A DNA stretch of 64,000 nt from Ignavibacteria bacterium (GTDB lineage Bacteria > Bacteroidota > Ignavibacteria > Tepidaquicellales > Tepidaquicellaceae), in the NCBI GenBank assembly GCA_019694675.1, contig JAIBBK010000041.1, positions 1 to 64,000 on the forward strand. The letters run 5' to 3'. Below are positions 1 to 64,000 of the stretch, piece by piece. Each line of letters begins with the position of its first letter. Positions within the stretch are counted from its first letter, which is position 1. The position numbers were made by a program, and so were the translations under genes. The notes beneath the pieces are model-generated. The model ran no database searches. It was not told the origin of the DNA and was given only the letters and a program-made list of their open reading frames with translations.

Positions 1-92
1 ACGCCGGCAATCCGTGTTGAAAAAGATGTTATTCTTTACCATATTGACTGAAAGCAACAACACATCCAATAACACAAACCTGTATTGATAAA

Positions 93-419
93 ATGATTAA
101 GACCAACATCACGTCGAGGCATTTTAAAGCGCATGAAACATTGACCGATTACGTTGTTCAGGAGATAAACTCCCTTGAGAAGTATCATGCCGACATCATT
201 CATGCAGATGCCATTTTGTCATACGAAAAGGCCGTCAACAGCGTAAAAATTTGCGAAATACTCGTGAAACTGAAAGACAAGACCCTTACGGCCAAGGAAA
301 GCTCAGATGATTTTGTCAAATCAATTGACAAGGCTGTGGATAAGATCCAAACACAATTGCTCAAACACAAGGATAAGCATACAAACAACAAAAAATCCGC
401 AAAATCACTGAAGAGTTGA
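93..419 (+). CDS. hpf: Ribosome hibernation-promoting factor, short form
   Basis: This 108-residue protein matches the HPF/RaiA (sigma-54 modulation) fold in length and pattern: an early MIKTNITSRHFKAHETL strand-helix, an acidic/hydrophobic core and a lysine-rich tail (KHKDKHTNNKK). The family binds the 30S decoding region and inactivates ribosomes in stationary phase. It lacks the roughly 60-residue C-terminal dimerisation domain of long HPF, so it should act like E. coli HPF/YfiA and may need a partner for 100S dimers. The ATG start is followed 8 bases after the stop by hprK, which implies one transcript. The pairing recalls the rpoN-hpf-ptsN-hprK neighbourhood known in proteobacteria, but rpoN and PTS genes are not seen here. 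Confidence 0.9.
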   Translation: MIKTNITSRHFKAHETLTDYVVQEINSLEKYHADIIHADAILSYEKAVNSVKICEILVKLKDKTLTAKESSDDFVKSIDKAVDKIQTQLLKHKDKHTNNKKSAKSLKS

Positions 420-427
420 ATTAATAT

Positions 428-1474
428 TTGAACCACAGGTTTGAAAATATAAAAGAACTCAAGCGGGAGTTCATCACAGTTCAATTCTTCTTTGATCAAA
501 CCAAAGAAAGGTTCAAACTCAGGAAGGTCGGCGACTCCGACATTGATCCCGAGAAGCTGATCACGGAAAAAGACATACACAGGCCCGGGTTGGCGCTTGC
601 CGGTTACGTTGACCTGTTCACTTACAACAGGGTGCAGGTGTTCGGCAATACGGAGATCCAGTACCTTGAGCAGCTCAGCGAAATCGAAAGGCAGAGCAAA
701 CTCGACAGGTTCTGCTCATTCAATGTTCCGTGCATAATTGTCACAAACGATAACAGCATCCCCGAAGAACTTCTCAATTCATGCCTGAAGGAAAACATCC
801 CCCTGTTTGTTACTCCGTATCCGACCACAAGGCTTGCATTTTTCATATCTGACTTTCTCGATGACCAGTTTGCAACACAGCTCATAATTCACGGCTCGTT
901 TGTGGATGTTTACGGAGTCGGTCTTCTGTTCTCCGGCAAGTCGGGCATAGGCAAGAGCGAGATAGCGCTGGACCTTGTTGAAAGAGGGCACAGACTTGTG
1001 GCGGATGACATTGTGGTTGTGACAAGGAAAGGCGAGGGGGTTCTGATGGGTTCCGGCACTGCGCTGTCGAAGCATATTATGGAGATAAGAGGCCTGGGGC
1101 TCATTGATGTAAGAATGATCTTCGGGATACGGGCAATCAGATTTCAGAAGAGGGTTGAGGTTGTTGTTGAGCTGGAAGACTGGGACAGGGACAAGGCTTA
1201 CGAGCGTACGGGACTTGAAAGCAGTACGATCAATCTTTCGGGTGTGGACACAGAGCTTATCAAACTGCCGATCTTTCCGGGCAAGAACATCACCGTGATA
1301 GCTGAAGTGATAGCACTGAATTATCTTTGCAAGCATTACGGATACAATGCCGCGGAGGAATTCAGAAGAAGGCTTCAGGAGAAGATCAGCGCCCGGAACA
1401 TGAAGTCGAAGCTGTCATCTCAGCAGGACAGCCTTGGAAGGACAACGGAATATTTTGAACATGATTTTGAATAA
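428..1474 (+). CDS. hprK: HPr kinase/phosphorylase
   Basis: 348 residues, slightly longer than the usual 310 or so. The N-terminal domain carries the conserved IHRPGLALAGY segment (about 50-60). The catalytic domain has the P-loop GKSGIGKS at 170-177, the preceding conserved His155, an Asp pair in VADD (191-194) and the HprK signature MEIRGLGLIDV at 218-228. The family phosphorylates and dephosphorylates HPr or HPr-like proteins on a serine using ATP or pyrophosphate. The TTG start at 428 is the first in frame after the hpf stop; a later start near residue 16 (ITVQFFF) is possible. No HPr or EI gene lies in the window, so the substrate is unknown. Confidence 0.93.
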   Translation: MNHRFENIKELKREFITVQFFFDQTKERFKLRKVGDSDIDPEKLITEKDIHRPGLALAGYVDLFTYNRVQVFGNTEIQYLEQLSEIERQSKLDRFCSFNVPCIIVTNDNSIPEELLNSCLKENIPLFVTPYPTTRLAFFISDFLDDQFATQLIIHGSFVDVYGVGLLFSGKSGIGKSEIALDLVERGHRLVADDIVVVTRKGEGVLMGSGTALSKHIMEIRGLGLIDVRMIFGIRAIRFQKRVEVVVELEDWDRDKAYERTGLESSTINLSGVDTELIKLPIFPGKNITVIAEVIALNYLCKHYGYNAAEEFRRRLQEKISARNMKSKLSSQQDSLGRTTEYFEHDFE

Positions 1475-1523
1475 TGCTGTTAGGAGCATTGATCACAAAA
1501 ATCCAAAAACGTAAACCAACAAA

Positions 1524-3347
1524 ATGAGACCAATAACATTTGCGGCGCTTGCTTTGCTTCTGTTTGCCGTACTGCTCACATCATGCGGAAGGAAGAAAGA
1601 GACCACTCAGACGGAATCAGGCAAAGACGGTGAAAACAGTAAGTCGACGTTTTCATTCACCGAGCTTATCCCGAAAGACAACAAGGATGCGGTCAACGGA
1701 GACTGGGTGATAAAGCAGGAGATGGCGGACGCCGAGAAACTGAACCCTACAGTGACGAACGACGCTTCGGCACAGGGAATTTACATTTACATCTACGATG
1801 CGCTGCTCGACATTAACAGAGAGACCTATGAACTGTTTCCTGTAATTGCAGATTCACTTCCTGTTGTTAGCGACGATCATCTCACTTACACATTCACACT
1901 CAGAAAAGATGTCAAATTTTCCGACGGCACGCCACTCACAGGAGAAGATCTGATCTTTACGGTGAAGACGATAATGAATCCGTTTACCGATGCGCAGGCA
2001 TTGAGAAATTACTTTGCCGATCTTAAGAGCGTGGAACTGGTTGACGGTGACAAGTACAAAGTGAAGTTCACAATGTCAAAGCCGTATTTCAGGGCGATCT
2101 ACAGTCTCGGCGGAATTTACATTACCCCGAGGCACATTCTCGACAAGGACAATGTAAACGAGAAGTTCACCTGGGATATGATCTCGGCGGCGCAGAAAGA
2201 CCTTGATCCAAAGAAATTTCCGGAGCTGTCAAAGTATGCCGAGTTCCTGAATTCGGAAGAGGTCTCAAGGACTTCCAAGTATGTGGTCGGAAGCGGACCA
2301 TACAAGCTTGATGACTGGAAGACGGGACAATCTATCACGCTTAAGAGAAATGAGAATTACTGGAACAAGGCCGCGATCCCGAACTATCCCGACAAGCTTG
2401 TGTTCAAGACCATACAGGATCAGAACGCAGCGGTTGTGGCCGCAAAGAACAAGGAAGTTGACTATATGTTTGTCATACAGCCGAGTGACTTTGTGGAGAA
2501 CGTAAAGGACCCCGGACAGTTTCAGCTTAAGAAGGCCCTTGTGCTTGAGCCGACATATGTGTTCATAGCATGGAACAACAAGCATCCGATATTTTCCGAC
2601 AAGAATGCAAGGACTGCGCTGGGTTATGCGATCGACAGGCAGTCTATCATAGACAAGGTCGTTTACGGAATGGGCACGCTTGTAAATTCGCCCGTATTCA
2701 TGAAGAGCAAGTATTACAACAACAACCTTCCGCAAATGGAATTCAATCAGGAGAAGGCTAAGAAGATGCTTGCGGATGCCGGCTGGAAAGACACGGACGG
2801 GGACGGAGTGCTTGACAAGGTGATAAACGGAAAGAAGACGGACTTCAAATTCACCTTCATCAACAACAACAACCCAAAGAGGAAGCGCGTGATGCTGATC
2901 GTCATCGAGATGCTGAAGCAGATCGGCGTTCAGGCAGACCTTCAGGAGTATGAATGGTCTGTATTCCTGACTAAGACAAAGAAGCATGAATTTGACGCAT
3001 GCTACTCGGCATGGCAGCTCGGCGTTACGCCTGAAGATCCTTATCAGATCTGGCATTCAAGCCAGTCGGAAGGCGAAGGAAGCAATTTCATAAGCTACAT
3101 AAATCCGGAAAGCGACAAGCTGATAGAGCAGAACAGGGTTGAGTTTGATGAAGCCAAGAGGATCGAGATCCTGAAGAAGTGGCAGGAGATCGTTTACAAC
3201 GATCAGCCCGTTACATTCCTTTGGTCAGAGCCGTCAAGATATCTTTACAGCGACAGGTTCAGAAATGCGAGGTGGTACACTTATCCGGATTCTCCACTTC
3301 TTAACGAATGGTGGACGCCGGTAACGGCACAGCGCTACAAGAACTGA
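1524..3347 (+). CDS. ABC-type peptide/oligopeptide substrate-binding lipoprotein (SBP family 5)
   Basis: A 607-residue extracytoplasmic solute-binding protein. The N-terminus is a lipoprotein signal peptide ending in the lipobox LTSC (Cys21), so the mature protein should be lipid-anchored. The body has hallmarks of the DppA/OppA family: YDALLDINRETYELFPVIADS, FTLRKDVKFSDGTPLT and a bipartite C-terminal lobe with GWKDTDGDGVLDK. The family delivers di/oligopeptides (or nickel, sugars) to a DppBC-type permease, and such permeases are the next two genes. A hairpin at 3369-3391 separates this gene from them and may reduce downstream expression. The actual ligand cannot be inferred. Confidence 0.9.
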   Translation: MRPITFAALALLLFAVLLTSCGRKKETTQTESGKDGENSKSTFSFTELIPKDNKDAVNGDWVIKQEMADAEKLNPTVTNDASAQGIYIYIYDALLDINRETYELFPVIADSLPVVSDDHLTYTFTLRKDVKFSDGTPLTGEDLIFTVKTIMNPFTDAQALRNYFADLKSVELVDGDKYKVKFTMSKPYFRAIYSLGGIYITPRHILDKDNVNEKFTWDMISAAQKDLDPKKFPELSKYAEFLNSEEVSRTSKYVVGSGPYKLDDWKTGQSITLKRNENYWNKAAIPNYPDKLVFKTIQDQNAAVVAAKNKEVDYMFVIQPSDFVENVKDPGQFQLKKALVLEPTYVFIAWNNKHPIFSDKNARTALGYAIDRQSIIDKVVYGMGTLVNSPVFMKSKYYNNNLPQMEFNQEKAKKMLADAGWKDTDGDGVLDKVINGKKTDFKFTFINNNNPKRKRVMLIVIEMLKQIGVQADLQEYEWSVFLTKTKKHEFDACYSAWQLGVTPEDPYQIWHSSQSEGEGSNFISYINPESDKLIEQNRVEFDEAKRIEILKKWQEIVYNDQPVTFLWSEPSRYLYSDRFRNARWYTYPDSPLLNEWWTPVTAQRYKN

Positions 3348-3368
3348 CAAGACTGAAATGCGGATTCA

Positions 3369-3396
3369 GCCTGCCGCACGGCGCGGCAGGCATTTT
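3369..3396 (+). terminator. Terminator-like hairpin inside the peptide ABC operon
   Basis: A perfect 9-bp GC-rich stem (gcctgccgc at 3369-3377 with gcggcaggc at 3383-3391) with a 5-base loop, followed by a short T-rich tail (attttta). It lies 22 bases after the binding-protein stop and 31 bases before the permease start. It could be a partial terminator or an mRNA 3'-end stabiliser giving more binding protein than permease, as is common for ABC importers. The T-run is short, so readthrough is likely. Confidence 0.6.
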
Positions 3397-3421
3397 TATC
3401 ATCTGACAAATCTGAAAGAAC

Positions 3422-4438
3422 ATGACTGAATATGTAATCAGGAGAATTCTCCTCTTCATCCCGACGCTGATCGTGATTACCATGATCACGTTTCTCGTCT
3501 GCCGGCTTGCACCCGGAGATCCGACCGAGATGAAGATCGGAAGAACACAGGAAGCTCAGAAATCAGATGCTAAGAATCTGATGACGGAACAGGCAAAGGA
3601 GTTCTACAAGAAGAAGTTCGGACTTGACAAGCCTCTTCACATCCAGTATCTGATTTGGATGAAGAACATGCTTCAGGGCGATTTCGGAAATTCCTTCAAA
3701 GACAACAGGCCCGTTCTCGAGAAAATACTGGAAAGGCTCCCGGTTTCGATTTCAATCAGCGTGCTTTCTTATTTGCTGATATACATGGTTGCCATCCCTA
3801 TCGGCATCTACAGTGCGGCGCGGCAGTATTCATTTCCCGACAGGCTGATGACGGTTGTGCTTTTCATCCTCTACTCGCTTCCGAATTTCTGGGTGGGAAC
3901 GCTTGCAATAGTGTTCCTCTGCAATGTCGAATACCTGAAGATCTTTCCAACTGCGGGTATCCGTTCTGAGGACTTTGACACGCTTTCATTCTTCGGAAAG
4001 ATCAGTGACAGGTTCATGCACATGTTCCTTCCCGTTACAATTCTGAGTCTCACAAGCTTCGCATTCACTTCACGCCAGATGAGAAGTTCAATGCTTGAGG
4101 TCATCAGGCAGGATTACATAAGGACTGCAAGGGCAAAGGGACTTTCAGAGAAGAAAGTGATACTCAAGCATGCCCTAAGAAATTCTCTGATCCCGATCAT
4201 CACTCTGATGGGCGGACTGCTTCCTGCAATGGTAGGCGGCAGTGTCATAATCGAATCAATATTCTCGATCCCGGGGATCGGGCAACTTGCCTATCAGGCG
4301 ATCCTTGACCGGGACTATCCGATCATAATGGCTGAGCTTGTGCTTACTTCAACGCTTACTGTTGTCGGAATACTTCTTGTTGACATCATGTATTCATTCA
4401 TTGATCCCAGAATCGCATTTACGAAAAAGTCGGCATAA
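3422..4438 (+). CDS. Peptide-type ABC transporter permease (DppB/OppB family)
   Basis: 338 residues with the classic DppB start, a first membrane segment in RRILLFIPTLIVITMITFLV followed by APGDP. About six membrane segments follow, and the BPD_transp_1 EAA-like cytoplasmic loop (RQDYIRTARAKGLSEKKV) lies near residues 225-250, where the cognate ATPase docks. It forms the transmembrane pore with the next gene product and presumably takes substrate from the lipoprotein encoded upstream. The ATG start fits the family N-terminus exactly. Confidence 0.92.
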   Translation: MTEYVIRRILLFIPTLIVITMITFLVCRLAPGDPTEMKIGRTQEAQKSDAKNLMTEQAKEFYKKKFGLDKPLHIQYLIWMKNMLQGDFGNSFKDNRPVLEKILERLPVSISISVLSYLLIYMVAIPIGIYSAARQYSFPDRLMTVVLFILYSLPNFWVGTLAIVFLCNVEYLKIFPTAGIRSEDFDTLSFFGKISDRFMHMFLPVTILSLTSFAFTSRQMRSSMLEVIRQDYIRTARAKGLSEKKVILKHALRNSLIPIITLMGGLLPAMVGGSVIIESIFSIPGIGQLAYQAILDRDYPIIMAELVLTSTLTVVGILLVDIMYSFIDPRIAFTKKSA

Positions 4439-4452
4439 ACCTAAATTGATTT

Positions 4453-5559
4453 ATGGAAGATAAAGCTACGGTAGAGCAGGAAAAGGAATTAGGAAACGGT
4501 TCGCCTACGAACGGCCTGACCAAAGCTCAGATCGAATCGCAGCAGCAGGTCGGAGTTTCTTACTGGTCATTGGTAAAGCATCAGTTCAGGAAGAACAAGC
4601 TTGCCATGATCTCGATGTATATAGTTGCGGCACTCGTTGTTATAGCGGTCTTTGCAGATTTCATTGCCAGTTCAAAACCGCTGTACGCAGTCTATAAGGG
4701 GGAGACATATTTTCCCGTTGTCAAGGATTATCTTAATGACCTCGGCATCAGCAAGTGGGATCCCGATATGATAAATGTGAACTGGAAGACACTGGACGAT
4801 GAAGGCAAACTGGAGAGCGTTATCTGGACGCCTGTGCCGTACGGCTCCAGAGAAATAGATCTGTCTAACAGCCTCAATCCTCCGGGCGGGGACCATTACC
4901 TTGGCACGGACCCGATAGGAAGGGACCTGCTTGCAGGAATCGTTCACGGCTCGAGGGTTTCGCTGTCTGTAGGATTTGTGGCCGCAGGTATCGCGCTTCT
5001 TATCGGCATTGTTCTGGGTTCGCTGGCCGGTTATTACGGTGGAGCGGTTGATATCGTGATCATGAGATTTGTTGAGATCATGATGACTCTGCCCACATTC
5101 TTTCTGATCATAACAATTGTGGCAATTTACGGGTCGAGTATCCTGTATATCATGGCGGCCATCGGACTTACATCCTGGACGGGAGATGCAAAGCTCATAA
5201 GGGGCGAGGTGCTGAAAGTGAGAAACATGGAATATGTGACAGCGGCAACTTCGATCGGGCTTCCGAACAGGCAGATAATCTTCAGGCATGTAATTCCCAA
5301 TGCGATCGCTCCGGTGCTTGTTTCCGGCGCATTTGCCATTGCAGGAGCCATCCTGACAGAAGCCGCGCTCAGTTTTCTCGGATTCGGCGTTGCGGCGACC
5401 ACCGTTACATGGGGTTCATTGCTGAATGAGGCAAGAAGCGCTTCAAATGCATGGTGGCTGGCTATTTTCCCGGGGCTTATGATCTTCATTGCAGTTGTAA
5501 CATATAATCTTATTGGTGAAGGGCTCAGAGATGCGCTCGATCCAAGATTAAGAGATTGA
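4453..5559 (+). CDS. Peptide-type ABC transporter permease (DppC/OppC family)
   Basis: 368 residues. A cytoplasmic N-terminal extension rich in Glu/Gln (about 1-45) precedes the SLVKHQFRKNKLAMIS segment and first membrane helix. The family-diagnostic LGTDPIGRDLLAGIVHGSR follows, then five membrane helices and the EAA loop (RNMEYVTAATSIGLPNRQI). Between helix 1 and the GTDPIGRD motif is a long external insert of about 80 residues, larger than in E. coli DppC. It starts 14 bases after the DppB-like gene. No DppD/DppF ATPase genes follow, so the energising subunits must be encoded elsewhere. Confidence 0.92.
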   Translation: MEDKATVEQEKELGNGSPTNGLTKAQIESQQQVGVSYWSLVKHQFRKNKLAMISMYIVAALVVIAVFADFIASSKPLYAVYKGETYFPVVKDYLNDLGISKWDPDMINVNWKTLDDEGKLESVIWTPVPYGSREIDLSNSLNPPGGDHYLGTDPIGRDLLAGIVHGSRVSLSVGFVAAGIALLIGIVLGSLAGYYGGAVDIVIMRFVEIMMTLPTFFLIITIVAIYGSSILYIMAAIGLTSWTGDAKLIRGEVLKVRNMEYVTAATSIGLPNRQIIFRHVIPNAIAPVLVSGAFAIAGAILTEAALSFLGFGVAATTVTWGSLLNEARSASNAWWLAIFPGLMIFIAVVTYNLIGEGLRDALDPRLRD

Positions 5560-5636
5560 CTTTTCACATGTCGTTTTTGATATTTGCGAAAATTTCCGAA
5601 ATCCCCAAAAACTTAATTACGGAGGCTGATTAGAAG

Positions 5637-5864
5637 ATGGTATGGACCCTTGAACTCGCATCGTATCTTGACGATGCTCCGTGGCCGGCCAATAAGTACG
5701 AACTGATTGACTACGCAAACAGGACCGGGGCTCCTCAGGAAGTAATTGACAATCTTGAGGACCTGGAAGACACCGACGAGCCGTACGAAAGTATTGAAGA
5801 GATCTGGCTCGATTATCCCACAGACGAAGATTTCTTCTATGACGAAGAAAGCAAAGACTTCTAA
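5637..5864 (+). CDS. DUF2795 domain small acidic protein
   Basis: 75 residues, strongly acidic, with the DUF2795 core: WPANKYELIDYANRTGAP, then VIDNLEDL and a C-terminal YESIEEIW segment. The family is small, cytoplasmic and of unknown function; some members sit near stress or DNA-related genes. An unusually clear Shine-Dalgarno-like GGAGG (5621-5625) lies 11 bases upstream of the ATG. A strong terminator follows directly, so it is either a monocistron or the last gene of the ABC transporter unit (77-base gap). Confidence 0.8.
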   Translation: MVWTLELASYLDDAPWPANKYELIDYANRTGAPQEVIDNLEDLEDTDEPYESIEEIWLDYPTDEDFFYDEESKDF

Positions 5865-5884
5865 ATTAATACCGTAGATTGTTA

Positions 5885-5920
5885 AGCCCAATAATCTCAG
5901 GTTATTGGGCTTTCTTTTTT
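5885..5920 (+). terminator. Rho-independent terminator after the DUF2795 gene
   Basis: A perfect 10-bp stem (agcccaataa at 5885-5894 with ttattgggct at 5902-5911), a 7-base loop and a T-rich tail to 5920. It is notable for ending only four bases before the ATG of the next gene. The stem core CCCAATAA/TTATTGGG recurs in the terminator at 16872. Confidence 0.88.
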
Positions 5921-5924
5921 GTGG

Positions 5925-7934
5925 ATGAATCATATATACAGGATCTTATTTTCAGCGCTGTTGATACTGAAGCTTTGCGGTCCCGCCCTTGCGCAAAGTG
6001 AGAACGATGTATTTGAAATAGACGACATTAACATTGTCTTCACGGGAGCCAGTTCTTTCGAACAGGAAACGATAAGGGGCATCATGGCTCTGAAGGAAGG
6101 TGATGAGTTTGATTTCGAAACATTTGTGCAGGATATTGAGAGGGTGAAGAAGTACTATTTCGACAACGGCTTTTTCGACATCAAAGTGGATACGGCGCTC
6201 AGTTACGATTACCGTTCTTTTGAAGTGGATGAAACATTCACGATCAATGAAGGCAGCCGGTACAGGATCAACAAGCTGACTCTTGAAGGGATTGAAGATG
6301 TATCAGGCGAGATTTCGGGGAAGATCTTACAGCCGGGCGACAGAAAGGTTTACGAAGGAGGCTTCTACTCCCGTGATACTCTGAAGCAGGAGATCCTCAG
6401 GATCGTTGACGTGCTTCAGAACAACGGCTACGCTCTTGCCGAGGGGGGCAGCCCTGAAGTGCTGAAGATAGAAACCAACATTCCCGAAATGAAAAACAAG
6501 GTCAACATAAACCTTCCGTTCATTACGGGGCTCATCTATGCGTTCGGGACCACAAAGGTCAACTTCAGAGGCGAGAAGTACAACATAACGCTGAACGATA
6601 TTACAAGGGAACTGTCCTATAAACAGGGGCAGATATACCGAAAGGAAGAAATTGTAAAGAGCGAGATCAATCTCTCCAAAATGTCAATTCTCGAAAATCC
6701 GAGGATTAACTTTGCAGACATTGACAGCGCAAACAGGATCATAGATCTGAAGATAGACATATACGTTTCAAAGAAGTACGAGCTGGTTCCGGAGATCTTC
6801 ACGTACTACTTCAGAAACTATCTTTATGCAGGAGCAGGTATCTCTTTGTCAGACAAGAATTTCTTCGGCGGCGGAAGAGTGCTTACAACCGCGGTCCGCG
6901 GATACTATAATTCTGTGGAGAATTACCGTGGTGAGTGGATCAACACATTGTTTCAGCCGTTCCTCTTCGGGAACAAGAACACATCGGGAAGCTGGAATAT
7001 CGGACTTAAATATATTTCCGAAGAGATCAGCGCAACGAGCACTCTCACCAATCTGTTCTCAGTATCGCACGAGCTGCCTTCATATACTTATCTGAACAGG
7101 ATCGTGGGTTCGTGGGAAACCGATTATGACAACATAACCCTCAAGGAAGACCTGGAGGAAGAGGATGTAAAGATCAACAGCTTCTCTCTCAATGCAATAA
7201 ACTCCACACTCTCTCTCGGGTTGATACATAACTCCGTTAATAATCTTCAGTTTCCGTTCAAAGGAAATTTTCAGTCATATGATTTTGAAGATTCCGGACT
7301 GATGTCAGGGTTGCTGAAGAAGTTCATAAATGCGTACATCAACAGTTACTTCAAGGTCACAACACTTGCGTCTTTCTATTTCAATCTGAGCAACAGGGAG
7401 TTTCAGGTCCCGTCAGCACTGGCAACAAAACTCTATGTCGGTTCCATCTTTGAGTACGGTGACAATACATTCAACTTCAACGGCCAAGAGATCAGCGGGG
7501 ACAGGGTTCCAAGTGATGAGAGATTTGTATGCGGGGGAAGTTCAAGCGTAAGGGGCTGGGGCGCGCGACAGCTTGGAATAGTGGACGACAAGGACATTGG
7601 CGGCAATTTTCTTCTGGAATCATCTGTGGAACACAGGATAAGGCCTTTCCTCGGTGCAAGCAACATCTACTTCAGGGATCTCGGGTTTGCATCATTCGTT
7701 GACATTGGAAATGTCTGGTCGGAGATACAGAAGTTCAGGATCAGCGAAATAGCAGTTGCTGCAGGTGCCGGGATAAGGTATTATACAATTATCGGGGCGA
7801 TCAGGTTTGATATTGGTTTTAAGATCTATGACCCGCAGCCGGGGCCAGTAGGCGGCTCTAACTGGATCTTCGGTTCGGGTGCAAATTTCAGGGATAAGTA
7901 TAATTTTCAATTCGGTATCGGCAACACATTTTGA
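5925..7934 (+). CDS. Omp85-family outer membrane protein (BamA/TamA-like)
   Basis: 669 residues from the ATG at 5925; a TTG at 5919 would add two residues but lies in the terminator T-run. A signal peptide (about 1-22, ending ALAQ) is followed by POTRA-type repeats (about residues 25-270; for example INKLTLEGIEDVSGEI and NNGYALAE) and a C-terminal 16-strand barrel domain. The diagnostic barrel L6 motif VRGWG is at 542-546. The protein ends in Phe (FGIGNTF), as expected for an Omp85 barrel. The family folds or secretes outer-membrane proteins. It is shorter than most BamA proteins (about 800), so a TamA-like or accessory role is possible. It starts just downstream of a terminator, so a promoter inside the preceding gene or terminator is implied. 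Confidence 0.85.
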   Translation: MNHIYRILFSALLILKLCGPALAQSENDVFEIDDINIVFTGASSFEQETIRGIMALKEGDEFDFETFVQDIERVKKYYFDNGFFDIKVDTALSYDYRSFEVDETFTINEGSRYRINKLTLEGIEDVSGEISGKILQPGDRKVYEGGFYSRDTLKQEILRIVDVLQNNGYALAEGGSPEVLKIETNIPEMKNKVNINLPFITGLIYAFGTTKVNFRGEKYNITLNDITRELSYKQGQIYRKEEIVKSEINLSKMSILENPRINFADIDSANRIIDLKIDIYVSKKYELVPEIFTYYFRNYLYAGAGISLSDKNFFGGGRVLTTAVRGYYNSVENYRGEWINTLFQPFLFGNKNTSGSWNIGLKYISEEISATSTLTNLFSVSHELPSYTYLNRIVGSWETDYDNITLKEDLEEEDVKINSFSLNAINSTLSLGLIHNSVNNLQFPFKGNFQSYDFEDSGLMSGLLKKFINAYINSYFKVTTLASFYFNLSNREFQVPSALATKLYVGSIFEYGDNTFNFNGQEISGDRVPSDERFVCGGSSSVRGWGARQLGIVDDKDIGGNFLLESSVEHRIRPFLGASNIYFRDLGFASFVDIGNVWSEIQKFRISEIAVAAGAGIRYYTIIGAIRFDIGFKIYDPQPGPVGGSNWIFGSGANFRDKYNFQFGIGNTF

Positions 7935-7938
7935 TTAT

Positions 7939-9066
7939 ATGTGGAATAACGTAATAGGACAGCAGAGATCCGTGGAGATCCTCATGAACATGTTCATCAA
8001 AAAGAGGATCCCTCATGCAATGCTCTTTCACGGTCCGGAAGGTACTGGAAAAGATGCAGCGGCTGTTGAGTTTGCCATGCTTGTTAACTGCGACTCACCG
8101 GTTGACGGAGCCAATGCATGCGGCACATGCAGGAACTGCAGGGACATTTCATTGCTTCGGCCGCCGCTCATGAGATTTGTGACCGCGCTTCCCGCCGGCA
8201 GAAATGAAAGCGAGGATAAGGACCCTCTGGTAACACTTGAGCAGGAAGATGCTGAGATATATCTTAGCGAACTTGCGCGAAAAGCGGAAGACAAGTATCA
8301 CAGAATAAATATTCCGGGAGCCAATGATATTCGCATATCAAGCATACGGATGCTTAAGGACCAGGCATCGCTGACAGGCTATACCGGGAAGAAGAAAGTG
8401 TTCATGATCTCGCAGGCGGACAGAATGAATCAGCAGAGTTCCAATGCACTGCTCAAAGTTCTTGAAGAGCCGCCTGAGGACAATCTGCTTATACTTACAA
8501 CATCAAGGATCAACTCCCTGCTTCCGACTATCATCGGAAGATGTCAGTTGCTGAGGTTCGATCCTCTTTCCGATGAAGATGTTTATGCCTTCGTAAAGAA
8601 GGAGCATCCTGAACTGAAGGAGGAAACCGGCAGATTCTACGCGGCGCTTTCGCAGGGGAGTATCAGTTCATGCAGGGAGATCGCAGAACAGGATTTTCTT
8701 GATCTGAGGGAAAAGGCCATCAGTTTTCTCGCATCGTCAATAACCGGCCGTCATCTTACTGCAGGAAAGGAAATTGATTCTGTGATCGCTTCCAAAGACA
8801 AGCAGAAGATCAAACGATTCCTCTCGCTTCTTTCGGTATGGTTCAGGGATGCCGCGCTTGTTGCCTCGGGCAATGAGGCAAATGTGATCAACAAAGACAA
8901 ACTTGACAGACTCAGGAAGTTTTCATCTAACTTCAGCATCAACAGCTACGCTGTCATAAAACTTATCGAAGAAGCAGTCCAGGATATTGACAGGAACATC
9001 TTTCCAGAACTGCTGCTGAATGAACTTGCGCTGAAGATAACCGGGGAATTGCAGGCCGCAGGTTAG
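7939..9066 (+). CDS. holB: DNA polymerase III subunit delta-prime
   Basis: 375 residues from the ATG at 7939, four bases after the Omp85 stop; an in-frame start at 7879 would lie inside the upstream gene. The start MWNNVIGQQRSVEIL is typical of clamp-loader AAA+ proteins. The P-loop-like GPEGTGKD (32-39) has Asp where Ser/Thr is canonical, as often seen in the ATPase-inactive delta-prime subunit. A zinc-module set of cysteines (C51, C61, C64, C67) and the NALLKVLEEPP helix follow. The protein would assemble with DnaX and delta to load the beta clamp. It is convergent with the next gene. Confidence 0.9.
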   Translation: MWNNVIGQQRSVEILMNMFIKKRIPHAMLFHGPEGTGKDAAAVEFAMLVNCDSPVDGANACGTCRNCRDISLLRPPLMRFVTALPAGRNESEDKDPLVTLEQEDAEIYLSELARKAEDKYHRINIPGANDIRISSIRMLKDQASLTGYTGKKKVFMISQADRMNQQSSNALLKVLEEPPEDNLLILTTSRINSLLPTIIGRCQLLRFDPLSDEDVYAFVKKEHPELKEETGRFYAALSQGSISSCREIAEQDFLDLREKAISFLASSITGRHLTAGKEIDSVIASKDKQKIKRFLSLLSVWFRDAALVASGNEANVINKDKLDRLRKFSSNFSINSYAVIKLIEEAVQDIDRNIFPELLLNELALKITGELQAAG

Positions 9067-9078
9067 TGCTCTTAGCAC
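9066..9078. terminator. Short hairpin between convergent genes
   Basis: gtgct (9066-9070) pairs with agcac (9074-9078) around a 3-base loop, overlapping the last base of holB and ending four bases before the stop of the opposing gene. It is too short for a confident terminator, but it is the only structure separating these convergent units and could slow polymerase from both sides. Confidence 0.3.
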
Positions 9079-9081
9079 ATT

Positions 9082-10485
9082 TCAATCTGAGGAAGAGCCA
9101 AATGAGATCCTGACATCCTCCACATTCCATCCGCTCTTGATATTCAGAGCTCTTCCGTAGACAACGATCTTCTCGGAAAAGGTGAACGGATCAGGACTTC
9201 CCGGATCAGGTCTGCCGTTGCCGTTTGAGTCAATGAATGCGGTAAGCCGGTATTCGCCTTCAGGCACACCGGAGAAACTGAACCGGCCTTCAGGATCAGC
9301 TTCATAGATGCGCGGCGGTTCGTTTGAACCTTTCCTTTTTAATATTATCATCACATTGTCGATTTCCGAGTCTGCACCTTCAACTCTTCCGGAGATCACC
9401 GACGTAAGTTTGCCGGATACACTGAATATCCTTTCGTACGTCAGTTTGTCATCAGTGCCGGAAAGATCAATTGTAAGTTTAACTTCAGAATCCGGTGTGA
9501 ACTTCTCCGCAGAAAAAATTTCGAGAAGTGAATCGCTGAGCCAGTTGAACACGGGTTTATACTGCCTTGCAGAAACAGGATCATTCAGTGAAGTGTTCAG
9601 GACAATGTCCTGCTTGCCTGCGGAAATGCCTTTGAAAAACAGATAGATCTTCGAAGACGGGCTGATAATGCTGTCGTTTGATCCCGTGCCGGAAAAGACC
9701 CTTCCGGAAGAATCACCGGCAAGGCTTTTCAGAAATTCCGGAGTGCCGGGCTCCTGAAAGATATTTTCCATGATCAGCACAGCGTTCTCACCGGAGCTTC
9801 CGTTCTTCAGGTCAATGTCTTTGTTAGCAACCGCGATCTTCTCAAAACCCTTTCCCCACAAGGAATTCCGGTCATCATCATAAACTGCAAACACTCTGTA
9901 CCTGCCGTCGGGAAGAAACGGAAAGATGAAACCTCCGGCCTGGTTAGGTTGAACTGAATAATCTGATTTGTCTTTTGAAGGATCGGGAATTCGCTGGCCG
10001 TCCGACTTATACAGAAGTATCCTTACGCGGTCAAGCTTCTCTGCAACAACTTTTCCGGAAACTGTTCCCGAGTCTATTCTGCTGCCGGTGGAGAATGCGA
10101 AAACCGCCGGTGCGGGAAGTGCATTGCCGCCGCGGAGATCCCTGAGATCGTTCCCGAGAGTTATCACATAGGTCGTATTCTTCTCAAGAGCTGCGGGAAA
10201 ACTTATGGTTGCGTCCTTGCCGTTCCAGCTTATGTCCGGTGCAACCTCAGGTTCAGGATAGATTCTGAATGCATCTGTGAAACTCCGTTTATCAACGTAC
10301 TCATTGAACTTTATCATGATCTCATTTCCCCGGAAGTTCTTTGAGCCGGGTTTGGGGAACACTTCGAGAATTTCGGGCGCAGCTGTATCATCAGGTCCTC
10401 CCGGCGGCGGAAGCTGATTCGCGCACGATGAAAGGACCGAGCAGGCGGCTATCATCAGCAGGCCATTAAGCAGATGCTTGTTCAC
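9082..10485 (-). CDS. Big_5 (Ig-like) domain lipoprotein
   Basis: 467 residues from a GTG start. A lipoprotein signal ends in LSSC (Cys21), followed by PPPGGPDDTAAPEI, a very characteristic N-terminus of Bacteroidota Ig-like-domain lipoproteins. Residues of about 35-135 form a Big_5/SbsA-like Ig domain (FPKPGSKNF, IKFNEYVDK, TTYVITLG). Later segments look like carboxypeptidase-regulatory-like beta sandwiches, for example VPEGEYRLTAFIDSNGNGRPDPG near residues 405-430. It is probably on the periplasmic or outer face of the outer membrane; its role is unknown. The start codon directly follows the stop of the histidine-kinase gene (10486/10485), so translation is coupled. Confidence 0.82.
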   Translation of the reverse strand: MNKHLLNGLLMIAACSVLSSCANQLPPPGGPDDTAAPEILEVFPKPGSKNFRGNEIMIKFNEYVDKRSFTDAFRIYPEPEVAPDISWNGKDATISFPAALEKNTTYVITLGNDLRDLRGGNALPAPAVFAFSTGSRIDSGTVSGKVVAEKLDRVRILLYKSDGQRIPDPSKDKSDYSVQPNQAGGFIFPFLPDGRYRVFAVYDDDRNSLWGKGFEKIAVANKDIDLKNGSSGENAVLIMENIFQEPGTPEFLKSLAGDSSGRVFSGTGSNDSIISPSSKIYLFFKGISAGKQDIVLNTSLNDPVSARQYKPVFNWLSDSLLEIFSAEKFTPDSEVKLTIDLSGTDDKLTYERIFSVSGKLTSVISGRVEGADSEIDNVMIILKRKGSNEPPRIYEADPEGRFSFSGVPEGEYRLTAFIDSNGNGRPDPGSPDPFTFSEKIVVYGRALNIKSGWNVEDVRISFGSSSD

Positions 10486-13400
10486 TCAGATACCGTTTCC
10501 GTTAAGAGGAATGAATCTGATGACCGCCCTTGTTCCTTCCCCAAGCCGGCTCTCAAATGTGATCTCTGCTTTCATATCATCAAGGCTCTTCTTAGCGATC
10601 GCAAGCCCGAGCCCCATACCTGTTGACTTGGTCGAGAAATTTGGTTCGAACAGATTCTTCAGAGTCTGCGGATCGATTCCTGCACCCGTGTCGGCCACTT
10701 CCGCCATTATCCTGCCGTTACTGCTGTATGTCTTTACTTCAATCGTTCCGCGGTCTTCAATTGCCTGCATGGAATTTTTGATCAGATTCTGAAACACCCT
10801 GTTGAGTTCCTGCTTGTCTGCCCATATCATTCCTACAGCAGGGTCAAGCGATTTTACAAAGGAGATGTTCTTTGCCCGCTCATATAGAGAGACAACCTCC
10901 TCTATGATCTGATTGAGATCGGTCTCTTCGTACTTTCTTCCCGGAAGTTTTGCAAAATCCGAAAACTCCGTTGCAATCCTGTTCAGCTTATCAACTTCGT
11001 TAATAATTATGTCTTTGGTCTTTCGAAGAAGCTTTTCGAATTCCTCCCTGCTTCCCGATAAGTAGATTTCCTGAAGATGCTGTATGGAAAGTTTCATCGG
11101 AGTAAGAGGATTCTTTATCTCATGGGCCACTCTTCTTGCAATGTCTCTCCATGCGGCCTCGCGCTCAGCCCTCTTCAGCTGTTTCTTTGAATTCTCAAGC
11201 TCATGCGACATCTTGTTGAACGATTCAACAAGCTTGCCGAATTCGTCATTACTGTGGGGATCAATTTCCACATTGCTCTCGCCCTTGGCGATCTTCTCCG
11301 TTGCATTCTGCAGCATTTCTATCGGCCTGGAGATCCTTTCAGTCATGTATGTAACGAGTATCAGCAGAAGAATGATCACAATGAAGTAAGTTCCGAATAT
11401 GAATGTGAGAATTTCCGTCAGCTCTTCATTCATGAGGTTCTGCTTGTAAACCGTCTGAGAAGAGATAAGCCCGACTATATTGTTGCGTGAGTCGAAGAGC
11501 GGCCTGTATCCGACGATGAATGAATACGGGCCGAGGTCTTTGGTCTTCGAATAGAAATCCCTCTTCATCACATACACGTTGTAGAAAGCATCCGCGTCAA
11601 CACGCGTGTCGAGCAGGTCCGATTTGTACAGTTCTTCATCGGTTGTGGCCGCAAGGCGGTACTTCGAAAAGATGTTGAAGTTCTTATCTGACTGCTGTAT
11701 TGACTTTGCAAGAATGTTGCCGCCTTCCGTACCAAGGCTGTCGAATCTTCCGATCTCCGCCTGTCCGCTCTTTATGTTCTGAGATACGAGGCTTAGATCG
11801 GATATGAGCTGATCGCGGAAATTTATGTTGTACTTGTTCTCAATGAACGACCGAGTGTAAGCGGCAAGGAGAACGATCGGGATCACCGATACCAGCAGGA
11901 AAGAGGCAAAGAGTTTCTCGCGGAAATTGAACCGGAGATTTCTGAGTCTCGGGAGCATTACCAGCGCAATGACCGCCAGTGCTGTAAGGTAAACGGCAAC
12001 AGTGAAAAGGATGAACTTCAGGTAAAAGAACACTATAAGCTTCACGTCATTTCTCTTCAGGCTTATCGCAAACACCCTTTCGTCAAGCGTAAGTTCTTCC
12101 GGTGCGGCAATAATGTAAAACGTCCTGTACTTCTCGTTGTTGATCGTCTCATATCTCCATCCGGATCTTTCGGGCTTGTTCTTTATGGATTCCATGAATG
12201 CATTCAGGGAAGTTGTGTTCTCCTTTGAAATGTCCCTGTTTGTGGAGCCCGTGATCTCGCCGCCAACGTATTCCGTAATTACCGGAGTTGAGATCAGCTT
12301 GTCGAAGAGCTTGTCTCCCGAGTAGTTTCTGAAAAGCTGAGATGAGGACTGCATAAGATAGTTCTTGGAGTCATACTCCACCGCCATTACGATATATCCC
12401 AGCTTGGTTTCAAACGACGTGCTCCTCAGGCTGAGAATCTCAAGCGGCACAATTCCCGCGTAATATTTTCCAAGATCATTCTTGACCACCGTTATCTTGT
12501 CGGCTTCAATGAGATTGCCCGGTTCCTCTTCCTCAAACTCTTCTGATTCTTCATCCTCTTCTGCAAGAAGGGAATCAGACATTGCTGTTGAATCTCCTGT
12601 GATCCCGGTTATAGTTTTTGGTTTTCGGAAAACAGTCCTTTCAACAAAGGCAAGCACGGAGTCAGGCCTGATATTGGCAGGTCCGAACACGAAATCGCTC
12701 TTGCTCCTTCTGTTTGTGTCTGTTACGATCACTGCAGTATTGAAACTCTCCTCGCTGAAACTGCTTTCGCCCCATACGGAAAAGGCGAGTTCCTGCTGTT
12801 TGCTCTTTACGTTTAGGTCAGATTCGATCTTCTTGCTGTCAGCCAGTTTTGAAAGTTCCGTGATCAGCAGAAACTTGACCCTGTCGCTTTCGTCTTCTGC
12901 AAGCCTGTTTCCAATCAGCTCCACAAACCGGGTCTCCTGTGATGTAAGTTTATCAAGCAGGATCCCGGGCACAGAGATCAGGCAGAAGATAACCAGTATC
13001 GAGAGGTTCTTAAGAGAAATTGCATTATAGTCTTTTGAAAGGTAAAGCCTGTTGGAAAGATAGATTCCCATGGCACTGCTCAGAATGATGACAAGCAGTC
13101 TGTAGATCCCGTCGGGATCGGAGTCTTTGAGGATCGCCGCCAGCAGAAAGTTCATTCCGAGAATCAGAAGGAGGAGAAGCATGTAGCTGTACTTCCTGTA
13201 TCTGTAATTTGCCAGCACACTGTAGACAAGCTTCCTGTTGCAAATTATCACCAGTGAAATGAGAAACAGGAACATCGAAAACGCAATGAACAGCAGTGCC
13301 AGGTTCATTGTAAACAAGGATGGCCCGGGGATCACGCTTCCCTTGTCGAAGAACTGAAGGTTAGAGTCGTTCACAATGTTCTGAAAGATCGTTCCGAATG

Positions 13401-14622
13401 AGAACGCGGCGGCAAAATAAAGAACGAGCGCTCCTGCAACCTTGATTATTGATACCGGCTTGCTTTCCCTGGTTGTCAAGAGCGATGCATAACTTGAACC
13501 CTTCACAGTGATGAAGAATCCGTAAACAGCAACGGAGAGCAGAAAGAACGATGTGATGAACAGATCGCCGAGCGAACGTGCGATTCCGTTTCCGAAAGTG
13601 GATGCATAATCGCCCGGGCTGAATATCTCAAGCGGAATGAAGTCGGAAGGAAAGGAGAATCGTAACCAGACATACCGGATCGGGATGAGTATTGCTATGA
13701 ACAAAGCGAACCGTAAAAGCCTGCTTCTGATCCTTGATGATAAGCTGAAATAGAGGATCAGCACAAGCATCGTAATTGCAAAGACAATTCCGGAAATGAG
13801 TTTTGACTCAAGCGCCTCTATGTTCTGTACATGAACGATCTTGCTGTATTCACTCAGAAAAAGGTAAGCAATTACGCTGTTGTCCGTGCCCTTAAGCTCT
13901 GCTCTGATGCTTCCCGCCATGGAGAGGCTGTCATACACTATTCTCCCTGAGATCGGGTCAGCCGGTATGAGCACTGCATCTGAATGTGAATGGTTTTCTA
14001 TATTACCCATCAGGCCGGCTGTTCCGTAGAATGCCTTGCCGATCTGCTCCTTGACCTCAATCAACCTTGCGCACGCAATAACACCGGCCGGCTCATTCTT
14101 CTTTTCAGACATGACCGGCGTGTAGGAAATGAGATAAGTGAAGAAGCCAAGTTCTTTTATCACGGTAAATCTTCCTGACTTCACAGCTCTCTGCAGTGTG
14201 TAAATATCCGGATCAAGTTTGCGGCCGGAGAAAGCGAGGAGCTCCAGTTTGGAATTATAAACTTCTATCTGGTAAGAATTGTCGGCATTGGCAAGCATGA
14301 TCTCCTCGAAAAGCTTTCGAACGTCATTTCTTTCTATGCTCTTCTTTATACTTTCTCCCGATGCCAGTTCTCCCGCAAAGCTGACAAGCTCATTCTGCGT
14401 CTTTTCAAAGAGACTTATGCCGTACTCCTTGTTTGCGGCATTGGTCTCCCTGCTGATCGAGTCAAACTCCTTTATGGAGTTGTCTTTGACGTAGAGGGCC
14501 GAAAAGTGAACGGCAGCCGCCCATAAGAGGAGAACGGCAATGGATATAAGTATGACCTTGTTTGTCCTGTTTCCCTTCAGTTCGCCGGATGTATATGCAT
14601 TATTGGATTCCTGCAGAGGCAA
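10486..14622 (-). CDS. Giant NtrY-like sensor histidine kinase (1378 aa)
   Basis: TTG start. Visible order: membrane helix (about 22-45), extracytoplasmic sensor domain (about 45-270), a run of about eight membrane helices (about 270-570), a second extracytoplasmic region (about 570-870), two more helices, a Cache-like sensor region, a helix leading into HAMP (ERISRPIEMLQNATEKIAKGE), HisKA with RRVAHEIKNPLTPMK (phosphoacceptor His1167) and HATPase_c with N-box (about 1274-1287), DTGAGI (1311-1316) and GMGLGL (from 1335). The HEIKNPLTPMK form is that of NtrY-type kinases. Two or three sensor modules and a polytopic core make it about twice the size of NtrY. No response regulator is adjacent. 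It is coupled to the downstream Ig-like lipoprotein. Confidence 0.88.
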   Translation of the reverse strand: MPLQESNNAYTSGELKGNRTNKVILISIAVLLLWAAAVHFSALYVKDNSIKEFDSISRETNAANKEYGISLFEKTQNELVSFAGELASGESIKKSIERNDVRKLFEEIMLANADNSYQIEVYNSKLELLAFSGRKLDPDIYTLQRAVKSGRFTVIKELGFFTYLISYTPVMSEKKNEPAGVIACARLIEVKEQIGKAFYGTAGLMGNIENHSHSDAVLIPADPISGRIVYDSLSMAGSIRAELKGTDNSVIAYLFLSEYSKIVHVQNIEALESKLISGIVFAITMLVLILYFSLSSRIRSRLLRFALFIAILIPIRYVWLRFSFPSDFIPLEIFSPGDYASTFGNGIARSLGDLFITSFFLLSVAVYGFFITVKGSSYASLLTTRESKPVSIIKVAGALVLYFAAAFSFGTIFQNIVNDSNLQFFDKGSVIPGPSLFTMNLALLFIAFSMFLFLISLVIICNRKLVYSVLANYRYRKYSYMLLLLLILGMNFLLAAILKDSDPDGIYRLLVIILSSAMGIYLSNRLYLSKDYNAISLKNLSILVIFCLISVPGILLDKLTSQETRFVELIGNRLAEDESDRVKFLLITELSKLADSKKIESDLNVKSKQQELAFSVWGESSFSEESFNTAVIVTDTNRRSKSDFVFGPANIRPDSVLAFVERTVFRKPKTITGITGDSTAMSDSLLAEEDEESEEFEEEEPGNLIEADKITVVKNDLGKYYAGIVPLEILSLRSTSFETKLGYIVMAVEYDSKNYLMQSSSQLFRNYSGDKLFDKLISTPVITEYVGGEITGSTNRDISKENTTSLNAFMESIKNKPERSGWRYETINNEKYRTFYIIAAPEELTLDERVFAISLKRNDVKLIVFFYLKFILFTVAVYLTALAVIALVMLPRLRNLRFNFREKLFASFLLVSVIPIVLLAAYTRSFIENKYNINFRDQLISDLSLVSQNIKSGQAEIGRFDSLGTEGGNILAKSIQQSDKNFNIFSKYRLAATTDEELYKSDLLDTRVDADAFYNVYVMKRDFYSKTKDLGPYSFIVGYRPLFDSRNNIVGLISSQTVYKQNLMNEELTEILTFIFGTYFIVIILLLILVTYMTERISRPIEMLQNATEKIAKGESNVEIDPHSNDEFGKLVESFNKMSHELENSKKQLKRAEREAAWRDIARRVAHEIKNPLTPMKLSIQHLQEIYLSGSREEFEKLLRKTKDIIINEVDKLNRIATEFSDFAKLPGRKYEETDLNQIIEEVVSLYERAKNISFVKSLDPAVGMIWADKQELNRVFQNLIKNSMQAIEDRGTIEVKTYSSNGRIMAEVADTGAGIDPQTLKNLFEPNFSTKSTGMGLGLAIAKKSLDDMKAEITFESRLGEGTRAVIRFIPLNGNGI

Positions 14623-14667
14623 TTCGAGAAGTTTGAAATTGCAGATTCAAAGTAAGAATGAGATGAC

Positions 14668-15135
14668 TCAGTTTATTACAATCTGGTCAACGTACCATTC
14701 CCTGTCTTTGTACTTAAGGCTTACTGTGGCAGAGAAAGAGCTCTTTATGCTTCCTTTCCTGTATTCATAGACGCCGATTGCGGAGGCGTAATTATTGTAT
14801 CGGGTCGAGCTCCTGTATTCAAACCTTTCAATAGGGAAATTGTCCATGAATGCCGTCAGTATTGCTTCAGCCTGAGAAATATTATAGAATCCCATCTCAT
14901 TTCCGAAGATGTTAAGATATATGAGCGAGGACACATGCTGACTGATGCTTCCTTCATTTCCGTAGTTGAAACCGTTTGACACATCTATGAACGTTTTCTT
15001 GCAGAGTTCATACTTGGCTCTCTGACCTTCATTCTTGAATTTCTTATCTTTCCACCACTTGTCCTGAGAGACTGCATTTCCCGCAAAAAGCAGTATTGCA
15101 AGCGGAACGAGGGCTGTGATTAAGGACAATCTCAC
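14668..15135 (-). CDS. DUF4783 domain secreted protein
   Basis: 155 residues from a GTG start, with a clean signal peptide ending AVSQ (about residue 24). The remainder fits the DUF4783 layout, an NTF2-like fold of roughly 110 residues: FNYGNEGSISQHV, YNISQAEAILTAF and the terminal REWYVDQIVIN. The family is exported in Bacteroidota and has no established function. It lies 45 bases upstream of the histidine-kinase gene on the same strand and may be the first gene of that unit. Confidence 0.78.
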   Translation of the reverse strand: MRLSLITALVPLAILLFAGNAVSQDKWWKDKKFKNEGQRAKYELCKKTFIDVSNGFNYGNEGSISQHVSSLIYLNIFGNEMGFYNISQAEAILTAFMDNFPIERFEYRSSTRYNNYASAIGVYEYRKGSIKSSFSATVSLKYKDREWYVDQIVIN

Positions 15136-15401
15136 TCTAAGAAGGCGAATAAATTTGGGTCAAGTTATCAAAATTAGCAGGTTTATTCAATTGATTAGAT
15201 TTGAAGCATGTACTTGAGTGAGAATCATGATCTGATTGAGGCGGAGTACCGTCGAATTAAGCAAGGAGCAACATCACACAGAGCATTCATAATAATGTGA
15301 TAATTGATCATCACGCAACGAACTGCCGGTGTTGCTCAAAATCCACCTCTTATATCATTGAATAAGACATTCCATAATCTTAATTTGCCTGATTGTTAAG
15401 A
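15136..15401. other. Structured non-coding gap between divergent units
   Basis: No gene is seen. It should hold the promoters of the minus-strand DUF4783/kinase unit and of the tRNA unit. It contains an 8-bp inverted repeat, gagcaaca (15266-15273) with tgttgctc (15330-15337), enclosing a smaller gtgat/atcac pair, so a stable folded region is possible. No known RNA family is recognised. Confidence 0.4.
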
Positions 15402-15475
15402 GCCGGGATAGCTCAGCTGGTTAGAGCGTCGGAATCATAATCCGTAGGTCGGGGGTTCAAGTCCCTCTCCCGGTA
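15402..15475 (+). tRNA. tRNA with CAT anticodon, probably elongator tRNA-Met
   Basis: The cloverleaf can be drawn by eye: acceptor GCCGGGA/TCCCGGT, D arm GCTC/GAGC, anticodon arm with loop ATCATAA (anticodon CAT at 15436-15438), and T arm GGGGG-TTCAAGT-CCCTC. A U-U pair caps the anticodon stem, the acceptor ends in a G-U pair, the discriminator is A and CCA is not encoded. The G-U rather than mismatched 1-72 pair argues against initiator tRNA. A CAT anticodon could also be tRNA-Ile2 (lysidine-modified), which cannot be excluded without a covariance model. A T-tailed hairpin follows at 15534. Confidence 0.93.
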
Positions 15476-15533
15476 CATAATTTCCTCATAAGACTGCAAG
15501 TCTTCCTGTCACCAAAAAATCGATTGATAATTT

Positions 15534-15553
15534 TAGCCCATTGGGCTATTTTT
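15534..15553 (+). terminator. Terminator between the tRNA and the L25 gene
   Basis: tagccc (15534-15539) pairs with gggcta (15543-15548) around att, followed by a run of T to 15553. A second small hairpin (aagact/agtctt, 15490-15504) sits just after the tRNA. Together they probably end the tRNA transcript; L25 then starts 27 bases downstream. Confidence 0.65.
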
Positions 15554-15580
15554 GTAGTTCATTTTTAAATTTTTCGCATC

Positions 15581-16210
15581 ATGTCAGAAATTACCCTAAT
15601 TGCCCGCAAACGAGAAGAATTCAAGGATCGCACTTTGAACCAATTGAGAAGAGAGGGCATGATCCCGGGAATCTATTACGGCCACGGAGTGGATGGATTG
15701 AGCATCGCGGCCAGTCTGAACGACCTCAGGCCCGTCATTTATACTACGGAATCCAACATTGTAAATCTTAAGGTTCAGGATGATGTGTATCCGTGCATCC
15801 TGAAGGATGTGCAGTTTCATCCCCTTACCGAAAGGCCTCTTCATTTTGACCTTATAGCTCTCAGGGAAGGCGAGGAGATCACAATAGAAGTAAGCGTCCA
15901 CCTTGCCGGAAACGCCGCAGGCGTGAAGGAAGGCGGAATTCTTCAGCATGTATTGCATAAGCTTGAAGTTCAGTGTCTCCCGAAGTTCATTCCATCCCAC
16001 ATTGATGTGGAAGTGTCAGGGCTGGGAATCAATGATTCCATCAAGGTCTCCGATATCAAGATTGACAATGTGAAGATCCTGAATGATGAGAACGCCGTTG
16101 TAGCGGCTGTGGTACCGCCGACCGTTGTGAAGGAGACAACCGAAACTGCCGAGGCAGGACCGGCCGAACCTGAAGTGCTATCAAAGGGCAAGAAGGAAGA
16201 GGAAGAGTAA
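15581..16210 (+). CDS. rplY: 50S ribosomal protein L25 (general stress protein Ctc form)
   Basis: 209 residues, the two-domain TL5/CTC version. The N-terminal 5S-rRNA-binding beta-barrel (about 1-95) has RREGMIPGIYYGHG; the C-terminal TL5 domain (about 96-185) has IEVSVHLAGNAAGVKEGGI and LEVQCLPKFIPSHIDVEVSGL. A low-complexity acidic tail (AEAGPAEPE, EEEE) ends the protein, as is common in Bacteroidota. Only 27 bases separate it from pth, the classic rplY-pth pair, so both are likely co-transcribed. Confidence 0.95.
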   Translation: MSEITLIARKREEFKDRTLNQLRREGMIPGIYYGHGVDGLSIAASLNDLRPVIYTTESNIVNLKVQDDVYPCILKDVQFHPLTERPLHFDLIALREGEEITIEVSVHLAGNAAGVKEGGILQHVLHKLEVQCLPKFIPSHIDVEVSGLGINDSIKVSDIKIDNVKILNDENAVVAAVVPPTVVKETTETAEAGPAEPEVLSKGKKEEEE

Positions 16211-16237
16211 TCCGATTCCGCATTCCGGGGCCGATTC

Positions 16238-16849
16238 ATGAAACTCATTGCAGGGCTTGGAAATCCCGGAACAAGATACAGCAGAACAAGGCACAACATA
16301 GGGTTCTTTGTCATTGACGCCCTTTGCGCAAGGCACGGGCTGAAGCTTAAGCCCGGCAAGGGAGACTGGTACGAAGCTGAATACGAGCTTGGCGGCGAAA
16401 AGATAGTTCTGATAAAGCCTGTGACCTACATGAACAACAGTGGTATTGCCGTAAAGGAGTGCATGGAAAGATACGAAGTGCCAAAGGAAGATGTCCTGGC
16501 GATTGTAGATGATTTTCAGATTCCGCTCGGGACCATCAGGATCAGGGGAAGAGGAAGTGACGGCGGACATAACGGACTGGCAAGTATCGCCTATGAACTT
16601 GAAACAGATGAATACGCAAGACTCAGACTTGGAATAGGAAGGGAGGGCGTGATCAGGAAGGATGAATATGTGGACTATGTGCTTGGTGAGTTTACCGAAG
16701 ACGAGTTTGGACTGATCGGAAAGATGATGGAAACATACGCCGACTGCGCCGAGAGTTTTGCAGTCAACGGACTTACAAGCACAATGAATTCTTTCAACAA
16801 GTCACATCTTGATGAAGACAAAGACAGGCGCGACACCAAAGAATTGTAG
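16238..16849 (+). CDS. pth: Peptidyl-tRNA hydrolase
   Basis: 203 residues, close to the usual 190 or so. The N-terminal GLGNPGTRYSRTRHNIG contains catalytic His19 and substrate-contacting Asn9. The conserved VTYMNNSG and DDFQIPLGTIRIR segments (active-site Asp) and GSDGGHNGL follow. The enzyme releases tRNA from peptidyl-tRNA that drops off ribosomes. A short charged C-terminal extension (DEDKDRRDTKEL) is not part of the core fold. It is the second gene of the L25-pth unit and is followed by a strong terminator. Confidence 0.96.
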   Translation: MKLIAGLGNPGTRYSRTRHNIGFFVIDALCARHGLKLKPGKGDWYEAEYELGGEKIVLIKPVTYMNNSGIAVKECMERYEVPKEDVLAIVDDFQIPLGTIRIRGRGSDGGHNGLASIAYELETDEYARLRLGIGREGVIRKDEYVDYVLGEFTEDEFGLIGKMMETYADCAESFAVNGLTSTMNSFNKSHLDEDKDRRDTKEL

Positions 16850-16871
16850 AGTAAAGGAACACTTATATGCT

Positions 16872-16904
16872 TCCCAATAATCAGAAGTTATTGGGATTTT
16901 TTTT
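16872..16904 (+). terminator. Rho-independent terminator after pth
   Basis: A perfect 9-bp stem (tcccaataa at 16872-16880 with ttattggga at 16888-16896), a 7-base loop and a run of eight T. The stem core is the same CCCAATAA/TTATTGGG used by the terminator at 5885. It ends 25 bases before the ATG of the pyrophosphatase gene. Confidence 0.9.
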
Positions 16905-16929
16905 GCAACAAGAAATCAAAAAAAACATA

Positions 16930-19314
16930 ATGAAGAAATTTTTCTTAAGCTTAATCCTGCTTCTGGGGCCGCTGACCGCCATGGCCAGCGAAGCCGACCT
17001 TAAGATCCCGGAGCTGAGCGCTGCGCAGAACAGTCTGCTCACTTACGGAATCGTGGTTTGCCTATTGGGGCTGGTGTTCGGAATTATCCAGTTCCTTAAG
17101 GTTAAGAAGCTCCCGGCGCACAAGTCAATGCTTGATGTTGCGCAGGTGATCTTCGAAACCTGCAAAACCTACCTCATTCAGCAGGGCAAGTTCCTCGCGA
17201 TCCTGTTCGTGTTCATTGCCGCATGTATAGCGTTCTATTTCGGATACCTGCAGCACCAGTCAGCCGGCGGCGTTTTGCTGATCCTCGGCTGGACAGTCAT
17301 CGGTATCCTTGGCTCATACAGTGTTGCTTGGTTCGGTATAAGAATGAACACTCTCGCAAACAGCAGAATGGCATTTGCATCGCTTGAAAGGAAACCGCTG
17401 AAGCTTCTCAACATTCCTCTTACCGCAGGAATGAGCATCGGCGTTCTCCTTATCTGTGTCGAACTTATCATGATGCTGATAATTTTCCTCTATGTTCCGA
17501 GAGAATATGCAGGCGCCAGCTTCATCGGATTTGCGATCGGTGAATCACTCGGCGCTTCAGCGCTGAGAATTGCGGGCGGTATCTTCACAAAGATCGCAGA
17601 TATCGGTTCCGACCTCATGAAAGTCGTGTTTAAGATCAAGGAAGACGATCCGAGAAACCCGGGCGTTATTGCCGACTGTACAGGCGACAACGCAGGTGAT
17701 TCGGTTGGTCCGACTGCTGACGGTTTTGAAACATACGGAGTAACAGGCGTTGCTCTTATCAGCTTTATTGTTCTGGCCATCAGCGATATTAACCTGCAGG
17801 CGGAACTTCTTGTGTGGATATTTTTCATGAGGATCCTCATGATCATAACATCAATCGTTTCGTTCTATATTAACAAGGCAATTTCGTCAGCAAGATATTC
17901 AAAAGTTGACAATCTTGATTTCGAAGCGCCTCTTACATCGCTCGTATGGATCACATCGATCATCTCGATAATTGTGACCTTTGTTTTGTCGAATTTTTAT
18001 ATCGGGCACCTCGGAAACAACCTGTGGATGACGCTTTCAATCATTATAAGCTGCGGAACTCTGGGAGCGGCTCTAATTCCGGAGTTTACAAAGATCTTCA
18101 CTTCACCAAAGTCGAAGCATGTTAAGGAAATTGTGACGGCTTCAAGGGAAGGCGGAGCGTCGCTGACAATCCTTTCGGGATTTGTTGCAGGTAACTTCTC
18201 GGCGTTCTGGAAAGGCATGGTATTCTTCGCACTCATGTATGCGGCTTATATTGCTTCCAATTCCATACCTACGGAGATGATGGATTACAGGGCCATCTTC
18301 GCGTTCGGCCTCGTTGCATTCGGAATGCTTGGAATGGGACCTGTTACAATAGCGGTTGACTCGTACGGTCCGGTTACTGACAATGCACAGTCTGTCTACG
18401 AACTGTCGCTCATTGAAGAGAACAAGGAAAAGAACGGTCAGGAAATTGAGAAGGACTTCGGATTCAAACCGGACTGGGAAAGAGCAAAGCTGTATCTTGA
18501 AGAGAACGACGGTGCAGGAAACACATTCAAAGCAACCGCAAAGCCGGTTCTTATTGGTACGGCTGTCGTAGGCGCAACCACCATGATATTCTCCCTGATA
18601 CTTGTGCTCAAGAATGTGCTTGGCGTTCAGCCGGAGGAAATCCTCAATCTGCTTAACCCTTACACAATACTTGGCTTCCTGGCTGGCGGAGCTGTGATCT
18701 ATTGGTTTACCGGCGCTTCCACACAGGCAGTGACAACAGGTGCATACAGCGCTGTTGAGTATATCAAGAAGAACATTAATCTTGATGAGACTGCATCACT
18801 GAGTGCATCCACAGAGAAGTCGAAGGAAGTTGTGGCAATTTGCACTAAGTATGCGCAGAAGGGAATGTTTAACATCTTCGTGGCAATTTTCAGCTTTGCG
18901 CTGGCATTTGCATTTATGTCGGCTCCTGCGGAAAGCAACGACCCGGCAGCATTCTTCGTGAGCTATCTTATTTCCATCGCAGTATTCGGATTGTTTCAGG
19001 CCATCTTCATGGCAAATGCCGGCGGCGCCTGGGATAATGCAAAGAAGGTGGTTGAAGTTGACCTGAGGGAAAAAGGCACACCGCTTCATGATGCAACTGT
19101 TATTGGCGATACGGTCGGCGATCCGTTCAAGGATACCTCATCCGTTGCCCTGAATCCGATAATCAAGTTCACCACGCTTTTCGGACTGCTGGCAATGGAG
19201 ATAGCAATCACAGAACAGTTCAGGGATTCTGCTCCTGTTATCGGAATCGTGTTTCTTATAATCGCGCTGGTCTTCGTCTGGAGAACATTCTACTCCATGA
19301 GGATCACCAAATAA
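16930..19314 (+). CDS. hppA: Membrane-bound ion-translocating pyrophosphatase
   Basis: 794 residues from the ATG at 16930; an in-frame upstream ATG at 16867 lies before the terminator and gives a non-homologous leader. The start MKKFFLSLILLLGPLTAMAS may be a signal peptide or first helix; about 16 membrane segments follow. The catalytic motif EDDPRNPGVIADCTGDNAGD begins at 238, and a second acidic cluster (DTVGDPFKDTSS) lies near the C-terminus. The enzyme pumps H+ (or Na+) using PPi hydrolysis. The K+-dependence segment reads GNTFKATAK with Lys534, which suggests K+ independence, although Ala537 stands where Thr is usual in that subclass. Confidence 0.93.
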   Translation: MKKFFLSLILLLGPLTAMASEADLKIPELSAAQNSLLTYGIVVCLLGLVFGIIQFLKVKKLPAHKSMLDVAQVIFETCKTYLIQQGKFLAILFVFIAACIAFYFGYLQHQSAGGVLLILGWTVIGILGSYSVAWFGIRMNTLANSRMAFASLERKPLKLLNIPLTAGMSIGVLLICVELIMMLIIFLYVPREYAGASFIGFAIGESLGASALRIAGGIFTKIADIGSDLMKVVFKIKEDDPRNPGVIADCTGDNAGDSVGPTADGFETYGVTGVALISFIVLAISDINLQAELLVWIFFMRILMIITSIVSFYINKAISSARYSKVDNLDFEAPLTSLVWITSIISIIVTFVLSNFYIGHLGNNLWMTLSIIISCGTLGAALIPEFTKIFTSPKSKHVKEIVTASREGGASLTILSGFVAGNFSAFWKGMVFFALMYAAYIASNSIPTEMMDYRAIFAFGLVAFGMLGMGPVTIAVDSYGPVTDNAQSVYELSLIEENKEKNGQEIEKDFGFKPDWERAKLYLEENDGAGNTFKATAKPVLIGTAVVGATTMIFSLILVLKNVLGVQPEEILNLLNPYTILGFLAGGAVIYWFTGASTQAVTTGAYSAVEYIKKNINLDETASLSASTEKSKEVVAICTKYAQKGMFNIFVAIFSFALAFAFMSAPAESNDPAAFFVSYLISIAVFGLFQAIFMANAGGAWDNAKKVVEVDLREKGTPLHDATVIGDTVGDPFKDTSSVALNPIIKFTTLFGLLAMEIAITEQFRDSAPVIGIVFLIIALVFVWRTFYSMRITK

Positions 19315-19340
19315 TTACCGGATTTCCGGTGTTACAAATT

Positions 19341-19372
19341 AGGGTGTTTTCATAGAAAACACCCTTTTTTAT
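19341..19372 (+). terminator. Rho-independent terminator after hppA
   Basis: A perfect 10-bp stem (agggtgtttt at 19341-19350 with aaaacaccct at 19356-19365), a 5-base loop catag and a T-run to about 19370. It lies 27 bases after the hppA stop and 15 bases before the putative rsmG start. Confidence 0.93.
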
Positions 19373-19386
19373 TTTGAGAAACCCGT

Positions 19387-20091
19387 TTGATTGCGGCCAA
19401 TCTGCGGAGCCTGAACAAAGTGCGTGGTCCGGCAAAAAACTACTGGTCATTGGAACGACTTCAAAAATTCATAACAGATGAGCTGAAACTCAATGCTCAG
19501 GAATTTATGCCTCAGTTCATTGAGTACAACAGACTGCTCATGGACTGGAATTCAAAGATAAACCTGATCTCGCGAAAATGCGGATCAATCGAGGGTCATG
19601 TTCTCAACTCAGTCTTTTTTCTGACCAAGATGCCTCTCTCCGGAAACGAGTCAATTGCCGATATAGGCACAGGCGGCGGATTTCCCGGGATACCTCTGAA
19701 GATAATATATCCCGGAATTAAGGCAACTCTGGTTGATTCAATCCGTAAAAAGATAACCGCATTGGGAGATATTGTGAACGGACTTGGACTCAGTGAGACG
19801 GTCGCTGTGTGTGCAAGAGCAGAGCAGATCCCCGGAGACAGGAAGTTCATAAATGCTTTTGATGTGGTAACTGCAAAAGCAGTTGCCCCGCTTGAGGTGC
19901 TTTACGACTGGGCAAAGCCGCTTGTTTCCCCGCAAGGCAAAATGATCTTCATTAAAGGCGGCGACACCGGAGATGAAGTACTGAGGCTCAGAAAGAAGCT
20001 CGGGAACGAAAAGGTTGATGAGACAGTATTCAGTTTTGATCCTGAATACGGAATTGAACAAAAAAAGATCTTCGTAATCAGCAAACCCTGA
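19387..20091 (+). CDS. rsmG: 16S rRNA (guanine527-N7)-methyltransferase
   Basis: Up to 234 residues. The RsmG core is clear: YNRLLMDWNSKINLISRK (about 47-64), the SAM-binding GTGGGFPG (94-101), LVDSIRKKI and FDVVTAKAVAPL. The enzyme methylates G527 of 16S rRNA in the decoding centre. The start is uncertain: TTG at 19387 gives about 20 residues more than usual, while GTG at residue 12 or TTG at residue 22 would fit the family better. The stop is followed after three bases by the DUF5686 gene, which suggests coupling. Confidence 0.92.
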   Translation: MIAANLRSLNKVRGPAKNYWSLERLQKFITDELKLNAQEFMPQFIEYNRLLMDWNSKINLISRKCGSIEGHVLNSVFFLTKMPLSGNESIADIGTGGGFPGIPLKIIYPGIKATLVDSIRKKITALGDIVNGLGLSETVAVCARAEQIPGDRKFINAFDVVTAKAVAPLEVLYDWAKPLVSPQGKMIFIKGGDTGDEVLRLRKKLGNEKVDETVFSFDPEYGIEQKKIFVISKP

Positions 20092-20094
20092 AGA

Positions 20095-22488
20095 ATGAAA
20101 GCTTACATCATAATTGCTGTACTCATTTTCCTGACCGGAAGTTACGCGCATTCGCAAAATTTCGAAGTGTCGGGAAGGATCATTGACTCAAAGACAAACA
20201 AAGGCCTGGAATTTGCAACCGTCAGAGTAGCAGGCACAGATGCAGGCACGACGGCAGACGCGGAAGGCAATTACATAATAAGGCTTTCCCGCGGGGCGCA
20301 TGAGCTTATCGCTTCATACATTGGCTACAATACCGACACTGCAAGAATATTCATAGATGCGCAGAACACGGAGAGGGATATATACCTCATGCCTGCCGAG
20401 CTGACAACGCAGACAATAGATGTTTACGGCGAAGATCCCGCGTACGAGATAATGAGAAGAGTGATAGAAACCAAGAGAAAGTTCAGGGACAAGCTGAATG
20501 AATATGAGTATGATGCCTACAGCAAGTTTGTGATAAGGTCAGATCAGAGGAGCGTTAAAGTTGATACCGTGAAGAAATCAGGCAAGGATGATGACCTCGG
20601 AATCTTCGGAATTCTCGAATCTGAATCAGTGGGATACTTCAGGAAGCCCGGCCTTGAGAAACAGATCATAAAGTCGAAGCGTGAAACGGAAAACATAATC
20701 CGCGGGATAGCTCTGCCGTTCTTTGTGAATTTCTATGATGATGAAATTGATGTAGGTGAATTCAAAATCCTGACGCCGGTTGCAGATAACGCTTTCGGAA
20801 GCTATGACTACAGGCTCATCGGAGTCACTTCAATGGATTCGATGAGAGTGTTCAAGATCGAAGTGATAAGCAAATCGGAGTTGTCTCCGCTTCTGAACGG
20901 AGTGATTTATGTTGCAGACAGTCTGTTCTCCGTACTCAAAGTTGACCTCAATTCGAACGGTGCGGCAAATCCGCGGCTGGTGGAGAACATAAGGTTCCAG
21001 CAAAAGTTTCTGCCGTTTGATGACCGGAAGACAGGTTACAGATACTGGATGCCGACGGACATTCAGATCTTTGCAGGCGGCTCGTTTGCCGGTATTGCGA
21101 AGTTCAATGCCGAAGTGCTTTCGGTGATCTCCGAATACAGGATAAACAAGAAAGCTCCGGCCGGAGTGTTTGACGAGTATGTTATTAAAGTATTGCCTCA
21201 GGCGGGTGATAAGGATACGGCATACTGGAACAGCAACAGAAAACTGAGGGAAACACCCGAAGAGATAAAGGCGTTCGAAGAGATCGGAAAGAAGACAAAG
21301 AAGGAAGCAAAGTCCCTCAGCATAGGGCTTGGCTCGATCTCATACGGCAACAGAGTATCCACCAACCCTCTGAGCTACTACAGGTATAACAGGATTGAAG
21401 GAAGTGCACTCCGGTTCAATCTTGACTACAACAAACCTCTCGGAGGCCCGCGAATAAACTCATTCTTCAGCTACGGTTTTTCCGACAAGAAGACAAAGTA
21501 CGGAGTCTCGTATTCTCAAAGACTGATTGACGGATGGAAACTTCAGCTTTCAGGCGAAGCATACAACACACTGTCTCCCATAAGCTACGGAGAAATTCCT
21601 TCAGCGGATATTTTCATAAATACATTTACAGGCCTCTTTGACAAGACCGACGCATATGACTATTACTATGCATCAGGATTCAACGTCTCGGCAAATTACT
21701 GGCTGATGCCGCAGGCGAATGTTGGCATTAGTTACATGAATGAGGAACAGAAGACCGCATACACATCCACCAACTTCAGCGTCAGAAAGAAGGAAGACGA
21801 ATTCAGCCTTAACCCTGCCGTTAATGAAGGAGTGCAGAGAACGATCGGCGTAAACATGAGGCTCAACGTAAACGAATACGGCGGAATTGACTGGGGAGAC
21901 GGAAGCGAGTCAATCTTCCGTGAAAATACATTTCCTGTGCTTGATGCCGGATTCATATACTCAGGAAAGGAATTTTTCAAAAGCGCCTTTGAGTACAGGA
22001 AGTTCTATGCAAGGCTCAGCGGAAGGAAATACTTCAACCGGATCTTTAATGTCAGATATGAACTGGGAGGAATTTATGCGAACGGTGAAGTGCCGTACCA
22101 GTCGCTGGGATTTCTTAACAGCCGGCAGGGGCATATTGACATGGGCAGGAACTTCGGGTCTACACACATAAATGAATTTCCGGGTGACAGGATCTGGTAC
22201 GTTACACTGCGGAACAATTTCAGCAACGTGCTATGGAGCAAAGTGCCGTTCTTCAAGTCCATAAGACTTGCGGGATATGTGAATGTCATGAGGAACGAGA
22301 TCACCGGAAAGAACATGGACTTCTCCGCATATAAAGGTTTCCGCATATCTGACGGAATATATGCCGAGACAGGATTTGCACTTACAAACATACTTGAGCT
22401 GTTCGAGCTCGGATTCACATGGAAGCTCACAAACACTTCCGACAGCTCGCGTGACTTCTATCTCACACTTACCGCGGTCAGTTTTTAG
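20095..22488 (+). CDS. DUF5686 outer-membrane protein with carboxypeptidase-regulatory-like domain
   Basis: 797 residues. The signal peptide ends near AHSQ (residue 21). Residues of about 23-110 form a CarboxypepD_reg-like beta-sandwich (GRIIDSKTNKGLEFATVRV, SRGAHELIASYIGY). The rest matches the DUF5686 layout: a periplasmic segment with YEIMRRVIETKRKFRDKLNEY, then a long barrel-like C-terminal half rich in alternating aromatic strands, ending in Phe. The family is outer-membrane associated and its transported substrate is unknown. A protein of this size starting three bases after rsmG indicates an operon of convenience. Confidence 0.85.
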   Translation: MKAYIIIAVLIFLTGSYAHSQNFEVSGRIIDSKTNKGLEFATVRVAGTDAGTTADAEGNYIIRLSRGAHELIASYIGYNTDTARIFIDAQNTERDIYLMPAELTTQTIDVYGEDPAYEIMRRVIETKRKFRDKLNEYEYDAYSKFVIRSDQRSVKVDTVKKSGKDDDLGIFGILESESVGYFRKPGLEKQIIKSKRETENIIRGIALPFFVNFYDDEIDVGEFKILTPVADNAFGSYDYRLIGVTSMDSMRVFKIEVISKSELSPLLNGVIYVADSLFSVLKVDLNSNGAANPRLVENIRFQQKFLPFDDRKTGYRYWMPTDIQIFAGGSFAGIAKFNAEVLSVISEYRINKKAPAGVFDEYVIKVLPQAGDKDTAYWNSNRKLRETPEEIKAFEEIGKKTKKEAKSLSIGLGSISYGNRVSTNPLSYYRYNRIEGSALRFNLDYNKPLGGPRINSFFSYGFSDKKTKYGVSYSQRLIDGWKLQLSGEAYNTLSPISYGEIPSADIFINTFTGLFDKTDAYDYYYASGFNVSANYWLMPQANVGISYMNEEQKTAYTSTNFSVRKKEDEFSLNPAVNEGVQRTIGVNMRLNVNEYGGIDWGDGSESIFRENTFPVLDAGFIYSGKEFFKSAFEYRKFYARLSGRKYFNRIFNVRYELGGIYANGEVPYQSLGFLNSRQGHIDMGRNFGSTHINEFPGDRIWYVTLRNNFSNVLWSKVPFFKSIRLAGYVNVMRNEITGKNMDFSAYKGFRISDGIYAETGFALTNILELFELGFTWKLTNTSDSSRDFYLTLTAVSF

Positions 22489-22605
22489 GCTTTGATGATG
22501 CCATACCGTATGTCTGTTTCGTGAACACATCATTGCCGGCCGTATCCGAATTGAGTTTATTTTCGCATTCATTTCTTATGACAGTCAAAGTTGATATTTT
22601 GACGC

Positions 22606-24078
22606 TTGCTTAGCGACATCAAAAATACCGTCCGTCAGTCGGCAGTTTACGGCCTGAGCAGGATCTCGCTTAAGCTTGCCGGCTTCATCCTCTTTCCCCT
22701 ATATTCACTTTACCTTTCAGTTGATCAGTATGGTGTGGTTGTAAGAGCTGAGATATTCTGGCAGATCATAAATTCGTTCGTGCTCTTTGCATTTGAAACG
22801 GCGCTTATGAGATGGGCGGCAAACACAGGATCGGAGGATGAGAGAAGAAAATTATCCTTCACCGTTTTTGCCATTGTTGCGCTCATCAACGTCCTGTTCA
22901 TGACAGTCGGACTGATGTTCAGCAGTCCCATTTCGGAGTTGTTGTTCGACTCCGCCGGTTACAGTTCCCTTGTACTTATCTGTTTCGGAATATCATTCGC
23001 GGAATCACTTATCGGCATACCGCTGGTCATTCTCAGGATGCGGGAGAAAGCCGGAAGTTATCTTGCCGTTGTTGTCTCAAGCACAGTGATATCAATGGCA
23101 ATACAGCTGTATGTTTTGTTCTATTCGGAAGATAAGATCACCGGGATCTTCGTCTCCAAACTTGTTGCTCCTGTTATGATGCTTGCAGTGCTTTCGCCGA
23201 TGATGATCGGCTATTTCAGATTCAGATTTGACCGCATTGCAGGCAGGGAAGTGATGGCATTTGCATTTCCGCTGATGCTTGCGAGTTTTGTTTCAATGAT
23301 GCTGAGCGGGCAGGACAGGTTCATACTCGGTTATCTATCCGATTCAAGAGAGGTGGGGCTTTACGGACTCGGCTATAATATTTCCGGCGTACTGAACTTC
23401 CTGATCGTCGCGCCTTTTGCAATGGCATTCCCGGTGATCTTCTGGAAGAAGATAAGCGAAGAGAACGGTCCGAGGTTCTTCACCAAGTCCGTAACGTACG
23501 GACAGTTCATAATCACATGGGCGGCGCTTGCGCTTTCTCTCTACGCACCGCATTTCATCAAGGTCTTCGCGCTCAATCCGGATTACTGGGCGGCCGCTCC
23601 GGTAGTTCCGATACTTGCGCTGACATTCGTGCTTACGAACATGCAGGTTACCGGGCACATGAGCTTCTACCACAGCAAGAAGACAAACATAGTACTGCTG
23701 ATGTATGTAATAGCAACCGCCGCAAACGTTGCGCTTAACTATCTGCTTATCCCCGCGATGCAGATGTACGGATCTGCAATTGCGAAAGTGATCTCATACC
23801 TTATCTGCGTTGTGCTGATCTATGTCCTATCGCCGAGATATTACTTCATCAGGTGGGAGCTGAACAAACTGATACTGATGACCATAGTCGCCGCTGTTCT
23901 TACTGCTCCGTTCTATTTATTCGATATCGGTAATATCTGGCTCGAACTAATGCTGAAGACTTTGGCTCTTGCATCATTCCCGTTCATTCTGTTTGCATTC
24001 AGGTTCTACGAAGAGATTGAAATCACTTCAATCAAAGGATTCTTTTTGAAATATTCAAGAAAGCTGAGAAGAATATGA
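22606..24078 (+). CDS. Polysaccharide flippase (Wzx/MATE-like)
   Basis: 490 residues, almost entirely hydrophobic, with 12-14 predicted membrane helices. The N-terminal pattern VRQSAVYGLSRISLKLAGFILFPLYS is typical of Polysacc_synt/RfbX-type lipid-linked oligosaccharide flippases. The TTG start at 22606 is the only start near the N-terminus. It opens the surface-polysaccharide block and overlaps the methyltransferase gene by four bases (ATGA at 24075). The expected role is to move undecaprenyl-linked glycan units across the inner membrane. Confidence 0.85.
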   Translation: MLSDIKNTVRQSAVYGLSRISLKLAGFILFPLYSLYLSVDQYGVVVRAEIFWQIINSFVLFAFETALMRWAANTGSEDERRKLSFTVFAIVALINVLFMTVGLMFSSPISELLFDSAGYSSLVLICFGISFAESLIGIPLVILRMREKAGSYLAVVVSSTVISMAIQLYVLFYSEDKITGIFVSKLVAPVMMLAVLSPMMIGYFRFRFDRIAGREVMAFAFPLMLASFVSMMLSGQDRFILGYLSDSREVGLYGLGYNISGVLNFLIVAPFAMAFPVIFWKKISEENGPRFFTKSVTYGQFIITWAALALSLYAPHFIKVFALNPDYWAAAPVVPILALTFVLTNMQVTGHMSFYHSKKTNIVLLMYVIATAANVALNYLLIPAMQMYGSAIAKVISYLICVVLIYVLSPRYYFIRWELNKLILMTIVAAVLTAPFYLFDIGNIWLELMLKTLALASFPFILFAFRFYEEIEITSIKGFFLKYSRKLRRI

Positions 24079-24818
24079 CCGAAAACGGCTATCCGAATTT
24101 TGACTACAGGAAACAGAGAAAGGAAGTCAGGGATATCATAAGCCCGTCAATGTTCAATCCGTACAGTTATGTGAGCGGCTGTCTGAGAAAAGCCTATGAA
24201 GCTGTCCTACCGAAGCATCTGATGGGAAAGAAAGGGCTCAGGATACTTGATTACGGATGCGGAGTGAAGCCGTATCAATACATTGTTGAAGGTGTTGCGG
24301 ATGAATATACGGGTGCTGATGTGGGAGAGAATCCCGATGCTGAGATAAAGCTCAGTGCCGGGGAGCTTCTTCCCGTGGAAGACGGCAGATTTGATGCGGT
24401 GATATCCTCCCAGGTGCTTGAGCATGTGGAGGAGTATGACAAGTATATGAGCGAATGCTATAGGGTGCTTAAGCAGGGCGGACTGCTTTTCCTTTCCACT
24501 CACGGTACATGGCAGTTTCATGCCGCGCCGTATGACTTTAACCGGTGGACGCACCTCGGCCTCAAATCACTTTTTGCAAAGCACGGCTTTGAGGTGATCG
24601 GATGCGTGCCGGTGCTTGGACAGCTTGCAGTGCCTACGCAGCTGCGGCTCGCATTCTTTGAGTCGTTTGCCAATATGACGGGATCATTTGGCAGATCTCT
24701 GTTCAAGCCGATCGCATTTCTCGGAAATATCAAACTCATGATCGAAGACAAGCTCACACCCGCAAGAGTGAGAGACCGCGACTCCGCAATATTTCTTCTT
24801 ACGGGCCGCAAGAAATGA
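24075..24818 (+). CDS. Class I SAM-dependent methyltransferase
   Basis: 247 residues, Methyltransf_11-like. Motif I is LRILDYGCGVKPY (about 55-67), followed by an acidic TGADVGENPDAE and the motif FDAVISSQVLEHVEEYDKY with YRVLKQGGLLFLSTHG. It sits between the flippase and a glycosyltransferase with four-base ATGA overlaps on both sides, so it most likely modifies a sugar or lipid of the surface glycan. The substrate is not predictable from the sequence. Confidence 0.85.
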   Translation: MTENGYPNFDYRKQRKEVRDIISPSMFNPYSYVSGCLRKAYEAVLPKHLMGKKGLRILDYGCGVKPYQYIVEGVADEYTGADVGENPDAEIKLSAGELLPVEDGRFDAVISSQVLEHVEEYDKYMSECYRVLKQGGLLFLSTHGTWQFHAAPYDFNRWTHLGLKSLFAKHGFEVIGCVPVLGQLAVPTQLRLAFFESFANMTGSFGRSLFKPIAFLGNIKLMIEDKLTPARVRDRDSAIFLLTGRKK

Positions 24819-25918
24819 ACAACGCCAAAGGCCGCATCCTCTTTGTGAAGCGCCACGACGCAAATGCAAAGTTTGTGACTAATGACATAGAGATACTCAG
24901 AAAGAATTTTGCCGTGGACGTTGAAGACGTCAATGTTCCGAAGTCGGCCGCGATACTGGTTATGCTGATGCGCCAGTTTTTCCGCTGCATTGTAAGAATC
25001 TCAAAGTACGATATCATTTATATTTGGTTTGCAGATTATCATTCATTTATCCCCGTTCTTACAGGCAGGCTTTTCGGCAGAAGGACCGTGATCTGTGCCG
25101 GCGGTTACGAAGCCACATACATTCCGGAGATTGAGATGGGAGTCTATACAAGCGCAAGTTTCAGGAAGAAGATGAGGCGCTTCTTTACAACATACTCTCT
25201 CAGGAACTGTTCGCTTATACTTCCTGTGGATGACAGTCTGATAAGCAATGTCAACACTTACATTTATTCTGATGTGCCGGGAGGCAAAATCCTGCACGAC
25301 GGGATCAGGAACATGATACCCGGCATTTCAACGCCCATGAAGACCGTGAGGCTCGGCTATGACAGCGGCATATTTGCCGCGAAGAAGGGTGTTGCAAGAG
25401 AAAGGGCGGTCGTAAGCGCCGGTCTGATCACGAACAGGTTTGAGTTCATGCGAAAGGGTTTCGACATTCTTGAGGAATGCTCGGATAAGATGAAGGATGT
25501 GAAGTTCATACTCATAGGACTTAATGACGAACACCTGAGCAGACTGAGGGCGCTCGGCCGGGGCAATCTCGAGCTTTACGGCAAAGTAACCTATGATGAA
25601 CTGATCGGACTGTATTCAAAGGCAAGTGTATATGCGCAACTGTCGCTGTTTGAAGGTATGCCGAGTTCTGTTTGCGAGGCGATGCTTTGCGGCTGTGTGC
25701 CCGTGGGTTCACATGTCAACGGAATACCTGACATCATCGGTGACACGGGAATAGTTGTTGAGAGGAAGGACGTCTCGCTCATATCATCTGCTTTGGCAAG
25801 GGCTCTTGAATTTCCCGAAGACCGCAGGACGGATGCAGGAAGAAGGATCACGGAATTGTTTGACATCACGAAGAGGGAATCAGAGATCACCCGTATTTGC
25901 AGTTCACTTCTTGAATGA
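24815..25918 (+). CDS. GT4-family glycosyltransferase
   Basis: 367 residues of GT-B type. The C-terminal half has the donor-binding features of family 4: GLITNRFEFMRKGFDIL, FILIGLNDE, then an EX7E motif (Glu280 and Glu288 in FEGMPSSVCEAM) and VGSHVNGIPDII. The N-terminal half is less typical of the family. It overlaps the preceding methyltransferase by four bases. A 184-base gap with no gene follows, so it ends this sub-operon. Confidence 0.86.
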   Translation: MNNAKGRILFVKRHDANAKFVTNDIEILRKNFAVDVEDVNVPKSAAILVMLMRQFFRCIVRISKYDIIYIWFADYHSFIPVLTGRLFGRRTVICAGGYEATYIPEIEMGVYTSASFRKKMRRFFTTYSLRNCSLILPVDDSLISNVNTYIYSDVPGGKILHDGIRNMIPGISTPMKTVRLGYDSGIFAAKKGVARERAVVSAGLITNRFEFMRKGFDILEECSDKMKDVKFILIGLNDEHLSRLRALGRGNLELYGKVTYDELIGLYSKASVYAQLSLFEGMPSSVCEAMLCGCVPVGSHVNGIPDIIGDTGIVVERKDVSLISSALARALEFPEDRRTDAGRRITELFDITKRESEITRICSSLLE

Positions 25919-26102
25919 CGTCCGGTATGATCCGGAACTGCAGTAAGCAGATCCTGAAATGTGCCTTGTAAGATTCTTCTGCTTCACGCCTGCAGTGTCA
26001 GGCAATTGATCCATCTGTATGCTTCCTTGCGGACAACTTGATACAACCTTATTGCTTAGAAATTAAGGGTCATTTAGTCTATTTTCCTCAAATTTTTCCG
26101 AC

Positions 26103-27278
26103 TTGAAGATAGCAATAATAGGGACGGCTTATCCTATGCGGGGAGCGATGGCACAGCTTAACGGCATTCTTGCCAATTATCTTTCAAAGGAAAATGATGT
26201 CGAGATCTTCTCATTCAAGAGGCAGTATCCGAAGCTTCTTTTTCCCGGCAAGACGCAGGAAGATACGAGCAATACTGACATCATAAAGCCCGGCATAAGG
26301 AATACGCAGATCATTGACTCTATAGACCCGGTCAACTGGAGGAAGTCTGCAAAGCTGATCGCAAAGAGCAATCCCGATCTGCTGATACTGAGGTTCTGGA
26401 TACCGTTCTTTGCGCCTGCATTTTATTCGATCTGCAGTTATGTGAAGAAGAAAACGGGAGCGAGGGTACTCTTCATTTGCGACAATGTTATCCCGCATGA
26501 GCACAGGCCGGGTGACAGGACTCTGATAAAGCTGATCTTCAGGGTCGGTGATTACTTCATGATCCACTCAAAGAGCGTGGAGAAGGACCTTATGGAATTC
26601 AGCAAAGGCAAGCCGCACATGCTTTCACCGCATCCGGTATATAACATATTCGGTGACAGCGTGAGCAAACAGGAGGCAAGATCGGTACTCCGCGACAGAT
26701 ACGGCATTGATCTCGGAAGTGAAAGGGTGCTTTTGTTTTTCGGATATGTAAGAAAGTACAAGGGCCTGCCATACCTTATCAATGCGCTGAGTCTTCTAAA
26801 GGGAAAGCTTAATGCGAGGTTGCTTATCGTGGGTGAGTTTTATGAAGACGAAAAGCCGACGCATGACATGATCAAAGAACTTGGTCTGTCGGACCGCATC
26901 ACTGTGATCTCCGATTACATTCCAAATGAAGACGTGAGGTACTTCTTCTGTGCTTCCGATGTGATGGTGCTTCCGTACATCGATGCAACTCAAAGCGGCA
27001 TAATTCAGATCGCGTATTTTTATGACAAGCCGGTGATTGCCACTGATGTAGGAGGCCTGGGTGAGGTTGTAGCCGACGGCAGGACAGGATATGTGGTGAA
27101 ACCGCGCTCTGCCAAAGCCGTGGCTGAAGCTGTGATGAAGTATTATGAAACGGACTCGGAAGCTGAATTCAGCAGGAACGTTGCCGAAGAAAAGAAGAAA
27201 TACAGCTGGGAAGAATTCATTTCCAACATAATGAAACTTGTAAATACAAACGCAAACCGTGAGTCCGCGCAATCATGA
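26103..27278 (+). CDS. GT4-family glycosyltransferase
   Basis: 391 residues from a TTG start that fits the family N-terminus (MKIAIIGTAYPMRGAMAQLNG). The C-terminal GT-B domain contains VLLFFGYVRKYKGLPYLI, LLIVGEFYED, DRITVISDYIPNEDV and the donor-site segment ATQSGIIQIAYFYDKPVIATDVGGL. The first Glu of the canonical EX7E is replaced in ATQSG, as in some GT4 members that act on lipid-linked acceptors. It overlaps the following methyltransferase (ATGA at 27275). Confidence 0.86.
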   Translation: MKIAIIGTAYPMRGAMAQLNGILANYLSKENDVEIFSFKRQYPKLLFPGKTQEDTSNTDIIKPGIRNTQIIDSIDPVNWRKSAKLIAKSNPDLLILRFWIPFFAPAFYSICSYVKKKTGARVLFICDNVIPHEHRPGDRTLIKLIFRVGDYFMIHSKSVEKDLMEFSKGKPHMLSPHPVYNIFGDSVSKQEARSVLRDRYGIDLGSERVLLFFGYVRKYKGLPYLINALSLLKGKLNARLLIVGEFYEDEKPTHDMIKELGLSDRITVISDYIPNEDVRYFFCASDVMVLPYIDATQSGIIQIAYFYDKPVIATDVGGLGEVVADGRTGYVVKPRSAKAVAEAVMKYYETDSEAEFSRNVAEEKKKYSWEEFISNIMKLVNTNANRESAQS

Positions 27279-28081
27279 AGTATGATCCCGTAAAGAAAGT
27301 CTTTGGAGACATTGTATCAAGGAACACGTTTCTCAGAAAGGTCTTTTACTTTCTGCTGGACCTTATGTTTCTACGTTCATGGCATGTCAGGAAGAAAGTT
27401 AAAGAGCTCTACTCCCGCGGAAAAGTGATGGACATTCTCGATGCGGGGATGGGTTTCGGGCAATACACTTACTTCATGGCCAAGAGGTTTCCAAAGTCGA
27501 AGATCCTTGCTGTGGATGTGAAGGAAGATCAGGTTGAAGACTGCGCATACTTCTTCAGTAAATGCGGTTTTGAAAACGTAAAGGTGCAGACAGGCGATCT
27601 TACGACGATGGATTACAGGGATGAGTTTGATTTCATTCTCTGCGTTGATGTAATGGAGCACATAGTTGAAGACGAGCTTGTTTTCAGAAACTTCACGAAG
27701 GCCCTGCGAAAGGGCGGAAGGTTGCTTGTGAACACTCCTTCAAACCTCGGCGGAAGCGATGCAGATTCTGAAGATGACGAAAGTTTCATCGAGGAGCATG
27801 CAAGGCTGGGTTATTCCAAAGAAGACATAACGGAGAAAGTGACTCGCGCAGGGATGAAGATGGAGAGCTTTTCGTACACATACGGCAAGTACGGAACCGT
27901 ATCATGGAGATTCGGGATAAAATATCCGATACTTATGGCGGGAGCTTCAAAGTTACTGATACTCTTACTGCCGGTCTACTACCTGTTTACTTTGTGGTTT
28001 GTGCTCATTCTCATGTGGCTTGATGTGCACACGGAAAATGAAACGGGAACGGGCGTGCTCATGGTATCTGTAAAGGAGTGA
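27275..28081 (+). CDS. Class I SAM-dependent methyltransferase with C-terminal membrane segment
   Basis: 268 residues. SAM motif I reads ILDAGMGFGQYTYFMAKRF (about 50-68), followed by ILAVDVKEDQ and FDFILCVDVMEHI. Unlike the first methyltransferase of the block, it has hydrophobic C-terminal stretches (about 210-245: LLILLLPVYYLFTLWFVLIL), so it is probably membrane-associated. That would suit methylation of a lipid-linked glycan intermediate, which is inference. It is followed after four bases by the PaiB-like gene. Confidence 0.83.
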   Translation: MKYDPVKKVFGDIVSRNTFLRKVFYFLLDLMFLRSWHVRKKVKELYSRGKVMDILDAGMGFGQYTYFMAKRFPKSKILAVDVKEDQVEDCAYFFSKCGFENVKVQTGDLTTMDYRDEFDFILCVDVMEHIVEDELVFRNFTKALRKGGRLLVNTPSNLGGSDADSEDDESFIEEHARLGYSKEDITEKVTRAGMKMESFSYTYGKYGTVSWRFGIKYPILMAGASKLLILLLPVYYLFTLWFVLILMWLDVHTENETGTGVLMVSVKE

Positions 28082-28085
28082 ATGC

Positions 28086-28712
28086 ATGTATATCCCGAAG
28101 CACGCACTGATCACGGACAGAAACGAGATCTTTGAGATCATGGTGAAGAACAGTTTCGGCATACTTGCGACATTTTCTGCAGACGGTATCAAAGCGGTTC
28201 ATATTCCGATGATGCTCCTGAAGGATGAAGGCGAGTTCGGGACACTCTGCGGCCATATCTCAGCAGCAAACGATCTTATGGATGATGTCTCAGGCGAAGC
28301 GCTTGCCATATTCTCCGGCCCTCACTGCTATGTTTCGCCGTCATGGTACGAAACAGCACGGGCGGTTCCTACATGGAATTATGTTGCGGTACACGCATAC
28401 GGTAAACCGGAAATCATTGAGGACTTCGAAGGAAAAGCAAATATAGCCCGCATGCTTGTGCAGCACTATGAAGACAGCGGATCAGGCTACAGCATTTCAG
28501 CCCTTGATGAGGGCTACTTCGGCGGCCTTGTAAAGGGAACACGGGCATTCCGCATGAAGATCAGCAGGCTTGAAGGAAAAAAGAAACTCTCGCAAAACCA
28601 TCCTGCCGAAAGACAGGAGCTTGTTATGAAGAAGCTTGAGGAGTCGGATGACACGCTGGCAAATGCGATTGCAGTTTTAATGAGAGATAACATCAGCAGA
28701 TCCAATGGATGA
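28086..28712 (+). CDS. PaiB-family FMN-binding protein
   Basis: 208 residues of the FMN-binding split-barrel PaiB family. It has MYIPKHALITDRNEIFEIM at the N-terminus and the family signature YVSPSWYETARAVPTWNY near residues 79-96. In Bacillus the family is described as a negative regulator of sporulation and protease genes; many members are simply putative flavoproteins. Its presence inside a glycosyltransferase run, overlapping the next gene by eight bases, is unexpected, and its role here is unknown. Confidence 0.85.
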   Translation: MYIPKHALITDRNEIFEIMVKNSFGILATFSADGIKAVHIPMMLLKDEGEFGTLCGHISAANDLMDDVSGEALAIFSGPHCYVSPSWYETARAVPTWNYVAVHAYGKPEIIEDFEGKANIARMLVQHYEDSGSGYSISALDEGYFGGLVKGTRAFRMKISRLEGKKKLSQNHPAERQELVMKKLEESDDTLANAIAVLMRDNISRSNG

Positions 28713-29661
28713 AGTAAAAGGGCTCACAGTAATAATGCCGTGCTACAATGAAGCAGGCTCGCTGAGAAGTTTTCTCCCGGAAATACTGAATATTGCCGGA
28801 CCGATGGGATGGCGCGTTATCGCTGTTGATGACGGCTCAACTGATGAGAGCGCTATCATCCTTGAGTCGATGAGCGCTAACTACCCGGAGCTTAGTGTGA
28901 TGAGGCATAACACAAACAAGGGTTACGGCGCCGCTCTTAAGACAGGAATTCAGAATACCGTAACGGAATTTGCGGTGACCATTGACGCTGACGGCCAGCA
29001 TTTTCCCGAGGACATTCCCCGCCTTGCTGAAAAGCAAAAACAAACGGACGCAGACCTTGTGATCGGAAGCAGAGCGGATCACGGGGCAGGAGGCAGGTAC
29101 AGGTCTGCGGGCAAGTGGGCGATAAGAAAAGTGGCTCACATTCTCACGGAAACTCAAGTATCTGATCTTAACTCCGGCATGAAGCTTTTCAGAACAGTGA
29201 AAGCAAAAGAACTCATACGGCTTTGTCCCGACAGTATGGCATTCAGCGACGTACTTACACTTTCGTTCGTCGCAGAAAGAAACCTTGTCGTTGAAGAGCC
29301 GATAAGGATAAGGCCAAGGTCATCGGGTGTAAGCACCATCGGCATCGGCACGGCATTTGACACACTGCATGAAATACTCAACATCGTAATGCTGTTCAAT
29401 CCGATCAGGATCTTTCTGCCTATTGCCATACTCATGTTTATGCTCGGACTTCTGTGGGGAATTCCGATCATGATTGCGGGAAGGGGAGTAAGCGTAGGTG
29501 CGGCACTTCTGATGCTGACCGGTGTGATGGTATTTCTTCTCGGGCTGATCGCAGAACAGTTGTCCAAGCTCAGAAAAGGTGATGCGAATTCTGCAGTTTC
29601 ACCGGGAAACATTTCACTGCGTATGAATGAAGGCGCTGAAAACACGAAAGCAGATCCTTAG
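28705..29661 (+). CDS. GT2-family glycosyltransferase (polyprenyl-phosphate sugar transferase type)
   Basis: 318 residues, GT-A fold. The N-terminal domain has VIMPCYNEAGSL, VDDGSTDES (41-49) and the metal-binding DAD in TIDADGQHFP (94-96). NKGYGAALKTGI is typical of dolichol/undecaprenyl-phosphate sugar synthases. Two membrane helices (about 235-280) follow. Such enzymes make undecaprenyl-P-sugar donors for GT-C transferases; the next gene encodes a GT39/GT-C protein, which fits as its partner. The start overlaps the PaiB gene by eight bases and the stop shares a base with the next start (TAGTG). Confidence 0.87.
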   Translation: MDEVKGLTVIMPCYNEAGSLRSFLPEILNIAGPMGWRVIAVDDGSTDESAIILESMSANYPELSVMRHNTNKGYGAALKTGIQNTVTEFAVTIDADGQHFPEDIPRLAEKQKQTDADLVIGSRADHGAGGRYRSAGKWAIRKVAHILTETQVSDLNSGMKLFRTVKAKELIRLCPDSMAFSDVLTLSFVAERNLVVEEPIRIRPRSSGVSTIGIGTAFDTLHEILNIVMLFNPIRIFLPIAILMFMLGLLWGIPIMIAGRGVSVGAALLMLTGVMVFLLGLIAEQLSKLRKGDANSAVSPGNISLRMNEGAENTKADP

Positions 29662-30977
29662 TGTCCCTTTTAAAGGAAAATTCACGGGTTACAATAGTGC
29701 TGGCCGCGGCGCTTGCCGTGAGACTCTCCATGCTTATGCTGGATACTCCGCCGCTCAGGTCCGACAGTCTTACATACCACAACCTCGCGTTGTCCATACT
29801 CACAGGCGAGTACTCCCGTGACGGCTATCCGACGGCTTTCGTTGTGCCGGGCTATCCGCTGTTCCTTGCGGGCATATATGCATTTTCCGGAGGCGGAGAA
29901 ACAGCGGTCAGGGTCATTCAGAGCTTTCTTGATGTTGCAACGGCATTGCTGTTCTTTCTCATTTGCAGGAAGATCTTTGATAAGCGTAACGCCTTCATTG
30001 CACTGGTGATCTTTGCATTCTTCCCATCCAACATTTTATATACGCAGGCAATACTTACGGAGACATTGTTCGGATTTGCATCAATGCTGTTCCTGCTACT
30101 TCTTTACGGTGACGATGTGCAGAAGCGCCCGTTCATCTCCGGTGTTGTATTTTCTGCCGCACTGCTTATCAGGACTTCATTCCTTCTGTGCATTGTGCCC
30201 GCAGTTCTTTATTTGTTCAGATCAATGAGACAAGCCTCTGAAACTTCCGCTCCGCGGGCAATTGCGGGAAAAGCGGTCCTGTTTGCCGCAGGAGCAATGC
30301 TTGTCGTTTCGCCCTGGCTGATCCGCAACAAGATCACGATCGGGGAGTATGTACTTTCAACTCAGGGAGGAAGCACGCTTTGGGAAGGCAGCAATCCCGG
30401 CGCAACAGGCACATGGAACAAGCAAACCGCCGATGCCAATCCGCTGTTTGAGGAAAAGGATGAGCTGAAGGCAGACAGGGAGTTCAGGAAACAGGCGCTT
30501 CAGTTCATGAGCGAGAATCCAGCAAAGTTCGTTGAACTGGGATTCAGGAAGATCGGATACTTATTCTCAAGCGAACGAATGGCTCTTCTTTACTTTGCGG
30601 AAACACAGCCGGGAACCGGTTCCACCGAGGCCTACAGAAAGATGAATCCGTTATTGCTTGCACTGGTCAACTTACCTTACTTTGCTGTGATGCTGCTTGG
30701 CCTCTGGGGAATTCTGCTTCCGATGAAGAAAAGATCTCTGGCAGCGGGGCTTGTCATTGCATGGATTGCCACGGTATTTTTGTTTGTCGGTCTCCCGAGA
30801 TATCATTATGTTCTGATACCATTCTTTGTCATTGGCGCAGTGAACCTCATAATTGCGGGAGTTTCTTCCGTACTGAACCAAAGACCGGCGGTCAAGATCG
30901 CGGGAGCACTGGGAAGTCTGTTCCTTATTGCGGTGTGGTCTGCCGAATTTTATCTGCTGTTCATGAAGCAAAATTGA
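29661..30977 (+). CDS. GT39/ArnT-like membrane glycosyltransferase (GT-C)
   Basis: 438 residues, about ten membrane helices. The N-terminal periplasmic-loop motif RSDSLTYHNLALSIL carries the acidic residue used by GT-C enzymes, and GYPTAFVVPGYPLFLAG is characteristic of PMT_2/ArnT-like proteins. It would use a polyprenyl-phosphate sugar, plausibly supplied by the preceding GT2 enzyme, to glycosylate a lipid or protein acceptor in the periplasm. The start is GTG at 29661, overlapping the previous TAG stop by one base. Confidence 0.84.
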   Translation: MSLLKENSRVTIVLAAALAVRLSMLMLDTPPLRSDSLTYHNLALSILTGEYSRDGYPTAFVVPGYPLFLAGIYAFSGGGETAVRVIQSFLDVATALLFFLICRKIFDKRNAFIALVIFAFFPSNILYTQAILTETLFGFASMLFLLLLYGDDVQKRPFISGVVFSAALLIRTSFLLCIVPAVLYLFRSMRQASETSAPRAIAGKAVLFAAGAMLVVSPWLIRNKITIGEYVLSTQGGSTLWEGSNPGATGTWNKQTADANPLFEEKDELKADREFRKQALQFMSENPAKFVELGFRKIGYLFSSERMALLYFAETQPGTGSTEAYRKMNPLLLALVNLPYFAVMLLGLWGILLPMKKRSLAAGLVIAWIATVFLFVGLPRYHYVLIPFFVIGAVNLIIAGVSSVLNQRPAVKIAGALGSLFLIAVWSAEFYLLFMKQN

Positions 30978-32272
30978 AGAAGATACTTATCATTACATAT
31001 TACTGGCCTCCGAGCGGCGGCGCCGGAGTTCAGCGCGTTCTTAAATTCTCAAAGTACCTTGCTCAGCTGGGCTATGAACTGTTCATAGTAACTGTTGACG
31101 AGAATGCCGCGAGCTACCCTTCATTTGACAAGACCTTTGAAAAGGATGTACCGGCTTCCGCAACCGTAGTAAGGACGCAGACATTTGAGCCGTTCAATGC
31201 ATACTCGAGGATCATCGGACGAAGATCCATACCGACGGGATTCTCGAATGAAAGCAATCCGGGGCTTGTTCAGAAAGCGACCAGATTCATCAGAGGAAAT
31301 TTCTTCATACCCGATGCAAGGAGAGGATGGGTAAGGTATGCTGTAAAGGCGGCGTCCGAATTGATTAGGAAGGAAGGCATTGATACGGTGATTTGCACAA
31401 GCCCGCCGCATTCCGCACAGCTTGCCGGACTTGTTTTGAAGAAGAAATTCAATATCCGTTATATCGCAGACCTCCGCGATCCGTGGACAGACATCTACTA
31501 TTATGACGAGTTCATGCATCTTCCGTATGCAAAGAACATTGACAAGTCCCTTGAGCTTAAGGTTCTTGAAAGGTCTGATGCAATAGTCACCGTCAGCGAT
31601 GAGCTCAGGAAACTTTTTCTGAGCAAATCAAGAAACATCTCTCCTGAGAAGATAACCGTCATTCATAACGGATTTGATGAAGATGATTTCAGAAATGAAA
31701 GCACTGCGGCGGGAGAAGATTTTGTGATCAGTTATACAGGAACCCTGGCCGACAGTTACGAGCCCGAAGTATTCCTAAGAGCTCTTAGAAAAGTGATACA
31801 GTCGCAAACAGGGATCAAAGTGGTCCTTCATCTCATTGGCAGTCCCTCGGAATCAATTATGCGAAAGGCGGAAGAGCTTTCCATAGCCGATTGCATCAGA
31901 CTCACGCCCACTGTTCCGCATGAGAAGTCGGTGGAAATGCTTTTTGCCAGTGATGCACTGTGGCTTCTGATCCCGCGGGTAAAGGACGACAAGGGAATAC
32001 TGACGGGCAAACTGTTTGAATACCTTGCATCGAGAAAGCCCGTCATTGCAATAGGCCCGGTGGACGGAGATGCCGCAAAGATCATTGAAGAATGCGGTGC
32101 AGGAAAGATGTTTTCCAGGGATCAGGAAGATCAGATCGCCGATTACATCCTAAGGCTTATCAATGCAAAAGTTAACGGAAGTAAGTTGGATAATGCCGGC
32201 GACACCTTCAAAAAATATTCAAGAAGGAAACAGGCCGAAGCGCTTGCAGGGATAATTGAACAGAAGAACTGA
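30974..32272 (+). CDS. GT4-family glycosyltransferase
   Basis: 432 residues from TTG at 30974, which overlaps the previous stop as TTGA. A longer frame open upstream lies within the GT39 gene and lacks homology. The N-terminus KKILIITYYWPPSGGAGVQRVLKFSKYL is the nucleotide-sugar GT-B start seen in WcaI-like GT4 proteins. The middle has CTSPPHSAQLAGLVLKKKF and ADLRDPWTD, and the C-terminal donor site TGKLFEYLASRKPVIAIG. It is the last glycosyltransferase of the block. Confidence 0.87.
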   Translation: MKKILIITYYWPPSGGAGVQRVLKFSKYLAQLGYELFIVTVDENAASYPSFDKTFEKDVPASATVVRTQTFEPFNAYSRIIGRRSIPTGFSNESNPGLVQKATRFIRGNFFIPDARRGWVRYAVKAASELIRKEGIDTVICTSPPHSAQLAGLVLKKKFNIRYIADLRDPWTDIYYYDEFMHLPYAKNIDKSLELKVLERSDAIVTVSDELRKLFLSKSRNISPEKITVIHNGFDEDDFRNESTAAGEDFVISYTGTLADSYEPEVFLRALRKVIQSQTGIKVVLHLIGSPSESIMRKAEELSIADCIRLTPTVPHEKSVEMLFASDALWLLIPRVKDDKGILTGKLFEYLASRKPVIAIGPVDGDAAKIIEECGAGKMFSRDQEDQIADYILRLINAKVNGSKLDNAGDTFKKYSRRKQAEALAGIIEQKN

Positions 32273-32369
32273 AATGACCTTCATGAGTGATATAATTGCG
32301 CAATTCCTCAACTAAGTAGTTAGAATCTTTACGGCATATAGACTATTTTAACAAAATTTTTACTGACTG

Positions 32370-34973
32370 ATGGCAAAAGACAAACCGAAGGCCAGGGTTT
32401 CCGGCGTTTCCGCAGGAGCGGCCGCCCTGAAGAAAAAGACTGACAATTCATTTGATTTCGGCAGTTACGATTCGCTGATCTACGTCGCAATAATAATACT
32501 TGCCGTGCTTATATTTTTCAAAGACGGCGTGTTCGGCGGAAAGGTCTTCGCCACAAGTGATAACATTGCATTCGACAGTTTCAGGAACTTTCTCGAAGAT
32601 GCAAAGAAGAACGGCGTGTTTCCCCTATGGACACCGCACATATTCATGGGCATGCCTAACTTTCCCGTGATCGGTTTCAATCCAAGGGTTTATGACTTCT
32701 TCTACTACATCTGGGATACAGTATTCGGCGCAATTACGAATTCTTCAACGAACACAGTACTGCCGATCGTAATGTACTATGTGATCTTCGGCATCGGATT
32801 CTATTTTTACGCGGTCAACAGATTCAGGAACAAGCTCATCGCGCTTTACTGTGCGCTTGCGGCGACATTTGCAACAGATTTCATCCAGCGGATAGTAGTA
32901 GGGCACAACACAAAGGTCCTGTCTCTTGCATTCTTTCCGTTCATACTTCTTGTTATTGACAAGCTTGTAAATTCATTCGGCAAGAGTGAGAAAAGTCTTT
33001 TCTCATATTCAAACCTTCTGAACCTTTTCTTCCTTGCCCTGATGCTTCACATACAGCTGAATTCCAATCACATACAGATGATATTCTATTCATATCTGTT
33101 CATCGGAATCTATCTCCTGTATCTGATCATCCACTCTGCCGTTCAGAAGCAGAACATCGCCGGCATGATAAAAGCCGGTGCATTCTTCGTTGTTGCGGCT
33201 GTGATAGCAGTTGCAATGAACGCAGACGTGCTGATGACCATGAAGGAATACAACAAGTATTCGATCAGGGGTGAAGCCGGCATTGAGGCAAAACTTGACC
33301 CAAAGGTTTCAAACGACACGCCGCTTGATTACGAATATGCAACCAACTGGTCATTCAGTCCGGGCGAAGTGATAACATTCCTTCTTCCGTATTATTACGG
33401 ATTCGGCGATGTGCAGGTGCAGGGGCAGAAGGCAAATCTGTACTGGGGGCAGATGCCGTTTACAACAAACCCGATGTACTTCGGGGTTGTGGTGCTCGTG
33501 CTTGCGCTTATAGGCATATGGTACAACTTCCGGAAGGACGCCGTTGTTCAGGCAATGACTGTCATCACATTCCTTTTTCTTCTCATGTCTTTCGGAAGAA
33601 ATTTTTCGGTGATCTATGACCTGTTCTTCTATTACTTCCCGTTCTTCAGCAGTTTTCGGGCACCGGTGATGATACATCATTTCATGAACATCGCAATTGT
33701 GATTCTCTCGGGTTACGGACTGAAATCAATTGTCGAGTCTGCGGCATCCGGCGCCGGAGAGGAGAGATTCAGGAAAGTCGCTTATGCATTCTTCGGCGTT
33801 GCGGGAATAATGATCCTGATCTCAATTTTCGGATTTCAGGATTCTTACGCATCTTCAATTGCAAACAGTCCGCTCACGGAAAAGCTGAAACAGCAGGGCG
33901 CTAACTCACAGCAGATCTCACAGTATATTAAGCAGATCTCAAGCATAGCATACGAGAACATTATCAGCGATCTCAGACTGCACGGATTCTTCATTGCAAT
34001 CCTTACGGCGCTTGCTTACTTCTATGTGAACGGCAAGCTGAAGGGGAAGATGTTTCTGGCAGGTGTGATCCTGCTGACGGTTTTCGATCTGTGGAATGTG
34101 AATTTCAAGACTCTTCACTGGGATGAACCGGGAGAAGAGAAGACTGCTTTTGCGGAAAGAGATTACATCACCTGGCTCAGGAAGAATGAAACTGATCCTT
34201 ATTCGTACAGGGTGGCTATGATGAGAGGGCAGGGACTCGCGACCGACAATTCGCTCGCGTATTTCGGTATACAGTCATTCAACGGTTATCACGGAGCGAA
34301 GATAAGAATTTATCAGGATGCAATTGATATTGCCGGAGGTAATAATCCTTTGCTTCTTACTCTCGGCGGTGTGAAGTACGCTGTCTCAGATGCGCCGATG
34401 CAGGATACGAATTTTGTGCAGGTGCTCAAGGGCAACGGCGTGAATATATACAGAAACAATGCATTCGTTTCAAAGAACTGGTTCGTTGATGAGTACAAGG
34501 TTGACAAGGACATCACCATACTTAACAACATCCGAGATATGAGTTTCGACCCGGACAAACTCGCATTTCTCGAGAAGGATCCGGGAGTCAAAATAGACAA
34601 GCCGGATTCAACTGCTTCGGTCAAACTTGTTAAAGCCGATATTCACAGTCTTGAGTACGATGTGAATGCAAGCGGAAACAATCTGCTTGTGTTCAGCGAG
34701 ATCTATCTGCCGTTTGGCTGGAAGGCATTTATTGACGGCAAAGAGGCGGAGATACTGAAGACCAACTATCTGCTCCGTTCACTGATAATACCGAAAGGCA
34801 ATCATAAGGTGGAGTTCAGATACGAACCGCAGACATATTACACCGGCAAGACAGTCAGCACGGCGGCAAATGCGGTGCTTGGCGTAATACTTCTTGCAGG
34901 GGTCATCGGATACGCTGCGGGCAGGAAGAAGAAGCCGGCCGGTGATGAAAAGACGGAAGAGAAAGACGCCTGA
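32370..34973 (+). CDS. YfhO-family polytopic membrane protein
   Basis: 867 residues, with a short Lys-rich cytoplasmic N-terminus, about 12 membrane helices and a soluble C-terminal part (about 600-830) before a last helix and a charged tail. The pattern matches the YfhO family (PF09586): an early loop with FPLWTPHIFMGMPNF and a late beta domain with FSEIYLPFGWKAFIDGKEAEI. YfhO proteins are GT-C-like and linked to (lipo)teichoic acid or protein glycosylation in Firmicutes. The position in a glycan block supports a glycosyltransfer role, but this is inference. Confidence 0.85.
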   Translation: MAKDKPKARVSGVSAGAAALKKKTDNSFDFGSYDSLIYVAIIILAVLIFFKDGVFGGKVFATSDNIAFDSFRNFLEDAKKNGVFPLWTPHIFMGMPNFPVIGFNPRVYDFFYYIWDTVFGAITNSSTNTVLPIVMYYVIFGIGFYFYAVNRFRNKLIALYCALAATFATDFIQRIVVGHNTKVLSLAFFPFILLVIDKLVNSFGKSEKSLFSYSNLLNLFFLALMLHIQLNSNHIQMIFYSYLFIGIYLLYLIIHSAVQKQNIAGMIKAGAFFVVAAVIAVAMNADVLMTMKEYNKYSIRGEAGIEAKLDPKVSNDTPLDYEYATNWSFSPGEVITFLLPYYYGFGDVQVQGQKANLYWGQMPFTTNPMYFGVVVLVLALIGIWYNFRKDAVVQAMTVITFLFLLMSFGRNFSVIYDLFFYYFPFFSSFRAPVMIHHFMNIAIVILSGYGLKSIVESAASGAGEERFRKVAYAFFGVAGIMILISIFGFQDSYASSIANSPLTEKLKQQGANSQQISQYIKQISSIAYENIISDLRLHGFFIAILTALAYFYVNGKLKGKMFLAGVILLTVFDLWNVNFKTLHWDEPGEEKTAFAERDYITWLRKNETDPYSYRVAMMRGQGLATDNSLAYFGIQSFNGYHGAKIRIYQDAIDIAGGNNPLLLTLGGVKYAVSDAPMQDTNFVQVLKGNGVNIYRNNAFVSKNWFVDEYKVDKDITILNNIRDMSFDPDKLAFLEKDPGVKIDKPDSTASVKLVKADIHSLEYDVNASGNNLLVFSEIYLPFGWKAFIDGKEAEILKTNYLLRSLIIPKGNHKVEFRYEPQTYYTGKTVSTAANAVLGVILLAGVIGYAAGRKKKPAGDEKTEEKDA

Positions 34974-35020
34974 TGCCGTGTTTGCATTGCTTCACATAAT
35001 CGCCTGAAGGCGCTGAGACC

Positions 35021-36988
35021 ATGTGCGGAATCTTCGGCGTACTAAGGAAGAACGGCGGAAACATCGACAAGTCCCGCCTGCGCTCTGCGGTCAGGATCAT
35101 CAGCCACCGCGGGCCTGATGACGAGGGCTATGCGGTGTTCAATACTTCTGCCGGCAGTTATGAAGACCGCTACGACGATAATTCTCAGATCAGAAAAGGA
35201 TCTCACATACTCTCGGGGGAAGGCGGTTCATTCGATCTTGCATTCGGATTCAGAAGGCTTTCCATACTTGACCTTTCTTCGAACGGACATCAGCCGTTCA
35301 CCAATGACCACAGAAGCGTCTGTCTTATTTTCAACGGTGAGATCTACAATTACATAGAGATCCGTGAGGAGCTTGTTCAGAAAGGTTACAGATTCAGAAC
35401 AGGCACCGATACCGAAGTGATCCTGAATTCATATCTTGAATGGGGAACGGAATGCCTTCAGCGCTTCAACGGCATGTGGGCAATAGCGCTTTATGATGTA
35501 AAGAAGGACCTTCTGTTTTGCTCACGCGACAGGTTCGGAGTGAAACCGTTCTACTACTTCGACGGGAAAGATGAGTTCGTATTTGCTTCCGAACTCAAAT
35601 CAATAACGGAATACTTCAGAGAGGATGAAGGATTTTCAAAGATCCTGAATGAAGACATCGCATATGACTATCTTGTAAACAACTTCGTTGATCATACTAC
35701 GGAAACTTTCATCAAAGGCATCAGGCATCTTCCACCTTCTCACTTCATCAAAGCGGAAGCGGGAAAGCTGAATGTTGAAAGATACTTCAGTCTTGATATC
35801 AACAGGCAACTGGGAGATTACGAAGCAGACAGGTCTTCCGCGCTAAGCTCCGCTTACGGCGATCTTCTCATGGATGCCGTGAAGATAAGGCTCAGGTCGG
35901 ATGTGCCGGTGGGCACATGCCTCAGCGGCGGACTGGATTCTTCAACCATCACTTATTTCATCGGGAGAATGCTTTCGGGTGAGGGAGTGCCGATGCAGCA
36001 GATCGGCGACAGGCAGAAGACTTTTTCTGCCGTGTATGATGACGTGATGTATGATGAAAGAAGATTCATTGAACAGATCGTGAGAGAATCCAACTGCAGT
36101 TCGCACTATGTCTTTCCTGACGAAGCAGATTTTCCCGCAGAAGCGGAAGATTTCATATTTCAGCTTGATGAGCCCGTTGCCGGTACATCCCCCTATGCCC
36201 AGTGGAATGTCATGCGGCTTGCCCGTCAGAACGGCGTGACGGTCCTGCTTGACGGACAGGGAGCAGATGAATCTCTCGGAGGATATGAGGTCTATTTCGG
36301 ATTCTTATACTCCAATCTCTTCAGAAGCGGAAACTATGCAACACTGCTGTCGGAAGTGCTGAAAAATTTCAGGAAAGGAGTTGAGATCTCAACAAGAGGG
36401 CTGAAGTATTATCTTACCCAGAAGGGAGGAAACGTGAGAAGCTCCACTTCGCAGTACTATTCACCTGAGTTTCTTGATTCTCATAAAGACAGGAGCGTGC
36501 TGTCATTCAGGACCACAGACAACCTCAACGTGAAGTTGTTTGAAGACCTGACATCGTACATCCTTCCATCCTTACTCCGTTACGAAGACAGGAACGCAAT
36601 GAGGTTCTCGATCGAATCGCGTACGCCGTTCCTTGATTACAGACTCGTTAAGATGCTCTTTGAAACCGAAGGAATTTACAAGATACACAATGGCTGGAGC
36701 AAATGGATACTGAGGAATTCAATGAACGGAAGGCTTCCGGACGGGATCACGTGGAGGCGTGACAAAAAAGGATTTCCCACTCCGGAGAGAAAATGGATGA
36801 TGAAGCTCAGGAATGATTTTAAGGATACTATAGAGAGTGACCGGTCCGGAGTCTCAGAACTGCTGAATTCAAAAGATATAGTAAGCAACTATGACAAAAT
36901 AATTTCAGATCCTGCAATAAAGTCACACTTCCTCTGGAAGATCTACAACCTTCTGAAGTGGTGCAGGCTTTACGGGGTCAGACTTTAG
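35021..36988 (+). CDS. asnB: Asparagine synthase (glutamine-hydrolysing)
   Basis: 655 residues. Met removal would expose Cys2 (MCGIFGVL), the class II glutaminase nucleophile. SHRGPDDEGY, FNGEIYNYIEIRE and GTDTEVIL complete the amidotransferase domain (about 1-210). The synthetase domain has the PP-loop SGGLDSS at 302-308 and LLDGQGADESLGGY. It may supply asparagine or, as paralogues in polysaccharide clusters do, amidate an uronic acid. Its place at the end of the glycan block fits the second option, but the sequence alone does not decide. Confidence 0.88.
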   Translation: MCGIFGVLRKNGGNIDKSRLRSAVRIISHRGPDDEGYAVFNTSAGSYEDRYDDNSQIRKGSHILSGEGGSFDLAFGFRRLSILDLSSNGHQPFTNDHRSVCLIFNGEIYNYIEIREELVQKGYRFRTGTDTEVILNSYLEWGTECLQRFNGMWAIALYDVKKDLLFCSRDRFGVKPFYYFDGKDEFVFASELKSITEYFREDEGFSKILNEDIAYDYLVNNFVDHTTETFIKGIRHLPPSHFIKAEAGKLNVERYFSLDINRQLGDYEADRSSALSSAYGDLLMDAVKIRLRSDVPVGTCLSGGLDSSTITYFIGRMLSGEGVPMQQIGDRQKTFSAVYDDVMYDERRFIEQIVRESNCSSHYVFPDEADFPAEAEDFIFQLDEPVAGTSPYAQWNVMRLARQNGVTVLLDGQGADESLGGYEVYFGFLYSNLFRSGNYATLLSEVLKNFRKGVEISTRGLKYYLTQKGGNVRSSTSQYYSPEFLDSHKDRSVLSFRTTDNLNVKLFEDLTSYILPSLLRYEDRNAMRFSIESRTPFLDYRLVKMLFETEGIYKIHNGWSKWILRNSMNGRLPDGITWRRDKKGFPTPERKWMMKLRNDFKDTIESDRSGVSELLNSKDIVSNYDKIISDPAIKSHFLWKIYNLLKWCRLYGVRL

Positions 36989-37012
36989 AATTCATCAATC
37001 AACAGTATCATC

Positions 37013-37567
37013 ATGGACAAAGGAACACAAACAATGATCGAAAACCTCCGAAAGAACACGGGCAAGTCGCTCGACGAATGGGTTTCGGTTGTGAAGTCAA
37101 AGAACTTCGCGAAGCACGGTGAGATGATGAAGTTCCTGAAGGAGGAACACGGACTCACTCACGGCTTTGCAAATCTGATCGCGCACAGTTCAAAAGGAAC
37201 TCTCATAGATTCTGATGAGAAAGGTACAGATGCCGTTGAGTCTCAGTACAAAGGAAAGGAATCCCTGAAGCCTATTTATGATCACCTTCTTGAAAAGATA
37301 TTGAAGTTCGGAAAGGATGTTGAAGCCGCGCCGAAGAATGCGTATGTGAGTCTCAGAAGGAAGAAACAGTTTGCGATGCTCATCCCTGCTACAAAGACAA
37401 GGTTTGAGATCGGCCTGAATCTCAAGGGCAAACCCGGCAAGGGAAAGCTCGAAGAGGTGAAGGCCGCAAATTCAATGTGTTCGCACAAGATCAGGATCGA
37501 ATCTGTTGAAGAGATTACGAATGAGATTCTTGATTACTTAAGGGAAGCTTACGAAGCGGCGGGTTAA
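37013..37567 (+). CDS. DUF4287/DUF5655 domain protein
   Basis: 184 residues with two small domains. The N-terminal DUF4287 (about 1-60) has NTGKSLDEWVSVVK and KHGEMMKFLKEEHGLTHGFANLIAH. The C-terminal DUF5655 (about 80-180) has YDHLLEKILKFGKDVEAAPKNAYVSLRRKKQFAML. Both are widespread, soluble and uncharacterised; DUF5655 occurs with transport- or nuclease-like partners in other proteins. It is followed after three bases by the YfiT gene, so both probably share a transcript. Confidence 0.83.
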   Translation: MDKGTQTMIENLRKNTGKSLDEWVSVVKSKNFAKHGEMMKFLKEEHGLTHGFANLIAHSSKGTLIDSDEKGTDAVESQYKGKESLKPIYDHLLEKILKFGKDVEAAPKNAYVSLRRKKQFAMLIPATKTRFEIGLNLKGKPGKGKLEEVKAANSMCSHKIRIESVEEITNEILDYLREAYEAAG

Positions 37568-37570
37568 GAA

Positions 37571-38098
37571 ATGAACAAGGATGATAAGCTAAGGTATCCC
37601 GTCGGGAAATTTGCGCTGCCCGATAAGATCACGGACGATGAGATCAATGAGTGGATAAATTTCATAGAGGAATTTCCTGCTAAGCTGGATCTTGCGGTCA
37701 GAGAACTTGGAAACAAAAAGCTTGCAAAGCCTTACAGGCCGGGCGGATGGACAGGGTTGCAGGTTGTTCATCACTGTGCTGACAGCCATGTCAATGCGTT
37801 CATCAGATTCAAGCTTGCACTGACGGAAGACACTCCGGTGATAAAGCCGTACAAAGAAGACAAGTGGGCGGAACTTGCCGACTCGCTTAACATGCCTGCG
37901 GAATCAAGCATCGCCTTGCTTGTGCCGCTGCACAGGAAATGGGTGTTTCTTCTGAGATGCCTGAATGAAGATGAACTCGGCAGGAAATACTATCACCCGG
38001 ATGAAGACAGGGAATTTACTTTGGCGGAAGCTCTCGGGCTTTATGCCTGGCATTGCAAGCATCATCTGGCACATCTGGGTCTTCTGAAAGATGCCTGA
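37571..38098 (+). CDS. YfiT/BstA-type DinB-family metal-dependent transferase
   Basis: 175 residues. The family N-terminus LRYPVGKFALP, the YRPGGWTGLQVVHHCADSH segment (His67/His68) and the C-terminal WHCKHHLAHL (His161, 164, 165, 168) give the three-histidine metal site of a DinB four-helix bundle. Bacillus homologues are bacillithiol-S-transferases or putative metal-dependent hydrolases. A thiol-transfer detoxification role is plausible, but it is not known whether this organism makes bacillithiol. Confidence 0.86.
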   Translation: MNKDDKLRYPVGKFALPDKITDDEINEWINFIEEFPAKLDLAVRELGNKKLAKPYRPGGWTGLQVVHHCADSHVNAFIRFKLALTEDTPVIKPYKEDKWAELADSLNMPAESSIALLVPLHRKWVFLLRCLNEDELGRKYYHPDEDREFTLAEALGLYAWHCKHHLAHLGLLKDA

Positions 38099-38131
38099 GA
38101 AAGAAACAGAATACAGAGCAGAATTGACTTC

Positions 38132-38521
38132 ATGATCAATTACATAATGATCGCGGTAGGTGGTGCGCTTGGCAGTGTAGCAAGGTTCGGCATGTCATCG
38201 CTTGTGCAAAAGAGTGCTGGCATCGGCTTCCCGTATGGAACACTGAGTGTGAACATAGTCGGATGTTTCGTGATCGGAATTGCAGCAGAAATGTTCGAAG
38301 ATCTTCTGATACCTTCTGAATGGAGAAGCTTTGTTACTATCGGTTTCCTCGGCGGCTTTACAACTTTCTCTGCATTTTCGCTTGAGACGGTAAATCTCAT
38401 AAGGGAAGGTGAGAGTCTGCATGCAATTGCAAATGTGGCACTCAGCAATATACTCGGAATTGCGGCTGTGGTTGCGGGTGTTTTCGCTTACAGGGCAATA
38501 AGAAAGTACATTCTTAACTGA
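38132..38521 (+). CDS. crcB: Fluoride efflux channel CrcB/Fluc
   Basis: 129 residues with four membrane helices. The conserved GGALGSVARFGMS, GTLSVNIVGCFVIG and GGFTTFSAFSLE motifs include the pore Asn and Phe residues of Fluc channels. It forms a dual-topology homodimer that exports fluoride. The next gene encodes a DUF190 protein, a frequent crcB partner. I see no fluoride riboswitch motif in the 33-base upstream gap, so expression probably comes from the preceding operon. Confidence 0.93.
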   Translation: MINYIMIAVGGALGSVARFGMSSLVQKSAGIGFPYGTLSVNIVGCFVIGIAAEMFEDLLIPSEWRSFVTIGFLGGFTTFSAFSLETVNLIREGESLHAIANVALSNILGIAAVVAGVFAYRAIRKYILN

Positions 38522-38530
38522 ACACGGAAT

Positions 38531-38872
38531 ATGGAAACCAGGGAAATGACTTTGCTCAGGATCTTCATCTCCGAAACGGAGAAGATGGGCGGGAGTCCGG
38601 CATTTGAAGCAATTGTCAGCATGGCGAAGGAAGAAGGCATCGGCGGCGTGACCGTACTCAAGGGAATAATGGGTTACGGTTCGCACAGATCCATACACTC
38701 ATCCAAAATACTTGACCTTTCCACTGACCTGCCGGTCATAATAGAAGCTGTTGACAGCAGTGAGGCAATTGATAAGTTTGTCGGAAAGCTTGAAAAGATC
38801 CTGACCTCTGGAACAATTACCATGGAGAACGTCAGAGTGATGACCTTCAAAGAACAGACGCCTGACCGGTAG
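38531..38872 (+). CDS. DUF190 protein (CrcB partner)
   Basis: 113 residues, a ferredoxin-like GlnB-related DUF190 domain. It has TLLRIFISETEKMGGSP, a glycine-rich GIGGVTVLKGIMGYGSH loop near residues 38-54 and LPVIIEAVDSSEAI. Because of its PII-like fold it is suspected to regulate or assist fluoride export, but this is not proven. It starts nine bases after crcB. Confidence 0.88.
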   Translation: METREMTLLRIFISETEKMGGSPAFEAIVSMAKEEGIGGVTVLKGIMGYGSHRSIHSSKILDLSTDLPVIIEAVDSSEAIDKFVGKLEKILTSGTITMENVRVMTFKEQTPDR

Positions 38873-38980
38873 ATCATTGATGTTGGCCCGCGAAAGACAC
38901 GCACAAATTTCCAATCCCCGAACTTACTTCTCTGTTTCTTTTGTCATGAATTCTTCTATGTTGCCTCATCCAATAATTAA

Positions 38981-40543
38981 GTGCGGAGCAATAAACTGAG
39001 AAGACTGACAGCCTGTTCTTTCGTTTTGCTATTTATTTTTTCTATGTCCGGACGGTCCCATTCCCAAATACAGAAATTTGCGGTTATAGGCGACTTCGGA
39101 ACAAACAACAAGTGCGGCACAAATGAACTTGCCGTTGCCAATCTCGTAAACAGCTGGAACCCTTCCTTCATTATCACCACCGGCGACAACATCTATTACG
39201 GCAGAAATAACACGACCCAGGCTCTTTGCCTGGATGAGCATGTGAATGACTTTGACTCTTCAATTGCCAAATACTACGGGAAATACTATTCCCAGAATTC
39301 CCTGCTGAACAATTTCTTCCCGTCCATAGGAGATCATGACATTGCAGGAGAGATCGACCTTGACCCTAGGCCGGGTTACTACCTTGCCGCATACAAGGAG
39401 TACTTTGCACTTCCCGGCAATGAGCGTTATTATACTTTTCTGAGAGGCAACATCCGGTTCATCTGCATCAACAATGATTTCGGGGGCAAGAGCACGTGGA
39501 CAGGAGGCGGAGTATATTCCGACACAACAGTATGGGAACCCGACGGCATTGACTCAAATTCTGTTCAGGCCTTGTGGGTGAAGTCACTGCTCGATACTTC
39601 AACTGCAAAGTGGCATGTCATCTATCAGCACAAGCCAATCTATTATTCGTTCATTCAGGGACACCTCGACAAGTATCCCAGAGTGAAGTGGCCGTTCAAG
39701 AAATGGGGTGCCGATATTGTGATCAACGGCGACCTGCACTGGTACGAAAGAGTGAGGAAGGGGAATATGACCTACATCTCAAACGGCCTCGGCGGCGGAC
39801 TTTATGATCCGCTGTTTGAGGATACCATGAAGAACTTTGTCCGACTGCCCGAGAGCAGGATACTGTACAACGACACTCTCGGTGCACAGCTTGTGGAAGA
39901 GTTTAAAGACAGTCTGGTATTCAAATTCATAAATGTAAAGAATCAGATCATAGACAGGTATGTCCTGCTTCAGCCCCGCACAGTGAAGATAAGGTCACTG
40001 ATCGAAGGTTATTACAATCCATCAACCGGCCGGATGTTTCCCGACACACTGAAACTTTATCTCGCAAAGGCAACTGCGCCGTATTCGGTCGTTGATTCGG
40101 CAAAGGCGCTCACAGATTCCCTCGGCAACGGGTTGTTCAGATTTTCAAATGCAAAGTACGATTCGCTTTATTACATAATTGCCGTCCACAGAAACTCAGT
40201 TGAAACATGGAGCAGGACTCCGGTGAAGTTCGATGACGAACTTCAGTATGATTTCACTTCCGATTCATCAAAAGCTTACGGTAACAATCTTACAAAGAAG
40301 GGGACGAAGTGGTGCATTTACAGCGGAGACTCTGTGAGGGACGGCGTTGTTGACGGAGCCGATCTCAGCATAATTTCCAATGAAGCATCCGGTTACATTA
40401 CGGGTTACCGCCAGGGAGATTTGACCGGAGACAGGATTGTGGACGCCTCTGACCTGATGGTTGTGAATAACAATGTATTCAGGTATGTGTCAGTAAAGAA
40501 GCCGTCACTTTCTCCCACAGGGGAGTACTACGTTCAGCCCTGA
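38981..40543 (+). CDS. Secreted metallophosphoesterase with C-terminal dockerin-like repeats
   Basis: 520 residues from GTG. The signal peptide ends near SHSQ (about residue 29). The calcineurin-like domain (about 30-300) shows the metal motifs GDFGTNN, TTGDNIYYG, GDHD, YQHKPIYY and NGDLHWYER, resembling tartrate-resistant/purple acid phosphatases. The C-terminus holds two EF-hand-like dockerin repeats (SVRDGVVDGADLSII and DLTGDRIVDASDLMVV, about 455-505), a common ending in Ignavibacteria-like secreted proteins. It has no NYPNPFNPST sorting domain, unlike the other large exported proteins here. The substrate is unknown. Confidence 0.84.
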   Translation: MRSNKLRRLTACSFVLLFIFSMSGRSHSQIQKFAVIGDFGTNNKCGTNELAVANLVNSWNPSFIITTGDNIYYGRNNTTQALCLDEHVNDFDSSIAKYYGKYYSQNSLLNNFFPSIGDHDIAGEIDLDPRPGYYLAAYKEYFALPGNERYYTFLRGNIRFICINNDFGGKSTWTGGGVYSDTTVWEPDGIDSNSVQALWVKSLLDTSTAKWHVIYQHKPIYYSFIQGHLDKYPRVKWPFKKWGADIVINGDLHWYERVRKGNMTYISNGLGGGLYDPLFEDTMKNFVRLPESRILYNDTLGAQLVEEFKDSLVFKFINVKNQIIDRYVLLQPRTVKIRSLIEGYYNPSTGRMFPDTLKLYLAKATAPYSVVDSAKALTDSLGNGLFRFSNAKYDSLYYIIAVHRNSVETWSRTPVKFDDELQYDFTSDSSKAYGNNLTKKGTKWCIYSGDSVRDGVVDGADLSIISNEASGYITGYRQGDLTGDRIVDASDLMVVNNNVFRYVSVKKPSLSPTGEYYVQP

Positions 40544-40612
40544 AGGCCGGGCGGGCATATCAGGGCACCTTTTACATTCCAACTCCCTGCCGAAATTCGT
40601 ATTTTCAAGCCA

Positions 40613-41950
40613 ATGAAAAAGACGGTCTCACTTCATACACTCGGCTGCAAGCTCAATTACAGCGAGACTTCCACGATAGCAGGACAGTTCGGAACCAGGG
40701 GGTTTGAGATAGTTGACCACGGAACCCCGTCCGATGTGTTTGTGCTCAATACGTGCTCGGTGACCGAAAATGCCGACCGGGAGTGCAGGCAGATTATCCG
40801 CGGTGTGATCAGGAGGAATCCCGATGCTTATGTGATCGTAACAGGATGCTATGCGCAGCTTCAGCCCGGAGAGATAGCAGGCATAGAAGGCGTTGATCTT
40901 GTGCTTGGAGCGGATGAGAAGTTCAGGTTATTTGACTACATTGAAAGCCTTGAAAAGAAGGAAGTGTCCTGCGTCTTCAGAAATCCTCCGGAGAATATTC
41001 AGGGAATAGGTGAAGCGTTTTCGGCTGACAGTGACTCAAGGACAAGGGCATTTCTTAAAATTCAGGACGGATGCGACTACAAGTGCTCCTTCTGCACAAT
41101 TCCCCTTGCAAGAGGAAGATCCAGAAGCCTGCCAATCAAAAATGTGATCTCAAATGCTCAGAAGCTTATTGATGCCGGATACAAAGAGATCGTGCTGACA
41201 GGAGTAAACACGGGCGATTATTCATCCGAGGGAAACAATTTGGCTGACGTGTTAAGTGAGATATCTTTGCTTGACATTTCGCGCATTCGTGTGAGTTCGG
41301 TCGAACCCAACCTGCTGACCGATGAGATCCTCGAACTGGTTGCATCAAACCCGAAATTCTGCCGGCACTTTCACATACCGCTCCAGAGCGGAGATGATGA
41401 AGTGCTGGGTATGATGAGAAGAAGATATAAGAGCGGATTTTACAGCGATCTGATAAGAAAGATCAATGAAACCGTGCCTGATGCAGGAATAGGTGTGGAT
41501 GTGATAACAGGTTTTCCGGGTGAAGATGAAGAGAAGTTTCTTAACTCTTACAGATTCATAGAATCACTCGACATAAGTTACCTGCATGTATTCACATACT
41601 CCGAGAGGAGGAATACCGATGCGGCTATGATGCCCGGAAAGGTTGACATCAATAAGAGAAGGAAGCGCAATGAAATGCTTCGCGGGTTGTCGCAGATGAA
41701 GAAGAGCGGGTTCTATGCGCGCCATTCAGGTACAGCGGCGGAAGTGCTGTTTGAGTCACTGAAAGATGACGGCTCCGCTGAGGGCTATACTTCAAACTAT
41801 ATAAGGGTGATGCTTCGCGATGCAGGGGAATATGAGAACAGAATTGCGAAAGTAAGACTCGGAGAAGCGGATTCAGGCGGAGTTATGGATTGTTCCGTTA
41901 TTTCCTCAGCAAAGTATGAAGAGGCCAGTAACTCATACATCAAAGCCTGA
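40613..41950 (+). CDS. mtaB: tRNA t6A37 C2-methylthiotransferase
   Basis: 445 residues, MiaB/MtaB family. The N-terminal UPF0004 domain has HTLGCKLNYSET, which distinguishes MtaB from MiaB, with cluster cysteines C12, C48 and C79. The radical-SAM core has CDYKCSFC (C154, C158, C161) for the second 4Fe-4S cluster. A C-terminal TRAM-like domain ends the protein. The enzyme makes ms2t6A at position 37 of tRNAs reading ANN codons. Confidence 0.93.
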   Translation: MKKTVSLHTLGCKLNYSETSTIAGQFGTRGFEIVDHGTPSDVFVLNTCSVTENADRECRQIIRGVIRRNPDAYVIVTGCYAQLQPGEIAGIEGVDLVLGADEKFRLFDYIESLEKKEVSCVFRNPPENIQGIGEAFSADSDSRTRAFLKIQDGCDYKCSFCTIPLARGRSRSLPIKNVISNAQKLIDAGYKEIVLTGVNTGDYSSEGNNLADVLSEISLLDISRIRVSSVEPNLLTDEILELVASNPKFCRHFHIPLQSGDDEVLGMMRRRYKSGFYSDLIRKINETVPDAGIGVDVITGFPGEDEEKFLNSYRFIESLDISYLHVFTYSERRNTDAAMMPGKVDINKRRKRNEMLRGLSQMKKSGFYARHSGTAAEVLFESLKDDGSAEGYTSNYIRVMLRDAGEYENRIAKVRLGEADSGGVMDCSVISSAKYEEASNSYIKA

Positions 41951-41959
41951 CAAGCCGCA

Positions 41960-42445
41960 ATGAATCTCTTTCTGATCAGGCATGCCGCGGCTATAGAGGA
42001 TCTGAACCATAATATCCGCTCGGATGAAGAAAGATACCTGACTGCATCGGGCCGGATCACGGCACGCAAATTCTTTAAGCATCACCGCAACTTACTTTCC
42101 GGAATTTTGCATATACTTACAAGCCCGTTCCTGAGGGCGGTTCAGACAGCAGAGATCCTGTCATCCGCAATTGATTATGAAGGCACGATTGAACCTGCCG
42201 ATGAACTGAGAGCTGATTCAGCCGTCGGAAAAGCCATTGACCTTGTCTGTTCAGCCGGGAATGTTGATTCGCTTGCTCTGGTGGGACATGAGCCGATGAT
42301 GAGCATGCTTCTCCGTGCAACCACAGGCGGCAACGGCACACCTGTTGGATTTTCAAAATGCGGGACGGCAATAATAGAATTCTTCCCCGAGTCAAAATCC
42401 GGAAGACTGAAAAAGTATTTTGATCCCAAAACTTCACTCGCCTGA
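41960..42445 (+). CDS. sixA: SixA-type phosphohistidine phosphatase
   Basis: 161 residues, histidine phosphatase superfamily branch 1. It has LFLIRHAAA (phospho-acceptor His8 preceded by Arg7), SPFLRAVQTAEIL and the second catalytic histidine in LVGHEPM (His110). E. coli SixA dephosphorylates phosphohistidine on PTS or phosphorelay proteins; here the target is unknown, although a giant histidine kinase is encoded at 10486-14622. The next start codon directly follows its stop (42445/42446). Confidence 0.87.
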   Translation: MNLFLIRHAAAIEDLNHNIRSDEERYLTASGRITARKFFKHHRNLLSGILHILTSPFLRAVQTAEILSSAIDYEGTIEPADELRADSAVGKAIDLVCSAGNVDSLALVGHEPMMSMLLRATTGGNGTPVGFSKCGTAIIEFFPESKSGRLKKYFDPKTSLA

Positions 42446-43249
42446 ATGGAAGATCTTATAAGGGCTGAGAACCTGAGTTTCTCATACGGAGTTGCGGGCG
42501 GATTCTCGCTTAGAGATGTGAACCTGCGCATTGGCAAGGGCGAATTTGTTTCTGTGATCGGACGCAACGGGTCGGGAAAGTCAACCCTCGCAAAACTGCT
42601 TGCAAACCAGTTGATGGGATACTCAGGTACTATCACTTTCGGCGGCACCGGGCTGAATGATCTCAGCCGGAAGAATTATTCGAAGCTTTCAGCTTACCTG
42701 CCTCAGACAGTCTCACTGGTCAATGAAGGCATTTCCGTCAGAGAGCTTGTCTTGCAGGGAAGATACTCTTACAAAGGAATGTTCGGATTTGCCAGCAGTC
42801 CGGATGACAAGGCCGCGGCAGCGGAGTCGCTTGAACGGCTCGGTATCGGGGATCTGTCAGAGAAGAAATTTTCGGAACTGTCCGGCGGCCAGAAGCAGAA
42901 GGCGCTGATCGCACTTGCACTTACTCAGCTGGGTCTTAAAAGTGATCTTTCCGGAAAGATGCTGATTGTGGATGAACCTCTGACATATCTCGATGTGAGC
43001 CATCAGTATGAGGTCTTCAGTCTGCTTAGATCGCTGAATGAAAACGGATTGACGATCATGGCGGTGGTCCACGATCTGAACATAGCTCTGAAATTTTCAG
43101 GTAAATGCATACTAATGAACGGCGGCGGGGTCATAAGGCATGATGAAACGAAATCTGTGATAACGGAGGAAATGCTTAGAGAACATTTCCTTATCGAAAG
43201 CAGGATAACGGAGTATGAGAAAAGCTACTTCATAAATTATTTAACATGA
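42446..43249 (+). CDS. ABC transporter ATPase, metal-chelate/cobalamin type
   Basis: 267 residues. Walker A GRNGSGKST (39-47), signature LSGGQ (145-149), Walker B MLIVDE (172-177) and switch His209 are all intact. Overall similarity is to FecE/FhuC/BtuD and ZnuC-type importer ATPases. No permease or binding protein is adjacent, so its partners are elsewhere. A TonB-dependent receptor is encoded 3.6 kb downstream on the other strand. It is translationally abutted to sixA. Confidence 0.88.
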   Translation: MEDLIRAENLSFSYGVAGGFSLRDVNLRIGKGEFVSVIGRNGSGKSTLAKLLANQLMGYSGTITFGGTGLNDLSRKNYSKLSAYLPQTVSLVNEGISVRELVLQGRYSYKGMFGFASSPDDKAAAAESLERLGIGDLSEKKFSELSGGQKQKALIALALTQLGLKSDLSGKMLIVDEPLTYLDVSHQYEVFSLLRSLNENGLTIMAVVHDLNIALKFSGKCILMNGGGVIRHDETKSVITEEMLREHFLIESRITEYEKSYFINYLT

Positions 43250-43268
43250 TTAACTCAGAATCGAAGAC

Positions 43269-44039
43269 ATGAGCTACAGGAAAATCAAAGTTGAACAGAA
43301 GGGACTGACCAGGCACGTAACACTGAATCGCCCCGAAAAGAGAAACTCGCTTGATGAGGAAATGATCTCCGAATTGACAGCGGTGATGAAGGAAGCCTCG
43401 GAAGATAAGGCAGTCGGAACTGTGCTTCTCAAAGGCGCCGGAGGAAACTTCTGCTCCGGCCTCTTTCTGGACTATCTCCACAAGATCTCACAGTTTGACA
43501 TACTCGAGAACAAAGCGGATTCATCAAGATTTAAAGAGATGCTGCTTTCGATCTACAAGTGCAGGAAGCCGGTGATAGCAATGGTTGACGGATATGCCCT
43601 TGCCGGCGGCTGCGGTATTGCAAGCGCCTGCGATTATATCATTGCATCAGACAGGTCGCAGTTCGGATATACGGAAGTGAAGATCGGATTCATTCCGGCA
43701 ATTGTAATGATCTTTCTTCTGAAGAGAGTTTCCGAAAAGGACGCAAAAGAGCTTCTGCTCACTTCGAAGTTCATTTCGGGAGAAGAGGCCGTGAGGATCG
43801 GATTTGCAAATGCCGTGGTTCCCGCCGGTGAGCTTGAAAGCAGGGCGGAAGAGGTATGCGAATCATTTAACAAGCTTCCGCAGAGTTCGATCGCACTTAC
43901 GAAGGAGATGTTTTCCGGAATTTCCTCAATGAGCTTTGAGTCGGCGCTTGAATATGCTGTTGACCTGAATGCAATCACAAGAATGACGGAAGAGTGCAGG
44001 AACGGGGTTTCGAATTTTCTTAAAAAGAGCAGTAAATAA
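43269..44039 (+). CDS. Enoyl-CoA hydratase/isomerase (crotonase) family
   Basis: 256 residues. HVTLNRPEKRNSLDEEM at the N-terminus, the oxyanion-hole segments NFCSGLF and ALAGGCGIAS (110-119), and acid/base glutamates likely at Glu136 (YTEVKIG) and Glu161 (AKELLLTS) match active crotonases. It is probably a methylglutaconyl- or enoyl-CoA hydratase, but the substrate is undetermined. A short spacing to the aminotransferase gene (12 bases) suggests a shared transcript. Confidence 0.88.
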   Translation: MSYRKIKVEQKGLTRHVTLNRPEKRNSLDEEMISELTAVMKEASEDKAVGTVLLKGAGGNFCSGLFLDYLHKISQFDILENKADSSRFKEMLLSIYKCRKPVIAMVDGYALAGGCGIASACDYIIASDRSQFGYTEVKIGFIPAIVMIFLLKRVSEKDAKELLLTSKFISGEEAVRIGFANAVVPAGELESRAEEVCESFNKLPQSSIALTKEMFSGISSMSFESALEYAVDLNAITRMTEECRNGVSNFLKKSSK

Positions 44040-44051
44040 AAAACAATCATC

Positions 44052-45116
44052 ATGAGTACGAAAATGAAATTTGATACCATACAATACCTCGACAGGAACG
44101 AGTCGCAGTACGGCCCCACACCGAAGGTGTATGAGTATCTGAAGGATGTGAAGATAAACGATCTGTCATGGTACTCCAGGGATTTTGCAAGGGGAGTCAA
44201 ATCAAAGCTTTCCGAAAGAATAGCGAATGATTTCGGATTCAAGGAAACTCAGATAATACTTTCTTACGGAAGCGAAGACATACTCAAGCAGATCATACAC
44301 AGGTACCTTTCCCGCGGCGAGAAAGTGCTTATCCCAAAGGAAGCCTGGTGGTACTATAAGAAGGTCGCATATGAGGTCGGCGGTTTCAATGTGGAGTATC
44401 CCATGACCAAAGGTGTGCAGGACGGTGTGAACACCTTCATGTATGATGTTGACAAGATGATCAGGATCTACGAGCGTGAGCGTCCGAGGATAGTGGTGAT
44501 CGCATCACCAAACAACCCGACCGGCAACATGATCTCAAGGGAGGACCTCGGAAAGTTTCTGGATGTGTGCCGCGGAGCGATAGTGATGATAGATGAGGCA
44601 TACTGGGGATTCGGCTCAACGGACAACTCTTACATCAAGCCTTACATTGATGAGTTTCCGAACCTGATCATCTGCAGGACATTCTCAAAATACTTTGCGC
44701 TTGCAGGCGCAAGAGTGGGTTTCAGTTTTGCAGGAAACAATCTTGAGGAACTGAAGGGCTACACGACAAGATATCTCGGCTACAACCTGATATCCGAAAA
44801 CCTTGCTCTCATTGCCCTTGACGATATGGAGTACTATGAGAAGGTCACCGCGCTTATGCAGGAAGACAAGGAATATTTCTACAGCGAGTTTGCATCCATT
44901 CCGGGATTTACGCCGTACAAATCATTCTCCAACTTCATGCTTGTTGATATGCCTAAAGATATCAGAAAGGGTTTGGACAAGTATCTTAAAGAACGCAATA
45001 TGCTGATAAAATTCCTGGATGAGGAGGCATTCAAAACCGAGACCAGGATCACACTCGGTACGCGTGAGCAGAATTACTACCTGATCGAATGCATCAGAGA
45101 ATTTCTGAAGCAATAG
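44052..45116 (+). CDS. HisC-like PLP aminotransferase (class I/II)
   Basis: 354 residues, fold-type I. The PLP lysine is Lys213 in FSKYFALAGARVGF. The SPNNPTG motif (152-158), Asp181 in DEAYWGFG, Arg221 and a C-terminal RITLGTREQN arginine complete the site. The fold and length fit histidinol-phosphate or related aminotransferases. No other his genes are nearby, so another amine such as tyrosine or phosphonate, or a cobamide-type role, cannot be excluded. It is followed one base later by the DUF192 gene. Confidence 0.85.
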   Translation: MSTKMKFDTIQYLDRNESQYGPTPKVYEYLKDVKINDLSWYSRDFARGVKSKLSERIANDFGFKETQIILSYGSEDILKQIIHRYLSRGEKVLIPKEAWWYYKKVAYEVGGFNVEYPMTKGVQDGVNTFMYDVDKMIRIYERERPRIVVIASPNNPTGNMISREDLGKFLDVCRGAIVMIDEAYWGFGSTDNSYIKPYIDEFPNLIICRTFSKYFALAGARVGFSFAGNNLEELKGYTTRYLGYNLISENLALIALDDMEYYEKVTALMQEDKEYFYSEFASIPGFTPYKSFSNFMLVDMPKDIRKGLDKYLKERNMLIKFLDEEAFKTETRITLGTREQNYYLIECIREFLKQ

Positions 45117-45117
45117 A

Positions 45118-45702
45118 ATGAAAGAATCAGGCCGTAAACCCTCAGATAAACAGAAGGGCAAACCTTCTGGCAGTTCGAAGTATCTCCTGATTGCAGCGCT
45201 GATCGCAGTCGCGGGATATTTTACTTATGAATTTGCGATCAAGCCGGAAGAGAAGATCGTCACTCCGGTAGTTGTGGATCCGCAGGAGAGGATAAAGAAT
45301 GTCAAAGAGCCCCAGTTCGTTAAGGAAGGGGAGCTCGAATTTCTGAGCAGAGACAGCAAGCCCATAAGAAAGATCGATGTTGAACTTGCCGAGAACGATC
45401 GCGAAAGAGAAGTGGGGCTGATGTACAGAAGATCAATGGATGACGGAAAAGGAATGCTCTTCATTTTTCCGGGAGAAGAGCCGCAGTCATTCTGGATGAA
45501 GAACACCATCATTCCCCTTGACATTATCTATGTGAATGCCGGGAGGCAGATAGTTAAGATCTACAGAAATACTGTTCCTTTTTCCGAAAACTCACTTCCT
45601 TCCGGCAGAGCCGCAATGTATGTGGTTGAAGTTGCGGGCGGATTCACTGAGAGATACGGAATCAGGGAAGGTGATAAGATCTCATTCACAAAGGGAAAAT
45701 GA
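45118..45702 (+). CDS. Membrane-anchored DUF192 protein
   Basis: 194 residues. A Lys-rich cytoplasmic start, one membrane helix (about 21-40) and a linker precede the DUF192 domain (about 75-190): IDVELAENDREREVGLMYRRSM, GMLFIFPGEEPQSFWMKNTIIPLDIIYV and GRAAMYVVEVAGGF. The domain is a small beta-barrel of unknown function, usually exported. It starts one base after the aminotransferase stop. Confidence 0.87.
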   Translation: MKESGRKPSDKQKGKPSGSSKYLLIAALIAVAGYFTYEFAIKPEEKIVTPVVVDPQERIKNVKEPQFVKEGELEFLSRDSKPIRKIDVELAENDREREVGLMYRRSMDDGKGMLFIFPGEEPQSFWMKNTIIPLDIIYVNAGRQIVKIYRNTVPFSENSLPSGRAAMYVVEVAGGFTERYGIREGDKISFTKGK

Positions 45703-45854
45703 TCGGCGCCGGCTCTTCTCTTTGCAGACGGCAAATTTGCACGGACGCTTCATTGCGGCATGGCACCGTGTAAGCCATTGAAACATTTTGCCCGTTGTTC
45801 AAGTACATCTCTTAAGATCATCCGAGTGGCATTAATCAAACTCCCACAAACAAT

Positions 45855-46841
45855 ATGAAGATCCTTATTATCGGCGGCACAATTTTCCTGGGTAAACACA
45901 TAGTGAAAATTGCACAGGAGCGAGGACACGAAGTTGTGCTGTTCAACAGAGGCAAGCACAATCAGGAGCTCTTTCCCGAGATCGAAAAAATATGGGGCGA
46001 CAGGCTATCCGACCTCGAACTTCTTCGGGACAGGACATTCGATTCTGTGATCGACACCTGCGGATATTTTCCGAGGGCAGTGAGAATGTCAACAGAGTTT
46101 ATGAGGAACAAGGCAAAGCATTACACATTCATATCGAGCATTTCTGTCTATAAGGAGTTTGATGTCAAAGGGCTGAATGAAGATTCCGCTACCGCCGTTC
46201 TTGAAGACGAGACTGTTGAAGAGGTAACAGGCGAAACTTACGGAGCGCTTAAGAGACTATGTGAGATTGCGGCGGAAGAAGTTTTCGGAGCGGACGCGCT
46301 GAACATCAGGCCGGGGCTCATAGTGGGTGAGGATGATCCTTCGGACAGGTTCACTTACTGGGTGAGCAGAATCGCAAAGGGAGGTGAAATTGCAGTTCCC
46401 GATTCATTCGGAAGGGCGGTGCAGTTCATTGATGTAAAAGACCTGGCCGCATTTACACTTGATATGATCGAGAAGGGCGCCGGCGGTATATACAATGCAA
46501 CCGGACCGGACAAAGAACTTTCGTTCGGGGAGTTCCTGAATGCATGCATGGGAGTTGCAGGAACTGATCCGGAGTTCATACGAATGAGCGAAGAATTCAT
46601 TCTGGAAAACAACATCGCTCCATATACCGAGCTTCCGCTTTGGGTGCCTGAAAGCTGGAGCGGAACAGACCATGTTGACATTTCGAAGGCACTGGGAGCC
46701 GGGCTGAAGTTCCGGCCGCTTTTACAGACAATCGCAGACACACTTTCTTTTGACAAATCAAGAAACGGCCAGACACTTCGATCGGGATTGAGCCCGGAAA
46801 AGGAAAGTGAACTCATAGCAATGCTGAAGGGTCAAAACTGA
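45855..46841 (+). CDS. NAD-dependent epimerase/dehydratase family protein
   Basis: 328 residues of the extended short-chain dehydrogenase group. The Rossmann start IIGGTIFLGKHIV uses the GGTxxxG form found in atypical members. SSISVY and a downstream TYGALKR (Tyr-x3-Lys) mark the catalytic region. A sugar-nucleotide reaction or an isoflavone-reductase-like role is possible. The 3' end overlaps the convergent TonB receptor gene by ten bases with no terminator between them. Confidence 0.85.
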   Translation: MKILIIGGTIFLGKHIVKIAQERGHEVVLFNRGKHNQELFPEIEKIWGDRLSDLELLRDRTFDSVIDTCGYFPRAVRMSTEFMRNKAKHYTFISSISVYKEFDVKGLNEDSATAVLEDETVEEVTGETYGALKRLCEIAAEEVFGADALNIRPGLIVGEDDPSDRFTYWVSRIAKGGEIAVPDSFGRAVQFIDVKDLAAFTLDMIEKGAGGIYNATGPDKELSFGEFLNACMGVAGTDPEFIRMSEEFILENNIAPYTELPLWVPESWSGTDHVDISKALGAGLKFRPLLQTIADTLSFDKSRNGQTLRSGLSPEKESELIAMLKGQN

Positions 46842-49156
46842 AACGGCACTGTGAGTTTCAGGTTAAAGCTTCTGCCGGGATTCATTGCATAGTATCTGTA
46901 TCTGCTGAGATGATCTGCATACTTCAGATCGGCGAGGTTGCTTACGGAGAGATCAACGGAAGCAATGGATTTTGAAAGGACAAAATCAAAACCGACTCCG
47001 GCATCAAGCAGAGTGTATCCTTCGGTCACGGCCTCAAGCGGATCAACCTGTGTTTGCTCTGCAACCAACCTCGCTGTGAATTCAAAGTACGAATTGTAGA
47101 TTGCGCCGATATTGTCTTTCTGAATCTTCAGTCCCAGAATATTCTTTGCCGGCGGTGTGAACGGAAGCGCGTTCCCCGTGAGATCATTCCGGGTATTTAC
47201 ATAGTCACCGTTAAGAGAGAGAAGAAGCCAGTCAGAAGGCTGTGCCTGCAGAGAGTACTCGAGTCCCCAGAACGTGCTTGTTGCCTGCCTGATGTCATAT
47301 ATCGGAAGGTTGCTCTCAGGATCGATCATTCCGGTAGGTGAAGGATAGATGTAATTGTTGATCCGGTTTCTGAAGACTGAAACTTCGGCAGTCAGATATT
47401 TTGTCCTCAGTCTCGCGCCGAAGTCAATGTTGAGTGACCTTTCAGGCTCCGGCACAAGCTCAGGATCGTTCACCAGAAGCCCTCTGTCAAATCTACCGGT
47501 CCCTTCGTGAACTCCGTCTGCATACAGGTCAAATTCAGACGGAGGACGCCAGCCGGTCCCGACATTGGCATATATGTCTATGTATCCCGCAGGTTTGTAA
47601 ACGGCTCCGGCTGAACCGGAGAATGAGTTGAATTCGAGATCGTTTGGAGAAACCACATTTGTCGGAGTCCCCGTGGAATCAACTTCAAATACAGTCTCCT
47701 TAATGTTCTCCTTCTTCAGATCGTATCTGCCGCCAATCGAAAGTGTGTAATGCTTTTCTTCAAAAGTCTGTGCGAAATATGCTCCGAATGAGTATGCATC
47801 GTAATTCGGAATGAGCTTCTCTTCTCCCAGAGATTCATTGTTCATCACAGTGAGAGACATTCCAAACGCACCCGACAGCTTGTCGGACAGAGAATTGCTC
47901 ATTCTCAGGTCGCCGCTGAAGGTAGCCAGATTAAGGTCAAGCGATGGAAGGCCGGCATCCTTGTCATCAGCGCTTTCAAACTCTTTCCTTTTGTTGTACT
48001 CATACGAAACAAGCGGCTCCAGCTGAAATTTCTTGCTGAGATTGATTCCGGCCTTTGCTTCAAAGTGATTTGTGACAATCCTCTGGTTAGGAGTTGCATC
48101 AGGTTCCTCTTCAGGATCTTCATGTATCTGTATCTGTCTTGTGAGATTTTGAAAGTCAAGATTGATAAATCCGAACTCGCCTTTGAATCCTGCCTTGCCT
48201 CCCGCATTAAACTCTTCCGTGCCGCTGTTGAAAAGCATTCCGCCGGTAAGAGTCCTGTTGCCCGACGGTGTCAGCACAGTGAGTTCGCCTTCAGGTGTTT
48301 TAATGTCTCCGCCCTTTCTGTATCCGGCAAATGATTTGATACCAAAGTTCTTTGTGCCGATCCCGAACATCAGATTTCCGGCGCCTTCGCTGTTCATACT
48401 GAATCCGTTCAGGTCAATGGATCCGTAAGTCAGAGGATTGTCTGATTGCGAGTATTCAAGAGATTTGGAAATGATATTTACAACTCCTCCGATTCCGTAC
48501 GCACCATAGATCATGCTGGCAGGACCTCTCACAATATCTATCCTGTCTATGTCAAAAGTGCTGATCTCCGGACCGTGCTCGTCGCCCCATTGCTGTGACT
48601 CGTTCTTGATACCGTCATGCACAACCAAAATGCTTTGTGAAGTAAGCGCTCTTATCACAGGTTTACCGATCGCATTGCCCGTGGAAAAATTGCTGACCCC
48701 GGGAATCTCGTCAATTGTGGAAGCGATATTCTCTCCCCTCTTCTTGCTTATTGCCCTGGGTCCGATTGATGATACGGAATATGTAGAGTTTGATATGTCG
48801 GTTGTGCCAAAAGTTCCTGTAACATCAATTGTCGGCGTCTCAATGAGTCCTTTCTCAATAGTTATGATGATCTCATTCCTTCCGGCGCCGACATCTATCT
48901 TCTCAGACTTTGTCCTGTAGCCGTGCAGGGAAACAAGAATGTGATATGTTCCGTGGGCAACGTTTCTGAAAACGAATACGCCATTGCTGTCTGTAACGGT
49001 TGACATGTCAAGTTCTGTAAGAGTGACCCTGGCCAATTCTACCGGTGCATCCGAATCATCTTTCACGGTGCCTTCAATGTTTCCCGCAACAACAATTTTT
49101 GTTATTCCGAGCACAAAGAGAATGGTAAGAGATGTAACTGCAGATCTGATCTTCAT
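46832..49156 (-). CDS. TonB-dependent outer-membrane receptor
   Basis: 774 residues. A signal peptide (about 1-24) is followed by a carboxypeptidase-regulatory-like domain (about 26-105; GTVKDDSDAPVELARVTL), a plug with PGVSNFSTGNAIGKPVIRAL and DIVRGPASMIYGAYGIGGVVNII, and a long 22-strand barrel ending NLKLTVPFQF. The plug motif HDGIKNESQQWGDEHGPEI resembles zinc or metal-complex receptors of the ZnuD group, but specificity is unproven. The ABC ATPase at 42446 is of a type that could serve such a receptor. Confidence 0.9.
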   Translation of the reverse strand: MKIRSAVTSLTILFVLGITKIVVAGNIEGTVKDDSDAPVELARVTLTELDMSTVTDSNGVFVFRNVAHGTYHILVSLHGYRTKSEKIDVGAGRNEIIITIEKGLIETPTIDVTGTFGTTDISNSTYSVSSIGPRAISKKRGENIASTIDEIPGVSNFSTGNAIGKPVIRALTSQSILVVHDGIKNESQQWGDEHGPEISTFDIDRIDIVRGPASMIYGAYGIGGVVNIISKSLEYSQSDNPLTYGSIDLNGFSMNSEGAGNLMFGIGTKNFGIKSFAGYRKGGDIKTPEGELTVLTPSGNRTLTGGMLFNSGTEEFNAGGKAGFKGEFGFINLDFQNLTRQIQIHEDPEEEPDATPNQRIVTNHFEAKAGINLSKKFQLEPLVSYEYNKRKEFESADDKDAGLPSLDLNLATFSGDLRMSNSLSDKLSGAFGMSLTVMNNESLGEEKLIPNYDAYSFGAYFAQTFEEKHYTLSIGGRYDLKKENIKETVFEVDSTGTPTNVVSPNDLEFNSFSGSAGAVYKPAGYIDIYANVGTGWRPPSEFDLYADGVHEGTGRFDRGLLVNDPELVPEPERSLNIDFGARLRTKYLTAEVSVFRNRINNYIYPSPTGMIDPESNLPIYDIRQATSTFWGLEYSLQAQPSDWLLLSLNGDYVNTRNDLTGNALPFTPPAKNILGLKIQKDNIGAIYNSYFEFTARLVAEQTQVDPLEAVTEGYTLLDAGVGFDFVLSKSIASVDLSVSNLADLKYADHLSRYRYYAMNPGRSFNLKLTVPFQF

Positions 49157-49394
49157 CTTGGTTGAAAGTAGTTGCGAATCATTTGCAAATTAATCAGGAG
49201 GCTCAGCAATGTCAACGAAGAACCACTTATTTCTGATTTTTTTCTTAGCAATTGCCTGCACTTCATATGAGCCGTCAGCAATTATGCAAATGTATTGTAA
49301 TTGCAGGTTTTGACTTACTTTGAGACAGGGATTCGGAGGGCAGTGAACTTCACCACTGGTCAGGCTGGTTTCTGCGAAGTTGATATGCCGAAAC

Positions 49395-49453
49395 AAAAGC
49401 TCCTGCCGTTGTCGCAAAGCTCAGGAGCATTTGCCACGAATGCACGAATGAAC
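49395..49453. repeat. Duplicated intergenic element, copy 1
   Basis: It starts with aaaagctcctg and ends with a 27-base block (49427-49453) beginning gcatttgccacgaatg. The end block itself contains the tandem cacgaatg-cacgaatg. The 21-base middle differs from copy 2. Copy 2 lies 94 bases downstream in the same orientation. Confidence 0.85.
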
Positions 49454-49488
49454 ATGGCTCGCAGGGGATTCTAAGGACTGGCCTCATA

Positions 49489-49547
49489 AAAAGCTCCTGA
49501 TTTTGACACAGTACTCAAAAGCATTTGCCACGAATGCACGAATGAAC
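49489..49547. repeat. Duplicated intergenic element, copy 2
   Basis: The first 11 bases and the last 27 (49521-49547) are identical to copy 1, at the same internal spacing, while the middle is different. Constant spacing with a diverged middle suggests conserved ends of a defined unit rather than two unrelated matches. Confidence 0.85.
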
Positions 49548-49798
49548 TAAGTAATCTGGAACAAGGTTCGTTGCGGCCTAGCCGCCAGTATACTGCAAGC
49601 GGTCCTGCCCAGGAACACAAAATGCGTATGCCGGGGCTATTCAGCAACATCTCTAAATAGATCCAAGCATGACATTTCTAAAGAGTTACTACAAAAGCCG
49701 GAAAAGTTCAAATCAAACATTTCAATTACAGTATTTTATGCCTATTTTTCCCGACTTCCAAAAGCAAACAAGTTTCAATAACTAAAAAAGCGTTTCAA

Positions 49799-52048
49799 AT
49801 GAGAAAAAAGCTCCTGAACTTTCTTGTCCTTATGCTTTGCGTGATACTGACATCTGCATCCGCATCATATTCACAGGTAAAGAAGCAGTACAACATTTTC
49901 AACAAAACAGATAATTCTTCGCTCCTTAACGGCGAACTGAAGAATGTGGTTACCGATGCAGAGATATTTGACCTTAACATGCAGGAATTGACAAGTCTTT
50001 ATGAGAACAGAAATCCACAGATCTCAATGCAAATCCCCTACAAGAACGGCATCTACAGTGTTAACCTCGAGAGGTTTGACATTCTTGCTCCCAATGCCGA
50101 GCTTGTTGCACGCACTGCGAACGGAACCGAAGTGATATCCAGAGAAGGTCTGGCAGTCTCCTATAAAGGTAAGCTCGAAGGCTTCGACAATACACTGATC
50201 TCCATGACCTTCAGCAAAGACAATGTTGTAGGTCTGATGGTTTCGGGGAATGATAATTTTGTAATAGGCGAAGTCAGAAACACACAGGGTACAGGCACCG
50301 GCAAATACGCACTGTACAAAGAGAGTGACCTGATTTCAAAGAACAGTTTTAACTGCTTCACGAGTGATGCGCTTTCTCAGGAGCAGATCGAGAATGTGAA
50401 GAAAGCGGCGCTTAACGGCATCAGGGACATTGCCCCGACAGATCTCTATGTAGCGGAGATCGCAGTTGAAGTTGACTATGCAACATACAACGTTTACGGA
50501 CAATCAACTCAGACAGCAACGAACTATGTGCTTTCGGTTTTCTCTGCAGTCTCAGCCGTATATATGAAGGAGGTAAATGTTAAGCTGATCCTTCCTTATA
50601 TAAGGGTCTGGACCACACAGGATCCTTATACAGGCACAACATCCTCAACGATTCTGAATCAATTCAGGGCTGAGTGGAACGCAAATCAGCAGACCGTGCA
50701 GAGGACGCTTGCGCACATGATCAGCAGAAGGGCCGGCAATCTCGGGGGAATTGCGTGGGTGAACGCGCTGTGCTCCGGCGGTTCGGGCGGCTATGGTTAT
50801 GCATTCAGCAACACAGACGGCCCGATCCAGCCATTGCCAACATATTCATGGGATGTGATGGTGGTTGCACACGAGACCGGCCACAATTTCGGATCACCGC
50901 ATACACACAACTGCAGCTGGAACGGAGGCCCGATTGACAGCTGCTATCAGATAGAAGGCGGCTGCTATACAGGCCCGGCAATTCCAAGGATCGGCACAAT
51001 CATGAGTTACTGCCACCTCAACGGCTCCATCAGCCTTGTTCAGGGTTTTGGACCGTTGCCGCGTGAACTCATCAGGAACAATGCAGAGTCTGTCCCGTGC
51101 ATGTATATTTCTTCAAAACCGGTTGAACTCGGTTATCCGAATGGCGGCGAATCATTCAGAACCGGAAACTCAACAGTGATCTACTGGGGAACTTCAGTTG
51201 TTGGAAATGTGAACATTGAACTCAGCACCAACAATGGAACTTCATGGCAGACAATTCAGAACAATGTGCCTGCCGCGCAGAGAACATACAACTGGACAGT
51301 GCCTGCAATTCCAACCACAAGTCAGGCGAAGATCAGAATCCTGAACTCTGCAAATTCCGCTCAGGGAGATACAAGCGATGCACCGTTCAGAGTGATACTT
51401 AATCTGAATGTCTTCAATGTTGTATCACCGGCTTCACTTTCTAGGATCGAGGTTGCATACAACATGCCCGGCACACAGAAGTTCATATGGAGTTCAGCCG
51501 GAACCGACAACTCGATCAGATACAAGTTCAAGATAAGGAAGATCGGAACAACTCTTGACTACACTTACGTAAGCGACAACAACGGAGCTGACACGGCGAT
51601 CACTCTCAGAAAGAGTTTCCTCGATACTCTTGCACAGACAATGGGAACCACGGGAGATTCAGTCAGGGCAAGCTGGAGAGGATGGGCATACAACGGATTT
51701 GATTCCACGTCCTCAGCTAATTCTTTCATCATTACATTTGTAAGGACGAATGTAGGGATCAATGTGATCTCATCGGTGGTGCCGGAGGAATACAGCCTGG
51801 ACAACAACTACCCGAATCCGTTCAATCCTTCCACAAAGATTAGATTTGCAGTGCCTGAAACAGGCAATGTGGAACTGAATGTCTATGATTCAAAGGGAAG
51901 CCTTGTAGGAAGGCTCGTTAACGGCAGACTGAACGCCGGGCTTTATGAATATGAATTCAATGCCGTATCACTTCCGAGCGGTGCATATTTCTACAGACTC
52001 AGCGCAGGCAGTTTCTCTTCGACAAAGAGAATGGTTCTTGTGAAATAA
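49799..52048 (+). CDS. Secreted zinc metalloprotease (reprolysin-like) with T9SS sorting domain
   Basis: 749 residues. The signal peptide ends near ASYSQ (about residue 26), followed by a long propeptide. The metzincin site HETGHNFGSPH (His358, Glu359, His362, His368) and Met-turn IMSYC match M12B/reprolysin-like enzymes. An Ig-like region follows (about 445-530), then a C-terminal type A sorting domain starting near NNYPNPFNPST (669-679) and ending KRMVLVK. It should cross the outer membrane by the type IX system and stay on the surface or be released. A strong hairpin terminator follows. Confidence 0.92.
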   Translation: MRKKLLNFLVLMLCVILTSASASYSQVKKQYNIFNKTDNSSLLNGELKNVVTDAEIFDLNMQELTSLYENRNPQISMQIPYKNGIYSVNLERFDILAPNAELVARTANGTEVISREGLAVSYKGKLEGFDNTLISMTFSKDNVVGLMVSGNDNFVIGEVRNTQGTGTGKYALYKESDLISKNSFNCFTSDALSQEQIENVKKAALNGIRDIAPTDLYVAEIAVEVDYATYNVYGQSTQTATNYVLSVFSAVSAVYMKEVNVKLILPYIRVWTTQDPYTGTTSSTILNQFRAEWNANQQTVQRTLAHMISRRAGNLGGIAWVNALCSGGSGGYGYAFSNTDGPIQPLPTYSWDVMVVAHETGHNFGSPHTHNCSWNGGPIDSCYQIEGGCYTGPAIPRIGTIMSYCHLNGSISLVQGFGPLPRELIRNNAESVPCMYISSKPVELGYPNGGESFRTGNSTVIYWGTSVVGNVNIELSTNNGTSWQTIQNNVPAAQRTYNWTVPAIPTTSQAKIRILNSANSAQGDTSDAPFRVILNLNVFNVVSPASLSRIEVAYNMPGTQKFIWSSAGTDNSIRYKFKIRKIGTTLDYTYVSDNNGADTAITLRKSFLDTLAQTMGTTGDSVRASWRGWAYNGFDSTSSANSFIITFVRTNVGINVISSVVPEEYSLDNNYPNPFNPSTKIRFAVPETGNVELNVYDSKGSLVGRLVNGRLNAGLYEYEFNAVSLPSGAYFYRLSAGSFSSTKRMVLVK

Positions 52049-52097
52049 TGCTTTCAGCGCCGGAGAAGAAATGTCCGGCAGGTCATCAGTTTCTCAT

Positions 52098-52128
52098 GGG
52101 CCCGTGAATATATATTCACGGGCCCTTT
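52098..52128 (+). terminator. Strong hairpin terminator after the protease gene
   Basis: A perfect 13-bp inverted repeat (gggcccgtgaata at 52098-52110 with tattcacgggccc at 52113-52125) and a 2-base centre, followed by a short T stretch. As a near-perfect palindrome it could act from both sides of these convergent genes. Confidence 0.75.
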
Positions 52129-52274
52129 GCTATTGCAAACGAATACTCCGGAAGCCGTCACACTCCGCGAGATCAAACTGACTCAGAGATGTACAATTTT
52201 CTGCCGCAAGGATCCGGCTTAAATCCGGGAAATTGAATGAGATCGGTTGCGCACAAGATCGAACCCGCGCAATC

Positions 52275-52763
52275 TCACCGCCTGGCAAGCTTCTTCTTCA
52301 GTCTCTTGTAAACAACGTCCGGCAGAAACTCCTTAATGCTTGCATCATATGATGCAAGCTCTCTGACAAGTGAGGAATTGAGGTAAGAGAATTTCTCATT
52401 TGGCATCAGGAATATGGTGGTAATGTCAGGATTGAGCTTTGTATTGGTTAGCGACATCTGGAATTCATATTCAAAATCGGAGATCGCTCTCAGTCCCCTG
52501 ACTATCACGGATGCTCTCTTCTCTTCAGCATATCTGACAAGCAGGCCGTGATATGAATCAACTTCCACATTCTTAAGGTGAGAAGTAGTGAGAGATATCA
52601 TCTCTTTCCGCTCATCTTCGGGGAACATGGGTGTTTTGTGCGGGTTGACGGCAATGGTAACGATCACTTTTTCAAACAGCCGGCATGCCCTTTCAATTAT
52701 GTCAAGGTGGCCGTTGGTGATAGGGTCAAATGTGCCGGGGTAAATTGCCGTGATCTTTTTCAT
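52275..52763 (-). CDS. coaD: Phosphopantetheine adenylyltransferase
   Basis: 162 residues. The nucleotidyltransferase motif YPGTFDPITNGHLDII is at the N-terminus, with conserved IAVNPHKTPMF, VIVRGLRAISDFEYEFQM and the C-terminal YLNSSLVRELASYDASIKEFLP. The enzyme makes dephospho-CoA from phosphopantetheine and ATP. It is the last gene of the minus-strand ymdB-to-coaD operon and lies seven bases after rsmD, a pairing seen in many bacteria. Confidence 0.96.
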   Translation of the reverse strand: MKKITAIYPGTFDPITNGHLDIIERACRLFEKVIVTIAVNPHKTPMFPEDERKEMISLTTSHLKNVEVDSYHGLLVRYAEEKRASVIVRGLRAISDFEYEFQMSLTNTKLNPDITTIFLMPNEKFSYLNSSLVRELASYDASIKEFLPDVVYKRLKKKLARR

Positions 52764-52769
52764 TTCTGT

Positions 52770-53294
52770 TCAGCTTCTGTTTTGGAAAATTGTAAAATGA
52801 GCTTTCCCCTCGTTTCTGAATGCCACCGCCATTGCTGTAAGTTCAGGTGACAGTTCAAACTTTCCTGAATGCTCTATGATGACCGTGCCGGAAATACCGA
52901 GTGATGTTTCCGCGAGGGTTTCATACTTTTCGTACAGATACGGCGGATCGGCAAAGAGAAGGTCGAACCTTTCACCTGTATTCTGCACAAAGGCAAGTGC
53001 ATCACCTCTTACAAAGATGCACTTATCCTCAACACCGAGCGCGGCTGCATTCCGCTTTGCAAGATCCGTGTTAAAGTCAACAAATACAACAGCTTCAGCT
53101 CCTCTTGAAATGCACTCAAGCCCGAAAGCCCCTGTGCCGCAAAACAGGTCCGCGGCCTTCGCTCCGGTTATGCTGTATCTGCTTGCCAGAATATTGAACA
53201 GCGTTTCCTTTGCCCTGTCGGAAGTGGGCCTTAAATCCCTTCCTTTCGGAGGGATCAGCTTCCTTCCCTTCAGGCGTCCTGAAATTATTCTCAT
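52770..53294 (-). CDS. rsmD: 16S rRNA (guanine966-N2)-methyltransferase
   Basis: 174 residues. The N-terminus MRIISGRLKGRKLIPPKGRDLRPTSDRAKE and LFNILASRY are the RsmD hallmarks. The SAM site is ADLFCGTGAFGLECISRGA, and the catalytic DPPY is in LLFADPPYLYE. The enzyme methylates G966 of 16S rRNA. The start codon abuts the stop of the PilM-like gene (53294/53295). Confidence 0.95.
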   Translation of the reverse strand: MRIISGRLKGRKLIPPKGRDLRPTSDRAKETLFNILASRYSITGAKAADLFCGTGAFGLECISRGAEAVVFVDFNTDLAKRNAAALGVEDKCIFVRGDALAFVQNTGERFDLLFADPPYLYEKYETLAETSLGISGTVIIEHSGKFELSPELTAMAVAFRNEGKAHFTIFQNRS

Positions 53295-54200
53295 TCAGGA
53301 TGACAGATTCTTCAGTGCAAGTCCGAACAGCGGGACAAAAGCGCTTGAATCATATTTTGGGTTCCTGTCCTTTATTTTTGCCGAGAACAGATCAAGATGC
53401 GTCAGCTTTGTATCGCTGAGTATCTCACCGAACCCCTGAGATATAACGTGCCCGGAAGCTTCACCGTACAGGAAGATCTCCGGGATTGTTTCGCTTGTGC
53501 CAAGCTTGTGAGTGGCCTCGGTGATCTGCCTGTACAACACGCTTGCAGGGTTTTCACCGCATGTCAGATCAAATACATAGTGGCAGAGTTTACCGTCCCT
53601 GAGCATGCTTGTATCTATGCGGTTCATACGGCATGATGAGAGAATTACGCAGTTGCCGCGAACGGACCTGCCGTAGAGTTCGGTAAGGCATCTTTCCGAT
53701 GCAAAGTGATCTATCTCGATATTCTTCAGCTGAATTCCGGCACTGAGGCACAGGTTCTTTATGAACCGGATCCTTCTTCTGTCAATTGCAATTACGAGTG
53801 ACTCGAATATGTCGCTGCTGAACAGGGGTTCGCCGAGACGGTAATATCTCTTGCTGAAATTGCGTGACGACTCGGGATAGAAATTCGAGATCTCCCATTG
53901 AATATGGGATTCAAGCGCCGGGCCGGGCTCGCTGAAGTCGAGAGGAAGTACGCAAATGAATGCAGAGGACGGATCAATTACAGCTCCTGCTTTAAGTCCG
54001 GAGACATCCCCGCTTCTGAGAAACTCCTTTATCAGATCCGAAAACACTCCGGAGTATTCACCTGCATCCTTTGTGAATACACTTTCCTCGCCGATATCAA
54101 AGCTCAGTGCGGCGGTCATTGCAGAAGCAACTTCCCCTGACGGTTCCAATGTGAGCAGGCGAAGTGTCCTGCCCGAAAATCCTATGCTGAGAACGGCCAA
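53295..54200 (-). CDS. PilM-like actin-fold protein (tentative)
   Basis: 301 residues from TTG. The N-terminal phosphate-1-like strand LSIGFSGRTLRLLTLE, central VILSSCRMNRIDTSMLRDGKL and terminal FVPLFGLALKNL resemble PilM/FtsA-like ATPase-fold proteins of type IV pilus and secretion platforms. The match is to overall fold rather than strong motifs, and the expected PilN/O/Q partners are not in this operon. It sits between ComEA and rsmD. A role in DNA uptake is inference. Confidence 0.5.
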   Translation of the reverse strand: MAVLSIGFSGRTLRLLTLEPSGEVASAMTAALSFDIGEESVFTKDAGEYSGVFSDLIKEFLRSGDVSGLKAGAVIDPSSAFICVLPLDFSEPGPALESHIQWEISNFYPESSRNFSKRYYRLGEPLFSSDIFESLVIAIDRRRIRFIKNLCLSAGIQLKNIEIDHFASERCLTELYGRSVRGNCVILSSCRMNRIDTSMLRDGKLCHYVFDLTCGENPASVLYRQITEATHKLGTSETIPEIFLYGEASGHVISQGFGEILSDTKLTHLDLFSAKIKDRNPKYDSSAFVPLFGLALKNLSS

Positions 54201-54203
54201 ATC

Positions 54204-54710
54204 CTATTCCGCTTTTATTAAATGTCTGAGCTTCTCAAATTTCTTCTTTCCTATGCCTTTGACTTTCATAAGGTCCGTTGCATTTCTGAACTTCCCGTTC
54301 TTTTCCCTGTATTCAATTATCCTCAAGGCCGTTGCCCCGCCTATTCCGGGGAGCCCTTCAAGCTCCGTTGCCCCGGCTGTGTTCAGATCAACGATACTAC
54401 CGTAGGCCTCATTCTCAGGAGAGGATTCCTGAAATGTTCTGCCGGCAGAATCGATTGCACGCGAAAGTTCTGTCGGATCGGTCCTGTTGCCTTCTTCAGA
54501 TGCATCGAGCGAATGTTTAGATGTTGTGCCGAGGCTTCTGCTTACAAACTGGCTGTCCATACCGGTGTAGTCGAAAGGCTTCCCGGCATCATCAATGAAG
54601 TTTCTGAAATTTCTGATCACATAGCCTGCAACAATAACTGCCGCCATAAAAACAATTACGCGTATTTCGCTACGGGAAAAGCGAAGTCCTTCCTTTATTT
54701 CCTTCAGCAT
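54204..54710 (-). CDS. comEA: ComEA-family helix-hairpin-helix protein
   Basis: 168 residues. One N-terminal membrane helix (about 17-35) is followed by a low-complexity linker, then two helix-hairpin-helix motifs in the last 65 residues: [23 protein letters not shown] and [19 protein letters not shown]. This is the ComEA layout, which binds incoming double-stranded DNA in the periplasm during natural transformation. It is four bases upstream of the PilM-like gene. No other com genes are visible in the window. Confidence 0.88.
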
Positions 54711-54776
54711 AAAGTCCTGTCATTATTTATTCATCTCATACTTAAAGTCAATGTAACCTTGAAACAGCGATCGTGG

Positions 54777-55427
54777 TCAGATCACCCTGCAAAGCGTGAA
54801 ACCGTCACCGATGGTCATAAGAAGGCTTTCAACCCTGCCGTCATTCGGAATGAACTCATTCATTTCCCTGATAGCATCGAGGTCAGGATCGCTTTCCGAT
54901 GTGTCTGTCACTCTCCCGCCTTTCAGCATATTGTCGAGGATGATTACGGTGCCGCTGTGCGAAAGCGTCAGTGCAAGTTCGTAGTATGCCTTGTATCCCG
55001 TTTTGTCCGCATCAATGAATACCAGGTCAAACTTTCTTCCTTCAACTGCAAGCGCATTCATAAAATCAATTGCGCCGGAGGTCACCGCGGTTGTCCTGTC
55101 TGCAACTCCAGCCTTCTCAAAATACTTTTCCGCAACTTCCGAGTGCTTCCTTTCGATATCAACAGTTGTGAGCATACCCCCCTGTGCAAGCCCTTTGGCT
55201 ATGTGAATTGCGCTGTACCCAGTTAACGTTCCGATCTCAAGCGCATACTTTGCGCCGAGCATCCTGGCAAGCATGTACAGGAATTTTCCCTGGTCGGGCG
55301 ATATCTGGATCATGGGAATGCCAAGCCGTTCTGTTTCCTCAAACAGATCTTTGAAGATCTTTTCCTGCGGAGCGTACAGATCCTCTATGTATGCATAAAG
55401 CTCCTCTGTCATTACTACAGTTTTCAT
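54777..55427 (-). CDS. O-methyltransferase (catechol OMT-like, family 3)
   Basis: 216 residues. The SAM domain has YALEIGTLTGYSAIHIA (about 73-89), VDIERKHSEVAEKYF and FDLVFIDADKTGYKAYYELAL, typical of OMT family 3 (CCoAOMT/COMT-like). The substrate is unknown; bacterial members often methylate catechols or are orphan enzymes. The ATG start overlaps the ymdB stop (ATGA at 55425-55428). Confidence 0.88.
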   Translation of the reverse strand: MKTVVMTEELYAYIEDLYAPQEKIFKDLFEETERLGIPMIQISPDQGKFLYMLARMLGAKYALEIGTLTGYSAIHIAKGLAQGGMLTTVDIERKHSEVAEKYFEKAGVADRTTAVTSGAIDFMNALAVEGRKFDLVFIDADKTGYKAYYELALTLSHSGTVIILDNMLKGGRVTDTSESDPDLDAIREMNEFIPNDGRVESLLMTIGDGFTLCRVI

Positions 55428-56239
55428 CAGGCGGCAGAGAGGTCAAATTCCGGAAAGAATATTTTATTGATGAGAAGGCATTTGCCTGTGTCACGGCTTA
55501 TCTCGCAGTAGATCCCGGAGAACCGCAGGTCATGCTCGGCAACTTCGTACTTCTGCGGAGTAGCATATATGAACCGCTTGATCGATCCTTCCTTCTTCAT
55601 GCCTATTACAGAATCGTAAGGGCCGGTCATTCCAACATCCGTTATGTAGCCGGTTCCTTCAGGCAATATGCGGGCGTCTGCAGTTGGAATATGTGTGTGA
55701 GTGCCGGCAATCACCGATGCCCGGCCGTTCGCATGCCAGCCGAATGCGATCTTCTCCGCCGTCGCCTCGGCATGAAAGTCAACAAACAGAATATTGGACT
55801 CCTGCTTCACTTTTTCATAGACCCAGTCAAATGTCCTGAACGGACAATCAATTCCCTTCATAAAGACTCTTCCCTGCAGGTTAAGCACTGTGATCTTCTT
55901 GCCTGTTCCGGGAATGTCGAATATTCCGTAACCGTGTCCGTAGGCGCCTCTCGGGTAATTCATCGGCCTCAGTACGTTGTACGTATCGTTAAGGTATTTG
56001 TGCGCCTGTATTTTGTCCATCGTGTGGTTGCCGCCCGTCAGCACATGAATTCCCAGTTCAAGGAGTTTCTTTCCGTCCTTTTCAAGTATGCCTTTGCCTT
56101 CGGTGATGTTCTCGGCATTTGCTATGATGAAGTCGAGCCTGTACTTTGATGTGTAATTCGGGAGGAGAGTCTTTACGAGGCCGAAGCCTGAATCTCCGAT
56201 TATATCTCCTATGAACAGAAGCCTGATCCTGTCTGGCAA
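55427..56239 (-). CDS. YmdB-type metallophosphoesterase (TIGR00282)
   Basis: 270 residues from TTG. Conserved family segments are FIGDIIGDSGFG, ANAENITEGKG, LTGGNHTMD, VDFHAEATAEK and GTHTHIPTADA, which carry the dinuclear-metal Asp, Asn and His residues. Bacillus YmdB hydrolyses 2',3'-cyclic nucleotides and affects biofilm and motility choice. It is the second gene of the minus-strand operon, 27 bases after the DUF1232 gene. Confidence 0.9.
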   Translation of the reverse strand: MPDRIRLLFIGDIIGDSGFGLVKTLLPNYTSKYRLDFIIANAENITEGKGILEKDGKKLLELGIHVLTGGNHTMDKIQAHKYLNDTYNVLRPMNYPRGAYGHGYGIFDIPGTGKKITVLNLQGRVFMKGIDCPFRTFDWVYEKVKQESNILFVDFHAEATAEKIAFGWHANGRASVIAGTHTHIPTADARILPEGTGYITDVGMTGPYDSVIGMKKEGSIKRFIYATPQKYEVAEHDLRFSGIYCEISRDTGKCLLINKIFFPEFDLSAA

Positions 56240-56266
56240 AGTGGTGGAGTTTTTAGGGGGACGGGG

Positions 56267-56677
56267 TTAGAAATATTCGTTAATGTTGACGCCTTTCCAG
56301 ACGGCATATTTTTCAAGATCGTCTCTCACAGATTTGAAGATCGCCGCAAAGAGCACTGCATCATCAGCAAAGCCGAACAGCGGAAGTATGTCAGGTACGA
56401 GGTCAAACGGATTCAGAAAATAGAGAATTGCCGCGGCGATCAACCCGATCGAACGCCACGGTATTTCCGTGTATTCCTTGCTCTTGTAATCCTTGATCAA
56501 CTGCAAAGCAAGCTTCACCTGATTGACAAGCTTCTTGAATCTCCCGACATCTTCACCGGAAGCCTTTTCGTTGATCCTTTCGTGCTGTGACAGTATGAGA
56601 TCAACTTTATCCTGTCCGTTGGTCTTGTTGCCTGTTTCAAATTCGGGAGGCAGATTGGTATGGTCCTTATTATCCAA
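56267..56677 (-). CDS. DUF1232 (YkvA-like) membrane protein
   Basis: 136 residues from TTG. The DUF1232 core occupies about 65-105: SIGLIAAAILYFLNPFDLVPDILPLFGFADDA, with the signature Pro-x-Asp-x-x-Pro-Asp. It is a small inner-membrane protein of unknown function. It probably opens the operon running down to coaD. The 399-base gap upstream should contain its promoter. Confidence 0.83.
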   Translation of the reverse strand: MDNKDHTNLPPEFETGNKTNGQDKVDLILSQHERINEKASGEDVGRFKKLVNQVKLALQLIKDYKSKEYTEIPWRSIGLIAAAILYFLNPFDLVPDILPLFGFADDAVLFAAIFKSVRDDLEKYAVWKGVNINEYF

Positions 56678-57076
56678 TGGAAATCGCTAAAATTCTTTTG
56701 CAATATATGCTTAATGAAATATCTATTCAACAAACTTAGCCCTTTGCGAATGCGGGACGGTTTGTTAAAGGAAAAAAATATTTAACATCTCAGAAAGTAT
56801 CCCGGATTGATGTGACTCTCTGTATCACACCCGGGACATCATGAAGATCATTATCCTGATCCAATCTTATCTGCTTAAAGAAGCTTATCACATCTTCTTT
56901 GCGGATAACTGAGGTTGGAGGTGAGAAGTCATGGTGGAAATGTGCTCACCTATGCCAAATCGCTTACATCTGCGTTCTGCGAATCGTCCCGGGAGCACGA
57001 GATTTGCAATGGTTTTTCGGATTAATTTTCATATTTTGGCACACATTCACTTAACCAAACTCAATCAATTAACCTT
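56678..57076. other. Non-coding gap between divergent genes
   Basis: No gene is seen. It holds a composite hairpin: tcccgg (56800-56805) with ccggga (56831-56836), enclosing tgtga (56811-56815) with tcaca (56825-56829). There is no T-run after it, so it is not an obvious terminator. The AT-rich stretch 57020-57076 likely carries the promoter of the beta-helix gene. Confidence 0.4.
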
Positions 57077-59302
57077 ATGCGATCTCATTTTTACAAAATG
57101 CTTTTCGTGCTCATACTGATCGCGGGAAGCCTGAACGCACAAAACGTAACAGTTAATCCGGGAGCCGGATCTTACCCGACAATGAAAGACGCGTTTGACG
57201 CGATCAATGCGGGCACCCATACAGGGGCAATAACCATTGATGTCGTTGGTAATACTGTTGAAACAGTTACTGCAGTGCTCAATGCAAGCGGAAGCGGCAG
57301 TGCAAACTACACTTCTGTTGTAATAAAACCAGTTGGCGCTGCTAGAACAATTCAGGGAAACATAGCGGGTGCAGTGATCAGGCTTGCCGGCGCAGACAAT
57401 GTTACAATTGACGGCAGGATCGGTCTTGCAAACTTCAGGAATCTGGCGATCCAGAATACCGGCAATTCAGCTTCATCGGCTGCGATCTGGCTATCTCACG
57501 GAGCGGGAGCTGCAACAGACTCTGCCGGAGCCCAGAACAATCTCATCAGAAACTGCACTATCACAACAGGTGTCAGCGTTGGTTCATCCTCAAACGTATC
57601 GTTTTGTGTGGTATTATCCGGAACAACAATTTCTACCTCAAGCCAGGGCAGGAATAACAACAATAACACGATACTAAATAACATCATGTTCCGTGCAAGG
57701 TATGGAGTGAGCATTTGCGGAGGTGGTGGTACAAGCCTGAATCAAAACAACAGGATTGACAGCAATATCATCGGCTCAAGTGCGTATGACGGCGGAGCGA
57801 TCGGCAAGACAGGCATACTTGTTCAGTTTCAGAATAACTGCAACATAGAGTACAATACAGTTAAGTATATTGGAGGTCCTTCAACAAACACTACCGCCGG
57901 TGCTGACAGAGTAGGGATCGGTGTTGGTTCGGAGACCTGGAGCATAGGGACATCCTCAACCACAGCCGGAACAAATCACAAGGTTAACGGAAACATCATT
58001 CGGAACATAAGGGAAGGAAGAACATTCTCCGCAGTAGGAATAATCTGCGCTACAAGTGCTGGGGGCCCCCCGACCGGAAATGTGATAACGAATAATGTTA
58101 TCTATGATGTCTTGGCAAACTCGACTGCACCGGATGTTCCAGTTGGTATCGCACATGCCGGCAACAGAGGTGATCTGATTGCATACAATTCAATTTACAT
58201 GGTTGGAGATCTTGATCCTGCGGGGGAGTTTATCGGAATTACCAGTCGCCCGGCTATCGGAATTGAAGTAGGCGTTACAGGAGGCGATACAGCTTTGACA
58301 ATCAAAAACAATTCAATCTATGTTGATTGCACCGCAGACACTATGACTTTACCAACCAGCTACGCCATCGTAATGCCAAATGCTTATGGCTGGGGATCAG
58401 GCGGAAGCAATAATAACGATTACTATGTTGGATCAAACCCGCTCGGAAGAGTTGGCGCATTGAGAACAGGTACAACATATCCGTTCGCTCAGTTTGCCAC
58501 GCTTGCAAACTGGCAGACAGCTTTCACACCTCCTCAGGATGCAAACTCGATCAGCGCGGATCCGTTGTACTCACTGCCGACAACAACTTATCTCCTCATG
58601 CCGCAGGCAGCATCACCGCTGAAGCTTGCAGGAACTCCAATTGCGGGTGTAACAATGGATATTCTGAATGAAGTAAGAAGTCCGTTCACTCCGGCAATAG
58701 GCGCTTATGAATATGATTCAATTGCATTGCCTGTTGAACTCTCATCGCTTACCTCTCAGGTTTCCGGAAGGGATGTAACTCTAAACTGGACAACTTCTTC
58801 TGAATTGAACAACTCCGGCTTTGATATTGAGAGGTCGGCGCTTTCGAATGAATGGATAAAGGTCGGTAGCGTTGCTGGAAACGGAACAACGACTTCTCCT
58901 GTGAATTACAGCTTCACGGACAGGAATCTCGCAACCGGAAGATATTCGTACAGGCTGAAACAGATTGACTTCAACGGAAATTACGAATATTTCAATCTTG
59001 TGAATGAGATCTCGATAGGAGTGCCGGCCAGCTTCAGGCTGTCGCAGAACTATCCGAATCCTTTCAATCCTTCAACTACGATCAATTACGATCTTCCGTA
59101 TGACAGCAGGGTGAACATCACTTTGTTTGATATCTCCGGAAGGCAGGTTGCAAATGTTGTGAGTGACTACAAGCCCGCGGGTTATCATACTGTAACGTTC
59201 AATGCATCGGCGCTTTCGAGCGGCACTTATTTCTACAGAATTGATGCAAGCGGAAGCGGCTCAAGCTTCACGGATACAAAGAAAATGATGCTCGTGAAAT
59301 AA
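57077..59302 (+). CDS. Secreted parallel beta-helix protein with T9SS sorting domain
   Basis: 741 residues. The signal peptide ends near SLNAQ (about residue 22). Residues of about 25-545 are Asn- and Gly-rich repeats (NNTILNNIMFRARYGV, NNCNIEYNTVKYI, GNVITNNVIYDVLANS) typical of a right-handed beta-helix (NosD/pectate-lyase-like) fold. A FN3-like domain (about 555-650, VELSSLTSQVSGRDVTLNW) precedes the type A sorting domain (NYPNPFNPST from 658, ending KKMMLVK). Likely surface glycan binding or lysis is a family expectation only; no catalytic residues are identified. A terminator follows. Confidence 0.88.
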   Translation: MRSHFYKMLFVLILIAGSLNAQNVTVNPGAGSYPTMKDAFDAINAGTHTGAITIDVVGNTVETVTAVLNASGSGSANYTSVVIKPVGAARTIQGNIAGAVIRLAGADNVTIDGRIGLANFRNLAIQNTGNSASSAAIWLSHGAGAATDSAGAQNNLIRNCTITTGVSVGSSSNVSFCVVLSGTTISTSSQGRNNNNNTILNNIMFRARYGVSICGGGGTSLNQNNRIDSNIIGSSAYDGGAIGKTGILVQFQNNCNIEYNTVKYIGGPSTNTTAGADRVGIGVGSETWSIGTSSTTAGTNHKVNGNIIRNIREGRTFSAVGIICATSAGGPPTGNVITNNVIYDVLANSTAPDVPVGIAHAGNRGDLIAYNSIYMVGDLDPAGEFIGITSRPAIGIEVGVTGGDTALTIKNNSIYVDCTADTMTLPTSYAIVMPNAYGWGSGGSNNNDYYVGSNPLGRVGALRTGTTYPFAQFATLANWQTAFTPPQDANSISADPLYSLPTTTYLLMPQAASPLKLAGTPIAGVTMDILNEVRSPFTPAIGAYEYDSIALPVELSSLTSQVSGRDVTLNWTTSSELNNSGFDIERSALSNEWIKVGSVAGNGTTTSPVNYSFTDRNLATGRYSYRLKQIDFNGNYEYFNLVNEISIGVPASFRLSQNYPNPFNPSTTINYDLPYDSRVNITLFDISGRQVANVVSDYKPAGYHTVTFNASALSSGTYFYRIDASGSGSSFTDTKKMMLVK

Positions 59303-60087
59303 CTCTGATCGTTCCTCTGAATCAGATAAGTTCTTTTGGTTCAGTTAAAGGGGAATGATCGCAGAAGCGGAAAAATAGTTACGGCACAGAACTTCTCACA
59401 CGGGAACACACTGAGAGTTTTGTGCCGTCTTTTTTAAGGAAGATCCTACTTAATTATTCTCAACTGTAACAGATCCTCCCGGGAGTAGCTCGAAAATTCA
59501 TTTCTGCTTATTTTGAAATGGCGTTGATGATAAATCCTCCAATACCATCAATCATTTTGGAGTATGAATTGATTTCTGCCTCAATGAATTTCTAAGGCAA
59601 TTGTCCGCCATCAGACAGAAGAACGGAGTAAACATCCTCAACATTTGAACTTGAAGTATTTAACTAATACGCTCCTGAGTGGAGCGCTTCTCAAACCTCC
59701 GTCAATCCCCGAACTGCGATGCAGAGTCTGCTTCTATACACTGTCTTTAGGAGTATTTCAGAAGACCAAAAGCATGGTTGTTGTGAAGTGACTTGTCTAC
59801 TCACGGAAATACCGGAAAACAGGATTCATCAGACTGTTAAGAAAGATTATTCTGTAGCGATCCTCAGCGGTACAATTTCATCTGATTTCCTTAGCGGCAA
59901 AGAGATCCGGTCCGGATCTCCGCATCATGAAAACAATACTTCTTTATTTATTTGTATGGGAGGTATCATTTCAGTATCGGCCTCATCATGTCATTTTGCA
60001 GGCATCAAAGATGAGCAATATACGGATGCGACTGAGCATGTATCACTGAGAACAGCAGACGAAACTTCAGCCTCTTGCCGGCCATCA
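59303..60087. other. Long non-coding gap between convergent T9SS genes
   Basis: No supported gene. It contains the terminator at 59381, a 6-bp hairpin cgctcc/ggagcg (59670-59686) and a 19-base near-perfect palindrome (59902-59920, arms gagatccgg/ccggatctc). A short reading frame near 59928 begins like an export signal but breaks quickly. An open frame from 59719 runs into the antisense of the BNR gene and is rejected. Confidence 0.45.
59381..59435 (+). terminator. Rho-independent terminator after the beta-helix gene
   Basis: acggcaca (59381-59388) pairs with tgtgccgt (59421-59428), with an inner ctca/tgag pair, followed by six T. It lies 79 bases after the stop. Confidence 0.8.
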
Positions 60088-61695
60088 CTATTTCACAAGG
60101 GCCATTTTCTTGGTGGCAAGCCTGTTTCCGTTTGCAGAAAGAGTGTAAAAGTAAGCTCCGCTCGGGAGATCGGCGGCATTGAACTCAGCTTCATACTCAC
60201 CGTACCCAAGATACTGATTGGCAAGCAGGGCTATCTCCTTTCCGGAAATGTCATACACAACGAGCCTAACCAGTGTACTGCCGTTTGCAGAAGGAACGCT
60301 GAACCGGATCCTTGTTGACGGGTTGAAAGGATTGGGATAATTCTGGCTCAGTTCAAATCCCGCAGGAGCAGAATTGCTGATCTGATTGATGCCGATCGTG
60401 TTCAGGTCAATCGGCGCAGTCCATACCTGATAAACGCCTGTAATATCATCCATCCAAACGGGCCAGAGTTTGTTGTTTCCGGAAGTTATTCCAATGTTGT
60501 CCCCCTGGTTTCCGGATCCTGCTCCGGCAATGCCCTTCGGCTTATATTTGTGGTCGCTCACAAGAAAGTCCCTCCAGGTTGATCCTCCATCGGTTGACCT
60601 GGAAAGATAGGTCTGCGCCGAATCGGGTGAATTTCTGTTATCAACATAAACAACATTGATCCCACCGTTCTCATCAACTCTCATAGCGGGAAAGATCTGA
60701 TTCCTTCCGTTATTGATTGGATCCTGATTCACCCTCACGCCCGCCGACCATGTACTGCCTCCGTCGGTTGACCTGTGGAATACAATGTCAGGATCAGTGC
60801 CGGCCGGAGCAAGATTCTTTTCCGCGGTAACAACATAAAGCCAGCCGTTCCTCTGTCCGCCGGTCCTGTCAATATCCATTGAGGGATATCCGTTGACCCT
60901 GATTCCCCAGGGAGAAAGCGATGAAGTTTTGATGCCGTTTGTCTGATACACGCTTTCATTCACAGACCAGTTCACTCCGCCGTTCGTTGATTTTGCAAAA
61001 CCGAGCGCAAGTTCATTGAAAGGAGATGAGAGGCTGGCAGAGGACCAGCTTGCGTAGCAAACTCCATCGGGCCCTATCACCATTACCGGCCCCAGCGACT
61101 GCCTGCCGGGAAGCGAATTGTTAACTGCCGCAAGCGGTGTCCAGTTTGCCCCTCCGTTTGTAGTATATGACATCGCCGCCGGAAACGGATTAGTGAATCT
61201 CGTCCATATCAGGTAAGTTCTTCCGTAGTAAGGGCTGTTGATCACATCATCCGTTGCAGGACTTCCCTTATCCTGATCGTCACCGGCGATCTGTATATTA
61301 CCTGACCAAGTTTGGCCGAAGTTTGTGGAATAATTGGCATACATTCCAAGAACAAAACCGCCCTGATGAGTAAGAATGAGCCTGCCGTCTTTGTCTATAA
61401 TCGGCCCGGGATCACCGCCGTGATTAGTTATCGGTTGTCCGAAAAGAGTGTCTGTTCCTTTCCATGTTGCTCCCCCGTCCGTAGTCAGATAAACTCCTTC
61501 GCTTCTGAAAGATAACCTGATTGTGTATGCGCTGGCAAACATTATGTTCGGATTAGCCGGATGCCTGACAATCGTTGGTTCGATTTGATTGCTTGTGGAA
61601 GGATACAATCTGAAGCTCGGAAATTGTGCAAAAGATTCTGTCTGCAAAATGCTTACAAAACATATAGAAAAAGCAAGGCGGCTCAGTGTATTCAT
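60088..61695 (-). CDS. Secreted BNR-repeat (sialidase-fold) protein with T9SS sorting domain
   Basis: 535 residues. The signal peptide ends near ESFAQ (about residue 24). Six Asp-box-like repeats (TTDGGATW, STNFGQTW, TTNGGANW, STNGGVNW and two copies of STDGGSTW) mark a six-bladed beta-propeller of the sialidase/BNR type. I do not see the Arg triad of true sialidases, so a lectin or structural role is as likely. The type A sorting domain starts at NYPNPFNPST (452) and ends KKMALVK. It is convergent with the beta-helix gene across a non-coding gap. Confidence 0.85.
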   Translation of the reverse strand: MNTLSRLAFSICFVSILQTESFAQFPSFRLYPSTSNQIEPTIVRHPANPNIMFASAYTIRLSFRSEGVYLTTDGGATWKGTDTLFGQPITNHGGDPGPIIDKDGRLILTHQGGFVLGMYANYSTNFGQTWSGNIQIAGDDQDKGSPATDDVINSPYYGRTYLIWTRFTNPFPAAMSYTTNGGANWTPLAAVNNSLPGRQSLGPVMVIGPDGVCYASWSSASLSSPFNELALGFAKSTNGGVNWSVNESVYQTNGIKTSSLSPWGIRVNGYPSMDIDRTGGQRNGWLYVVTAEKNLAPAGTDPDIVFHRSTDGGSTWSAGVRVNQDPINNGRNQIFPAMRVDENGGINVVYVDNRNSPDSAQTYLSRSTDGGSTWRDFLVSDHKYKPKGIAGAGSGNQGDNIGITSGNNKLWPVWMDDITGVYQVWTAPIDLNTIGINQISNSAPAGFELSQNYPNPFNPSTRIRFSVPSANGSTLVRLVVYDISGKEIALLANQYLGYGEYEAEFNAADLPSGAYFYTLSANGNRLATKKMALVK

Positions 61696-62042
61696 TGTTC
61701 AGTAGGTGATTTTTAGCAAGTTAGATTGTCGAATATAAATATCTGCAGGTTTCAAATTAAGTCAAACATGAAAAAATGATGATTTGCAACCCGGACATTC
61801 GATAAACAGAATGATGTGAATAAGGTTTCAGGATGGCACGAAATAAATATCAATCTGAGAACACTTGACCAGGAACTCTGCTACAGATCAAAAGCTGTTT
61901 CAGAATCCCGCATGCATCTGGCTCAATACACAGCCAAATCTGCAAACAGGTGTCAGGAGCAGGTTTTGTAACGAAAACAGTATAACGGAAAGGACCAAGA
62001 ATATCTGTTTCCAAATTCATCAGAGAAGACTATTTTGCAAAT

Positions 62043-62095
62043 GCCGCAGGAAATACAACACCCGCCAACCGTAACGAGGCTGTATTCCTGACGGC
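62043..62095 (+). repeat. Conserved-loop hairpin, copy 1
   Basis: The stem is 62043-62057 with 62081-62095: about 14 bp in gccg/c/agga/taca order with single-base bulges. The 23-base loop (62058-62080) contains cccgccaaccgtaacgaggc. Strand is arbitrary, since the same structure exists on both. Confidence 0.75.
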
Positions 62096-62229
62096 GAATA
62101 GCAATCTGCAGTCTGTCTCGGAGTTCTTTGATATGACATTACATATCATGCCGTATTTGGTACAGCAAATCGAACACCGGGTATTCCGACCCGGTCCGCT
62201 TGCAGATCATTTGGGTCCTCTGCAAAAGT

Positions 62230-62263
62230 ACACAGTTCCCGCCAACCGATAACGAGGCTGTGT
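62230..62263 (+). repeat. Conserved-loop hairpin, copy 2
   Basis: The stem acacag (62230-62235) pairs with ctgtgt (62258-62263). The 22-base loop (62236-62257) carries the same core as copy 1 with one extra A (cgataac versus cgtaac). The stem sequence differs from copies 1 and 3. An aaag/cttt pair outside may extend it. Confidence 0.75.
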
Positions 62264-62372
62264 CCGGTTCCTTTACACTGCGGATTGCTGATCAATCATA
62301 AGTATCCTGAATTCTCTTTTCGCACATGAATATTCAGGTACTGGATAATGCATAAGTTTCATGAACAATACA

Positions 62373-62452
62373 GCGCAGGGATCGCAAAGGATTGCAGTTC
62401 CCGCCAACCGATAACGAGGCTGTGTCCCTTGCGATTGCATCGCGGCCTGCGC
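62373..62452 (+). repeat. Conserved-loop hairpin, copy 3
   Basis: The loop core is identical to copy 2 across 33 bases (62395-62427 versus 62233-62265). It sits on a long interrupted stem: cag/ctg, then atcgcaaagg (62381-62390) with ccttgcgat (62427-62435), then gcgcagg (62373-62379) with cctgcgc (62446-62452). Confidence 0.75.
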
Positions 62453-62534
62453 AACATTCTTCAATCTTCAATTCACTCTTGATACGGATCTTCAGTCTTC
62501 CTGACAGTCGCCATTGCTTTTACCTCTTTTATTC

Positions 62535-64000
62535 TCATCTTCTTCTGAACATATATGCAATGTTTATGCCGCCGAAGAAATTAGATCTGGCTCCCGCTTC
62601 GTAGTACTCCTGCCTGTCGGAATTGATTTGTATGAAAGACACATACTTTTGATCCAGTATGTTGTTGACTCCCGCATAAGCAACGATCTGAAAATCACCC
62701 AGTTGGAAATTTCCGCCAATCTGAGCTCCCAATAATGAATAACTGTCTGTCTTTAAGCTGTCCACATTCTTGTCATTCACAAACATCGAGCTCACATAAT
62801 TGAAGTAGCCTTTGACGTATCCGGTTATGTCCTTTGTGAAATTGCCTGTATAAGACAATTCCGTGTTTATGTTATGATCCGGATTTGAAGGTTCCTTATT
62901 GCCGTCGTACTTTTCACTTGAAAGTACTCCGTTTGCATCAATGCTGACTGCGTCGTAAGTGTTATACACAAAATCGGAGTACGTATAAGAACCAAGCCAT
63001 TTCAAGCCTTTTACAACTTCTGTGTTGAAGCCGAATTCAACTCCGTTTCTTGTAACGCTTGCCGCATTTCGGAAGTACGGGTCGCCGTCAACCGTAAAGG
63101 GAACAATTGCATTGTCGATCTTCGTGTTGAAATAGGTCAATTCAAGGAATGTCTTAGTGAACAGGTTGCTCTTTCTGTTCGGAATTTCCCCTTTGTATCC
63201 GATTTCGAATGTGTTTGTTTCCTGTGCATTCAAGTCGGGATTTATCGTATGTAGGCCTCCGTCTGATGAGAACGGATAGTTGTCAAGCTCGTTTCCGGCA
63301 GGCGTATCAAATCCCCAACCATAAGAAGTGTAAAAGGCCATGAAGGGATTGATCTTGTAATTGAGAGCAAACTTAGGTGCGAACTTGTCAAAGAGCCTTG
63401 AAGTGTCCCTGAACTGAGCAAGCCTGTCTCTGAAGTTAAAACCAATCCTGTCGTATCTTCCCGTTATCATAAGATTCACTTTGTCGACAACAATCGGGAA
63501 ATTGTTCAGGAAATAAAAACCAAGATTGCTAATGACTTCATCATTAAGGGTTTGAAGCTGATCACCCTGTTGTCCTCCAACATTGTTGAATTCAGAGATC
63601 GGTCCGGATTGGTAAAATGCATCACCTCCGACAGAGAATTCGTTCGTCCTCTTACCGAACTTCGACTTGTTTATGTACCTGAATTGCCCGCCAATCCCGG
63701 ACCTGTTAAACAGCCTGTATGTGGCGGCTGTTCGGTTGAAGTTCTTTATAGTGCCATACACGATCATCTCCACACTGTTGTTCTTTTCTTTCCCAAAAGA
63801 AGCATTGTAAGTGACTGCCAGTCTTCCCTTTTCCGTAATTCTCTTGGAGTCCCGGCTGACGTCTCGCGGATTTGCCTTAAGGTCATCCTCATTGTATTGT
63901 TTCAAAGTCAATGATCCTGGCAATTTGATAATGCCGTTCACATAGTAACCGTAGATCGCGAGCTTTGAACTGTTGGTAACGTCAACTTCGTAAACAGAAT
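62535..64000 (-). CDS. TonB-dependent receptor, partial (C-terminal barrel)
   Basis: The frame stays open to the right edge of the window, so the signal, plug and N-terminal part lie outside; at least 488 residues are present. The visible part is a beta-barrel with alternating aromatic strands (FDKFAPKFALNYKINPFMAFYTSYGWGFDTPAGNE, with the typical PAGNELD loop) and a standard TonB-receptor C-terminus (FGGINIAYMFRRR). PDLNAQETNTFEIGYKG is typical of iron-siderophore or cobalamin-type receptors. The ligand is unknown. Confidence 0.88.
   Translation of the reverse strand, partial: SVYEVDVTNSSKLAIYGYYVNGIIKLPGSLTLKQYNEDDLKANPRDVSRDSKRITEKGRLAVTYNASFGKEKNNSVEMIVYGTIKNFNRTAATYRLFNRSGIGGQFRYINKSKFGKRTNEFSVGGDAFYQSGPISEFNNVGGQQGDQLQTLNDEVISNLGFYFLNNFPIVVDKVNLMITGRYDRIGFNFRDRLAQFRDTSRLFDKFAPKFALNYKINPFMAFYTSYGWGFDTPAGNELDNYPFSSDGGLHTINPDLNAQETNTFEIGYKGEIPNRKSNLFTKTFLELTYFNTKIDNAIVPFTVDGDPYFRNAASVTRNGVEFGFNTEVVKGLKWLGSYTYSDFVYNTYDAVSIDANGVLSSEKYDGNKEPSNPDHNINTELSYTGNFTKDITGYVKGYFNYVSSMFVNDKNVDSLKTDSYSLLGAQIGGNFQLGDFQIVAYAGVNNILDQKYVSFIQINSDRQEYYEAGARSNFFGGINIAYMFRRR

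Follow-up and report, generated by a model that had tools for sequence, protein, structure and literature searches.

CsrB/RsmZ-type protein-titrating RNAs carry repeated hairpin tips that offer the same sequence to a protein, as GGA loops to CsrA/RsmA. REP/RAYT palindromic elements are intergenic hairpins clustered in one spacer, and they occur as many dispersed copies. Of the large ornate RNAs, ROOL and GOLLD have their genes in phage and prophage genomes, in many cases close to tRNA islands (PMC12286853). We analyzed a 64,000-nucleotide stretch of an Ignavibacteria bacterium contig (the window) in which one hairpin core occurs three times within a single noncoding spacer of 839 bp (61696-62534, minus strand). 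The spacer runs from the stop of an upstream TonB-dependent receptor beta-barrel gene (62535-63998, minus strand, continuing past the window) to the start of a downstream gene (60088-61695, minus strand) whose product is a BNR-repeat protein bearing a sorting tail for type IX secretion. Within it, we propose a lineage-specific structured noncoding RNA of ~500 nt, encoded on the minus strand and containing a triplicated hairpin module. We give this model about an even chance.

The three cores lie on the minus strand at 62061-62080 (copy 1), 62238-62258 (copy 2), and 62400-62420 (copy 3), with start-to-start distances of 177 and then 162. Copies 2 and 3 share the core CCCGCCAACCGATAACGAGGC, while that of copy 1, CCCGCCAACCGTAACGAGGC, is one base shorter. 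Both the three repeated cores and the 33 bases identical between copy 2 (62233-62265) and copy 3 (62395-62427) had been described in an initial annotation of this DNA and were confirmed here; its coordinates were exact for copy 1 and one base off for copy 3 and for the end of copy 2. A 20-mer core with up to three mismatches is expected by chance 0.01 times per window. Across the genome (3.7 Mb), only these three sites, all in one spacer, matched well, and another contig contained a single isolated three-mismatch match. The cores do not appear to be derived from coding sequence, as their reading frames differ and only short stop-to-stop frames run through them.

The core had been interpreted as a constant loop. 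Its constancy held, but on the minus strand most of it becomes a constant stem, with CUCGUUA pairing to UGGCGGG through three G-U pairs per copy and leaving a predicted tip of UCGGU or CGGU. The three G-U pairs become A-C on the plus strand, so only the minus strand can form this inner stem. The minus strand of 61980-62480 had a folding energy of -174 kcal/mol vs a mean of -143 for dinucleotide shuffles (z -5.0), while the plus strand of the same stretch had a z of -2.6. The best 250-nt stretch of the element (z = -5.2) was below every one of 124 control stretches of 250 nt taken from both strands of the window (mean z -0.07, sd 1.19, minimum -2.86). By these predictions, the minus strand folds more strongly than the plus strand. 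Both adjacent genes are also encoded on the minus strand. The putative structured RNA, which folds 5 sd below dinucleotide shuffles, spans 61970-62470 on the minus strand with approximate ends.

The predicted structure consists of serial hairpins and a multibranch junction, with P >0.9 for most helices. Read along the minus strand, it begins with the copy 3 hairpin (62362-62463; GCGCAGG/CCTGCGC, ATCGCAAGGGA/TCCTTTGCGAT, CAG/CTG, and CTCGTTA/TGGCGGG), followed by a predicted hairpin AGTACCTGAAT/ATTCAGGATACT (62301-62342) and the 5' half of the junction-closing stem (62277-62289), which pairs with its 3' half at 62100-62112. Between these halves lie the copy 2 hairpin (62230-62263; ACACAG/CTGTGT and CTCGTTA/TGGCGGG) and the junction hairpins TTTGCAGA/TCTGCAAG (62199-62226), ACCGGGT/ACCCGGT (62176-62195), TGCTGTA/TACGGCA (62149-62167), and TGATATG/CATATCA (62129-62148). 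The copy 1 hairpin (62043-62095; GCCG/CGGC, CAGGAA/TTCCTG, TACAGC/GTTGTA, and CTCGTTA/TGGCGGG) completes the series. The three core hairpins persisted when the folded stretch was altered, and copy 2 paired at P of about 0.74-0.99 in the whole-element fold depending on that stretch. The junction stem was stable in 2/3 folded stretches and had a P of 0.21 with the full spacer folded.

Searches for homologues returned nothing above chance outside the genome itself. This was the outcome for spacer BLAST in 59 relatives and for a model of the hairpin in 44 genomes of the order, 391 of the class, and 395 of the phylum (partly overlapping sets); the relatives searched included no genome of the same genus. 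Exact patterns gave no match above chance in 296 genomes of the phylum, GTDB, or IMG/VR, and blastn against phages and plasmids found nothing. At gathering score, Rfam 15 identified only a tRNA in the window (15402-15475), and with E up to 10 there were weak sub-threshold matches only, none of which covered the hairpin cores. This agrees with the initial annotation, which recognized no known family. The copies with compensatory stem changes that it had suggested seeking in related genomes did not emerge, as the genomes searched contained no homologue. We regard the element as a real but one-of-a-kind candidate, with no second example found.

Individual matches from these searches were rejected. 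The GTDB pattern search gave 28 stretches vs about 30 expected by chance by our own estimate. One coding sequence common to several of the Bacteroidales matches was what we take to be methylmalonyl-CoA mutase. A Planctomycetota match (L011; JAPOKD010000421.1) had a longer stem and a second neighboring copy with a matched change. We rejected it because its assembly also contains a 92%-identical relative of the region, and this relative differs at about 5/20 core positions, more than its surroundings. That Planctomycetota spacer (L011 4760-5332 and G688:C700:2738-2979) contains a 21-base tandem hairpin repeat, present as two diverged versions in one assembly. The class-level model produced three matches of ~22 bits in 391 genomes, the number expected at that E-value; two of the three were inside coding genes and the third was L043. 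The six IMG/VR pattern matches comprised five in a single helicase-like viral gene and an unrelated one.

The order and orientation of the TonB receptor and BNR genes were kept in five relatives of four genera, with BNR proteins that were 66-70% identical. The spacer between the two genes was about 50-170 bp in these relatives vs 839 bp here, with the relatives' gap lengths read from open frames and blast coordinates, and blastn found no spacer sequence common to this genome and the relatives. Our genome therefore has about 650 to 800 extra bases, roughly 500 of which are in the putative RNA. Since the gene pair is conserved and the relatives' spacer is far shorter, the element sits in lineage-specific DNA that was gained or grown.

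Those 650-800 bp could be foreign, a non-autonomous mobile or repeat-derived insertion whose hairpins, folded in single-stranded DNA rather than RNA, were used by a transposase or recombinase. The difference in spacer length favors such an origin, as do Y1-type (IS200/RAYT-type) transposases at five places in the genome. We nevertheless consider it improbable, if worth keeping in view, because the genome contains no second copy, viral, phage, and plasmid collections had no homologue, the element is not flanked by convincing terminal inverted repeats, and the folding signal is minus-strand-specific, with G-U pairs involved. We also saw no recombinase gene adjoining the element, where the initial annotation had thought to look for one. 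Elsewhere in the genome, two fragments about 6 kb apart (G000:C27:7110-7322 and 13352-13564) matched the C-terminal part of tyrosine recombinases. Each had a TGA inside the matched frame, and the pair may derive from a recombinase element that decayed or was duplicated.

We found no clear promoter or terminator for the element. Just upstream of it, a 21-codon open frame (MRIKEVKAMATVRKTEDPYQE; 62473-62546, minus strand, approximate) has an ATG overlapping the TonB-receptor stop as ATGA and an internal GAGGT followed by ATG, making it a possible coupled small peptide. Downstream of the BNR gene is a second noncoding spacer of 785 bp (59303-60087) without the hairpin core. Several relatives had another open frame near the BNR gene in this position, and the downstream side of the gene pair seems to be rearranged too. 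A strong intrinsic-terminator-like hairpin (CGGCACAGAAC...GTTTTGTGCCGTCTTTTTT; 59373-59437, plus strand) follows a type IX secreted protein gene there and corresponds to a region with a plus-strand fold score of -5.5.

The stems beyond the core bear on whether the element is a functionless remnant of local duplication, in which the middle happens to stay similar and the stems are fortuitous. We held the core fixed and shuffled the 20-base flanks 1000 times on the minus strand. No shuffle (0/1000) equaled the stem of copy 1, a clear result, and 21/1000 equaled that of copy 3, which was moderate in beating about 98%. The 6-bp stem of copy 2 was no better than chance, with 207/1000 shuffles equally good (beating ~79%). 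Exchanging flanks between copies strongly weakened the pairing of copy 1 and weakened that of copy 3 in most combinations. The complementary but differing stems claimed in the initial annotation for every copy were thus upheld for copies 1 and 3, while the local stem of copy 2 was at chance. Over the three copies, 88% of cells paired vs 35-47% when the partner was slid one to three columns, a lenient comparison given that these same three sequences had supplied the structure. Changes on both sides occurred in 3/20 pairs, which 28-40/500 label shuffles also reached, so the claim of covarying stems reduces to a suggestive covariation that is only marginal among three sequences.

Duplication gains from the chance-level stem of copy 2, from relatives without anything similar, and from the weak similarity that copies 2 and 3 retain past the core in their right flanks (10/2000 shuffles, uncorrected). 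Against it, the core is nearly exact across copies while most flanks have no detectable similarity, so that the 33-base identical block adjoins mostly unalignable sequence. The stems of copies 1 and 3 likewise argue against a remnant, as does the folding of 500 nt at a z of -5, and we judge this explanation to be rather unlikely. An integron-type array, meaning an attC cluster without an integrase, would fit hairpins spaced 160-180 bp and separated by few genes, if any, and is one form of the recombination-type folded sites initially suggested, but it is refuted on its defining boxes and has next to no chance of being correct, as neither spacer strand contains an RYYYAAC...GTTRRRY pair, the constant part is at the hairpin tip and not the foot, and the integron-integrase model TIGR02249 found only sub-cut-off tyrosine recombinases in this genome (about 92% complete), as in 14/14 controls.

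The structured RNA that we favor would be encoded on the minus strand of the TonB-receptor/BNR spacer and transcribed together with the neighboring genes or from its own promoter. It is predicted to fold as a chain of hairpins plus a multibranch junction, in which three copies of the module ACAG-C-CUCGUUA-(U)CGGU-UGGCGGG-(AA)-CUGU sit on otherwise unrelated stems. With the stems drifting around an unchanged tip, the tip is most likely what is read by a protein or RNA partner, probably a protein. The RNA could then function in transcript processing or, through its three sites, as a scaffold or titrator. A structured RNA from the minus strand would explain why folding is strand-specific, why the element shares its strand with the neighboring genes, and why the tip is constant on stems that drift. 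A structure-recognized RNA, one of the initial suggestions, is accordingly the best-supported reading of the locus, though with marginal covariation and no homologues carrying compensatory changes. More tentatively, the element may belong to a new class of large, structured RNAs in bacteria, having entered or arisen in one spacer of this lineage, with a hairpin module used three times and a tip read by a partner. Provided that it is transcribed, the element would offer a large orphan RNA whose internal repeat lets structure and binding be examined in a single molecule, with no need for homologues. If it is not transcribed, it would illustrate how a sequence present three times in an expanded spacer can mimic covariation.

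Each of the known systems shares some features with this locus. Integron attC sites resemble it as imperfect hairpins recognized by shape in short tandem series, and are distinguished by R''/R' boxes that the element lacks, by its constant part being at the tip, and by the genome having no integrase over the cut-off. REP/RAYT elements are likewise clustered intergenic hairpins, and Y1 transposases are present at the five genomic places noted above, none linked to the element; unlike dispersed REP copies, its three copies are in one place only. CsrB/RsmZ-type RNAs also have repeated hairpin tips with the same sequence, but the element has only three sites, 162-177 nt apart, and a predicted UCGGU or CGGU tip in place of a GGA loop. 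The large ornate RNAs (GOLLD, ROOL, and OLE) have sporadic occurrence, unknown function, and hundreds of nucleotides with many hairpins and a multibranch junction, as predicted for the element. In contrast to these families, the element had no Rfam match to any family model, it adjoins a chromosomal TonB/BNR gene pair rather than the phage and prophage settings of ROOL and GOLLD, and it uses one hairpin three times.
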